From Sulfurovum sp. (GTDB taxonomy: Bacteria > Campylobacterota > Campylobacteria > Campylobacterales > Sulfurovaceae), in the NCBI GenBank assembly GCA_026983515.1, contig JALWHT010000118.1, positions 1 through 48,339 on the forward strand: a stretch of 48,339 nt of DNA, given 5' to 3'. Positions 1-48,339 of this stretch are shown one piece after another. The notes under the pieces are model-generated. The model saw only the letters and a list, made by a program, of their open reading frames with translations. It did not search any database and was not told the DNA's origin. The number at the start of each line of letters is the position of its first letter. Position 1 is the first letter of the stretch. Both the position numbers and the translations under genes were made by a program.

Positions 1-2371
1 CCGATGTATTACGTCCTGCCTTTCTGATCTGTTCCATATCGACACGGATCATCTTGCCGACACTGGTCAGACACATCAGGTCTTTGTCCTCTTCGACCAG
101 TACCACGCCGACCACATCACCGGTTTTTGGTGTCAGTTTCATGGAAATAACCCCTTTACCCGCACGGTTCTGCTCCCGGTACTCGCTTGCTGTCGTACGT
201 TTACCAAGTCCTTTTTCGGAGAGCATCAGCAGTTCATCCTCTTCATCCTGAATGGTCGTTGCACCGCACACATAGTCACCGTCAATCTTGAACTTGATCG
301 CCGTCACACCGCGTGAGACACGCCCGATCTCTCTTGCATCTTCAACCTTGAATCGAATACATAGCCCTTTCTTGGTAGCAACAAACAGCCATTTTGTTTC
401 CGGTGTTACAATTTTGGCAGTGACCAGTGCATCGTTTTCATCAAGATTGATTGCTCTGACACCATTGCTTCTAATGTTTGAGTATTCAGAGAGGTTGGTA
501 CGCTTGACAATACCGTTTTTGGTAAAGAACACCAGTGATTTGCTCTCATCGAAGTCTGTTGTAGGAATGATCGCCATAATCTTCTCATCCGGCTGCAGGT
601 TGATCAGGTTGACCACCGCTTTGCCTTTGGCAGTACGCGATCCTTCAGGAATACGGTAGACTTTAAGCCAGTAAAGCTGTCCTCTGTCAGTCACAAACAT
701 GAGCGTATCATGCGTGTTGGAGGTAAAGAAGCTCTCGATAAAGTCATCATCATAGGTCGTGACCGCTGTTTTACCCTTGCCTCCTCTGTGCTGTTTCTCA
801 TACATCTTCACCGGTACACGCTTGATGTAGCCTCTGTGGGTAATGGTCACTACCACCGGTTCATTAGGAATGAGGTCTTCAATGTCAATGTCATCATAGT
901 CATCTACGATCTCTGTACGTCTTGGGGTAGTATACTTTTCCCCTATTTCGACAAGTTCTTCACGGATAATGGCATTGATCTTCGCTTCAGACTTGAGAAT
1001 CCCTTCAAGCTCTTCAATCTTTTTCAACAGTTCCGCCAACTCATTTTCGATCTTCTCGATCTCCAATCCGGTCAGACGGCGCAGACGCATTTCAAGAATC
1101 GCTTTCGCCTGAATTTCGGAAAGCTTGAAACGTTCCATCAGGTTGTTACGCGCATCTTCATCATCTGAAGAGCTTCTGATGATTTTGATGACTTCATCAA
1201 TATTGTCAACAGCGATCTTCAGACCTTCCAAGATGTGCGCTCTTGCACGCGCTTTTTCCAGATCGAAGATGGTACGGCGGATGACGACCGTCTTTCTGTG
1301 ATTAAGGAAAAGGTCAAAGAGTTCCATCAAAGTAAATACTTTTGGCTCTTTATTGTTAATCGCCAGCATAATGATCCCGAAGGTTACCTGCATCTGTGTC
1401 GATTTAAAGAGGTTGTTCAGCACGATCTCACTCATCGCATCACGCTTCAGCTCAAGCACAACACGTATACCTTCACGGTCGGATTCATCACGGATCTCAC
1501 TGATCCCATCGAGCTGTTTATCCCGCACCAGTTGTGCAATATTCTCAATGAGTCTTGCTTTATTGACCTGGTAGGGAAGCTCATCGATAATGATGACCTC
1601 TTTGTTTCCTTTTTGCTCAATATGTGTTTTGGCACGCACTTTGATACGCCCGCGTCCGGTGGTATAGGCATCCGTAATCCCCTTACGTCCGAAAATGATA
1701 CCGCCTGTCGGGAAATCTGGTCCCTGTACGATTTTCATCATATCTTCAACCGTTGCGTCAGGATTGTCAATGCGCAATACCAGTGCTTCGATCAATTCAT
1801 CCAAACGGTGAGGCGGAATATTGGTCGCCATACCTACGGCAATACCGCTTGAACCGTTCAGAAGCAGGTTGGGTACACGTGAAGGCAGTACGTCAGGCTC
1901 AACCATAGAGTCATCGTAGTTTGGGACAAAATCGACTGTATCTTTTTCAATATCGTTCAACAGTTCCTCTGCGATCTTTGTCATACGCGCTTCGGTATAA
2001 CGCATTGCAGCGGCATTGTCACCGTCAATAGAACCGAAGTTTCCCTGACCGTCTATCAGAGGTGCCTGCATGGAGAAATCCTGTGCCATACGCACCAGTG
2101 CATCATAGACTGCCGTATCACCGTGGGGGTGATACTTACCGATCACATCCCCGACAATACGTGCAGATTTTTTATAGGGTGCACGGTGGGAAAGATTGAG
2201 ATCATTCATGGCATACAGAATACGTCTATGTACAGGTTTCAGTCCATCACGTGCATCCGGCAATGCCCTACCGATGATGACACTCATCGAGTAGTCAAGG
2301 TAGCTCGTTTTAATACTCTCTTCAATCAATACCTCTTCGGTATTGTGACCGTCTTCAAACAAATCAGCCAT
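1..2371 (-). CDS. gyrA: DNA gyrase subunit A (3' end runs off the window start)
   Basis: Reverse-strand frame from ATG at 2371 reads [55 protein letters not shown]...; GyrA catalytic region; missing from the ORF track because no stop is in the window. Confidence 0.97.
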
Positions 2372-2528
2372 TCTTTTCCTTTGTGTTTGTAAAAGTTTGT
2401 AAATTTTACCCAATTTAATGGCTAAAGAGGCTTAAAATCGATTTTAGAGGGGTTTATGGGGGTTTTTATAATTTATGTAATTTTATGATTAACATAATAT
2501 TTTATCAAAAAATAGCTTTCTGAACGTT

Positions 2529-2551
2529 GCCAAACAGTCTAACTGTTTGGC
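2529..2551 (-). terminator. Hairpin GCCAAACAG-TCTAA-CTGTTTGGC between the thioredoxin-like gene and gyrA; possible terminator
   Basis: Perfect 9-bp arms, 5-nt loop, immediately after the stop of the 2552..2884 gene; no strong U-tract. Confidence 0.5.
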
Positions 2552-2884
2552 TCATTCTGTCATCATTACGTAGGGACGTTTGAGCTGCTCGGTCATTTTA
2601 TGCAGACTGACTGCCCTCCCTTCTCTGATGAATTCCCGCCCGTCAAGAAAAACGATCATCGTCGGCACTGAGAAAACTTGAAAGTGTGCCGAAATTTCAG
2701 GGTTTTCATGAGCATCAAGGTATATCTGTCTGATTTTTGGAAACTCTTTATCGAAGACTTCTTTGAATTTCGGTCTGAGTGCATGACAGACGTTGCAGTT
2801 CTCTCCTGAGAAATAAAGCAGTACGCCTATTTCTGACCGTATGATGTTCTGTAGTTCTTCCAATGTATAGGTTTTCTCTTTCAT
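2552..2884 (-). CDS. Thioredoxin-fold protein
   Basis: 110 aa with FSGENCNVCHALRPKFKEVF (CxxC) and VFSVPTMIVFLDGRE (cis-Pro) motifs. Confidence 0.85.
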   Translation of the reverse strand: MKEKTYTLEELQNIIRSEIGVLLYFSGENCNVCHALRPKFKEVFDKEFPKIRQIYLDAHENPEISAHFQVFSVPTMIVFLDGREFIREGRAVSLHKMTEQLKRPYVMMTE

Positions 2885-2905
2885 TCCTGCTCTTTTTTAC
2901 AAATA

Positions 2906-3235
2906 TTACAGTGCAACAAACAGGGAACATCGTCCAACTGTTTCCTGTCCGAATGTCTGCATGAGGCGTTGATGGTCAAGTTTGACGTAGCGGTGTACTT
3001 TACGGTAAAGATGACGGATATCTTCCTGGTGACCCAGTGCATAAAAATCCTGTTCAACTTTTTCAAGATCAAGCAGGTTCTGTCGGCAGCGTGCACGCTG
3101 AATACGGTTAAGACGCTGACGCGCCTGTGCCTGCTGCAATTGACGCTTGATGCTGTGCAGACGGCTGAAAAAATGGCGCAGTTCGCTTTCAAGCTCAGAA
3201 ACCGGCTGTGTATCAAAACATTGTAAACGGTACAT
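2906..3235 (-). CDS. Hypothetical helical, charged protein (109 aa)
   Basis: ATG preceded by AGGAGG Shine-Dalgarno (TTTCAGGAGGCAATTATG); preferred over the overlapping 2881..3279 frame. Confidence 0.7.
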   Translation of the reverse strand: MYRLQCFDTQPVSELESELRHFFSRLHSIKRQLQQAQARQRLNRIQRARCRQNLLDLEKVEQDFYALGHQEDIRHLYRKVHRYVKLDHQRLMQTFGQETVGRCSLFVAL

Positions 3236-3293
3236 AATTGCCTCCTGAAATAGAATCTTTTCTCATTATAATGGCTCACCGCTTAAACAAGGC

Positions 3294-4736
3294 TCATGAG
3301 CTGCAGCTGAGCTTCGTGTTACGGTATTCTTCAGGTGTGTGAGCTGCCCAGCGTTCAAACTTCGGATGTTCCTCAAAAGGATTATGTGCAATTTGAAAAA
3401 GATCGTCTATCAGTGCATACTTCCCTTTTTCAGCTGCATCGATGGCTTCCTGAAGCATATAGTTTTTCAAAACATATTTGGGATTGGTCTGAAGCATCGT
3501 TTCATGGCGTTCTGCTGTACTGTTTTTGTTATGTTTCAACCGTTCATCGTAACTGTCAAGCCACTCGTTCATGGGGGCATGGTAAAGACACAAAGAAAGC
3601 AGCGATTTACGCTCACCGTCGTAGCGGCTGAGGGTTCTGAAAAAGAGTGTGTAGTCCACCTGCAATGCCTGCAACACGCCGAGCAGATGCTTCACAAGAT
3701 CCATATCTCCCTCCTCTACCCCATCAAGCCCCAACTTTTGTCGCATTTTTTTGAGATACGCAGTACGGTAAAGCGTACGGTATCCGCTCAGAATTTCTTC
3801 CATTGCGTTGATGTCTATCAACGGGGAGAGCGCTGTCATCAATGCACGCAGGTTCCACTCGGCTACATCGGGCTGGTTACCGAAGCTGTAACGCCCATAG
3901 GCATCGGTATGGTTGCAAATGTTATTGTGGTCATAAACATCTAAAAAGGCGTAAGGGCCGTAGTCAATGGTAAGTCCCGCTATGGACATATTGTCTGTAT
4001 TCATCACACCATGATTGAAACCTGCCGCCTGCCATTTGGCAATCAGTTTTGCCGTACGCACCACCACCTCTTCAAAAAAACGGATGTAGCGGTCACTTTG
4101 TTCGACCAGGTGCGGATAGCTCTCTGCAATGGCATACTCGGTCAACGCTTTTAACTCGTCAAACCGTTTTTTATGCGCAAAATATTCAAAAGTACCAAAA
4201 CGTACCCAGCTTGGGCTAAGCCGCAGCACAATAGCACCTTTTTCCCACTCTTGACGGTAAACCGAATGGTTTGAACCTATAATTGCAAGCGCACGTGTTG
4301 TCTCAATGTGCAGCCCGTGCATCGCCTCGCTCATCAGATATTCCCGTATGGAGGAGCGCAGCACCGCACGCCCGTCACCCGAACGCGAATACTTTGTAAC
4401 CCCCGCACCTTTAAGCTGCAAATGCCACCCGTTGAGTGTACCAATGTTCACTGCACGCCCGTCGCCAAGCTGTGGGACGTAATGGCCAAACTGATGCCCG
4501 GCATAACACATGGCAAATGGCACACTCCCCTCCGGATGCCAGCTACCGTTGACAAATTCGACAAAACGCCCGCTACAAAGCTCCTCTTTGTCAATCCCCA
4601 GTTCTTCTGCCAGCGGTTCATTGGCATGAATACGAAAAGGCCCTTTAAGGGGTGTAGGCGTTACCGGATCATGGCACTCCTGCGGCAAAGACAGATAAGG
4701 GTTGGTCAGTTTCAGTTCGCTCAGTTTCATACTCAA
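3294..4736 (-). CDS. selO: SelO/YdiU family protein adenylyltransferase
   Basis: 480 aa; NGWHLQLKGAGVTKYSRSGDGRAVLRSSIREYLMSEAMHGL and NHGVMNTDNMSIAGLTIDYGPYAFLD motifs; C-terminal ...LSCSS. Confidence 0.95.
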   Translation of the reverse strand: MSMKLSELKLTNPYLSLPQECHDPVTPTPLKGPFRIHANEPLAEELGIDKEELCSGRFVEFVNGSWHPEGSVPFAMCYAGHQFGHYVPQLGDGRAVNIGTLNGWHLQLKGAGVTKYSRSGDGRAVLRSSIREYLMSEAMHGLHIETTRALAIIGSNHSVYRQEWEKGAIVLRLSPSWVRFGTFEYFAHKKRFDELKALTEYAIAESYPHLVEQSDRYIRFFEEVVVRTAKLIAKWQAAGFNHGVMNTDNMSIAGLTIDYGPYAFLDVYDHNNICNHTDAYGRYSFGNQPDVAEWNLRALMTALSPLIDINAMEEILSGYRTLYRTAYLKKMRQKLGLDGVEEGDMDLVKHLLGVLQALQVDYTLFFRTLSRYDGERKSLLSLCLYHAPMNEWLDSYDERLKHNKNSTAERHETMLQTNPKYVLKNYMLQEAIDAAEKGKYALIDDLFQIAHNPFEEHPKFERWAAHTPEEYRNTKLSCSS

Positions 4737-4833
4737 ATAGTATCAGCCAATTCTTAAATAGCAAGACTGCATATTCCGGGTTAAACTATTTAGGAGTATA
4801 ATACGCCCAATCATTGACAAAAGGATACAACCG

Positions 4834-5574
4834 ATGGGTAGAGCGTTCGAATACCGCAAAGCGGCAAAAATGAAACGATGGGGCACCATGTCCCGCCTGT
4901 TCCCAAAACTGGGAAAAGTCATTACCATGGCAGCCAAAGAGGGAGGATCACCCGACCCTGAAATGAATGCCAAACTGCGTACAGCCATTCTCAATGCAAA
5001 AGCGCAGAATATGCCAAAAGACAACATTGAAGCAGCGATCAAACGTGCCTTCAATAAAGATGCAGCTGATATTAAAGAGATCACCTACGATGTCAAAGCT
5101 CCCTACGGTGTACAGATGATCGTCGAGTGTGCAACAGACAACGGTACCCGCACCGTCGCCAATGTCAAAGCGATCCTCAACCGTAATCATGCTGAGATGC
5201 TTACCTCCGGGTCACTCAACTTCATGTTTACCCGCAAAGCAGTTTTTGTTATTGACAAAACGGAAGATATGGATGTCGAAGAGCTGGAACTGGATCTGAT
5301 CGATTACGGACTGGAGGAGATTGAAGAAGATGTCGAGCCGCAGGAAAACGGTGAAGACAAACCTATTTTAAGAATCTATGGCGACTATACTGCTTTCGGT
5401 GATCTCAGTAAAGCCTTTGAAGAGCGCGGCATCGAGCCCAAAAAATCGACACTGGAGTACATTGCCAATACACCGGTTGAACTGAATGAAGAGCAGCTTG
5501 AAGAGATTGAAGCACTTATTGACAAACTCGAAGAGGATGATGACGTACAGAACGTCTATACAAATATTAACTGA
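4834..5574 (+). CDS. YebC/PmpR family DNA-binding/translation factor
   Basis: [52 protein letters not shown]; YebC family signature. Confidence 0.95.
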
Positions 5575-5587
5575 CACTATGTGTCAG
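5571..5587 (+). other. Hairpin CTGACAC-TAT-GTGTCAG spanning the yebC-family stop codon
   Basis: Perfect 7-bp inverted repeat. Confidence 0.6.
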
Positions 5588-5644
5588 AGTGTTCAGCGTT
5601 CAGCGGGTAGCGTTTAGAAAACTTCTACATCCTGAACGCTAAAC
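5588..5644. repeat. Heptanucleotide array (AGTGTTC AGCGTTC AGCGGGT AGCGTTT) followed by inverted copy CTGAACGCTAAAC
   Basis: Four in-phase 7-bp units 5588-5615; inverted copy 5632-5644; same unit family as 25522-25584. Confidence 0.7.
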
Positions 5645-5658
5645 AGGCACCACCTGTT

Positions 5659-7257
5659 TTAATGCTTCCCGTACTTCTCCACAAACGCCTCATAATCCCC
5701 CTCAAAATCGATCATCGTACCATCTTCATTAAGTTTGATAATACGGTTGGCAAAGGCATCAATGAGTTCTCGGTCATGTGATACGACAATAGCCCCGCCT
5801 TCATAGCGGTGCAGTGCTTCACCAAGTGAAACGATCGCTTCGAGGTCAAGGTGGTTGTTTGGCTCATCCATCACAAGGAAATTGGCACTGTCCATCATCA
5901 TCTTGCTCATCATCACACGGTGTTTTTCACCACCCGAACAGGCATCGACCTTTTTCTTCTGCTCTTCACCGCTAAAAAGCATACGACCCAGTGTCTTTCG
6001 AATATCGTCGATGTGCCATTTGGCATCAAAGCCCTGTATCCACTGTGGCAGTTCCACATCACCGGTAACGATATCCGTCGTATTTTGCGGGAAATAGCTG
6101 GTAGTGATGGTCTGTCCCCAGCTATAGCTGCCGCTGTCCGGCTCCAAATTGCCCATCAAAATCTCAAGCAGCGTCGTTTTCCCTACACCGTTGGTACCGA
6201 TAAGCGCTATCTTGTCACCTTTGTTGACTTTAAACGAGATATTTTCAAATACCTTCTCATCGCCATAGCTCTTGGACAGTTCATTGACCTCCAACACCTC
6301 ATTGCCGATCTCTCTGTGCGGGCGGAACATAATGGAAGGATCACGTCTGGAAGAGAGTTTTATTTCACCAACATCAAGTTTATCGAGCTGTTTCTGCCGT
6401 GAAGTTGCCTGTTTGGCCTTGGAAGCATTCGCAGAAAAACGGGCAATGAATTTTTCAAGTTCTTCTTTCTCTTTAAGCGCCTTGCTTCTGTCCGCTTCAG
6501 CCTGCTTTGCCATCAGGTTAGCTGCAATATACCACTCATCATAGTTTCCGGTGAACTCACGGATGGTTTGAAAATCAAGATCGAGAATATGGGTAACAAC
6601 ACCGTTAAGGAAGTGTCTGTCATGTGAAATCACCAGCAAAGTTCCTTCATGACGCTTGAGTTCCTCTTCCAGCCATGCGATGGTCTCCATATCGAGGTTG
6701 TTGGTAGGCTCATCGAGCAGCAGGACATCGGGCTTGAGGAAGAGTACCTGAGCAAGCAGAATCTTAAACTTGTCACCGCCGGTAAGCGAACTCATCAGGT
6801 CATTGTGCTGTTCTACCGGGAATCCCAGTGTGGTCAGGAGTTTTTCGATCTTGACATCACTTTCATAGGTGGGGTCTTCATCTGCACAGATCATCTCCAG
6901 CTCGGCAAGACGGTTGTTGACCTCGTCACTCTCGAAGTCACCCTCCATGTAGAGCTTCTCTTTCTCTTTTTGGGCATCGTAGAGTTTTTTGTTCCCGTAA
7001 AGCACGGCATCTTTAAGCGTAAAATCTTCAAAAGCGTACTGATTCTGACTGAGCATACCCAGCTTGAGCCCCGGCTGAAGCTGCACTTCGCCCTCGCTTG
7101 GCTCGATTTCACCTGCGAGAATCTTCATAAAAGTCGATTTCCCCGCCCCGTTGGCACCAATAAGACCGTAGCGTTTACCCACATCGAGGGTCTGGTTGAT
7201 CTTGTCGAAAAGTACACGCTTTCCGTAGCGTTGTGTTAAATTTACTGTAGAGAGCAT
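5659..7257 (-). CDS. ABC-F family ATP-binding protein (YbiT/Uup-like)
   Basis: 532 aa, two ABC domains (GANGAGKST, GTNGVGKTT; LLLDEPTNNLD, LVMDEPNNHLD), no TM segments. Confidence 0.95.
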   Translation of the reverse strand: MLSTVNLTQRYGKRVLFDKINQTLDVGKRYGLIGANGAGKSTFMKILAGEIEPSEGEVQLQPGLKLGMLSQNQYAFEDFTLKDAVLYGNKKLYDAQKEKEKLYMEGDFESDEVNNRLAELEMICADEDPTYESDVKIEKLLTTLGFPVEQHNDLMSSLTGGDKFKILLAQVLFLKPDVLLLDEPTNNLDMETIAWLEEELKRHEGTLLVISHDRHFLNGVVTHILDLDFQTIREFTGNYDEWYIAANLMAKQAEADRSKALKEKEELEKFIARFSANASKAKQATSRQKQLDKLDVGEIKLSSRRDPSIMFRPHREIGNEVLEVNELSKSYGDEKVFENISFKVNKGDKIALIGTNGVGKTTLLEILMGNLEPDSGSYSWGQTITTSYFPQNTTDIVTGDVELPQWIQGFDAKWHIDDIRKTLGRMLFSGEEQKKKVDACSGGEKHRVMMSKMMMDSANFLVMDEPNNHLDLEAIVSLGEALHRYEGGAIVVSHDRELIDAFANRIIKLNEDGTMIDFEGDYEAFVEKYGKH

Positions 7258-7383
7258 CGTTTGTTTCCTTCGTGCTGTAATATGGTTGCGATTTTACCCA
7301 AATCTTCTGAAAGTGTCTTCAAAGCATATCGAATAAACTTTTGAGTATAATCGTCAAATTTTTTTCCAAAGGAATACCGCACT

Positions 7384-8592
7384 ATGCTAAGACGAGATTT
7401 CTTCAAACAAGCTGCGCTCATCGCAGGAAGTGCCGCTGTGGGTAGTACAACTGCCGATGCCGACACCACAACACATCCGGTTGACAACCGCAAAGTTGCC
7501 GACATCGCTTTCCCTCAAAAGCGTCCGCTCATCACCTACTCCGACCGGCCGCCGCTGCTGGAAACACCTCGCGAAGTCTTTACCAATCCCATTACGCCAA
7601 ACGACCTCTTTTTTGTCCGCTGGCACATGCCGATGATCCCCACCTACATCAACCCCCACTACTTCTCCATCAAAATCGACGGAGAGGTTGAAAAACCTGT
7701 CAAGATCACTGTTGACTCTCTCAAGCACGACTTCGAACCTGTTGAAATCACCTCCGTACTTCAGTGTGGCGGCAACGGCAGAAGTGCCTTTCATCCAACT
7801 CCAGGCGGCATCCAGTGGGGATCGGGCGCAATGGGATGTGCGAAGTGGAAAGGGGTGCGTCTTAATGATGTACTTGCCAAGGCCGGCCTGAAAAAAAATG
7901 CAAGCTGGATCAAGTTCCACGGTCTTGAAAAACCGGTCTACACCAAAACAGATGGCTTTGTACGTGCACTTGAACTTGAAAAGCTGCATGACAAGATCAT
8001 CATTGCCTACGAAATGAATGGAGAAGCACTCCCCTACCTCAACGGCTTTCCCGTGCGTCTTATTTTACCAGGCTTTTACTCTGACAGCTGGGTAAAGATG
8101 CTCTCAAACATCACCGTTACTGATACCAAGCCGAAGTTGCACTTTATGGATCATGCCTACCGCGTACCAGACAACGAATGTGAGTGTGAAACATCAGACA
8201 ACCTTGTACCAAAGACAAAGCCTATCGAAGAGATGAATGTTAACTCACTCATCGGCTACCCTACAAGCGGTATACAGGTCAAACAAGGAGCCAAACTCAT
8301 TATCCGAGGTGTTGCATTTGACGGTGGACACGGCATTGCCAAAGTAGAAATTTCCACAGACGGCGGTACCAGCTGGCAGGAGGCAACACTTGATGACGGT
8401 ACTCAGGGATCATACGCCTACCGCAGCTTCAGACACACACTCATGCCCAAACAGGCGGGAACACTGTCAATTATGACACGGGCAACGAACACCAAAGGTG
8501 AAACCCAGCCTTTTGCTGAAGATGTCAAATGGAACCACGGTGGATATAAGTACAACGGTATCGATGAAGTGACTGTGGAGGTGGTATCGTGA
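7384..8592 (+). CDS. SorA-like sulfite dehydrogenase, molybdopterin (sulfite oxidase family) subunit, Tat-type signal
   Basis: LRRDFFKQAALIAGSAAV twin-Arg signal; EITSVLQCGGNGRSAF (Moco-Cys region) and sulfite oxidase dimerisation domain. Confidence 0.85.
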   Translation: MLRRDFFKQAALIAGSAAVGSTTADADTTTHPVDNRKVADIAFPQKRPLITYSDRPPLLETPREVFTNPITPNDLFFVRWHMPMIPTYINPHYFSIKIDGEVEKPVKITVDSLKHDFEPVEITSVLQCGGNGRSAFHPTPGGIQWGSGAMGCAKWKGVRLNDVLAKAGLKKNASWIKFHGLEKPVYTKTDGFVRALELEKLHDKIIIAYEMNGEALPYLNGFPVRLILPGFYSDSWVKMLSNITVTDTKPKLHFMDHAYRVPDNECECETSDNLVPKTKPIEEMNVNSLIGYPTSGIQVKQGAKLIIRGVAFDGGHGIAKVEISTDGGTSWQEATLDDGTQGSYAYRSFRHTLMPKQAGTLSIMTRATNTKGETQPFAEDVKWNHGGYKYNGIDEVTVEVVS

Positions 8593-8921
8593 GAAAATGG
8601 ATTCTCATTGCAGTCATCACTGCTGCTCTTATTACTTTGCTGGATGCGGAAGAGAACAAAGCTGAGATACAAAAAGGCATCAAGATGCCCTATATGGCAT
8701 TTCCAATGAAAAAGGGCGAAGGAATGTACTCGACCAAAGGCAAATGTAATATGTGTCACTCCTGGGGATATATTCTCAACCAGGGAGCACAGTCAAAAGC
8801 CTTCTGGCGCAAAAAGGTCATCAAGATGATAGATATTTTTCAGGCACCCATCAAAAATGAGGACATTAACGAAGTGGTGGAATATCTCTATAAGAATTAC
8901 GGAAATGGGAAAGAAAATTAG
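8589..8921 (+). CDS. SorB-like c-type cytochrome subunit
   Basis: N-terminal signal peptide, CNMCH heme-binding motif, 4-bp overlap with the SorA-like gene. Confidence 0.85.
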   Translation: MRKWILIAVITAALITLLDAEENKAEIQKGIKMPYMAFPMKKGEGMYSTKGKCNMCHSWGYILNQGAQSKAFWRKKVIKMIDIFQAPIKNEDINEVVEYLYKNYGNGKEN

Positions 8922-8933
8922 ATAGAGATGCAG

Positions 8934-8951
8934 GGTGCGTCATCACGCACC
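8934..8951. repeat. REP-like palindrome GGTGCGT-CATC-ACGCACC
   Basis: Perfect 7-bp arms; related sequence at 29656-29673. Confidence 0.6.
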
Positions 8952-8988
8952 TTTGGCACGTATTGAGATAACAAACACATCCTCGTTT

Positions 8989-9345
8989 CTAATGCTCATC
9001 TAACAGTTCAATCACCTTCTCAATCGGTCTGCCGATTGCTGCTTTGCCGTCTTTAATGACAATGGGCCGTTCAATAAGTTTTGGATGCTCCGCCATCGCT
9101 TCAATGAGTTTCTCTTCATCATCCACATCTTTGAGCCCAAGCTCTTTGTAGATCGTCTCTTTGGTACGCATGAGTTCACGTGCGGAGATGCCCAGCATCT
9201 TGAGCACTTCCTTGATCTCCTCTTTTGTCGGCGGGGTATCAAGGTATTTGACTACTTCGGCGTCAATACCTTTCTCTTCGAGTAATTTGGCCGCATTCCG
9301 TGATTTGCTGCATCGGGGGTTATGCCAGATTGTTACTTTGCTCAT
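8989..9345 (-). CDS. arsC: ArsC-family arsenate reductase (glutaredoxin-type)
   Basis: MSKVTIWHNPRCSKSRNAAKLLEEKGIDAEVVKYLDTPPTKEEIKEVLKMLG...RPIVIKDGKAAIGRPIEKV. Confidence 0.92.
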   Translation of the reverse strand: MSKVTIWHNPRCSKSRNAAKLLEEKGIDAEVVKYLDTPPTKEEIKEVLKMLGISARELMRTKETIYKELGLKDVDDEEKLIEAMAEHPKLIERPIVIKDGKAAIGRPIEKVIELLDEH

Positions 9346-9902
9346 TCATTCTCTCCTTTATTTTCTGGTTGTTGTTTTTTTCGCTGCTGCATCTGTAAAA
9401 CGAAACGCTCTTCAGTTTCCAGTTTCATGAGAAGTCTTGCATTATTGACTCTCAGTTTACTGTTCTCCTCATTAAGGTTTTCCATTCTCTCATTCAACGC
9501 TCGATGGGCATTTTTAAGTGCTTCATACCGTTCCTTAAGCTGGTCAAGCTGTGTTTGTGTCTGTCCCTGAAGCGTCTGAAGCGAGGCTAACTCTTTTTGT
9601 GTTTTTTCCAGTATCTCCGTTGTCTGAGCCAACCGTTTTTTTGTATCGTCAAACTGATGCAGTTCCTGCTCATTCTGAGCATTTTTAATATGCAGCGCCT
9701 TCAGTTCCTCTTCCAGTACCGCAATACGTTTCTCTTTGGCCTCATTGTCGATTTTAACATCAACATAGCGGTCTTTGTAGGTTTTGACACGCATACTCGC
9801 TACCACTACCACAAGCACCATAAAGAGTAGAATAACCACGCCGATGGCAGCACTTATCATCAGTACCGGATCACTCTGTACTCTGCTGATCAATTCACTC
9901 AT
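9342..9902 (-). CDS. Single-TM coiled-coil protein of unknown function
   Basis: 186 aa; N-terminal TM (VLMISAAIGVVILLFMVLVVVVASM) then long coiled coil. Confidence 0.75.
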   Translation of the reverse strand: MSELISRVQSDPVLMISAAIGVVILLFMVLVVVVASMRVKTYKDRYVDVKIDNEAKEKRIAVLEEELKALHIKNAQNEQELHQFDDTKKRLAQTTEILEKTQKELASLQTLQGQTQTQLDQLKERYEALKNAHRALNERMENLNEENSKLRVNNARLLMKLETEERFVLQMQQRKKQQPENKGENE

Positions 9903-9903
9903 T

Positions 9904-10428
9904 TTACCCCCTTATAAAGTCATACGCTGTCGGATAATTACACTTCATACGTGCTGCAGGCAGTTTCCCTTTGCCGTAACGCATTTTTTGAAAAAGAATC
10001 TGTACTTTATTGTCCAGATCATCATAATAGGCAACACTTTGGAGTCTTCCGTTGTCATCGGTTTTAATAGTATAGCGCTTTCCCTCATATTCCGTGATAT
10101 AAATATTTTTTTTGTAAGGTTTCGCCTTGTTTAAAATTTCGGCAAGGTCAAATATCTTTCCAATACGATAGGCAGATACCTGTTCAAGGTCATGATCGAC
10201 GACCAGCACTTCCTTTCCGTCGGTACACACCTCTTTTTTTGTCGGAGAACGATAAGACCACTTCAGCAGATTTTCCTTGCTGAAAGCAACATTCCCTTTA
10301 TAGGTGATGACCCTGTTCTTCGGATTGGTCACTGTCTGCACAAAATCGGCAGTAAAGTGTTCCGGAAGTGTGATTTCCGATGCAAAAAGCGTTCCAAAAC
10401 AAAGCAGTAGCATCCATAATATTTTCAT
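9904..10428 (-). CDS. lolA: Outer-membrane lipoprotein carrier LolA
   Basis: Signal peptide plus FTADFVQTVTNPKNRVITYKGNVAFSKENLLKWSY...PTKKEVCTDGKEVLVVDHDLEQV. Confidence 0.9.
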   Translation of the reverse strand: MKILWMLLLCFGTLFASEITLPEHFTADFVQTVTNPKNRVITYKGNVAFSKENLLKWSYRSPTKKEVCTDGKEVLVVDHDLEQVSAYRIGKIFDLAEILNKAKPYKKNIYITEYEGKRYTIKTDDNGRLQSVAYYDDLDNKVQILFQKMRYGKGKLPAARMKCNYPTAYDFIRG

Positions 10429-10594
10429 TTTTCACCTTCTTTCATTGATGTAAATATATCCTAAAGCCACTTGGAAAGGATTGAGTTTACAGTACCACAT
10501 TATCGCCAAATCGTGAAGCTGTTGTGGATAACGGACTATTAATCACTTTTTGGATAAAATAGCCTACTCCAATATTACGCAAGGCAAGACAACC

Positions 10595-13234
10595 ATGATA
10601 AAAAGTCTACTCAAGGTTTTTGGTACCCAAAACGACAGAATCGTCAAAAAATATCTCAAAAGAGTTGAACATATCAACGCGCTTGAAAGCACGTACAAAG
10701 CGATGGATGATGACGCACTCAAAGAGGCTTTCAATGCGCTCAAAGAGGCAGTCAACAGCGGTGAGAAAACGCTCGATGACGTACTCTATGACTCCTTTGC
10801 TATTACCAGAGAGGCAAGTAACCGTGTCCTCGGCCTTCGCCACTACGATGTCCAGATGGTCGGGGGAATGGTACTGCATGATGGCAACATTGCCGAAATG
10901 AAGACTGGTGAGGGTAAAACACTCGTGGCTACCCTTGCCGTTGTACTCAATGCAATGACGGGCAAGGGCGTACACGTTGTTACCGTCAACGATTATCTTG
11001 CCAAGCGTGACTCAGAAGAGATGGGACAACTCTACAAATTCCTCGGCTACAGCGTCGGGTGTATTACGGCTGATATTCAGGATGAATTTGAGAGAAAAGC
11101 ACAGTATGATGCCGATATCACCTACGGTACCAACAACGAGTACGGCTTTGACTACCTGCGCGACAACATGAAAGTACGTGCCGAAGAGAAGGTACAGCGT
11201 GAACATAACTATGCCATTGTCGATGAAGTCGACTCCATTCTTATCGATGAGGCAAGAACACCACTGATCATCTCCGGTCCCACACAGCGTGACCACAACC
11301 ACTATGCCAGAGCGAATGAAATTGCCAAAAAAATGGAAAGAGGCAAAGAACTACCTGCCAAACCGGGTGAAGACAAACAGATGACCGGTGATTTTGTAGT
11401 GGATGAAAAGAACCGTACCATTGTTATGACCGAACAGGGGCTTCAGAAAGCACAGGATCTCTTCGAGGTCGACAATCTCTACTCTCTTGAAAACGCCATT
11501 TTGGCACACCATCTTGATCAGGCACTCAAAGCACACCACCTCTTTGAAAAAGATGTTAACTATGTCGTACAGGACGGCGAAGTCATCATTGTCGATGAAT
11601 TTACAGGAAGACTCAGTGAAGGACGACGCTATTCTGAAGGCCTGCACCAGGCACTCGAAGCCAAAGAGGGCGTGGAGATACAGGAAGAGTCACAGACACT
11701 TGCCGAGATCACCTACCAGAACTATTTCCGTCTCTACAACAAACTTGCCGGTATGACAGGTACTGCACAGACCGAAGCGACAGAGTTCGCACAGATATAC
11801 GGACTGGAGGTCATTTCCATTCCTACCAATGTACCTGTACAGCGTATCGATAAAAATGACCTTATCTATAATACCGAACGTGAAAAGCTCGATGCAGTTG
11901 TGAGAAAGGTCAAAGAGTACCATGAAAAAGGCCAGCCGGTACTTATCGGTACGGCTTCCATTGAAAAGTCAGAAATGATCCATGAACGTCTCAAACAAGA
12001 GAAGATCCCGCATAATGTCCTCAATGCAAAAAACCACTTCCAGGAAGCGGAGATCATTAAAAATGCCGGTCAGAAAGGTGCTGTCACCGTTGCAACCAAT
12101 ATGGCAGGGCGCGGGGTCGATATCAAAATTGACGATGAAGTAAGAAAGCTCGGCGGTCTGGCAATCCTTGGTACGGAAAGACATGAATCGCGCCGTATCG
12201 ACAACCAGTTGCGCGGACGTTCCGGACGTCAGGGTGATCCGGGCGAGAGCCAGTTCTTCCTCAGCCTTGACGATGATCTGCTGCGTATTTTCGGTGGCGA
12301 AAAAATACGTAACATCATGAACCGTCTTGGTGTGGAAGAGGGAGAGTATATCGACTCGAAGCTGGTTACCCGTTCTGTCGAAAAGGCACAAAAAAAGGTT
12401 GAAAACCAGCATTATGAAGCGCGTAAGCACATTCTTGAATACGATGATGTTGCCAATCATCAGCGTAAAGCCATCTACACGTTCAGAAACCAGTTGCTCG
12501 ATCCCGAATTCGACATTGATGCCAAGATTAAAGAAAACAGGGAAGAGTATGTACAGCATTTGCTTGATGAGGCCGATATTATTGAAGGCATGCCGAGAGA
12601 AGATTACGACCTTGAACGTCTTGTAGCACTCATTCGTGAAGAATTGCTGATGGATTTGGAACCTGAGACATTCAAAGACAAAGATGCTGACGAAATCAAA
12701 GAGATGATCATTTCACTCATGGAAAATCTTTACGAAGCCAAAATGAGCCAACTTGAACCTGAACAGCGTAAAGAGATTGAACGCATCATTTACCTTCAGG
12801 TGCTTGACCCTCAATGGCGAGACCACCTTTATGAAATGGATGTCCTCAAAACAGGTATCGGTCTGAGAGGATACAATCAAAAAGATCCGCTCACTGAGTA
12901 CAAGCAGGAAAGCTACAAACTCTTTACCGAACTGGTACAGCGCATTAAATATGAAGCGGTCAAAACCCTGCATCTGGTGCAGTTTGATTTCACTTCTCCT
13001 GAAGAGGAAGAGCAGGCCATCGAGCAGATCCGCGAAGAGCTGGAGAGTGAAGTGGCAGATGCAACACTCAACCAGTCTTTTGAAGAAGGTGTGATTACCG
13101 AAGATCTTGACAAACTTGAACCGATCACAGGGACAAAAAAACCAAAACGTAATGAGCCCTGCCCATGCGGTTCAGGTAAAAAATATAAAAACTGCTGTGG
13201 TCAAAGCGGCCCTAAAAAAGGCCTTCTCGCCTGA
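10595..13234 (+). CDS. secA: Preprotein translocase ATPase SecA
   Basis: [28 protein letters not shown]-terminal zinc motif [13 protein letters not shown]; start placed at [10 protein letters not shown] rather than the track start 10550. Confidence 0.98.
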
Positions 13235-14460
13235 TGCGACCCTCGCTTAACGTTCCCAACAAAACCTTTGTACGGCGGATCATCCGCCACTACCTCAAGT
13301 ACGACAAAGAAAACCCCTTTATTTTCATCTCTGCCATGCTTGCCTTTCTGGGTATTGCGGCAGGGGTTATGGTTCTGATGATCGCGATGGGGATCATGAA
13401 CGGCACACAAAAAGAGTTCAAAAAGAAACTTTTTGTGATGAACTACCCACTTACTGTATTGCCCGTGCAGGAAGATGCTGTCGACAGCACACTCATAGAA
13501 AAACTCTCCACTGCCTTTCCCCACTTGAAGTTCAGTCCCTATTACACCACACAGGTCATTACCAAAAACGAAGGAGCCGTACAGGGTTCACTGCTCTACG
13601 GGGTCGATTTTGCAAAAGAGAGGGTCATCAACCCTATTTTCAAAAAAGCGCGTGCAAAGGGCAGTGCCAAAACACCTTTTCGCGTGATCATTGGAGATTC
13701 GCTCTCTTATGAAATGGATGCCCCCATCGGCAACAAAGTCACCCTCTACTTCTCGGAACAGCAGGCAATCGGATTTGCAACCATGCCGCTTCAAAAACGT
13801 TTTGTCGTAGACGGCATTTTTGACTCTGGACTGAAAGCCTATGACAAAGCCATCATGTATACGACACTCGAGGCCTTTGAAAGGCTCCTCAAACGTAAAC
13901 CCGGTATCTATGACGGACTGCATATCTATACGCAAAACCCACTTGAAGAGATCAAAGAGATCCGAAAAGTACTTCCCGACACTGTTGTCATCGAAGGATG
14001 GTGGCAGCAAAACGGCAACTTCTTTTCTGCAATGGAAATGGAGAAAAAAGCACTCTTTCTGGTACTTCTGCTGATCATCCTTGTGGCTTCGCTTAACATC
14101 ATCTCCTCACTTCTGATGACAGTGATGAGCCGCCGCAGTGAAATAGCACTCATGCGTACGCTTGGAGCGACACAAAAAGAAATCAGAATGATCTTTTTCA
14201 AGCTGGGACTTGCTATTGGCATGACCGGTATTGCAGCCGGTACGCTGCTGGGGCTGCTGGGCATCTGGATATTGAAGACATTTGACATCATCTCCATGCC
14301 TGCTGATGTTTACGGAACCAGCCACCTGCCGGTCGATCTTACGTTCAGTGATTTTGGCATGATCATTGCCGGCACGGTAATCATCATTATACTCTCTTCG
14401 CTCTATCCTGCTAGAAAAGCTGCACAGACTGACCCACTGACGGTGCTTCGGAACGAGTAG
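13234..14460 (+). CDS. LolC/LolE-type lipoprotein-releasing ABC permease (FtsX-like)
   Basis: 408 aa, N-terminal TM, C-terminal FtsX domain (SRRSEIALMRTLGATQKEI); TGATG overlap with secA. Confidence 0.9.
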   Translation: MRPSLNVPNKTFVRRIIRHYLKYDKENPFIFISAMLAFLGIAAGVMVLMIAMGIMNGTQKEFKKKLFVMNYPLTVLPVQEDAVDSTLIEKLSTAFPHLKFSPYYTTQVITKNEGAVQGSLLYGVDFAKERVINPIFKKARAKGSAKTPFRVIIGDSLSYEMDAPIGNKVTLYFSEQQAIGFATMPLQKRFVVDGIFDSGLKAYDKAIMYTTLEAFERLLKRKPGIYDGLHIYTQNPLEEIKEIRKVLPDTVVIEGWWQQNGNFFSAMEMEKKALFLVLLLIILVASLNIISSLLMTVMSRRSEIALMRTLGATQKEIRMIFFKLGLAIGMTGIAAGTLLGLLGIWILKTFDIISMPADVYGTSHLPVDLTFSDFGMIIAGTVIIIILSSLYPARKAAQTDPLTVLRNE

Positions 14461-17227
14461 GCTGAGGAACCTTTTTTTCTTTTTGTGTTACAGATGATGC
14501 CTCACCCTTGGCTTTGGGTCTCATCGACGGAATGGGATGGCTCTTTTTGCCATCCTTTTTGGGACTTGACATCGATGGGGCAGGAACAGCTTTCGATTGT
14601 TTATTCGGCATAGTTCTGTCAGGGATCTGTGGAGCCACCTGCTTTGGAGCGTGTTCCTGCATATAGCCGGGGGCTTCAATAGTACGCTTGAGTATCTGCA
14701 GCGGCAGTGTTAAAATATCTTTTGCCACTGAAGTGTTGACCTTTGGGTTTTCCAATATTCCAGTCACCTCAAGCCCTACGGTCATACTGTTGTCATCTCC
14801 CATCAAAATGTAGCCAAGCAACGGAATTTTACCCACCATTTTACCAAATTCACGAACTGTCTGGATGGCCAGTTTTACATCGATTTTCCCGCTTTTTAGA
14901 TTCACAACGCCTTTTCCTGTCACCGTAGCAGAGTTGCCCTTCAAATAAACCGAATCAAATACCAGTTTTTCCGGTGTCAAATGATATTCCACTACCCCTT
15001 CCGAAATTTTAAAACCTTTGTTCGAGAAACCCGGTTTACTCAATGTGGCAAGTGCAGGCAGTGTATTGATGAATGCCAGCGTATTGCTGTACGCCTTAAA
15101 ATCACTGAGTACACCCCCTTCAATAATGATACGCCCCTTCATAATCTTAGCCGGATCTCCGGCAAGTTTCAGAGAATAGTGCCCCTGTTTCAGCCCGTCA
15201 AAGCCTATGAGCGGATGCAGTACACGATCTGTGACGCGCAGAAGTTCCACCGTGAGTATCTTTCCCTTTTTTGTCAGTTTGATAATATTACCCTGACTGC
15301 TTCCTATTGCCTTAATATTGCCGTTGGATTTTATTTCAATATCATAACTGTCCGTTACCAGTTTTCGCTTTCCATAACGCAGCTGACTCTTCTTGCCAAT
15401 GATGACAAACGTTTTCTTCAGCCCCATGGTACTGCTTCTACTTTTGTGCATTAATTTTTTCTGTTCTTTCATAAAACGTTTTAAGTCTATGTTGATATTG
15501 GTAAGCATAATACGCCCTTTGGCGGTATTGATATGTACCCGTTTGTCGAAGGCATACAGATTGACCTGCTTTGTAGCGGTATTGAATGTTCCTTTAAGCG
15601 GAATAGCCGTATAGCATACATCTTTGCTGTCATAGAAGAAACAAACATCTTTTTGCACCCTTCCGTTGAAATGCCACATAGTACCGTTTTCATTTCCTGT
15701 AACGTGCAGTTCTCCTCCCGTAATACCAAGCATATTGTTCTTAAAATAAGGAAGGATTTTAGAAAGGTCAGCAAGGACAATATGTATGCCTTTTCCTTTC
15801 TTTGTCAACGTCACTTTCAGTGTCGGCAGTGTAAAACGCAATTGTGCTCCGTAAGAAAGGATCATCGGTATTTTTCGGTTGACAATTTCAACATCAGGTG
15901 ATTTTTCCTTGCCCAAAATAAAACGTTTAATATGTAGAACAAGGTCTGCTTTGTGATGAAGCGTGTCAATAGTTCCTTCTATGGTTCCCTTGTACCATAG
16001 TGCATTTACCTGAACATCTTTAAGCGAGGCTTTGCCTGACTTACTGTTGAAAAGCACCCATCCGCCATTGACCGGCAATTTCAAACTGCCAATATGCAAT
16101 ACCCCTTTGTCAAGTTTCACTTCAACAGAAACGAGCAGTTTTCTTTTCTGTTTGCCAAGTGGAATTGTAATACCGATATCGATGCTATTGTGTTTTCCTG
16201 TATGTGACACAGGCAGTGTAATGTTATAGGCCTTCAGTATTTTTGCAACCAGCCCGTCAATGGCACTTCGAATCTTCAGATCAAGAATCAATACAGGCTT
16301 CTGTGATCCCACAATATGCTTGATAACCAAATGGGTACCTGAAAGATCCCTGCCTTTGCATTGCGGTTTTTCCAAGTCAAAATAGAGATTTCCTTTTTTG
16401 TAACGAAGCGTCAATGCTTTGGCATGAACAGGATCCAGATCTTTTTTGTAATATATAGATACATCCTCAAAACGCCCCTTCGCCTTTAACCTGTCAATAT
16501 CCGGTTTAAGCTGATGATCGACGATATCAATCCGTCCTTTGATATACTCAACCCTGTAACGCTTCGCACGTACTTTTCTCACCGTCCAGTCTTCAATAGT
16601 TTTAGGCAATGAAAAACGGGTAATCAGCGGTTCAAGATTTGTAAATGTTTCGGTATTTACCGCATAGACAATACTGTTGTCATGCTGCACCGCACGGAAA
16701 TGTCCCTTAATACCGTAGGCCTCGAACCTTCCGCCTGTCTCCAATGTATTTTTCGTCAAATCATACGTCAATTTTCCGGCAATGGAAATCTTCTCCTTTT
16801 TTATGTAGAGCAATGGTACATCAGCAATGAGTTTATTGCCTTTGCGAACAATGTTTCCGGCAATTTCATACTCGTCACTGGTGATGTAAAGCACATCATC
16901 GGCAAATAGTACCGTCAGATGGTTATTCTTAAAGTTAATATGCTCAAGATAGATTGTTTCAAAATAGGAAAGCAGGTTTTTAATGCGGTCGAATGTCGCA
17001 TCTACTCTTTCAAAAGAGGGTTTTTCCTTGGATGCAGGAATGGTAACAGACTTTGCCTTGAGTATAAGCTTTTTATCGAGTTTGATGTATAATCCAACCA
17101 CTTTGTAGGATCCAACATCGATCCTGTCGACCTGTATGCCATGCAACAGCCAGAAAAACAATGCCGCTAAAAGGACAACCAGCACGATGAGAAAATCACG
17201 AATAACGATATGGAGAAGATGGATCAT
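14411..17227 (-). CDS. AsmA/YhdP-like large envelope protein (DUF3971-like)
   Basis: N-terminal TM, repetitive beta-rich body, late ...YSLKLAGDPAKIMKGRIIIEGG... and KSGKIDVKLAIQTVREFGKMVGKIPLLGYILMGDD... AsmA-type region; start could be 17260 (track) or 17227. Confidence 0.85.
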   Translation of the reverse strand: MIHLLHIVIRDFLIVLVVLLAALFFWLLHGIQVDRIDVGSYKVVGLYIKLDKKLILKAKSVTIPASKEKPSFERVDATFDRIKNLLSYFETIYLEHINFKNNHLTVLFADDVLYITSDEYEIAGNIVRKGNKLIADVPLLYIKKEKISIAGKLTYDLTKNTLETGGRFEAYGIKGHFRAVQHDNSIVYAVNTETFTNLEPLITRFSLPKTIEDWTVRKVRAKRYRVEYIKGRIDIVDHQLKPDIDRLKAKGRFEDVSIYYKKDLDPVHAKALTLRYKKGNLYFDLEKPQCKGRDLSGTHLVIKHIVGSQKPVLILDLKIRSAIDGLVAKILKAYNITLPVSHTGKHNSIDIGITIPLGKQKRKLLVSVEVKLDKGVLHIGSLKLPVNGGWVLFNSKSGKASLKDVQVNALWYKGTIEGTIDTLHHKADLVLHIKRFILGKEKSPDVEIVNRKIPMILSYGAQLRFTLPTLKVTLTKKGKGIHIVLADLSKILPYFKNNMLGITGGELHVTGNENGTMWHFNGRVQKDVCFFYDSKDVCYTAIPLKGTFNTATKQVNLYAFDKRVHINTAKGRIMLTNINIDLKRFMKEQKKLMHKSRSSTMGLKKTFVIIGKKSQLRYGKRKLVTDSYDIEIKSNGNIKAIGSSQGNIIKLTKKGKILTVELLRVTDRVLHPLIGFDGLKQGHYSLKLAGDPAKIMKGRIIIEGGVLSDFKAYSNTLAFINTLPALATLSKPGFSNKGFKISEGVVEYHLTPEKLVFDSVYLKGNSATVTGKGVVNLKSGKIDVKLAIQTVREFGKMVGKIPLLGYILMGDDNSMTVGLEVTGILENPKVNTSVAKDILTLPLQILKRTIEAPGYMQEHAPKQVAPQIPDRTMPNKQSKAVPAPSMSSPKKDGKKSHPIPSMRPKAKGEASSVTQKEKKVPQPTRSEAPSVGQSVQLF

Positions 17228-18149
17228 ATGGGCAGAGAACATTGCCGTGGTCTTGATCATATCACTGGCCTTTTACATTAGCATACCCATACGGTCCACG
17301 CAGACCCTTTATGTCCCGACAGGTTCAATAAAAAGTATTATAACACAGCTGAGCCAAAAAGGGTACGACCTCTCGATCATCGACCGCTATCTGCTGCGTC
17401 TGATGGGGCAGCCCCAACATGGCTGGATCTTTATTGGGAAACACCAACTTAACCGCATCGACTTTCTGCACAAACTCACCTCTTCCAAGGCGATGATACA
17501 TAAAATCACACTCATCCCGGGAGAGACACTCGAACTTTTCTTTGAGTCACTCTCAAAGCAGTATGGCTTGAGCAAGGCAAAACTCTGGAAATACTACCAA
17601 GAGTACTCTCCCTACCCTGAAGCCGGTATTTATGCAGATACCTATTACGTACCCGTAGGTATCGGCGAAAAACACCTGATACAGTTTCTTGTACGCCAAT
17701 CGGAACGACGGTATGCTGCACTGGCAAACAAAATATATGGTGTCTATGATAAAAAACAGTGGAAAAAGATATTAACCACCGCCTCAATTATCCAGAAAGA
17801 AGCAGCCAACACCAAAGAGATGCCGCTTGTTGCATCGGTCATTTATAACCGGCTGAAAAGGAAAATGCGTCTGCAGATGGACGGTACGCTCAACTACGGA
17901 AAATATTCTCATGTTAAAGTAACACCTGAACGCATCCGAGAGGACAACTCCACATTCAACACTTACAAATTCAAAGGTATTCCTCCCTCACCTATCGGTG
18001 CCGTTTCACTGGCTGCTATCAAAGCTGCTATCAAACCGGCAAAAACAACACATCTCTATTTTATGAAAAATAAAAGTGGCACGCATGATTTCAGCGACTC
18101 TTTCAAAGCGCACCGAAAAAATATAAAAAAGGCAAAGAAATCAAAATAG
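17187..18149 (+). CDS. mltG: Endolytic transglycosylase MltG (YceG)
   Basis: N-terminal TM, IIQKEAANTKEMPLVASVIYNRLKRKMRLQMDGTLNYG...NTYKFKGIPPSPIGAVSLAAIKAA; start likely MRKSRITIW. Confidence 0.93.
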   Translation: MRKSRITIWRRWIIWAENIAVVLIISLAFYISIPIRSTQTLYVPTGSIKSIITQLSQKGYDLSIIDRYLLRLMGQPQHGWIFIGKHQLNRIDFLHKLTSSKAMIHKITLIPGETLELFFESLSKQYGLSKAKLWKYYQEYSPYPEAGIYADTYYVPVGIGEKHLIQFLVRQSERRYAALANKIYGVYDKKQWKKILTTASIIQKEAANTKEMPLVASVIYNRLKRKMRLQMDGTLNYGKYSHVKVTPERIREDNSTFNTYKFKGIPPSPIGAVSLAAIKAAIKPAKTTHLYFMKNKSGTHDFSDSFKAHRKNIKKAKKSK

Positions 18150-18155
18150 TCTTCT

Positions 18156-19787
18156 TTAAAAAAAGAGCAACTGAATGATATTCAGAATAAACATTGTAAT
18201 AAATCCTACTTTATAGACCATCATCTCATTACGCTCAATAAATGAAGTGTGGCGGTCAAAGTAGGGCTGTACTTTGTCAGGGTTGTCAATTTCATAAAGC
18301 ATTTCCGAATAGTTGTGGTAGCGCTTGTCCGGCTCAGTCTCGATGGCACGCAGAATCACACTCTCCAGCCAGTGCGGTATCTTCGGGTTGAGCTTACTCG
18401 GATGCTTGGCATCTTTCTCGAAACTCGGAGTCTGGAACGGTTCTATTTCTCCAAACGGGAACTTCTGTGTCAATGCCTCGTAAAGTGTCACTCCTATGGC
18501 GTAAATCTCTGTCTGCTCGGTAATCGGTGCCTGTTTGAAACGCTCCGGTGCAAGATAGGAAGGTGTTCCCGCCCGTGTTACTGTGGAGTAGGCTTCGGTA
18601 ATGCTGCCAAAATCAACCATTTTGAAAACAATCTTCTCTTTTCGTTTTGTCACAATGATATTTTCAGGCTTAATATCACCGTGTACCAGGTTGAACTTAA
18701 TGAGGTACTGCGACATCTTCAGTAAAAAGTGCGCCAGCTCCACCCCAAGGTCAACACTCAGTGGCTTTTTGGAAATATACTCTTTAAGGGAAACTCCCTC
18801 GATATAACGCATAATATAGTAACGGTGTGTCCGCTTTTTTGGAATGACCGCTTTTGGGAAAAAGCCGGCCTTTAAACGATTGGCCATCCAAACCTCTTTC
18901 ACAAAAAGATCCAGCATCACCTCATCGTCAATCGCTTCATGGGGTGCAAATTTAATCACATACTGCACCCCTTTCTTCTCACACAGCCAGGTTCTGTTGT
19001 TCTGTATCAACGGTTTGATAAGACGATAACCGTCTATCTCTTCACCCTTTTTATAGTGTTCCTGTATGATAAGGTCTGTTTGTTTAAGCTTCAATCTGGG
19101 ATCAAGCTCCTTTACCTCGATAACCACAGCAGTGGTATCGTCAGGCAGGTCATCGTTGTGCTTTTTGCTTGCTTTTTTCACCAGAAACGAAGCACCTACT
19201 TTGATACCATCGGCAAGTTCTTCGGAGGAAAGTTCATTGTATAGCCCGTCACTGCAGAGCAGAATGCAGTCTCCTGCCTGCAAATTGTTCTCGAAGTAGT
19301 ATGGTTCGACACTCTCTTCAAGCCCAATGGCTGCTGTCAGTACATTCTCCATCCCCTCCTCATCCATCGCATGATCGGAGGAGAGCTGAGCAAACTGTCC
19401 GTTACGAGAGAGGTAAATACGGCTGTCACCTACATTGGCACCATAAAGCCTGTCCCCTTCTATGACCACAAGTGTCAGAGTCGTCACCAGCTCCTGCCGT
19501 TCATACTGCTCCATCGACTCAAGGTAGAGTACCCGGTTGATATTCTCAATAAAGTGGCGAATGGATTTCTCCATACTCCAGCTTCTCGGACGGTTCTTCA
19601 GTGACTGCACCAGAAACTGCGCGGTACGCTTTGCTGCTTCGGCACCATGCATAGAAGAGCCAACTCCATCACAGACTACCGCAACAGTAATGTTCTCCAT
19701 CACTTTGACTTCAAAATAATCATCACCTTTAAGCTGAGTACCTTTGGCCAGCGTAAAGCCGCTGGTTTCAATATTTTCTTTAGACAT
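18156..19787 (-). CDS. Bifunctional PP2C-type phosphatase / Ser-Thr protein kinase, C-terminal TM
   Basis: PP2C: VVCDGVGSSMHGAEAAKRTAQ, GDSRIYL, DCILLCSDGLYNELS; kinase: HGDIKPENIIVT, MVDFGSITEAY, GTPSYLAPERF; terminal hydrophobic GFITMFILNIIQLLFF. Confidence 0.95.
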   Translation of the reverse strand: MSKENIETSGFTLAKGTQLKGDDYFEVKVMENITVAVVCDGVGSSMHGAEAAKRTAQFLVQSLKNRPRSWSMEKSIRHFIENINRVLYLESMEQYERQELVTTLTLVVIEGDRLYGANVGDSRIYLSRNGQFAQLSSDHAMDEEGMENVLTAAIGLEESVEPYYFENNLQAGDCILLCSDGLYNELSSEELADGIKVGASFLVKKASKKHNDDLPDDTTAVVIEVKELDPRLKLKQTDLIIQEHYKKGEEIDGYRLIKPLIQNNRTWLCEKKGVQYVIKFAPHEAIDDEVMLDLFVKEVWMANRLKAGFFPKAVIPKKRTHRYYIMRYIEGVSLKEYISKKPLSVDLGVELAHFLLKMSQYLIKFNLVHGDIKPENIIVTKRKEKIVFKMVDFGSITEAYSTVTRAGTPSYLAPERFKQAPITEQTEIYAIGVTLYEALTQKFPFGEIEPFQTPSFEKDAKHPSKLNPKIPHWLESVILRAIETEPDKRYHNYSEMLYEIDNPDKVQPYFDRHTSFIERNEMMVYKVGFITMFILNIIQLLFF

Positions 19788-19885
19788 CTACCTTCCCCGT
19801 TTCTTGGTTACACCCCATTATAACATTGCCTTCAGCACTTTCAGACATCCTGCCTGATTAAGATTTGTGCAGTATATCTATCTGC

Positions 19886-19891
19886 TATAAT
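19886..19891 (+). promoter_or_regulatory. -10-like TATAAT for the small periplasmic protein gene
   Basis: CTGCTATAATGTG about 32 bp upstream of ATG 19923. Confidence 0.5.
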
Positions 19892-19922
19892 GTGTACAAT
19901 CTCCATCCAAAAGGATATTTTG

Positions 19923-20195
19923 ATGCTCAGCAAAATAATGATCGCTGCACTCTGCTGTACTGCCTTTACAGTGGGTGCAGAAGAGAATAACCGCACCAAA
20001 CAGACACTTCTTCAAAAACAGATTGAAAAACAGAAAGCATTGGAGAAAAAATATGCCAAAGAGCGGCGATTCTATCAGGGAGATGAATATGACTTCAAGG
20101 GCAAAGAAGTTGACCCCGACATCCTCAAAGATGTCAAGCCTGTAGAACCCGACTATGAGCACACCAACGACTGGGGTGTTGCAGATAATGAGTAA
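19923..20195 (+). CDS. Small secreted/periplasmic protein of unknown function (about 90 aa)
   Basis: Signal peptide MLSKIMIAALCCTAFTVGAEEN; AAGGA upstream; track start 19890 overlaps the -10 box, so 19923 preferred. Confidence 0.7.
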   Translation: MLSKIMIAALCCTAFTVGAEENNRTKQTLLQKQIEKQKALEKKYAKERRFYQGDEYDFKGKEVDPDILKDVKPVEPDYEHTNDWGVADNE

Positions 20196-20233
20196 GACAG
20201 CCGTAAGAAGCTAAAAGCTTAGCACTGAATGTT

Positions 20234-20257
20234 TCACAAAAGCCAAAGCTTTTGTGA
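20234..20257. terminator. Hairpin TCACAAAAGC-CAAA-GCTTTTGTGA between convergent genes; possible bidirectional terminator
   Basis: Perfect 10-bp arms. Confidence 0.65.
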
Positions 20258-20258
20258 T

Positions 20259-21539
20259 CTATATGATCCCCCCTGCATTGGCACCCCAGGTAGTTCTCCA
20301 ACGGGTTTTAACAAGAGAGATGGCACCGATGGCGATGAGCACAAGTCCTGCAAAGATGAAGAAACCGACACTGTAGCTGTCAAATGTCCCTTTCGCCCAG
20401 CCAAGTGTTTTGACAAGGAACGTACCGCCGATCCCGCCGGCTGCACCGATGAGTCCTGTCATAATACCGATATCTTTACCAAAACGCTGCGGTACGAGCT
20501 GGAAAACTGCACCGTTTGCCATTCCAAGATTGGCCATGATCAAAAAGAGTACACCAATGGCAACCCAGAACGGAAGCTGTACCGCACCGCTGAGCGCCAC
20601 CAGTGCAGCAACAACACCAAAAAAGATGTAAAGTGCTTTGACCCCACCCATTTTGTCGGCAATACCACCGCCTACAGGACGCAACACTGCACCGGCAAAG
20701 ATGGTAAGGGCTCCAAAGTAACCGGCAATGACCTTGACATTCGGTTCATGGAAAACACTCAATCCAAAAGCACTCATATCTGCCTGATACGTATTCATCA
20801 GGTAGACTTTCATATAGTTCGCAAACCCTACAAATCCGCCGAAGCTGACAGCATAAAAGAGCATAAACCACCAACTGTCACGGTCTTTAAGCAGCTTCCA
20901 GTAATCACCCAGTTTTTTGGGACGCGGCTTGTAAACCGATTCAGGTGCATCTTTTGCCATTAAAATATAAATGATCAACACGATGAATGAGAGCAATCCT
21001 CCAACAAGGAATACTGCTTCCCATCCCCAAATTTCTGCGATTTTAGGTGCAAAAAGGAAGTCAACGACTACACCAATATTCCCCGCACCGGCAATACCGA
21101 GTACAATCCCTTGAAGCTTGGGTGGATACCATTGTCCTGCCTGCGGCAGTGCCACTGCAAAGGATGCACCGGCAAAACCAAGCCCAAGTGCAACAACCAG
21201 CAACTCATTATAGGTAATGCTCTCTCCCCTTGAATACGCGTAGAAAAGTGATGCAATCACGATAACCTGTGCAATAATGGCAGTTTTCTTCGGTCCAATC
21301 TTATCGACACCAAAACCAAGTACAATACGCAGCAGTGCTCCTGCCAAAATCGGGATAGAAAGCAAGGTTGCAATCTGTCCTGCACTCAATGCTGTACCGT
21401 GATGGGCCAGTGATTCATTAATCTCGGTTGCCAAAGGCCCGAGCATCGTCCATACCATAAAACTGAAATCAAAGTAGAGAAATGCCGCAAAAAGTGTCTT
21501 TGCATCTCCCTGTCCCTTAAGCGCCTTGAAGTTCGCCAT
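20259..21539 (-). CDS. NarK/NasA-type MFS nitrate/nitrite transporter
   Basis: 426 aa, about 12 TM; RIVLGFGVDKIGPKKTAI and GFAGASFAVALPQAGQWYPPKLQG..GIAGAGNIG motifs of nitrate/nitrite porters. Confidence 0.93.
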   Translation of the reverse strand: MANFKALKGQGDAKTLFAAFLYFDFSFMVWTMLGPLATEINESLAHHGTALSAGQIATLLSIPILAGALLRIVLGFGVDKIGPKKTAIIAQVIVIASLFYAYSRGESITYNELLVVALGLGFAGASFAVALPQAGQWYPPKLQGIVLGIAGAGNIGVVVDFLFAPKIAEIWGWEAVFLVGGLLSFIVLIIYILMAKDAPESVYKPRPKKLGDYWKLLKDRDSWWFMLFYAVSFGGFVGFANYMKVYLMNTYQADMSAFGLSVFHEPNVKVIAGYFGALTIFAGAVLRPVGGGIADKMGGVKALYIFFGVVAALVALSGAVQLPFWVAIGVLFLIMANLGMANGAVFQLVPQRFGKDIGIMTGLIGAAGGIGGTFLVKTLGWAKGTFDSYSVGFFIFAGLVLIAIGAISLVKTRWRTTWGANAGGII

Positions 21540-21568
21540 TCTTGCTCCTTAAACAAATTAATGGACGA

Positions 21569-21574
21569 ATTATA
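21569..21574 (-). promoter_or_regulatory. -10-like TATAAT for the nitrate transporter gene
   Basis: Reverse complement ACAGTATAATTCG upstream of RBS AAGGAG and ATG 21539. Confidence 0.6.
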
Positions 21575-21606
21575 CTGTAACGTTATGGCGTTTATTACCT
21601 TCATAT

Positions 21607-21623
21607 TGATTAATTTTTAATCA
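21607..21623. promoter_or_regulatory. Site A: 17-bp palindrome TGATTA-ATTTT-TAATCA
   Basis: Perfect 6-5-6 inverted repeat matching sites B, C and D. Confidence 0.85.
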
Positions 21624-21684
21624 TATATATTTACCTGTTAACATGGGGAACTCATAGGCTGAATGCTTGTACAGATCAATAAAT

Positions 21685-21701
21685 TGATTATTTTTTAATC
21701 A
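21685..21701. promoter_or_regulatory. Site B: 17-bp palindrome TGATTA-TTTTT-TAATCA
   Basis: Perfect 6-5-6 inverted repeat; reverse complement is identical to the core of sites C and D. Confidence 0.88.
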
Positions 21702-21734
21702 TACTTTTATCTGCAACTCTGCATCCGTTTTGGA

Positions 21735-21740
21735 TATAAT
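21735..21740 (+). promoter_or_regulatory. -10-like TATAAT for the nitrite reductase operon
   Basis: TTTTGGATATAATGACAC; weak -35. Confidence 0.6.
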
Positions 21741-21778
21741 GACACAGATTGAATAACGACAGGAGCAGCGTGATTATA

Positions 21779-23698
21779 ATGGAAGCATTAGCAAAAGCCA
21801 AAGAGGCAAGAAGCAAAAAGCTCAATAAAGTAGAAACGACCAAAGCACTCAAAGACCCAATGGAGATTTACAAGCATCTTGAATCAATTGCTGCAGCAGG
21901 CTACGAAGGACTAAGTAAAGAGGATTCCGCTTACTTTTTGAAGTGTTTCGGACTCTTTGACAAGGGTGAAGACTTTATGTTACGTGTGCGTATCCCCGGT
22001 GGGCAGCTGACCAACGCACAGGCGGTACGCATCGGTGAAGTAGCACAGGAGTACGGCAATGACTACATCGATATTACCACCCGTATGCAGGTGGAGCTGC
22101 GCTATTTGCAGATCGCAGACATTGCAAAGGTACTCAAGGCGCTTAAAGAGGTAGGCATCTCCACATTCCAGACGGGGGTGGATAACCCGCGAAACATCGT
22201 CACCGACCCACTTGACGGCATTGCTTATGACAACATCATCGAGTCTATGCCCATCTTGACGCAGCTTCAGGAGATTTTCCTCGAAAATCCCGAGTGGATC
22301 TCTGCCCTGCCGAGAAAATTTAATACCGGTATCCTGGGAAGCCTCAGCAACTCCTGCAATATCTTCGGGCATGACTGCAACTTCGTACTCGCCAACAAAG
22401 ACGGCAGCTTCGGCTTCAACGTCTATCTTGGTGCCCGTGTCGGTGTGCAGGCGCGTGATGCCGACCTCTTCGTTACTCCCGAAGAGGTACCCGTATTCTT
22501 TAAAGCGCTGCTGAACGTTTTCAAAACCTACGGCTACCGTGACAACCGGAACAAGAACCGCCTGCACTTCCTACTGCAGGATGTGGGCATCCCCGCGTTT
22601 ATAGAAGCGGTCAAAGAGGAGGCCGAACTCTCCTTTGCCCAAGGCGGCATGACACTGGTACAGTCACAAAACATCGCACTGGGTGCCAACCGCGTACTGC
22701 TTAAAAACGGCACCTACGCCTACAAGGTCATCGTCCCCTCAGGAATCTTCAGCGGTACAGACATGATCGCAGCGGCAAAAGCGGCACAGAGCTACGGCAG
22801 CGGCGACATCCGTCTCACCTACGACCAGAACCTTTTCATCATCAACATTGACAAAGAGAAGCTTGATACCTTTGAGAACAATCCGATCATTGCCAAGTAT
22901 GCCCAGTACAACAACCTCTACTTTCAAGATATGATCGCCTGTGCGGGGACACAGACCTGCAGCTACGGTGTTATCCCCAACAAACCTGATGCCATCGAGA
23001 TGGCGCACTTTCTTAACTCCGAAGTGCCCATCGCCAATGCCAACATACGCATGAACTGGTCAGCATGCCCCAAAGGGTGCGGAGTACACGGCATAGCCGA
23101 CATCGGCTTTGAGGGGTGCAAGGCAAAAGATGCTGACGGCAACCGTGTGGACGGGGTACACCTCTTTATGGGCGGCAAGATCACCCGGCAAGCCAAAGAG
23201 GCGCACATTTTACACAAGGCACTGCCGATCGACGAAGCCAAGCACCACGTCAAGTACCTGCTGAAAACCTACGCGGCATACAAAGAGCGCGGAGAGACCT
23301 TTGAGAGTTTTGAGACACGCTTTTTCAGTAAAAACTATAGCTATCAGGCGATCGGATTCTTTACCAAGATCAACTACATCCTCCGCGATAAACTGGGGCT
23401 GGATATAATGTTCGAACTTGACAAAGAGCCCAAAAGCGGACGCCGTGAGGAGTACGAACTCTTCACCTTCGGACTCAAACTCTTCAAACTCCTCACAGGA
23501 GAGAAGCGTTTTGCAGCTGTCACAGGACTCGCCCCAACCCTTGCACGTCCAAGAAAGATCAAACGGGATGAAGTCACCAGACTCAACCCGAAAGTCCCAC
23601 CAAAACTCTCTGAAGTCATCTACAACATGACGCATGAGAACAAAAGTGAGCGGGCGCAGGTCTTCTCGGAGTTGCTTGTGGCACTTAAAGAGGTGTAA
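21779..23698 (+). CDS. nirA: Ferredoxin-type nitrite (nitrite/sulfite) reductase
   Basis: Siroheme/4Fe-4S motif ACAGTQTCSYG ... NWSACPKGCGVHGIADIGFEGCK; start either 21779 (MEALAKAKEAR) or a nearby GTG. Confidence 0.88.
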   Translation: MEALAKAKEARSKKLNKVETTKALKDPMEIYKHLESIAAAGYEGLSKEDSAYFLKCFGLFDKGEDFMLRVRIPGGQLTNAQAVRIGEVAQEYGNDYIDITTRMQVELRYLQIADIAKVLKALKEVGISTFQTGVDNPRNIVTDPLDGIAYDNIIESMPILTQLQEIFLENPEWISALPRKFNTGILGSLSNSCNIFGHDCNFVLANKDGSFGFNVYLGARVGVQARDADLFVTPEEVPVFFKALLNVFKTYGYRDNRNKNRLHFLLQDVGIPAFIEAVKEEAELSFAQGGMTLVQSQNIALGANRVLLKNGTYAYKVIVPSGIFSGTDMIAAAKAAQSYGSGDIRLTYDQNLFIINIDKEKLDTFENNPIIAKYAQYNNLYFQDMIACAGTQTCSYGVIPNKPDAIEMAHFLNSEVPIANANIRMNWSACPKGCGVHGIADIGFEGCKAKDADGNRVDGVHLFMGGKITRQAKEAHILHKALPIDEAKHHVKYLLKTYAAYKERGETFESFETRFFSKNYSYQAIGFFTKINYILRDKLGLDIMFELDKEPKSGRREEYELFTFGLKLFKLLTGEKRFAAVTGLAPTLARPRKIKRDEVTRLNPKVPPKLSEVIYNMTHENKSERAQVFSELLVALKEV

Positions 23699-23720
23699 CA
23701 ATGATATATCACATAGTATC

Positions 23721-23844
23721 CGTAGGGTGTTGTCCCCTGACAACACTAACACGCTATACCCAAACGAAACATGCTATGATACAACGATATTCAACACAAA
23801 CAGAAATTCAAAGTTTCGGTGTTGTGAGGGCACAACACCCTACG
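23721..23844. repeat. BIME/MITE-like inverted repeat element
   Basis: CGTAGGGTGTTGTCCCCTGACAACAC...GTGTTGTGAGGGCACAACACCCTACG: about 26-bp terminal inverted repeats with 2 mismatches, each arm also a hairpin. Confidence 0.8.
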
Positions 23845-23873
23845 CAAAACCAAATAAAAGCAGGTAAATAATT

Positions 23874-25481
23874 ATGGCAGTGGAACCATTAAGTAAACAC
23901 ACACCATTAGAGAGCTTCATCAACCATAAAAACGATACCGGTATGCAGTGCGGTAACTACACCATCGACATCCCCGAGCTCAAACCGGGTGAACAGTACC
24001 GTTTCCACTTCGATGCTACCGCCTGTGTGGGCTGTCACTGCTGTGAGGTGGCGTGTAACGAGCAAAACGCCAACCCAGACGACATTAAATGGCGCCGTGT
24101 GGGGGAGATGGAGACCGGCACCTTCCCGGACACACTCCAGCTTTTCAACTCGATGAGCTGTAACCACTGCATCGACCCCGAGTGTCTACGCGGCTGCCCA
24201 ACTGAGAGCTACATCAAACTTGACAACGGCATTGTCTGGCACGATGACCCAAGCTGTATCGGGTGCCAGTACTGTACATGGAACTGTCCCTACGAGGTGC
24301 CTGTCTTCAACCCTGACCGCGGCATCGTCACCAAGTGTCATATGTGTGTGGACAAACTTGAAGCGGGTCAGACCCCTGCATGTGTGCAGGCATGCCCCGG
24401 TGGTGCCATCGAAATAGAAGCAGTCAATGTAGAGCAGTGGCTGGCAGAAGATATGGCAAAAGAGGGAGTCGCTCCCCATCTGCCAGACATCGAAATCACC
24501 AAGCCCACCACACGCTACACCCTGCCTGATCTTCCCGAAGGTCAGGAGGTACGCCCGGCAGACGAGCACATCCTCAAGCCTGCCCATGCCGAACTGCCGC
24601 TTGTCTTTATGACAGTACTCACACAGGTTTCGGTAGGGGCATTTCTGGCACTCTTTTTGGGACAGCTGCTCTACTCGCTTGGCTTCAACCTGCCAAAACC
24701 AAATCTCGTGATGGCGATTTTGGCATTCCTGCCTGCAGCCATAGGGCTACCGCTTTCAGCCATGCACCTTGGACGACCGGGTAAAGCGATGAGTGCAATG
24801 AAAAACTGGAAAACCTCATGGCTCAGCCGTGAAGCGATCGCTTTAGGTGCCTACACCGGACTGGCAACACTTACTGCCGGACTCTACTTTCTCAATGTCG
24901 GCGGTGCCCTTCTGCTGCTGCTTGAAGCGCTCACCCTTGGTATCGGACTCTACGGTATCTACGCACAGTCGATGATCTACCGCATTAAAGCACGTCCGAG
25001 CTGGAACCGCAAGAGTACCACCAAACGCTTCTTCGGTTCAGGCTATGTCGGCTTCCTGCTCATCGCCACCGCCCTGCTTGCAAGCAACGGCGCACAGGGT
25101 GCTACGGTACTGCTTGCCGTTACCCTGCTTGCCGGCATGGGGCAGGCACTGGTGATCTTTGAGGAGGTGATGTTCTACCGCCACCTCGACAAAGAAGACC
25201 CGCTCTACTACCAGTACAACCGAAGCCGCATCCTGCTGCAAGAACACTTTGGCAGCATCAAGAAGTTTAGAGTCTATTCATTGGCAGCCTTTGGGCTGGC
25301 ACTGCCACTGCTTGCCATCCTCTTTACCGCCAGCGCTCTGACAGGTTTGGCGATAGCCACACTTGTAGTTGCCACACTCGGTGCTTTGGCATCTGAACTT
25401 GCCGGACGATACCTCTTCTACCGCACCGTGGTACCATTGGGACTTGCAGGGAACTTCTTTGCGGGGAACCAGAGACATTGA
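23874..25481 (+). CDS. Fusion of four-cluster Fe-S ferredoxin subunit (DmsB/NrfC-like) and DmsC-type membrane anchor
   Basis: CVGCHCCEVACNEQ, CNHCIDPECLRGCP, CIGCQYCTWNCPYEVP, CHMCVDKLEAGQTPACVQACP, then about 8 TM DmsC-like region. Confidence 0.93.
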   Translation: MAVEPLSKHTPLESFINHKNDTGMQCGNYTIDIPELKPGEQYRFHFDATACVGCHCCEVACNEQNANPDDIKWRRVGEMETGTFPDTLQLFNSMSCNHCIDPECLRGCPTESYIKLDNGIVWHDDPSCIGCQYCTWNCPYEVPVFNPDRGIVTKCHMCVDKLEAGQTPACVQACPGGAIEIEAVNVEQWLAEDMAKEGVAPHLPDIEITKPTTRYTLPDLPEGQEVRPADEHILKPAHAELPLVFMTVLTQVSVGAFLALFLGQLLYSLGFNLPKPNLVMAILAFLPAAIGLPLSAMHLGRPGKAMSAMKNWKTSWLSREAIALGAYTGLATLTAGLYFLNVGGALLLLLEALTLGIGLYGIYAQSMIYRIKARPSWNRKSTTKRFFGSGYVGFLLIATALLASNGAQGATVLLAVTLLAGMGQALVIFEEVMFYRHLDKEDPLYYQYNRSRILLQEHFGSIKKFRVYSLAAFGLALPLLAILFTASALTGLAIATLVVATLGALASELAGRYLFYRTVVPLGLAGNFFAGNQRH

Positions 25482-25521
25482 TGTCAGGGAGTATGTGGTA
25501 GGGAGCAGGGAGCATTTCGGT

Positions 25522-25584
25522 AGCGTTCAGTGATGAGCGCTGAGCGCTGAGCGTTTAGTGTTTAGCGTTAAGAGAACAGCGTGT
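25522..25584. repeat. Heptanucleotide tandem array, 9 in-phase units of AGCGYTK-type
   Basis: AGCGTTC AGTGATG AGCGCTG AGCGCTG AGCGTTT AGTGTTT AGCGTTA AGAGAAC AGCGTGT. Confidence 0.8.
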
Positions 25585-25822
25585 TTTCTTAATATTGAAC
25601 ATTGATTATGTAACTTCCGTTGTCACTTCTGCACTCTTTGTGCAGATGCTGTTGCGCCCATATGTGCGAAGCACGGCGCATAAAGCATCGCCCGCACAAT
25701 TGCAGAAGTGACGCTTTTTGCCTACTTTTTCTAAAAAAGTAGGAAAGAGACACAAAACGGTAATGTATGATTGAACTATCATAGGGGTATCTCTTGTGGC
25801 TACCCTCAATATGGAGAATAAT

Positions 25823-28138
25823 ATGAATCTCATAGACAAAGCAAAAAACTTTCTCGGTCTTGATATCAAAGCGGACAAATACGCCCTCGTCGACGACCCC
25901 ATCTTCGGCAAAGTCGCCAAAGCCAAAGCCCCTGACAAGTGGGTACGTAGCACCTGCGGCTACTGTGGTGTAGGTTGCGGCATGTACATCGGTGTTAAAA
26001 ACGGCGAAGCAGTCTACTCCAAAGGTGACTCTCTTCATCCGGTCAACATGGGTACACTCTGCCCCAAAGGATTAAGCGAGCATAGAATGGTACGTGCCGA
26101 CAATCGAATACCTACACCAATGCTCAAAACAAACGGTACGCTTCAGCCTGTTTCATGGGATGAGGCATTCAGCCATACCGCAGAAGAATTCAAACGTATT
26201 CAACAACAGCACGGCAAAGGTGCGGTTGCCGTGGTCTCTACTGGTCAACTACTAACAGAAGAGTTCTATGCGCTGGGCAAGTTTGTGCAGCTTGGGCTTG
26301 AAACAAACAACTATGATGGCAATACCACACTCTGTATGGCAAGTGCCGTCATGGGATACAAACAAACCTTTGGCTCAGATGGTCCTACCGGATGTTATGA
26401 GGACTTTGAAAAAGCAGACGTCATCATGCTTATTGGTGCTAATATTGCCGACAACCACCCTATTTTGAAACTGCATATTGCCAAAAACAAAAAAACCACA
26501 GGGAAAAAACCGACCATTATTGTTGTTGACCCCAGAAAATCCAAAACAGCACAGATGGCAGACATCTTCGTACCGCTCAAACCACGTTCAGATTTGGCGC
26601 TCATCAACGGATTGTGCTACATCATCATGGAACAGGGATGGGAAGATGAAAACTTCATCAAAGAGCGCACCAACGGCTACAGAGAGTTCAAAAAGCACAT
26701 CATGGAGAACTACCCGCCACAAGAGGTTGCTCACATCACCGGCATCGATGTCAAGGAGCTTTACAACCTTGCACGCATTTACGCCGGTGCGGATGCAGTA
26801 ATGAGTGCCTGGACCATGGGGGTCAACCAGAGTTCCATTGGTACCGATACGGTCTCTGCCATCTGTAACCTTGCACTCATCACCGGCAACCTTGGCAAAG
26901 AGGGCGCTTCACCTATGTCCATCACCGGACAGTGCAACGCCATGGGTACACGCGAGTTTGGCTTTACCTCATCCATCCCCGGATACCGCAACTACGCCAG
27001 TGAAAGTGACAGAAGAGAGTTTGCCAAGATCATCGGTGTATCCGAAGAGCTCATCCCCACTGCAAGAGGCTACGCCTACCCGCAGATCATCGATGCGATC
27101 AACCGCGGCGAGATCAAAGCGCTCTGGGTTGTTGCCACCAATCCACTGGTAAGCTACCCTGATCAAAACGGACTTAGAGAAGCACTCAAAAAACTTGACA
27201 TGCTTGTGGTACAGGATGCCTTCATGTCCGATACGGCACAAATAGCCGATGTGGTCTTCGCCGCAGCGACATGGAGCGAAAAAGAGGGTTGCTACACCAA
27301 CAGTGAGCGCCGCTGCAACTATGCCAAAAAAGCCATAGAACCCCTTGAAGATAGCAAGGCAGACTTCTACATTGTCAAAGAGTTCTCCAAATATTTCGGC
27401 GACAAACACGACCTGCTCTTCAAAAATCTCAATACCCCACGAGATACTTTCGAGGAGATCAAACGCGTCAGCAAAGGCAGACTCTGCGACTACAGCGGTA
27501 TGAGCTACGAACTCATTGAGGAGCTTGGCGGCATCCAATGGCCATGCAACGACAAAGCCCCCAAAGGCACCAAACGCCTCTACACAGAAGATATGCCATG
27601 CCCTACCCCTGACGGCAAAGCACAACTGCTTCCCGTAGAGTGGGTACCACTGAGTGAAATGCAGTGTAAAGGACTGCCGCTGATGCTTAACACCGGACGA
27701 ACAGTAGAACAGTTCCATACCCGTACCAAAACCGGTACCATCGGCATCCTCGATGCACTGGCTCCTGAAGCATGGGTAGACATCAGCCCCAAAGATGCCG
27801 CCAAACTCAAAGTCAAAAGCGGAGAGCGCATTGCCATTTCCGGAAACCGCGGGCGTGTGGAGGATGTCATCGTCAAAGTAAGTGAAACGGTAAGAGAAGG
27901 CAATATCTTCGTACCGTTCCACTTCAACGAACAGCTTATCAATGCCGTTACTATCCCCGAGTTCGACCCCAAATCATTCGAGCCAAACTACAAACAGTGT
28001 GCCGTGCAGCTACACTCCGAAGCGGTACCCGAAGGCATCGTCTATGAAGAGCTGGAAATCAGCGGCTATCTGGAGAATGTAAAAGTATACAAAGAGGAAG
28101 AGACGGCACAAAACGATATGTCCGTGGCAGAGGCGTAA
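25823..28138 (+). CDS. nasA: Assimilatory-type nitrate reductase catalytic subunit (molybdopterin oxidoreductase)
   Basis: WVRSTCGYCGVGCGMYIGV 4Fe-4S motif, NTTLCMASAVMGYKQTFGSDGP, AMGTREFG; no Tat signal; GGAG RBS before ATG 25823. Confidence 0.9.
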   Translation: MNLIDKAKNFLGLDIKADKYALVDDPIFGKVAKAKAPDKWVRSTCGYCGVGCGMYIGVKNGEAVYSKGDSLHPVNMGTLCPKGLSEHRMVRADNRIPTPMLKTNGTLQPVSWDEAFSHTAEEFKRIQQQHGKGAVAVVSTGQLLTEEFYALGKFVQLGLETNNYDGNTTLCMASAVMGYKQTFGSDGPTGCYEDFEKADVIMLIGANIADNHPILKLHIAKNKKTTGKKPTIIVVDPRKSKTAQMADIFVPLKPRSDLALINGLCYIIMEQGWEDENFIKERTNGYREFKKHIMENYPPQEVAHITGIDVKELYNLARIYAGADAVMSAWTMGVNQSSIGTDTVSAICNLALITGNLGKEGASPMSITGQCNAMGTREFGFTSSIPGYRNYASESDRREFAKIIGVSEELIPTARGYAYPQIIDAINRGEIKALWVVATNPLVSYPDQNGLREALKKLDMLVVQDAFMSDTAQIADVVFAAATWSEKEGCYTNSERRCNYAKKAIEPLEDSKADFYIVKEFSKYFGDKHDLLFKNLNTPRDTFEEIKRVSKGRLCDYSGMSYELIEELGGIQWPCNDKAPKGTKRLYTEDMPCPTPDGKAQLLPVEWVPLSEMQCKGLPLMLNTGRTVEQFHTRTKTGTIGILDALAPEAWVDISPKDAAKLKVKSGERIAISGNRGRVEDVIVKVSETVREGNIFVPFHFNEQLINAVTIPEFDPKSFEPNYKQCAVQLHSEAVPEGIVYEELEISGYLENVKVYKEEETAQNDMSVAEA

Positions 28139-28188
28139 AAATAGCACCAAGTGTGCTATAATGCCGTACTTTTTTCAAGGAAACCGCC

Positions 28189-29655
28189 GTGGCAGAAAAC
28201 ATTGTCAAAACACAGAAATTCATCCTCAAACTTTTTCCGGAGATTATGGTCAAAGGCGCATCAGCAAAGAAGCAGATGGTCAACCAGCTCTATCAGAACC
28301 TCCTCACCCTCTTAAAACCGATTGATGATGCAATAGAGATCAAAAAATTTTCTGACAAGATTGAAGTGGTCACCCCCATTGAAAAGGTTGATACGGTACG
28401 AGAAATACTTCTGAACACACCAGGTATCGAACAGGTACTTGAGGCGCTACAGTTCGACAAAACCGATACTCTTGAAGCCATTAAAGAGAAGGTTGCACAA
28501 ACGGTTGCCAAAGAGATAGCAGGTAAAAGCTTTGTTGTACGTGCCAAGCGTACCGGCACCCACCCTTTCAACTCTTCCGAAATGGAACGGGTCGTCGGCG
28601 GTTACACGCTGGCACATACTGATGCAAAAAAAGTCGACCTGCACAATCCTGAGGTAACGGTACGCATCGAACTGATCAACCAGCAGCTCAATATCATCAC
28701 TGCCAAGTATGAAGGCCTGAGCGGGTTCCCCATTGGTACACAGGGGGACATCCTCTCTCTGATGTCCGGGGGGTTTGACTCTACCGTAGCAAGTTTTTTG
28801 ACAATGAAGCGCGGTATCAAAACACATTTTATCTTTTTCAATCTTGGCGGTGCTGCACATGAGATCGGGGTAAAGCAGGTAGCATGGTATCTTTGGAGCA
28901 AATTTGGCGCTTCCCACCGTGTCAAGTTTGTTACTATTCCCTTTGAAGATGTCGTTACTGAAATCTTTCGCTCTACACACGAAAGCTATATGGGGGTTAC
29001 CCTCAAGCGGCTGATGCTCATGGCTGCCGAGAAAATTGCCGATAATATGGAGATAGATGCCCTACTCACAGGCGAAAGTGTCGCACAGGTCTCCAGCCAG
29101 ACACTGCGAAACCTTGCACTCATTGACCAGGCAACCGACAAACTGGTACTTCGCCCCCTTGCTACTGTCAATAAACCGGAAATTATCCGTATCGCCACAC
29201 AGATCGGTACACGCCGCTTTGCGGAGAATATGCCTGAATACTGCGGTGTCATTTCCAAAAATCCCATCACACACGGCTCCTTCAAACGTATGGAGCGCGA
29301 AGCCAAACGTTTTGATTATAGCGTTCTTGATAACGCTGTAGCAAATGCCAAGACGATTTATGTTGATGAAATTGTTGAAGATATTACCGACAATGCCCCT
29401 ATTGAAATCGTTACTGCCCCTAACCCGGAGTGCGATGTTATCATCGATATCCGAGCGGATGAAAAGACGGTAGAGTCCCCCTGTGAAACCATTAAGATCC
29501 CTTTTCACCAGCTCAAAACAGAATTTAAAAAACTGCCTAAAGAAAAGAACTACCTACTCTATTGTAACAAAGGTGTACTAAGCCAGCTTCATGCACAATA
29601 TCTTAAAGATGCAGAAGATGCCAATGTGAAAGTGTATAGACCGGAAAACATGTAG
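28189..29655 (+). CDS. thiI: tRNA 4-thiouridine synthase ThiI with C-terminal rhodanese domain
   Basis: THUMP domain, LSLMSGGFDSTVASF PP-loop, rhodanese LLYCNKGVLS; GTG start. Confidence 0.95.
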   Translation: MAENIVKTQKFILKLFPEIMVKGASAKKQMVNQLYQNLLTLLKPIDDAIEIKKFSDKIEVVTPIEKVDTVREILLNTPGIEQVLEALQFDKTDTLEAIKEKVAQTVAKEIAGKSFVVRAKRTGTHPFNSSEMERVVGGYTLAHTDAKKVDLHNPEVTVRIELINQQLNIITAKYEGLSGFPIGTQGDILSLMSGGFDSTVASFLTMKRGIKTHFIFFNLGGAAHEIGVKQVAWYLWSKFGASHRVKFVTIPFEDVVTEIFRSTHESYMGVTLKRLMLMAAEKIADNMEIDALLTGESVAQVSSQTLRNLALIDQATDKLVLRPLATVNKPEIIRIATQIGTRRFAENMPEYCGVISKNPITHGSFKRMEREAKRFDYSVLDNAVANAKTIYVDEIVEDITDNAPIEIVTAPNPECDVIIDIRADEKTVESPCETIKIPFHQLKTEFKKLPKEKNYLLYCNKGVLSQLHAQYLKDAEDANVKVYRPENM

Positions 29656-29673
29656 GGTACGTAATCACGCACC
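29656..29673. repeat. REP-like palindrome GGTACGT-AATC-ACGCACC
   Basis: One mismatch between arms; related to 8934-8951. Confidence 0.5.
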
Positions 29674-29737
29674 GACAGTGAGTAAATTCTGCATTGTTTG
29701 ATTGAAACGAAGTTTAAAATTTCAGTCATTCCTACAC

Positions 29738-30631
29738 TTACTCACACAACTGTTTCAAATCATCCAGATCAAACAGCAGCAATGTCTCACTCTGCATTCC
29801 AAGCAACTCATTGGAAAATCCGTCTTTAGAGAAAAGTGCATAAATATCGGCATGAATTCCTGACTGTTCTGCTTTTGCTTTGAGTTTGTTCAGTTCGTTC
29901 TTACACACTTTTCGGTCTTTGTACTTGCACTCACCAAGAATGATTTTCTTCTCACTTGTGACAGCAAGAATATCGAATTCACTATGATGGTTCCAGTAAC
30001 TCCCCTGACTAAGCAGAGGACTGCGTGATTGAAAATAATCAACTAACAGATCATTACAGAGTTGTTCAAATACCAAGGTGCGAAGGCGCTCATAGTGTGC
30101 TTCGAAATAGGAAAAGAATGCTGTAGTATTGCCTTCCGACAACGCCTTTCTGTAAGGAAAGACAAACCCAAACCAGAAACGCAAAAAAGGCTGTTCAAAC
30201 CGTAATTTGTCCTGAATACGGTAATGGCGAAGCTCTTTTTTGAGTTTGTGTTTGGGATGCACTTTCAAGGGCTGTTCGCGGCTTGCTTCAATACGCAGGA
30301 TACCAAGAGAAATAAGTTCCGTAACAATTTTTCCTCCTATCTCCTCACTGAGTTTCGCTTTTCGCAGTACCGAATAGTATTTTCCATCCCCTTTAGCAAT
30401 AGCCTGCAACACATCACAATAAGGAGCTTCAAGCAAATATGAGGGCGTAACAACCGGCTGTAATTCTGCAAAATTCGTTATAAACTTAGAATGCAGCAAT
30501 GCCGTCATACTTTCGAAAAAATCCAGTTCAATCTTCTCTTCCGCTCCGCCAAGAACTGAAAAATACTCAATGGCACTCTCCAGAGGCAAATAGGGATGGT
30601 AATGACAAAAACGCTTAAATGCTTCTTTGAT
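29738..30631 (-). CDS. Stand-alone DUF234 / PD-(D/E)XK-like nuclease-fold protein
   Basis: EFDILAVTSEKKIILGECKYKDRK motif; track start is TTG 30589, but the coding-like frame extends upstream without a canonical start (5' end uncertain). Confidence 0.7.
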   Translation of the reverse strand: MKEAFKRFCHYHPYLPLESAIEYFSVLGGAEEKIELDFFESMTALLHSKFITNFAELQPVVTPSYLLEAPYCDVLQAIAKGDGKYYSVLRKAKLSEEIGGKIVTELISLGILRIEASREQPLKVHPKHKLKKELRHYRIQDKLRFEQPFLRFWFGFVFPYRKALSEGNTTAFFSYFEAHYERLRTLVFEQLCNDLLVDYFQSRSPLLSQGSYWNHHSEFDILAVTSEKKIILGECKYKDRKVCKNELNKLKAKAEQSGIHADIYALFSKDGFSNELLGMQSETLLLFDLDDLKQLCE

Positions 30632-30680
30632 GAGGCTGTTTCCTCTCTTGTTTTTTCTATATAGTTTAACATAAGTTTGA

Positions 30681-30686
30681 TATAAT
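30681..30686 (+). promoter_or_regulatory. -10-like TATAAT for the regulator pair
   Basis: GTTTGATATAATGG, 60 bp upstream of ATG 30746. Confidence 0.55.
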
Positions 30687-30701
30687 GGTTTTAAGCATTA
30701 G

Positions 30702-30718
30702 TGATTATTTTTTAAGCA
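30702..30718. promoter_or_regulatory. Site E: near-palindrome TGATTA-TTTTT-TAAGCA, one mismatch to sites A-D
   Basis: Lies between the -10 box and the start of the regulator gene; flanked by a direct repeat TTTTAAGCATTA at 30689 and 30710 (21-bp period). Confidence 0.65.
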
Positions 30719-30745
30719 TTATCAGGAAGGAACACTTCACTCTTT

Positions 30746-31480
30746 ATGGAAACATTTTATACAGATTCGCCGCAGGTTCAGCAAATTATTCAAGGATTGA
30801 ACCTGACCAGAACACTCTTTGTCTCTTCTATTGTCATAGGGGAACCCCATATTGGAAAGAAAACACTCGTGACACATCTCTTTCCCGATATTCCCGTTGT
30901 CTCAGGGAAAAATCAGGATGAAGTCGAAGCTATACTCGAACACTCTGACGAGCTGATCATTACCAATTTTGAAAAGCTTTCCAATAAAGAGAATCTCGTC
31001 TTCGACAACAAACGCATCATTGCCACAGCAGACTATATCGGTAACCAAAAGACTATCGACAGCTTATTTGCTTTTATCTATATGATGCCTACGTACAAAG
31101 AACGTCCTGAAGATCTCAAGCATCTTAAAACCCGTTTTCTTAAAGAGGCGGCAGCAACCTTGATGCTTGATGCATCATCCTACACACTTTCACAGCTTCC
31201 AACTGACCTGACACACAACAGCAAAAGTCTTAAACGTGCCATATACCATTACCTTATGAGCCGAAACATGAGTAAAAAAGAGATTGAAGAGACACTTTTT
31301 ACCTATTTTCTTGAACATCTTGAAGGCAACAACGGATACAAAGAGTATGTGGGAATGTATGAACGCCCACTAATCAAAGCTGGTCTAAAAAAGTATGGCT
31401 CACAGCTGAAACTCTCTGAAATTCTCGGCATCAACCGCAATACATTAAGGAAGAAAATCCATGAACACGCCATCGATTGA
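30746..31480 (+). CDS. Degenerate NtrC-like regulator: vestigial AAA+ domain without GAFTGA, C-terminal Fis-type HTH
   Basis: GEPHIGKKTL (P-loop-like), NKRIIATADYIG, YKERPEDLKHLKTRFL, C-terminal LKLSEILGINRNTLRKKIHEHAID; no receiver domain. Confidence 0.8.
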   Translation: METFYTDSPQVQQIIQGLNLTRTLFVSSIVIGEPHIGKKTLVTHLFPDIPVVSGKNQDEVEAILEHSDELIITNFEKLSNKENLVFDNKRIIATADYIGNQKTIDSLFAFIYMMPTYKERPEDLKHLKTRFLKEAAATLMLDASSYTLSQLPTDLTHNSKSLKRAIYHYLMSRNMSKKEIEETLFTYFLEHLEGNNGYKEYVGMYERPLIKAGLKKYGSQLKLSEILGINRNTLRKKIHEHAID

Positions 31481-32162
31481 TTTCCGCCCTTTTGTTGAAT
31501 GGGACAATAACCCCTTCATTCTTTTCGACCCAAAAGGAAAAATCCTCTACCTCAACAACAGTGCGGAGATCTTGCTTGGGTATGTTTCCAAGAAAGAGCT
31601 TTTCGATCTTGCACTTACCTACGCACCGCAAAATTTCGGCTATAAAACTACAAGTATTGCTCTGCGTTACGAAGCGTTCAATTTCTATTCTATCACGGTA
31701 GGATACGAAAACGAAGAGCAACTTGCCATACGTTTTTACAATGCTCCAAGACTCAGGAATCATACCCCTGTAGAAAAAGAGAAACTCACACTTACTGACA
31801 TTAACCTGCTACTTGAAGCCAATATTGCCCTGTTTAAAACAAAAAACAGCAATCCGCTGCAACTGTTGACCGATCCGGATATGCCACAGCTTAGAATCGA
31901 CCAGAACCGCTTTTCAAAACTGCTGCGTAAAGTACTCGAATCATTCCGCGCATCCGACTCCATACGCATTGAACTCAAACTCCTTGTCGGGGAGCATGTC
32001 ATTATCGATGAGCAAAAAATCTCCATTGCCCAGCTTTCTACTATGGCAAACGGACGCTATGTCGATCATGACAAGGAAATAAAAATACTTTCGGAAGAGT
32101 GCAATATCCGCAGTAACCTCCAAGAGTCCTCCATCAAACTTGAAATTCCACTGATTACATAG
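31461..32162 (+). CDS. Degenerate NtrB-like PAS sensor lacking a recognisable phospho-acceptor His box
   Basis: 20-bp overlap with the regulator gene; PAS FVEWDNNPFILFDPKGKILYLNNSAEILLGY; HATPase-like remnant SIRIELKLLVGEHVIIDEQKISI. Confidence 0.7.
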   Translation: MNTPSIDFRPFVEWDNNPFILFDPKGKILYLNNSAEILLGYVSKKELFDLALTYAPQNFGYKTTSIALRYEAFNFYSITVGYENEEQLAIRFYNAPRLRNHTPVEKEKLTLTDINLLLEANIALFKTKNSNPLQLLTDPDMPQLRIDQNRFSKLLRKVLESFRASDSIRIELKLLVGEHVIIDEQKISIAQLSTMANGRYVDHDKEIKILSEECNIRSNLQESSIKLEIPLIT

Positions 32163-32163
32163 A

Positions 32164-32182
32164 TTGATTAAAAAATAATCAA
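32164..32182. promoter_or_regulatory. Site C: palindrome TTGATTA-AAAAA-TAATCAA
   Basis: Perfect 7-5-7 inverted repeat upstream of the first amt gene. Confidence 0.88.
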
Positions 32183-32212
32183 CTTCTTTCTCTGTTTTCT
32201 TCTCCTGCGTGG

Positions 32213-32218
32213 TAAGAT
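32213..32218 (+). promoter_or_regulatory. Extended -10-like TGGTAAGAT for the first amt gene
   Basis: GCGTGGTAAGATAACC about 36 bp upstream of ATG 32254. Confidence 0.5.
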
Positions 32219-32253
32219 AACCTTTGTAAACCAAACACTACAAAGGACACAGC

Positions 32254-33561
32254 ATGAAGTTAAAACTTTTCGCTTTACTGGCAGCGTTTATGCCAATTGC
32301 TGCTTTTTCGGCAGACAAACTCGACTCGGGTGATACGGCGTGGATGATGATCTCAACCGCACTTGTTCTCCTTATGACACCGGCAGGACTGGCACTTTTC
32401 TATGCAGGCATGTCAAGAAGCAAGAATGCGCTTAATACCTATGCTATGGTTATGGGTGCTTTCGTTCTGGCATTTGTTGTCTGGATTGTTGCAGGATACT
32501 CTCTTGCATTTGGAACAGCAGGAAGTGCTTTCGTTCAGAAATTTATCGGTGGTTTCGGTAATATCCTTCTGAGCGAAACTAAATGGTCAGACCTTAGCGG
32601 TACCTACCCTGCGTATGTATTTGTTGCTTTCCAAGGTACATTTGCAGCTATTACCGTAGCAATTGCATCAGGTTCAGTCATCGGACGAATGAAGTTCTCC
32701 ACCTGGATGATTATCGTAGCGCTCTGGGGTCTCGTGGTCTATGCACCAATCACACACATGGTATGGGGTGGAGACGGTGCCCTACTCTTTGATGCCGGTG
32801 CGCTTGACTTTGCCGGTGGTACAGTTGTACATATGAACGGTGGTCTTGCAGGTCTGGTTCTTGCAATTCTTGTAGGAAAAAGAGTCGGCTACCCAAAAAC
32901 AGCCATGAAACCGTTTAGCATTATTCTTACTGCAGCAGGTGCTGCCCTGCTGTGGTTTGGTTGGTACGGATTCAACGGCGGTTCCGCATTCGGTGCAAAC
33001 AAAATTGCCGGTCTTGCAGTTTTAACGACGACTGTTGCAACTGCTGCAGCAGGTGTTACCTGGCTGCTGCTTGAGTGGGCTATCTTTAAAAAGCCTACCC
33101 TTCTTGGCATTGCATCGGGTATCATTGCCGGTCTGGTTGCCATCACACCTGCGGCAGGATTCGTGTCTGTAGGAGGATCATTCATCGTTGGTATCGGTGG
33201 TGCAATCATTGCATTCTTCGGTGTTGTTACGCTTAAGAAAAAACTCGGTTACGACGACTCACTGGATGCCTTTGGTATCCACTTCCTTGCAGGTCTGTGG
33301 GGTGCTCTTGTTACCGGCTTGCTTGCACTCAACGACAAAGATCTTCTCTGGGACGGCCCGCTTAAAGAGAGTGGAGACAGAATTGGACAATTCATGGTTC
33401 AGGTTCAGTCTGTTGTCGTTGTCGGCCTCTGGACACTGATCGGTACTGTTATTGTTTACTATATTGCAAGTGCCCTGACAGGTGGTGCAAGAGTAGCAAC
33501 AGAAGATGAAGAGATCGGACTTGACGAGTCTGTTCATGGAGAAAGAGGAGTGAACCTTTAA
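32254..33561 (+). CDS. amtB: Ammonium transporter (Amt family), with signal peptide
   Basis: 435 aa; DTAWMMISTALVLLMTPAGLALFYAGMSRSKN, FAGGTVVHMNGGLAGLV, DDSLDAFGIHFLAGLWGAL. Confidence 0.96.
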   Translation: MKLKLFALLAAFMPIAAFSADKLDSGDTAWMMISTALVLLMTPAGLALFYAGMSRSKNALNTYAMVMGAFVLAFVVWIVAGYSLAFGTAGSAFVQKFIGGFGNILLSETKWSDLSGTYPAYVFVAFQGTFAAITVAIASGSVIGRMKFSTWMIIVALWGLVVYAPITHMVWGGDGALLFDAGALDFAGGTVVHMNGGLAGLVLAILVGKRVGYPKTAMKPFSIILTAAGAALLWFGWYGFNGGSAFGANKIAGLAVLTTTVATAAAGVTWLLLEWAIFKKPTLLGIASGIIAGLVAITPAAGFVSVGGSFIVGIGGAIIAFFGVVTLKKKLGYDDSLDAFGIHFLAGLWGALVTGLLALNDKDLLWDGPLKESGDRIGQFMVQVQSVVVVGLWTLIGTVIVYYIASALTGGARVATEDEEIGLDESVHGERGVNL

Positions 33562-33594
33562 GGTTCTTCCCTGACAATACAGGAAAAAGGATAG

Positions 33595-33939
<345 letters not shown>

Positions 33940-33971
33940 GCATCTATATTAGCTTAGCTGCACTCTTTCGC

Positions 33972-34010
33972 ATCTGCTGTAAAGCTTTTCAAAAATAGCT
34001 TACAGCAGAT
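33972..34010. other. Large hairpin ATCTGCTGTAA...TTACAGCAGAT after the first glnK
   Basis: Perfect 11-bp arms plus adjacent GC/GC pairing across a bulge; possible terminator or RNA-processing structure. Confidence 0.6.
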
Positions 34011-34035
34011 AACACACCTTCTCAAAATCTTCACA

Positions 34036-34054
34036 TTGATTAAAAAATAATCAA
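34036..34054. promoter_or_regulatory. Site D: palindrome TTGATTA-AAAAA-TAATCAA
   Basis: Identical 19 bp to site C, upstream of the second amt gene. Confidence 0.85.
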
Positions 34055-34174
34055 AAAATTCTATTACAAAAAATTTTTCATCATCTTTCTGCCTTTTTAA
34101 TAAGCATTGCAGTTTGTACTCACATTTCAAAACTTCGCTACACTTATACCATTCAACATCACAAGGAGTTTTTT

Positions 34175-35709
<1,535 letters not shown>

Positions 35710-35743
35710 AGACATCTTGTCTTTGCAGTAGAGAAATTGATCT

Positions 35744-36304
35744 CTATTTGATCCCTGCTTTTACAAGAACGTTCACCTGCTCCTGACTACCTGCCACACT
35801 CCACTGAACCCCATCAACACCAAAATCACGCTCATACTGGGTAATGCCTACCTGTTTTAACTGATAGAGTGTTTTATCAACATCTGAATAACTGGTCTCA
35901 AACATATACTTCACCTGCTTTTCATAAGGCATCAAGTTGGCAACTTCCAATACATCTTTCACCGCCTGTGCATAAGCACGTGCCATACCGCCGGTACCCA
36001 GTTTGATCCCACCAAAATAGCGCACGATCAATACCGCCACATTAACCAATTCTTCTCCACGCAATACATTAAGAGAAGGTACTCCGGCACACCCTTTTGG
36101 CTCTCCATCATCCGAACTGTTTTCAACAATTTGTTCATATTCATTTAAATACCTTAAAGCATACACCACATGATTAGCTTTGGGATGCTCTTTCTTGAGC
36201 TTCTCCTGCAAGCTATCAAACTCTGCATAGGGTACCAAAAAACTTAGAAATTTCGAACGGTTTACCACTGTTTCAGCACTGTAGGAGACCTGGACGGTTT
36301 TCAT
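35744..36304 (-). CDS. YigZ/IMPACT family protein
   Basis: SKFLSFLVPYAEFDSLQEKLKKEHPKANHVVYALRY...SSDDGEPKGCAGVPSLNVL...VLIVRYFGGIKLGTGGMARAY. Confidence 0.93.
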   Translation of the reverse strand: MKTVQVSYSAETVVNRSKFLSFLVPYAEFDSLQEKLKKEHPKANHVVYALRYLNEYEQIVENSSDDGEPKGCAGVPSLNVLRGEELVNVAVLIVRYFGGIKLGTGGMARAYAQAVKDVLEVANLMPYEKQVKYMFETSYSDVDKTLYQLKQVGITQYERDFGVDGVQWSVAGSQEQVNVLVKAGIK

Positions 36305-37245
36305 CTGTTAGCAATTTGTGACACCCGTTTTGTGATCAGATTCACAAACCGGTCATCATCATTGAAACAACGTGCAACCACATAGTCATCATAATGTAAC
36401 TTCTCTGCAATCTCGCGGTGTTCAATATCGAGTTCAAATACTGTTTCGGAGTTGTCGATGGTAAAGGCAAGCGGGTAGATAAGTACTTTTCTGTGCGTCG
36501 GATTACGCAAAACATCAGCGAGATTTGGCTCCAGCCATGCTGACTTTCCGACTTTTGACTGATAGACCAACTTGATGTCATGAAAGACAATACCCTTTGA
36601 AGCAAACCAGACTTTAAGTGCAGAGACATTTCCTTCTACCTGCTTTTCATAAGGATCTCCCGCTTTGATGATACTCATAGGCAGTCCGTGGGCAGAAAGC
36701 AGCAAATCATATTCTTCTGTTTTTTTACCCTCTATGGCTTCAAGAATTTTGATACCGCATGCTTCTATATAGTCATAGTCATCATAATAGGGATCAATTA
36801 GTGTTATTTTGGGTGTATAGTCCATCGCTTTACAGTGTTCTTCAATATCTTCGACAGAAGAAAGTGTTGTAGTCGTCGAATATTGCGGATACATGGGAAA
36901 CAACAGCAACTCCTCCACTCCAGCCTCTTTGCAGGCATATAATGCCCTGTCTGCAAAAGGGGGTACATAGCGCATTGCCGCATAAATTGGCATATCAAGC
37001 CGTTGCTCAAGCTTACCAATGAGTTTTTGTGTCAATTTAGGAAGCGGTGACTTTCCGCCCAAGAGCCTGTAATTCTCTTTAACTTCGTCCACCCGCTTGG
37101 AGATAATAATATTCGCAACAAATTTTCGTATATAGGGGTTCATCGGAAGGATATGTCTGTCTGCAAACATATTACGCAAAAAGAGTTCCACTTCGTCAAT
37201 ACTGTTCGGGCCGCCCATATTAAGCAGCAGAAGTGCCTGTTTCAT
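36301..37245 (-). CDS. hemH: Ferrochelatase
   Basis: ALLLLNMGGPNSIDEVELFLRNMFAD, LLLSAHGLPMSIIKAGDPY, YQSKVGKSAWLEPNL. Confidence 0.96.
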   Translation of the reverse strand: MKQALLLLNMGGPNSIDEVELFLRNMFADRHILPMNPYIRKFVANIIISKRVDEVKENYRLLGGKSPLPKLTQKLIGKLEQRLDMPIYAAMRYVPPFADRALYACKEAGVEELLLFPMYPQYSTTTTLSSVEDIEEHCKAMDYTPKITLIDPYYDDYDYIEACGIKILEAIEGKKTEEYDLLLSAHGLPMSIIKAGDPYEKQVEGNVSALKVWFASKGIVFHDIKLVYQSKVGKSAWLEPNLADVLRNPTHRKVLIYPLAFTIDNSETVFELDIEHREIAEKLHYDDYVVARCFNDDDRFVNLITKRVSQIANR

Positions 37246-37326
37246 TCATTTTCCATCTATTTAAAGTGCTGTATTTTAGCATAGAGAGTGTAAAATCGTA
37301 CCTAATACCACTCAAAAGGTTTTAAC

Positions 37327-38046
37327 ATGATTATTATTCCCGCACGTATCGGCTCCACACGCTTTCCAAACAAAGTGCTTGCAGATATCGGAGGAGTTCC
37401 AATGGTTGTACGCACGGCAATGACTGTCAGTGATGTGGACGATGTCATTATTGCCACCGATGCACAGGAAGTGGTCGATATTGCTGCCGAACATGAGATT
37501 CAAGCCATACTTACTTCTAACACCCACCAAAGCGGTACGGATCGTATCTATGAAGCTGCAAAAAAAGCAGGATTAAAAGAAGATGCCATCATTATCAATG
37601 TTCAGGGGGATGAGCCCTTTCTTGAAAGTGAAGTGGTGCGTGCCGTCTATAACCTGACAGTGAAAAACAGGGACAATGAAAAAATACTGATGAACTCCTG
37701 TTATAAACGTATCACCAATCCAGAAGCGGATGATCCTAATATCGTCAAGGTCGTTACGGACACTGAAGAGATTGCCCTCTACTTCTCCCGTGCCAAAATC
37801 CCCTATCCAAGAGACCATCACTTTGACCAATACAAAGGTCACCTCGGTATTTACGGATTTACACTCCGTTCACTTGAGCATTTCTGTGCCCTTTCTCCCG
37901 CACCACTTGAAGAGATAGAAAAACTTGAACAGTTGCGTGCACTCTATCACGGTTACGAAGTTGCAATGACAGCAGTAGAAACAGAAAGTTTTGGGATTGA
38001 TACCCCCGAAGATTTGGAAAAAGCTATTAAGTATCACAGGCTATAA
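37327..38046 (+). CDS. kdsB: 3-deoxy-manno-octulosonate cytidylyltransferase
   Basis: MIIIPARIGSTRFPNKVLADIGGVPMVVRTA, NVQGDEPFL. Confidence 0.97.
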   Translation: MIIIPARIGSTRFPNKVLADIGGVPMVVRTAMTVSDVDDVIIATDAQEVVDIAAEHEIQAILTSNTHQSGTDRIYEAAKKAGLKEDAIIINVQGDEPFLESEVVRAVYNLTVKNRDNEKILMNSCYKRITNPEADDPNIVKVVTDTEEIALYFSRAKIPYPRDHHFDQYKGHLGIYGFTLRSLEHFCALSPAPLEEIEKLEQLRALYHGYEVAMTAVETESFGIDTPEDLEKAIKYHRL

Positions 38047-38108
38047 AAAGTATTTTTTACATTAAAAAGAAAGATAAAGAACAGAAAAGGGTATTTTTCC
38101 CCTTTCCT

Positions 38109-39362
38109 TTATCCGTTTTTGACTGCTTTTCCAAGATCCCACATCGGCATGAAAATTCCAAGTGCCATAAGCAGTACCAACGCAGCAATGAAAAAAAGCA
38201 TGATAGGTTCAATGTATGCCGCCAGGTTATCGATAAGATCCTGAAATTGCATATTATAGTATTCTGTAACTTTATCAAGCATTGTATCAAGCTGACCACC
38301 AGTCTCACCTGCTTTGATCATCTGTAGCAACATATTTTCATAAAGTCCCGTAATAGCAAATGCTTCTGCAAGGTTCATACCCCTCCCAATATTAGTATTT
38401 ACCGTTAAAAGCTGTTCTTTAATTGCAAGATTGTCGACCATACCGACTGCTGTTTCCAGTGCTTCAGAAACAGGAATGCCAGATCTTACGAGTTCTGTAA
38501 ACACCAAGTTGTATTTATGCATTGTAGAAAGAAAAATTGCTTTGTTAATCAAATAAAATTTTGGATGAATAAGAAGTTTGTCTACTTGATACTTAAATTC
38601 TTGATTGTTTTGATAGAAAAACTTCAAAAAGAGAATGCCACCTATTAATGCTATTAGAATATATAAACCATAATTACTAAAAGCCCATTCAAGTTTTAAA
38701 AGAATCTGTGTCGGCAACGGAAGCTCTGTTTTAAATTTTGCAAAAATATCTTTAAACTTTGGTACAACGACCATAATTAGAATAGTAAAAGCAATAGCCA
38801 TGGCAATCAATGTAATCATTGGTGTACGAATTGCTTTTTTAAATTTTGCCGTATTGTCACGGATATCTTCCAAAATTTTTGCCAACTTGAAATAGGATTC
38901 AGCAAGGTTACCCGTTCTTTCACCAAGTTTTGTCATAGCAAGTGCCACATGACCAAATTCTTCTGTGTATGGTTCCATTGCATCAGACATACTATGACCT
39001 GCATTGATATCACTATTCATTTTGCTATAAATCTCTTTCAGTCTTGCATTATGTGTATTCTCAGCAACATCTTCAAGTGTATCATTAATAGCAATTCCGG
39101 CATCAGTCATTACAGCGATTTGGCGTATCGTAGAAATTTTATCATTAATGGGAACTTTTGACTTTATTGATCTTTTTAAGCTGGAAAAAAACTGCGAAAT
39201 CATTTCTTCTAATGGTACAGATGTCTCTTCCGCCTTGATGACCATCACACCATCTGGAAATTTATGCTTTGCTAGCTTAATGGCAGCAATTTTGGACTCT
39301 GCCTGCAAAGTCACATTCTCTTTTTTACCCCGTCTCATGATAGTTACATTAAAATATTTCAT
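38109..39362 (-). CDS. Type II secretion/type IV pilus inner-membrane protein (GspF/PilC/MshG family)
   Basis: 417 aa, duplicated GspF domains with SMSDAMEPYTEEFGHVALAMTKLGERTGNLAE and NMLLQMIKAGETGGQLDTMLDKV. Confidence 0.93.
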   Translation of the reverse strand: MKYFNVTIMRRGKKENVTLQAESKIAAIKLAKHKFPDGVMVIKAEETSVPLEEMISQFFSSLKRSIKSKVPINDKISTIRQIAVMTDAGIAINDTLEDVAENTHNARLKEIYSKMNSDINAGHSMSDAMEPYTEEFGHVALAMTKLGERTGNLAESYFKLAKILEDIRDNTAKFKKAIRTPMITLIAMAIAFTILIMVVVPKFKDIFAKFKTELPLPTQILLKLEWAFSNYGLYILIALIGGILFLKFFYQNNQEFKYQVDKLLIHPKFYLINKAIFLSTMHKYNLVFTELVRSGIPVSEALETAVGMVDNLAIKEQLLTVNTNIGRGMNLAEAFAITGLYENMLLQMIKAGETGGQLDTMLDKVTEYYNMQFQDLIDNLAAYIEPIMLFFIAALVLLMALGIFMPMWDLGKAVKNG

Positions 39363-41107
39363 TATAATCTCGCTACTCTGTAAATTTCATCAATGGTTGT
39401 TTTACCATCAAGTGCTTTATGTACGCCATCTTCAAACATACTGATAAATCCTTCTTCGATTGCCTGTTTTGTCAACTCCTCTTTGGAGGCATTCCGGGCA
39501 ATCATTCTTGACATGGTTTCGCTGATGACCAATACTTCGGAAATCATTTCTCGCCCTTTATAACCACTCATCCCACACTCTTTACACCCTTCACCTTTGT
39601 AAAAGACCGGATTTTCAGGCAAATACTGTTTTACATCCCTGAGAAGACGTTCAGGGAGTACGGTTTCATGTTTACAGTAAGGGCATATTTTACGTACCAG
39701 TCGCTGTGCCTGAATGGCTACCAACGCACCACTGACAAGATACTCTTCAATTCCCATATCCAAAATTCTTGTTACAGCTGAAATTGAATCATTCGTATGC
39801 AGCGTTGAAAGCACAAGGTGCCCTGTCAATGCTGCTTGTATTGCAATACGCAGTGTCTCCTTATCACGAATCTCTCCGATCATAATCTTATCAGGATCCT
39901 GACGAAGGATAGAACGAAGTGCATCGGCAAATCCAAGCCCAACATGAGGGCGTACCTGTACCTGCTGAAGTCCGGCCATTTGATACTCTACCGGATCTTC
40001 AACGGTAATAATCTTATCCTTAACATCTTTAATCGCATTCAATGCGCCATAGAGTGTTGTCGTTTTACCTGAACCCGTAGGACCGGTAACCAATACGATG
40101 CCGTAAGGTACCTTAATCGCATTGGAGAAGCGTTCATAACAAAACTGGCTCATCCCTGCATCTTCAAGCCGTATCATAGCCTTGGACTTGTCAAGGATCC
40201 TCAATACAATCGATTCACCGTAAATTGTAGGTAGTGTCGAAACCCTGAAATCAAAGTCTTTTCCGGAAACTGTCGCGGAAAAACGGCCATCCTGAGGTTT
40301 ACGTTTTTCCGCGATATCAAGGTTTGAAAGCAACTTCATACGTGACGCAAGCGGATTGAAAATATCTTTATCAAAGGTGAAGCTTTGTCTTAAAATACCA
40401 TCAACACGTTCTCTAACAACACAGCTTTTTTCTGTCGCTTCTATATGAATATCCGATGCCCCAATGTAAATTGCAGACTTCAGAATAATATCGATAAGTT
40501 TCAATACAGCAGAAGATCCTTCTTCATCTTCATCCAGTATAGGGCTCCCTTCCTGACTCAAATCTTTTCGAATATCGGCAATCAAGCCTTTTACACTTTC
40601 ATTGATTTCTAGTCTTTGGAGATGTTGTTCAATCTGACTTGGCTTTCCAAGAGCTATCTTAATTGGTTTCTTGGGAAAAAGACGCTGAATAGCATCCTGT
40701 GCACCCATATCCAAAGGATCAGAAAAAGCGATAAGAACATGAAGATCACTCTCTTCTATGGGCAAAACATTATATTTAATAAGCTGTTTATAGGGAAGCT
40801 CAGAGAAAAGTTTCATATCGATCTCTACTTCATCCAAGTCTACATATTCTACGTGAAGTTCCTTGGCCACTTCTTTCAAAATAGGAACAATGTCGATACC
40901 TTCAATTTTCTCAAGATGTGAAAGGGTTATAATCCCTTGTCGTATTTTTTTAACCAAAAAATTATCAACAACAGCAGGATCGACCATCTTTTCTGCAATC
41001 AGGTTGGCAAAAGATATCTTTTTAGGAGGTCTGCTCTTCACCAGTTTAGAGATGGATTCTTTTGTTACCAATCCTTCATCCAGCATCATTTCGATCAGTT
41101 TAACCAT
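39362..41107 (-). CDS. Assembly ATPase (GspE/PilB/MshE family)
   Basis: VTGPTGSGKTTTLYGAL, QVQVRPHVGLGFADALRSILRQDPDKIMIGEIRD, CPYC/CKECG zinc tetracysteine. Confidence 0.95.
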   Translation of the reverse strand: MVKLIEMMLDEGLVTKESISKLVKSRPPKKISFANLIAEKMVDPAVVDNFLVKKIRQGIITLSHLEKIEGIDIVPILKEVAKELHVEYVDLDEVEIDMKLFSELPYKQLIKYNVLPIEESDLHVLIAFSDPLDMGAQDAIQRLFPKKPIKIALGKPSQIEQHLQRLEINESVKGLIADIRKDLSQEGSPILDEDEEGSSAVLKLIDIILKSAIYIGASDIHIEATEKSCVVRERVDGILRQSFTFDKDIFNPLASRMKLLSNLDIAEKRKPQDGRFSATVSGKDFDFRVSTLPTIYGESIVLRILDKSKAMIRLEDAGMSQFCYERFSNAIKVPYGIVLVTGPTGSGKTTTLYGALNAIKDVKDKIITVEDPVEYQMAGLQQVQVRPHVGLGFADALRSILRQDPDKIMIGEIRDKETLRIAIQAALTGHLVLSTLHTNDSISAVTRILDMGIEEYLVSGALVAIQAQRLVRKICPYCKHETVLPERLLRDVKQYLPENPVFYKGEGCKECGMSGYKGREMISEVLVISETMSRMIARNASKEELTKQAIEEGFISMFEDGVHKALDGKTTIDEIYRVARL

Positions 41108-41185
41108 ACACTTTTCCCTTTCTTTTATCTACCTCTTATTATAAAGTATACCATCACAACTTTCCAAAGAAATTAAACAGTAATG

Positions 41186-41836
41186 CTAAATTCTGCCTTT
41201 CTTTATTTTATTAAGTAATACTTTAGCCTCAATAGAGTGGGTACGTCTAATATAGACTGTTAAAATATGGATTGCTTCATTCCTATGTCCCTGCTTGGCT
41301 TTTGCCTTTGCAAAGATCAACCAGCTCTCTTCAATATTTTGATTTACTTTATTTGTCTGAAGCGCCCAATATTCCGCTTTTTTATAATTTTTACGCTGAT
41401 AATAGCTTTTTGCCAGAAAAAGAGAATCATCAATATCATGTCCCATTCGGAAACGTTTTTCTATCTCTTTAAAAGAGGATTTTTTCTTTGATACATCAAT
41501 GACTTCAATATGAAGTTTTTTCTTTTCCCCACTATTATAGACTTCGGTTTCCTTCTCTTCCGTAACTTTTGCAATTTCTATAGGAGCATCTATTAACGTA
41601 TCATTGTGTTTTTCAGCAACTTCAGTAATACCCCTGTCAATATAAATATCAATATCAGACTTTGCTGTTTTTCCCTTGGACGCAGTATAAGATTTGAAAA
41701 TATCGTTTTTATTTTTTAGAAAAAAAACTGTGCTACCTATCCCCAATACTATAATGGCAATACCTATAATGAAAGGAACTCTTTTTTTACGTTTATAGCG
41801 TTTCCATTCCTCTTCAAGTAGCTCAATATTATACAT
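41186..41836 (-). CDS. MshN-like TM + TPR protein
   Basis: N-terminal TM PFIIGIAIIVLGIGSTVFFL, C-terminal TPR-like repeats, synteny. Confidence 0.7.
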   Translation of the reverse strand: MYNIELLEEEWKRYKRKKRVPFIIGIAIIVLGIGSTVFFLKNKNDIFKSYTASKGKTAKSDIDIYIDRGITEVAEKHNDTLIDAPIEIAKVTEEKETEVYNSGEKKKLHIEVIDVSKKKSSFKEIEKRFRMGHDIDDSLFLAKSYYQRKNYKKAEYWALQTNKVNQNIEESWLIFAKAKAKQGHRNEAIHILTVYIRRTHSIEAKVLLNKIKKGRI

Positions 41837-42641
41837 TGATATACCCCAGTTTCAATGCTGCCATCTCAATAATACGCTTTGGAATACGGTCATAACGTAC
41901 TTTTGAAGGTTCATTTTTGTCATAGTATTCACAAATTTCAAATATTGTGAACATCATTTTATTACACTCTCTGTAATTTCCCTTGGTAAACTTATGAATA
42001 AGTTTAAAATTTTTCTCTTTAATACTATTGGCAATTTCAAAAAAATTTTTTTTCAAAAGCTTTTTGTGAATATAGGTTGTCTGATCTTTCAGGGATGCGT
42101 TCTGCAGTTCAACCACCTCCCAAATTCTTGACTGAAAATGCTCTTTTGCAATCAAATCTTCATCTTCGGTTTTGTGCAAAGAAACAATAAATTTGACTGC
42201 CCTGCTATCTGAGAGCAGTCTTATTTTTTCCATCATCTCCGGACTGTACATCTGTGCTTCATCCAGCATAATAATAATTTCCCGTTTACCCCTCATATTC
42301 TTACAGTAATTCACAAGTGCGGAAAAGTTTACCTCTGTATTTTGCGGAAGTGTTTTTTTTGTCAAGACCTTGAAAATTTTATGGAAAAACTCTTTTTCAT
42401 TGATGGCAGGCGTATCAAAGTAGTAGATCTCTTTTTGATATTTCAGTCTGTCATGTAATCGATTAAGAAGTATGCTTTTTCCTGTTCCCGGTCGCCCAAA
42501 AAGAAGAATCATCTTCAATGGCTTATTGATACTGTGTTCTAATTGTTGATAAGCCGTTAAAGAGGATTCAAGTTCAATATAGTCGTCCACGTCGACAGAG
42601 TCGACAAAGACTTCTTTTGCAGATTCATATCTACTTTTCAT
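41829..42641 (-). CDS. ExeA/MshM-like AAA+ ATPase
   Basis: LLFGRPGTGKSILLNRLHD Walker A, IIMLDEAQMYSPEMMEKIRLLSD Walker B. Confidence 0.87.
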   Translation of the reverse strand: MKSRYESAKEVFVDSVDVDDYIELESSLTAYQQLEHSINKPLKMILLFGRPGTGKSILLNRLHDRLKYQKEIYYFDTPAINEKEFFHKIFKVLTKKTLPQNTEVNFSALVNYCKNMRGKREIIIMLDEAQMYSPEMMEKIRLLSDSRAVKFIVSLHKTEDEDLIAKEHFQSRIWEVVELQNASLKDQTTYIHKKLLKKNFFEIANSIKEKNFKLIHKFTKGNYRECNKMMFTIFEICEYYDKNEPSKVRYDRIPKRIIEMAALKLGYINV

Positions 42642-44250
42642 TGGCTTTTAGATATCCAAGGTCTTTCAGAGAAACAGATTTACTATTCTTAATAATATGT
42701 GGTGTAATAATCAATACAAGCTCCTCCACCGTTTCAATTTTCTCTTTACGTTTAAAGACATATTCGAGAAGTGGGATATCTCCAAGAATAGGTACCTTAT
42801 TTGATGTAAATCCGCTTTTCGATGTAATCAGTCCACCAAGAATCGCATGCTCTCCATCTTTTACTTTAACAACCGAAGCAATTTGTCTTCGAATAAGATC
42901 TGGCGGAAGAGTTCTCAGAGAATTGTCCCCACTTACTGGACTAACAGTTTCTGAAATAGAAGGATTTATTTTTAATGTTATCATACCATTTGAGTCAATT
43001 TCAGGTGTAATGTCAAGCAAAATACCTGCAAATACAGAGTCAACAAGCTCTCCCTGTGCAGCAACAGCACCACCACCACCAGAAGCTGTCGTGGCAGACT
43101 GAATTTTATAAAACAACTCCTGTCCAACACTAATTAGTGCAGGTTGATTATTAAGCGTCATTACTCTTGGACTTGAAATCGATGTAACATCTCCCTGTGT
43201 ACTAAGAAACTTTACAAGTTCTTGAACCTGAGCTTTTCCAGTAATAGATACCACTCCTGCACTTGAAGGTGTTCCTTCACCGAACGTAGCATCAGTAATT
43301 CCTTGAATATTGTCAAATGTATAAGAATCTACATTATTTTGTACCATTTGGAGAGAACTGACCGTAAAGTTCTGTAAACCATAAAGCTGTGTCCAGTCAA
43401 CTCCTGTTGTACGGCTATTATCAAACTGTACAGTAAGTATACGCACATCAATAAGTACTTCTTGCTTAATCTGCTTCGAAAGTGAATGAATATATCTTGC
43501 TACACGATTGATCTGTCTATCTGTACCGGTTACAGTAATCATTCCCGCCTCAGGATTTACAATTGGAGCAAGAGGGTTGTATTCCCAAACTTTACCATCT
43601 GGTCCAGTCCACGTATCTCCTGTACGTGTATAATGTGTCGAACCATCTGCAGCACCAATCAAAATACGCTGAATTTCATTTTCAACTGTTTTCCAAAACT
43701 GAAATTCATCATTACTTTCAATAGAAATACCAGTCCTGGTGATATTCTGTCCTGCTCCACCTGACGAACCACCAGAACCTCCTCCACCAATCCCACTGGT
43801 TGAAGATGCTGAGTTCTGAGAATTGGCAATTGTGACATTAGCCGTGCTCTTCCCGATACGCTGTCCGGAAATATAGTGAATCTTAAACGTTCTAGTAATC
43901 AAGTATGATATTGCCAGTTTATTCCCACTTAAAGTATAATGGAGATCATTATCTTTAAGTATCGTATTCAAAAAACCTTTCAGTGTACTATTTTTCAATT
44001 TTACATAATAAAGCTTTTTGTTCATTCTCTTTCTTGCGGCTTCATCCTTTACAACAACAGTAAGTCCACACGTATCAGCAAGATTTTCAATGACATCACC
44101 AATAGAGAGTTGACTATCAATTGTTACAGAAAAGAGTTTCGTTGAACAACTGTCAGATGCAACACTGTATGTCGTAGCAAATGCCAGCAAAAGTGCTGTA
44201 GCAGCCTGAATACCCTTGTTTTTTATCCTTTTCATCCTATTCCCTTTCAT
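42631..44250 (-). CDS. Secretin (PilQ/MshL/GspD family)
   Basis: Signal peptide; VLIDVRILTVQFDNSRTTGVDW; SISSPRVMTLNNQPALISVGQE; HAILGGLITSKSGFTSNKVPILGDIPLLEYVFKRKEK. Confidence 0.94.
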   Translation of the reverse strand: MKGNRMKRIKNKGIQAATALLLAFATTYSVASDSCSTKLFSVTIDSQLSIGDVIENLADTCGLTVVVKDEAARKRMNKKLYYVKLKNSTLKGFLNTILKDNDLHYTLSGNKLAISYLITRTFKIHYISGQRIGKSTANVTIANSQNSASSTSGIGGGGSGGSSGGAGQNITRTGISIESNDEFQFWKTVENEIQRILIGAADGSTHYTRTGDTWTGPDGKVWEYNPLAPIVNPEAGMITVTGTDRQINRVARYIHSLSKQIKQEVLIDVRILTVQFDNSRTTGVDWTQLYGLQNFTVSSLQMVQNNVDSYTFDNIQGITDATFGEGTPSSAGVVSITGKAQVQELVKFLSTQGDVTSISSPRVMTLNNQPALISVGQELFYKIQSATTASGGGGAVAAQGELVDSVFAGILLDITPEIDSNGMITLKINPSISETVSPVSGDNSLRTLPPDLIRRQIASVVKVKDGEHAILGGLITSKSGFTSNKVPILGDIPLLEYVFKRKEKIETVEELVLIITPHIIKNSKSVSLKDLGYLKANEK

Positions 44251-44659
44251 CTAGTATGAGCAACTGCTCTTTAGGTTTACCTATAAACAGTTTTTTTATT
44301 GTAGTACCGTTTTGCAGTACAACGCCTCTTTTCCCTATATATTTGACCGTATAACCCATTACAATATCATCTACCTTTTTCCAGCCATTATTAATATAAG
44401 CCTTGCCACCCATGATCGCATGTAACGTAAGTTTGACGTCAGGTTCTTCTATCTGACTTGGAAGTTCCACGACCACCGTTTTATTCTCTTCTTTTGTAAT
44501 TCTAATAAACGGCTCTTTTGTCTGATCAAGTGTCTTTAACGCAATTCCTTCCCTTTTGAGATGTATCTTTTGAACCATTTTTTCTATTTGCTTGACAGAG
44601 AGATCAGCTATAGCCAATGTCAAAGACAGTGGCACCAATATTAATATTACCTTCATCAT
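44237..44659 (-). CDS. MshK-like small exported protein
   Basis: N-terminal signal-like segment, position between MshJ-like and secretin genes. Confidence 0.6.
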   Translation of the reverse strand: MMKVILILVPLSLTLAIADLSVKQIEKMVQKIHLKREGIALKTLDQTKEPFIRITKEENKTVVVELPSQIEEPDVKLTLHAIMGGKAYINNGWKKVDDIVMGYTVKYIGKRGVVLQNGTTIKKLFIGKPKEQLLILDERE

Positions 44660-45309
44660 CTATTGATCCCCCATACTGAGATATTAATGTCTGCAATAAC
44701 TTTTGAACTATTTTCATCCATATGCATTTTTGTATCATATATATCAGTAACCAGAACATTCTGTTCTAATTCATTCATAAACTTGACAATACTTTTATAA
44801 TCTCCCTGACATCCAATACCTACCTCAAGTACATGTCCGAAACTACCATTATTGTCAACATATTTATTTGCAATATACTGGATATCAACATCCTGGACAG
44901 CCGCACGGTCGGTAATAGAGTTAAGGAAAATAGACCAGTTTTTTTGATTGAAAAGCATATCAGATAGTTTGTTAAGGTTCTTATCAAGAAATACTATTTT
45001 CTGTTTGGTTTTCTCAATCTTTTTCTTTTTATTTCTGATATCCTGTGTATACTTCTTAACATAATAGTTACGATCACCATTTACCGTAATACCATTAAGG
45101 TATATCGTATTGTCTTTGATACTTTTTTCTACCGCCTTCAATGCTATATCACTCTTTTTATGCATCTGTTCTGTGTAAGGCAGAAGATAAGCATAGGCCA
45201 GATAAGCAATAAATCCTGCAATACCAAAAATAATCAACCATTTTTCGCTCTCTTTTTTTGGGGCGAAATACGCATCCAGTTCCTCTAATTTATCTTCTAA
45301 AAACTTCAT
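44656..45309 (-). CDS. PilO/MshJ-like protein
   Basis: Single N-terminal TM, coiled coil, ferredoxin-like C-terminal region; 4-bp overlaps on both sides. Confidence 0.72.
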   Translation of the reverse strand: MKFLEDKLEELDAYFAPKKESEKWLIIFGIAGFIAYLAYAYLLPYTEQMHKKSDIALKAVEKSIKDNTIYLNGITVNGDRNYYVKKYTQDIRNKKKKIEKTKQKIVFLDKNLNKLSDMLFNQKNWSIFLNSITDRAAVQDVDIQYIANKYVDNNGSFGHVLEVGIGCQGDYKSIVKFMNELEQNVLVTDIYDTKMHMDENSSKVIADINISVWGINR

Positions 45310-46874
45310 CTGAATTTAACCTTTAATAGTCCTCTGTAGTGCTTGCTTGCAGGATCCTTCTCTATCATCTCGATATCGATCTCTTTAATATCATTGTAAT
45401 GTTTATCAGAGATATACTTAATGAGTTCTGTCAACTTTCTGTCATCCGAGCTTACAAGTGACATCCATACTGTATTTTCATGTGTATAAATTTTGTCTAC
45501 ATAAACACCAAATTTATTCAACTCTTCTGCAATGGTATAGAAAATACCTGACTTAAGACGATAATCGACCTTCTCTTTATAGATCGACTCCAGCGTTTTT
45601 GTTTTTCCACCATAAAGCTGGGTTAAACGGTTAAGCTCTTTATCCAACGCACTGATCTGCTTCTTTTTTGCAGCGATAATCTGTTTATATTTATTTGCTT
45701 CCGCTTTAAGCTGTGCATCCTGTTTACTTAAAGCAAGACGCTTGGCATCATTGGCATATGAACTAACAAGATGGTACAGAGGATACGCCAGACCGATAGA
45801 TATGGCTGCAAACATTGCAATAATAAACTGTCCGCTTGCACGATTGACAAAGCTTGGTGGCCTGGGGAAAACCGTCATATTTAAAATAAAATCGGGACTT
45901 TCTATATACTCTATAGATGTCAGAAGCATCAAATAATGCATCTGATCAGTATACCACTCATCATTTTCAATATTGTAGTCAAAATTCAGATCAGCAGAAG
46001 GAAGACCAAGATAGTTATGGCTGTATTCATCCAGTCCTACAATAGGCCCCTGTACACTTCCAATATACATATAGTCAATAGTTTCAAGTCTATATGCTCT
46101 TTTGGTGTAAATGATAATATCATTGATCGTAATGAAAACTTCACCAAAGATCTTCATAAAATTCTGTTGGTATTTTGCATCGGTCGCTTTTAAACCTTCT
46201 GTTTCCAAAACAGAGAAGAACTCTTCTCTATCGACCTGCTCTCCCTCTATTTCACAGAATTTTTCATAAATCTGTTCCAATGAGAATTCTATAGATTTGG
46301 AATAAAGGTATGTTCCATTACTGTAAAATGAGATAAATGCATCTACCTTTGTAAAATAGACAAAACAGTGCGTACCTACAGGGGACAATATCTCTTTGGT
46401 GTAAAGAACCCGATAAAGCAGTGATGCAGGAACGATCAGGTCAATATATTTCGTTTCCTGCTTAATTGGAAGATAAAGCCTGTTCAGTACTTCCGTTTCC
46501 GCAACAAATAGGCTAAACTCCCGTTCTTCTCCTTCGTTGGGCATTTCCATATAAGATATAGAATACTCAATTGCCTGGTCAAGTCCCAACTCTTCATATG
46601 CTTTTACTTCCAGGACGTCAGCAATATCTTCTTCAGGGACACTGCGACTTACTGTAGTTGTCGTTGTGATAATATCTTTATTACCAAGATAAGATGTAAT
46701 AAAGTTAGCTTTATTAAAAGTAAGCTTTTTAAGAGGCTGGAACTTATCACCTTTAAAGATGTAGTTCGTGCCTGTGTATGCGTTTAGGGTGACGATATTT
46801 TTTACCGGAGACTGTGCCTCGTTTGATCCATCATTTTTCAAAAACATTGCTAAACTTCCTTGTTTGTTGACCAA
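45306..46874 (-). CDS. PilM/PilN-like (MshI-type) fusion protein
   Basis: 522 aa: soluble actin-like N-terminal region, internal TM FIIAMFAAISIGLAYPLYHLV, then PilN-like coiled coil. Confidence 0.75.
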   Translation of the reverse strand: MVNKQGSLAMFLKNDGSNEAQSPVKNIVTLNAYTGTNYIFKGDKFQPLKKLTFNKANFITSYLGNKDIITTTTTVSRSVPEEDIADVLEVKAYEELGLDQAIEYSISYMEMPNEGEEREFSLFVAETEVLNRLYLPIKQETKYIDLIVPASLLYRVLYTKEILSPVGTHCFVYFTKVDAFISFYSNGTYLYSKSIEFSLEQIYEKFCEIEGEQVDREEFFSVLETEGLKATDAKYQQNFMKIFGEVFITINDIIIYTKRAYRLETIDYMYIGSVQGPIVGLDEYSHNYLGLPSADLNFDYNIENDEWYTDQMHYLMLLTSIEYIESPDFILNMTVFPRPPSFVNRASGQFIIAMFAAISIGLAYPLYHLVSSYANDAKRLALSKQDAQLKAEANKYKQIIAAKKKQISALDKELNRLTQLYGGKTKTLESIYKEKVDYRLKSGIFYTIAEELNKFGVYVDKIYTHENTVWMSLVSSDDRKLTELIKYISDKHYNDIKEIDIEMIEKDPASKHYRGLLKVKFR

Positions 46875-47001
46875 TTATATATGTTATAATATTAAAAGAT
46901 TCTTACTTAAACTAAAAAAACACAACAATATAAATAATTTTTATTAAAAACTATTTTAAAGTGGATTGTTAATACAAAAAATAGTACTATTGCACAGCCA
47001 T

Positions 47002-47904
47002 TTAGACAATATATCCAAACTCTTCAAGTGAATCTTTATTCTTGCTCCATCCCTTTTTAACAGAAACATGCAGATCCAAAAAGATCTTTTTACCTGCAAA
47101 CTTCTCCATCAATTCTCTGGCACTCTTGCCAATACGTTTGATCCCCGAACCTTTTTGCCCAACGATCATACCCTTCTGTGTCTCTTTTTCTACAACAATT
47201 GTTGCATAAACATGGTCTATATGATCTTCTTCGTAAATTTTTTCGATAAGGACATCACTTTCGTAGGGAATCTCCTCACTCATATTTTCAAAGATTGCTT
47301 CACGAATAAGCTCTTTGTAAATATCTCTGATATTGTCTGTCGTAAGTATTTCAGGATCAAATAGCCAAGGAGAATCAGGCAAATGCTTGGCAATTTCATC
47401 AAGTAGCTGTTCCTTGCCGACTTTTTTATTGACAGAAAAAGGAATAATCGCTTCAAATTTCTCCTGGTACTTCTGATACTCCGAAAGCTTTTTAAGAATA
47501 TCTCCCTGTTTCACATGATCTATTTTTGTCAGCACAACAATATGCTTTACACCTTTTGCTTCTGTCAAAGCCAGGAACTTCTCATACTCTTTTATTTTGT
47601 CCGTCACCGGTGCCAAAAAAAGGATGAGATCACTGTCTCCCATTGCTTTGAGTGCTTCATCAAGCATGAACTGGTTCAGCAACCGCTCCTTTTCGTGTAT
47701 ACCGGGTGTATCCACAAAGATGATCTGCGCATTCTTGTGCATTACAATAATATTCATACGCTTGCGTGTTGCCTGTGCCTTTTTTGAAACCATTGCCAGT
47801 TTTTCACCTACCAGGTGGTTCAGCAGCGTACTCTTTCCCGCATTGGGACGTCCTACAACTGCTACAAATCCTGCCTTGGTATCTTCTCTTTCCTCGCTAA
47901 ACAT
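47002..47904 (-). CDS. era: GTPase Era
   Basis: GFVAVVGRPNAGKSTLLNHLVGEKLAMVSKKAQATRKR, FVDTPGIHEKE, C-terminal KH domain. Confidence 0.97.
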   Translation of the reverse strand: MFSEEREDTKAGFVAVVGRPNAGKSTLLNHLVGEKLAMVSKKAQATRKRMNIIVMHKNAQIIFVDTPGIHEKERLLNQFMLDEALKAMGDSDLILFLAPVTDKIKEYEKFLALTEAKGVKHIVVLTKIDHVKQGDILKKLSEYQKYQEKFEAIIPFSVNKKVGKEQLLDEIAKHLPDSPWLFDPEILTTDNIRDIYKELIREAIFENMSEEIPYESDVLIEKIYEEDHIDHVYATIVVEKETQKGMIVGQKGSGIKRIGKSARELMEKFAGKKIFLDLHVSVKKGWSKNKDSLEEFGYIV

Positions 47905-47941
47905 TCTACTCCATTCTTTTTTCTATCACTCTAACTTCCCA

Positions 47942-47970
47942 TTCGTTCCCATGCTTTGTGTGGGAGCGAA
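47942..47970. repeat. REP-like hairpin TTCGTTCCCA-TGCTTTGTG-TGGGAGCGAA
   Basis: 10-bp arms with one G/T-type mismatch; GTTCCCA..TGGGA palindrome family. Confidence 0.6.
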
Positions 47971-48007
47971 AGAAAGGTTGCCTCTACATTCGGTTGCTAA
48001 TTCCTCA

Positions 48008-48339
48008 TTATAGAATATATCTCGTCATATCCTCATCCTCAACAACATTGCCGACCTTCTCATCAACTATAGCTTTGGTGATGGTCACCGTCTCGCCACT
48101 ATGCATATCAGCTTCGAAGCTTATCTCTTCAAGCAACTTCTCCATCACTGTATGCAGCCGTCTGGCACCGATGTCTTCCGTCTTTTCATTTGCAAGCAGC
48201 GAATAGTGTGCAATGGCACGCAGCGCTTCCTCTTCAAATTCCAGCGTTACACCTTCGACTGCAAGCAATGCCTGGTACTGCTTAACAAGCGAATGTTTAG
48301 GCTCTGTCAGAATACGGTAGAGGGTTTCTTCGTTCAGGC
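48008..48339 (-). CDS. hslU: ATP-dependent protease ATPase subunit HslU (C-terminal part; runs off the window)
   Basis: EPKHSLVKQYQALLAVEGVTLEFEEEALRAIAHYSLLANEKTEDIGARRLHTVMEKLLEEISFEA...DMTRYIL. Confidence 0.94.
   Translation of the reverse strand, partial: LNEETLYRILTEPKHSLVKQYQALLAVEGVTLEFEEEALRAIAHYSLLANEKTEDIGARRLHTVMEKLLEEISFEADMHSGETVTITKAIVDEKVGNVVEDEDMTRYIL

Follow-up and report, generated by a model that had tools for sequence, protein, structure and literature searches.

The window, which is the whole 48,339-bp stretch of Sulfurovum sp. DNA analyzed here, contains a cluster of nitrogen genes. A narK-like nitrate/nitrite transporter gene lies on the minus strand (20,259–21,539; TIGR00886, E = 3.7e-72, a match below the cut-off of that family). 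On the plus strand are nirA, which encodes a ferredoxin-nitrite reductase-like protein (21,749–23,698), a gene for an Fe-S/DmsC-like electron transfer subunit (23,874–25,481), and nasC, which encodes a molybdopterin oxidoreductase resembling assimilatory nitrate reductases (25,796–28,138). Further along this strand are the genes for an NtrC-like regulator (30,746–31,480) and an NtrB-like partner (31,461–32,162), which overlap, and then the ammonium transporter gene amt1 (32,254–33,561), glnK/PII (33,598–33,939), the ammonium transporter gene amt2 (34,175–35,347), and a second glnK/PII gene (35,368–35,709). Both PII proteins of the cluster retain Tyr46 and Tyr51.

Operators and their distance to the −10 box

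A motif scan of the window identified perfect palindromes of the GATTA-N5-TAATC, TGATTA-N5-TAATCA type in front of three of these genes. Operator A (GATTAATTTTTAATC; 21,608–21,622, centre 21,615), which is kept in relatives, precedes narK on the minus strand, with a TATAAT −10 box at 21,569–21,574. Operator B (21,686–21,700, centre 21,693) precedes nirA on the plus strand, where the −10 box is again TATAAT (21,735–21,740). Operator C (32,166–32,180, centre 32,173, plus strand) precedes amt1, whose −10 box, TAAGAT at 32,213–32,218, has TGG in front of it and is therefore of the extended type. A sequence-only reading of this DNA had placed the three operators 40–42 bp from the −10 box and near −52. 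On remeasurement, the first base of the −10 box lay 41 bp (narK), 42 bp (nirA), and 40 bp (amt1) from the palindrome centre; with +1 assumed to be 12 bases beyond that first base, the operators fell at −52 to −54. The earlier spacing observation is correct and was, in fact, understated.

Sites D and R were absent from that reading. Operator D is a perfect palindrome upstream of amt2 (34,038–34,052, plus strand) with no −10 box at 40–42 bp, and it is an exception to the spacing rule. Operator R has one mismatch and lies in the regulator's own promoter (30,703–30,717, plus strand); the TATAAT box of that gene (30,681–30,686) has its first base 29 bp upstream of the centre of R.

The perfect palindrome is rare. 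It occurs six times in the 1.85-Mb genome, with four of the sites in the window, and the reversed control pattern does not occur at all; across 53 genomes of the genus, there were 289 perfect palindromes compared with 56 matches to the control. Allowing two mismatches gave no excess in the window, and thus the signal resides in the perfect sites. The sixth genomic site (C49:2258, GATTATAGTATAATC) was not counted as an operator. It includes a TATAAT shortly before an ORF, its centre contains G/C, and it turns up again in genus g3, so that it is probably a promoter. We also considered and rejected an FNR/CRP box at sites A–D, where 9 bp, and not 4, separate the TTGAT/ATCAA half-sites.

Is the distance to the −10 box maintained in relatives? 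We extracted their narK, nirA, and amt1 promoters and removed near-duplicates, which left 64, and the 40–42 bp spacing was kept in 60 of them. A −10-like hexamer was present at this distance in 22/22 narK, 16/19 nirA, and 22/23 amt1 promoters, compared with means of 4.4, 2.1, and 1.9 promoters, respectively, in other 3-bp windows. Most positions of the spacer between the operator and the −10 box were only 25–50% identical among promoters, indicating that common descent of the entire region does not account for the fixed distance. The two operators of the narK–nirA pair are about 76–79 bp apart in relatives.

The same distance was found in distant members of the class. In a set of 26 genomes from other families, with at most one mismatch allowed per operator, all 12 amt promoters carrying an operator (six families) had a −10-like hexamer at 40–42 bp, a result matched by none of 5000 shuffles. 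As in amt1, most of the 12 had TG before the −10 box (extended −10). No recognizable operator was present at 11 of the 23 amt loci in the distant genomes that bear the regulator. One apparent case of operators without a regulator, G130, was discarded; its contig stops inside nasC, before the expected position of the regulator, so that the absence is probably an assembly gap.

The 40–42 bp rule is not universal, as amt2 and a COX2-like operon have their operators at other distances. The amt2 operator is kept about 126–139 bp before the gene in most relatives, and a fixed spacing there was rejected because it was seen in only 7 of 15 cases, with diffuse distances to the −10 box. At the COX2/COX1-like operon, the operator is 60 bp from the best −10 box. 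An FNR/CRP-type box does adjoin the operator of this operon.

The NtrC-like regulator and its NtrB-like partner

The gene at 30,746–31,480 adjoins amt1/glnK and, as described above, has an operator in its own promoter. From domain and profile searches, homologues, and a predicted structure, its 244-residue product is an NtrC-like protein composed of a degenerate AAA+ remnant and a C-terminal Fis-type helix-turn-helix (HTH; PF02954, PF18024), the combination of AAA+ fold and C-terminal HTH seen in enhancer-binding proteins. A profile built from 27 homologues matched Fis at residues 174–243 (E = 3e-9) and AAA+ pieces of enhancer-binding proteins at residues 4–50 and 81–171. The predicted structure (pLDDT 92) resembles AAA+ proteins, including enhancer-binding proteins.

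Much of what an NtrC protein normally carries is missing. There is no receiver domain in the 244 residues, and the protein starts directly with the AAA+ remnant. Neither the GAFTGA loop nor the Walker B DE pair was present in any of 79 homologues. Walker A, GxxxxGK[ST], had its S/T in one of the 79, with lysine or another residue in nearly all the others; in the regulator itself, the motif is degenerate, with K replacing S/T. The same profile matched the HTH of a TyrR homologue (1g2h) weakly (E = 0.094). TyrR is a relative of the enhancer-binding proteins that acts at sigma70 promoters, and it differs from the regulator in its aromatic amino acid ligand, its operator, and its N-terminal domains.

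The recognition helix of the HTH, NRNTLRKK, is nearly identical to that of Fis (NRGTLRKK), with equivalents of Asn84 and Arg85, and NR[NVI]TLRKK is kept in 79/79 homologues. In Fis, Arg85 contacts the G at ±7, while Asn84 disfavors one of the bases at ±4; high affinity is promoted by a pyrimidine-purine step at ±(3–4), an A/T centre, and T at ±8 (PMC4784862). Our profile of 115 operators had G/C at ±7 in 115/115, T/A at ±8 in 114/115, T-A steps at ±(3–4), and an A/T centre. An Arg85/Asn84-type helix was found together with an operator of the form G-N13-C that has Y-R steps at 3–4 and an A/T centre, and as a sequence, this operator agrees with the Fis consensus. The likeness to Fis extends to the HTH, the recognition helix, and the DNA consensus (PMC4784862); Fis, however, is a 98-aa nucleoid protein, whereas the regulator has an AAA+ remnant and very few sites per genome.

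The overlapping gene at 31,461–32,162 (plus strand) encodes a PAS domain, matched weakly at the N-terminus, and a dead histidine-kinase catalytic domain. In the predicted model (pLDDT 83), the fold corresponds to that of histidine-kinase catalytic domains, with NtrB (1r62, TM-score 0.64 by target length) among the matches. Both this fold and the PAS-like N-terminus are shared with E. coli NtrB (NRII), but unlike NRII, the partner lacks the N, G1, and G2 boxes and a conserved histidine. None of 50 NtrB-like proteins contained the N..[DN]NA, D.G.G, or G.G.G boxes, and only two had an H-box-like pattern. Of 200 genomes of the class, 55 have the NtrC-like protein, and these 55 are also the ones with the NtrB-like protein, even where the two genes lie apart. 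Judging from its gene neighborhood and fold, the NtrB-like protein probably relays the state of PII (GlnK) by binding and not by phosphorylation.

Probable nitrogen control at sigma70 promoters

Could sigma54 control these genes? We rejected this possibility, as RpoN was not found in this genome (92.5% complete), the genome has no clear enhancer-binding protein, and −24/−12 matches in the window were at chance level. A search of the genome for the AAA+ enhancer-binding family returned weak matches only, of which at least the best is a ClpB-like ORF. None of the −24/−12 matches fell at sites A–C, which bears out the earlier statement that no sigma54 element exists at these three promoters. Furthermore, the regulator pair is kept without a detected RpoN in 13 genomes of the class, this one and 12 others sampled, and therefore the pair does not need sigma54.

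The sequence-only reading had also taken the three promoters to be activator-dependent sigma70 promoters, in part because they lack a good −35 hexamer. The spacing across families, the absent RpoN, and the 13 class genomes with the regulator but no detected RpoN support this interpretation. The missing −35 box is a weak argument, since sigma70 promoters without one are normal in the class, a periodic A/T pattern plus an extended −10 box being described for about 89% of C. jejuni promoters (PMC3656092). With an NtrC relative that lacks GAFTGA and candidate operators at fixed sigma70-type promoter positions both found, these sequences are most likely explained by a truncated NtrC that controls nitrogen genes from sigma70 promoters independently of sigma54.

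How might such control operate? We consider the following scheme, taken as a whole, to be quite probable. The Fis-type HTH dimer of the regulator would bind TGATTA-N5-TAATCA centred near −53 and, when nitrogen is short, would activate sigma70 RNA polymerase at narK, the nirA-nas operon, and amt1. The 40–42 bp, or about four helical turns, would set the contact of the bound protein with the polymerase. At the regulator's own promoter, the operator lies at about +18, and so binding there should repress; in most relatives that have this site, the −10 box is likewise about 29–31 bp upstream of the operator centre. The position of R downstream of the −10 box suggests autorepression, which would close a negative loop. 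The NtrB-like partner, in which a catalytic-like fold and a PAS remain but motifs for phospho-histidine and ATP binding do not, would pass the PII (GlnK) state to the regulator by binding.

Alternatively, the same NtrC-like protein might repress the nitrogen genes and be released when ammonium is scarce. The site downstream of the −10 box in the regulator's promoter is indeed in a repressing position, and activation at narK, nirA, and amt1 is itself something that we infer. However, the operators of these three genes, at about −53, are outside the region in which a bound protein blocks polymerase, and across families their distance to the −10 box varies by no more than 2 bp, a precision that upstream repression would not call for. 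We therefore regard general repression as unlikely.

Another explanation is that the sites are used by a different palindrome-binding protein, Fis-like or of another kind, and that the NtrC-like protein is a mere neighbor. Binding by the NtrC-like protein is also what we infer, and in Sulfurimonas-type genomes, its gene is found in the slyD-fabD region, apart from amt. Yet the recognition helix of the linked protein resembles that of Fis, whose consensus the palindrome fits, and a site is present in the promoter of the regulator gene. In addition, G055, a genome with no match to the regulator, has one palindrome, where genomes of the genus average about five. These observations make a separate binding protein quite improbable. 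Finally, the A/T-rich operator could be an UP element or curved DNA that aids sigma70 with no protein bound, as Campylobacterota promoters have periodic A/T upstream patterns instead of a −35 box (PMC3656092), but the invariant G and C at ±7, the whole dyad, and the rarity of perfect sites in the genome fit protein recognition and leave this explanation hardly any weight.

Returning to activation by the truncated NtrC, a broader proposal can be made more tentatively, and we give it rather less than even weight. The cluster may exemplify a class-wide switch that is free of phosphorylation, nucleotide hydrolysis, and sigma54, in which PII would act through an NtrB-like pseudokinase on a receiver-less, GAFTGA-less NtrC remnant, and this remnant would drive sigma70 from a fixed Fis-type site at −53 and repress its own gene. 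A degenerate NtrBC system would then have been rewired and not lost, and its independence from sigma54 would have let RpoN vanish from whole lineages while nitrogen control was kept.

Relation to known NtrC systems

There is a precedent for NtrC proteins without GAFTGA acting at sigma70 promoters in Rhodobacter capsulatus and Caulobacter (PMC10274813 and references therein). As described there, these proteins, like the regulator, lack the sigma54-contacting loop, are tied to nitrogen assimilation, and work at sigma70 promoters, which in our case are putative. They retain a phosphorylated receiver, an AAA+ domain that binds ATP, and a genuine NtrB, whereas the regulator has lost the receiver, Walker B, and a standard Walker A, and kinase motifs are absent from its NtrB-like partner. 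No fixed −53 architecture is described for the R. capsulatus or Caulobacter NtrC in the passages of PMC10274813 consulted here. The present system is far more deeply reduced than the known GAFTGA-less NtrC proteins, and a pseudokinase partner and a conserved geometry of its promoters also set it apart. In the literature searched, which includes few subscription journals, we found no earlier description of the system or of nitrogen-regulated transcription in free-living Campylobacterota.

At vents and in sulfidic sediments, free-living Campylobacterota play a major part in carbon fixation and nitrate use. For the nitrogen control of the sulfur-oxidizing members, a testable operator, a promoter geometry, and a candidate regulator are now available. 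Furthermore, because an NtrC-type protein seems to have made a natural switch from sigma54 to sigma70, its contact with the housekeeping polymerase becomes directly testable.

A further operator and a putative second level of control

A fifth perfect operator (the Fis-type palindrome GATTA-N5-TAATC) was found in the same genome, outside the window, at L002:1501-1515 (contig C46), upstream of a COX2/COX1-like operon that is possibly NO reductase-like, and it is followed by a CRP/FNR-type box, TTGAC-N4-ATCAA. Across 12 loci, about half carry an operator-like site and several an FNR-type box. The presence of both elements suggests that the operon is under dual control.

The amt2 operator and the regulator gene

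The perfect operator at 34038-34052, upstream of amt2 (34175-35347), keeps its position in most relatives; no clear -10 box was found 40-42 bp from it. In several relatives, a TTGCT..AGCAA-like inverted repeat lies ~50 bp downstream of this operator.

Genomes of the Sulfurimonas and Sulfurospirillum types have the gene for the NtrC-like regulator (L124:9950-10741 and L132:9887-10750) flanked by a slyD-like gene and fabD, not near amt, and in many of them the NtrB-like gene occupies a separate location. On the upstream side of the regulator gene (30746-31480) in the window, an ORF at 29738-30589 is divergently oriented; its placement is kept across most of the genus, and it had no match in NCBIfam. 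At 30660-30686, the sequence TAGTTTAACATA directly upstream of the regulator's -10 box is strongly conserved in relatives.

nirA and its surroundings

The nirA gene (21749-23698) exceeds the ferredoxin-nitrite reductase models in length, and its residues 571-648 weakly match Ser/Thr kinase models (E 0.003-0.01). A PP2C phosphatase-kinase fusion gene (18156-19787) is located close to narK. An inverted repeat, GTAGGGTGTTGT ... ACAACACCCTAC, is present at 23710-23850, within the gap that separates nirA from the gene for the Fe-S subunit.

Follow-up and report, generated by a model that had tools for sequence, protein, structure and literature searches.

A stripped bEBP descendant and its PAS partner as candidate regulators of nitrogen assimilation in the Campylobacterales

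Genes and palindromic sites at the locus

The window, i.e. the whole analysed stretch of 48,339 nucleotides, comes from a metagenome-assembled genome whose close relatives carry the label Sulfurovum. At 30,746–31,480 (forward strand) it contains an intact open reading frame for a regulator of 244 amino acids, here called REG, which consists of an AAA+ remnant with a P-loop (G32–L41) and a Fis-type HTH (residues 196–243) and in which all motifs cited in a preliminary description of this DNA were found. The end of REG is overlapped by 20 bp (31,461–31,480) by the start of a second gene (31,461–32,162, forward) that encodes PASB, a PAS protein of 233 amino acids in which no kinase domains were found with Pfam.

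The pair is followed on the forward strand by two genes for AmtB-type ammonium transporters, assigned to this family by sequence inspection, and by two genes for PII proteins (GlnK/GlnB), in the order amtB1 (32,254–33,561), first PII gene (33,598–33,939), amtB2 (34,175–35,347) and second PII gene (35,368–35,709); the genome as a whole gave two P-II matches. On the 5' side of REG lie a divergent DUF234 gene and a thiI gene and then a nitrate-assimilation cluster with a NarK-family nitrate/nitrite transporter (20,259–21,539, reverse), a NirA-like ferredoxin-nitrite reductase (21,749–23,698, forward) and a NasA/NasC-like molybdopterin oxidoreductase, the assimilatory nitrate reductase (25,796–28,138, forward), which probably belongs to the same cluster. 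Both amtB genes, narK and nirA are putative targets of the regulator. At the border of this cluster, narK is adjoined by a gene that joins a PP2C-type phosphatase part to a Ser/Thr kinase part (18,156–19,787, reverse).

Several of these genes are preceded by a palindrome of 17 bp. Exact copies of TGATTAAAAAATAATCA stand 5' of amtB1 (32,165–32,181, 72 bp from the amtB1 start) and 5' of amtB2 (34,037–34,053), and two more exact copies, 78 bp apart, lie between narK and nirA (21,607–21,623 and 21,685–21,701); several other genomes preserve a spacing of 76–78 bp for this latter pair. A copy with one mismatch, TGATTATTTTTTAAGCA, is found 5' of REG itself (30,702–30,718), just 3' of a -10-like TATAAT (30,681–30,686), and might serve as an autorepression site. 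With up to two mismatches allowed, the window contains nine matches against 3.2 expected, a number reached by none of 100 shuffles. In the assembly of 1.85 Mb the exact form TGATTA-N5-TAATCA occurs five times, four of them in the window, and the reversed control does not occur at all. The fifth exact site (L121:1501-1517) precedes the gene of a CoxB-like membrane protein of 195 amino acids, which is itself located 3' of clpB. In G215 a site is followed by the gene of a similar protein, for which a CoxB match was obtained, and similar genes come after sites in L181 and L213.

REG is related to bEBPs that act with sigma54

When REG alone was scanned with Pfam, just HTH_8 (2.3e-6) and HTH_50 (1.2e-6) were matched, both above cut-off and within residues 196–243; in NCBIfam, Fis and the C-terminal part of NtrC matched below threshold. 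The origin of the N-terminal part becomes visible with a family profile built from 38 members, which matched Aquifex NtrC1 with a whole-sequence E-value of 3.5e-12 in two blocks, comprising residues 2–47 with the P-loop and residues 105–176 with the lid. The stretch between the blocks amounts to about 57 residues in the REG family versus about 111 in NtrC1, from which it follows that the segment bearing GAFTGA is gone; accordingly, no GAFTG-like string was found in any REG homolog of the loci examined. No receiver match was obtained for REG either, whose 244 amino acids start at the P-loop block. Of the two models proposed for an HMM search in the preliminary description, HTH_8 matched REG; Sigma54_activat (PF00158) did not match the REG of the window by itself and was found individually in 23 of the 38 members (E <= 0.01).

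Within the P-loop, G37 is kept in all 38 members and the lysine K38 in 37, whereas the position of the Walker-B glutamate is occupied by F, I or L in 38/38 and that of the aspartate mostly by Asn. As the P-loop lysine is kept and the Walker-B glutamate site is hydrophobic, REG likely binds nucleotide (ATP) without hydrolysing it. In the HTH, N230, R231, T233, L234 and K237 are invariant. The preliminary description had reported traces of the AAA+ activator fold, a clear Fis-type HTH, a replaced Walker-B DE and the lack of both GAFTGA and a receiver domain, and each of these readings is borne out here. Taken together, the sequence matches support the view that REG descends from a bEBP, the ancestor being either NtrC proper or another bEBP. 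Fis is a stand-alone nucleoid protein of about 98 amino acids and matches the C-terminal part of REG alone, whereas REG has 244 amino acids and carries the AAA+ remnant. Two AlphaFold models obtained from shallow alignments were unusable (mean pLDDT 51 and 33), and a PDB fold search with the first of them gave no result.

Distribution and conservation of REG

Within the genus, 70 of 78 genomes carry REG. An order-wide search gave a match in 229 of the 329 Campylobacterales genomes sampled, or in about 228 after removal of G180; draft-genome gaps affect all presence and absence counts given here for REG and PASB. The match in G180, an f7 genome without REG, is a different, full-length NtrC-type response regulator of 452 amino acids (L120:1474-2829, reverse) with a receiver, an intact Walker-B DE and no GAFTGA. 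Orthologs with an intact GAFTGA or receiver domain, which the preliminary description had named as the finding that would speak against it, were not met with, since every homolog read had the stripped form. Third codon positions account for 52 of 60, 67 of 78 and 117 of 161 differences between REG and close relatives, and they also hold most of the differences in PASB. REG is therefore not a chance reading frame, given its presence in 70 of 78 genus genomes and the bias towards the third codon position, a pattern by which it is under purifying selection.

The loss of the sigma54 machinery noted in the preliminary description is thus real, although it is not specific to the source organism; it extends across the order and includes genomes that bear RpoN. 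In detail, no Sigma54_DBD (RpoN) match was found in the genome itself, and this domain was above cut-off in just 4 of the 78 genus genomes, three of which carry REG. G077 and G015 retain RpoN alongside REG, for which reason loss of RpoN was rejected as the cause of the stripping. In G071 (C86:1428-2158) and G072 (C11:99574-100306), REG is broken by TAG stops, which represent either pseudogenes or assembly errors.

The genomic context of REG varies. In many families it is placed directly 5' of a fabD-type gene, behind which comes a nucleosidase-like or NAD-synthase-like gene, and PASB is found elsewhere (L067, L069, L074, L076, L078, L082, L084, L085, L087, L088; the fabD identity was confirmed with NCBIfam for L067). 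In f7 genomes (L073, L117), which we infer to be Arcobacter-like, REG is directly 5' of glnD, the gene of the PII uridylyltransferase (identity confirmed for L073), with amtB nearby and, in L073, also glnK. A division into two paralogous clades, one on the amtB side and one on the fabD side, was considered and dropped, as there is mostly one copy per genome, and neither the pairing with PASB nor the sites differ between the two.

PASB as the partner of REG

Members of the PASB family are about 205–275 amino acids long when called by the first start codon. PAS models alone matched, in 6 of 27 members, and Pfam found no GHKL/DHp histidine-kinase-like domains in the members; on visual impression the tail resembles a HATPase remnant. 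PASB was found in 226 genomes of the order, two of them marginal (G247, G255). Among the 329 genomes, 224 have both genes, four have REG only, none has PASB only and 101 have neither, counts that ignore phylogeny. All four genomes with REG only are fragmented assemblies (G158, G170, G224, G357), and joint absence is scattered (e.g. G059, G280, G119, G177 and several f7 g15 genomes). Even where the genes are unlinked, with REG beside fabD and PASB elsewhere, the two occur together. P-II is present in almost every genome that has the pair and also in many without it, so the bond between REG and PASB is closer than that of either to PII. PASB is an obligate co-occurring partner of REG. The regulatory unit is larger than first read and includes PASB and a predicted ammonium, glutamine-synthetase and nitrate regulon.

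Position of the sites relative to promoters

In the genus, nearly every genome has 1–7 sites (3–4 per genome), whereas the reversed control occurs about four times across all 78 genomes. The distance from site to start has a median of 70 bp at amtB1 and amounts to 70–74 bp at glnA, 66–75 bp at a porin-like gene and 14–35 bp at REG, glnA and the porin-like gene having been identified by sequence inspection; further mapped sites lie 5' of amtB2, narK and nirA. In other families, sites are found 5' of glnK, amtB, narK, nirA and glnA.

These sites show a fixed relation to the promoter. The best sigma70-type -10 sits 28–34 bp 3' of the palindrome in 72 of 112 target promoters, a count that did not exceed 23 in any of 300 shuffles, and in 67 of the 112 the distance is exactly 31 or 32 bp. 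Since the -10 stands 31–32 bp 3' of the palindrome, the centre of the latter comes to lie near -52, a position that would suit an activator at an ordinary promoter. At the REG gene, by comparison, the palindrome overlaps the -10 or follows just 3' of it, and this location suggests that REG represses its own gene.

The same location could be taken to mean that REG represses the nitrogen genes in general until nitrogen limitation relieves the repression, and the disappearance of the classical activation machinery, together with hydrolysis and the sigma54 loop, would fit such a function. At the target genes, however, the sites are fixed 31–32 bp 5' of the -10, which suits activation and not blocking, and we regard general repression as unlikely. 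The small stripped REG appears instead, from the placement of its predicted sites, to turn on genes for ammonium, nitrate and glutamine synthesis at ordinary Campylobacterota promoters, with PASB as a likewise reduced, sensor-like partner.

Covariation of site and recognition helix

The NtrC box, TGCACCAnnnTGGTGCA, is 17 bp long (PMC8743547), and the palindrome described here is a 17-bp dyad of equal geometry with different half-sites. A reading as an FNR/CRP site was rejected on the half-site spacing known for those regulators. Across the order there are 1.65 sites per genome with REG versus 0.20 without it, the control being 0.20 versus 0.13, and the number of sites tracks REG also when genera are compared (57 versus 20, p 4e-6); both comparisons ignore phylogeny. 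The co-occurrence of orthologs and palindrome, proposed earlier as a check, is thus observed.

In lineages without TGATTA enrichment, a palindrome of the same length, TGTATA-N5-TATACA, stands 5' of amtB, glnK and REG. It occurs 24 times in the stretches around these genes, where loci partly overlap so that distinct sites are somewhat fewer, whereas two scrambled versions do not occur in the same stretches, and none was found in the checked amtB/glnK stretches of three related f7 genomes without REG. In the TGTATA lineages, N232 of the recognition helix is replaced by I, V, A or T, changing NRNT to mostly NR[I/V/A]T. An exact TGATTA site is present in 34 of 44 genomes with N232 and missing in ten, as compared with 1 of 8 genomes that have another residue at 232 and no T at 235 (Fisher p 9e-4, phylogeny ignored). 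The rule is not a single-residue code, because f14 combines the helix NRVTLTK with TGATTA sites. Other variants of the same length occur 5' of REG or amtB, namely TGCTTA-N5-TAAGCA, TGCCTA-N5-TAGGCA and the hybrid TGCCTA-N5-TAATCA (L072, L081, L063, L066).

This covariation is the strongest support here for REG as the probable binder of the palindrome, which the preliminary description had proposed as its natural candidate; the sites 5' of REG and the relation between site number and REG point the same way. Another regulator might still bind the palindromes, REG being a mere bystander of nitrogen genes, since sites without a detected REG are present in G035, which has four, and in a few incomplete genomes. 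That possibility is improbable, more so than general repression, as the site changes together with the recognition helix, stands 5' of the REG gene itself, tracks REG in number and has the NtrC-like dyad geometry expected for a Fis-type HTH dimer. Finally, that REG is a decaying, functionless NtrC relic of a sigma54-less lineage, as the missing loop, receiver and catalytic residues, the absence of RpoN from the genome itself and the in-frame stops in G071 and G072 could suggest, is hardly credible for a gene that is conserved at full length in about 228 genomes, changes mostly at third codon positions, keeps its HTH residues invariant, is tightly paired with PASB and is present in genomes that keep RpoN.

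Proposed mechanism and related systems

We therefore favour, with a probability of roughly 0.74, the interpretation of REG and PASB as a nitrogen-assimilation regulator of the Campylobacterales that combines sigma70 activation through the palindrome, autorepression and control by contact with PASB. A REG dimer would bind TGATTA-N5-TAATCA, or TGTATA-N5-TATACA in several other lineages, and from near -52 would activate amtB, glnK, glnA, narK/nirA and the porin gene without the mechanism of sigma54 remodelling, while binding at or just 3' of its own -10 would repress REG. Contact with PASB, not phosphorylation, would control REG, and PASB would probably sense nitrogen status by way of either PII or a small ligand, in a manner that resembles NifL-NifA to some extent.

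NifA itself is, unlike REG, a sigma54 activator. As a pair of a PAS protein and a bEBP without phosphotransfer, NifL-NifA may nevertheless be, by analogy, the nearest model for REG and PASB, with the difference that NifL has recognisable GHKL/DHp domains and PASB, by Pfam, has none. In NifL-NifA, which serves nitrogen control, the PAS protein controls the bEBP by stoichiometric contact without phosphorylation (PMC12998174).

An NtrC without GAFTGA that acts at sigma70 promoters, the precedent invoked in the preliminary description for Rhodobacter capsulatus, is indeed established, for this organism and for Caulobacter, with the receiver kept (PMC10274813). REG resembles these proteins as a bEBP-derived, predicted nitrogen regulator without the sigma54 loop and with putative sigma70 promoters. 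They differ from REG in that they have a receiver, activate only after aspartyl phosphorylation and work with the kinase NtrB, whereas in REG more of the AAA+ domain is missing and the partner is a PAS protein lacking a kinase. Targets of E. coli NtrC include glnA and amtB/glnK. REG shares with that protein the Fis-type HTH and resembles it in the 17-bp geometry of its predicted dyad site and in a putative regulon including these genes, but E. coli NtrC has a receiver, GAFTGA and a hydrolysing AAA+ domain and acts with sigma54. The half-site is TGCACC for E. coli NtrC versus TGATTA for REG (PMC8743547). Among the best PDB sequence matches was VpsR of Vibrio cholerae (7v2b, E 3.3e-9), like REG a GAFTGA-less bEBP. 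VpsR differs from REG by its receiver domain and its biofilm regulon. Presumably it is the same protein as a GAFTGA-less V. cholerae regulator, spelled VspR, that is described as independent of phosphorylation (PMC10274813). On these sequence comparisons, REG would be an order-wide variant among the GAFTGA-less, sigma70-acting bEBPs.

A more far-reaching and tentative reading, to which we give somewhat less than even odds, is that REG and PASB form a 'post-two-component' system, i.e. an ancestral NtrBC-like pair minus kinase, receiver and sigma54 machinery, which has stayed locked together, reaches much of the Campylobacterales and signals nitrogen status by direct contact to sigma70 promoters.

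The genome of Arcobacter butzleri was reported to contain no NtrBC or RpoN homologs (PMC2147049). Our literature search, of incomplete coverage, found no earlier description of REG and no nitrogen-assimilation regulator described for Campylobacterota. The present analysis names a candidate order-wide nitrogen regulator for the Campylobacterales together with its partner, site and regulon, all of which are directly testable. In addition, the REG family may provide a natural series on the way from an ATP-driven sigma54 activator to a plain sigma70 regulator, and its pairs of helix and site a natural set for the study of DNA recognition by Fis-type domains.
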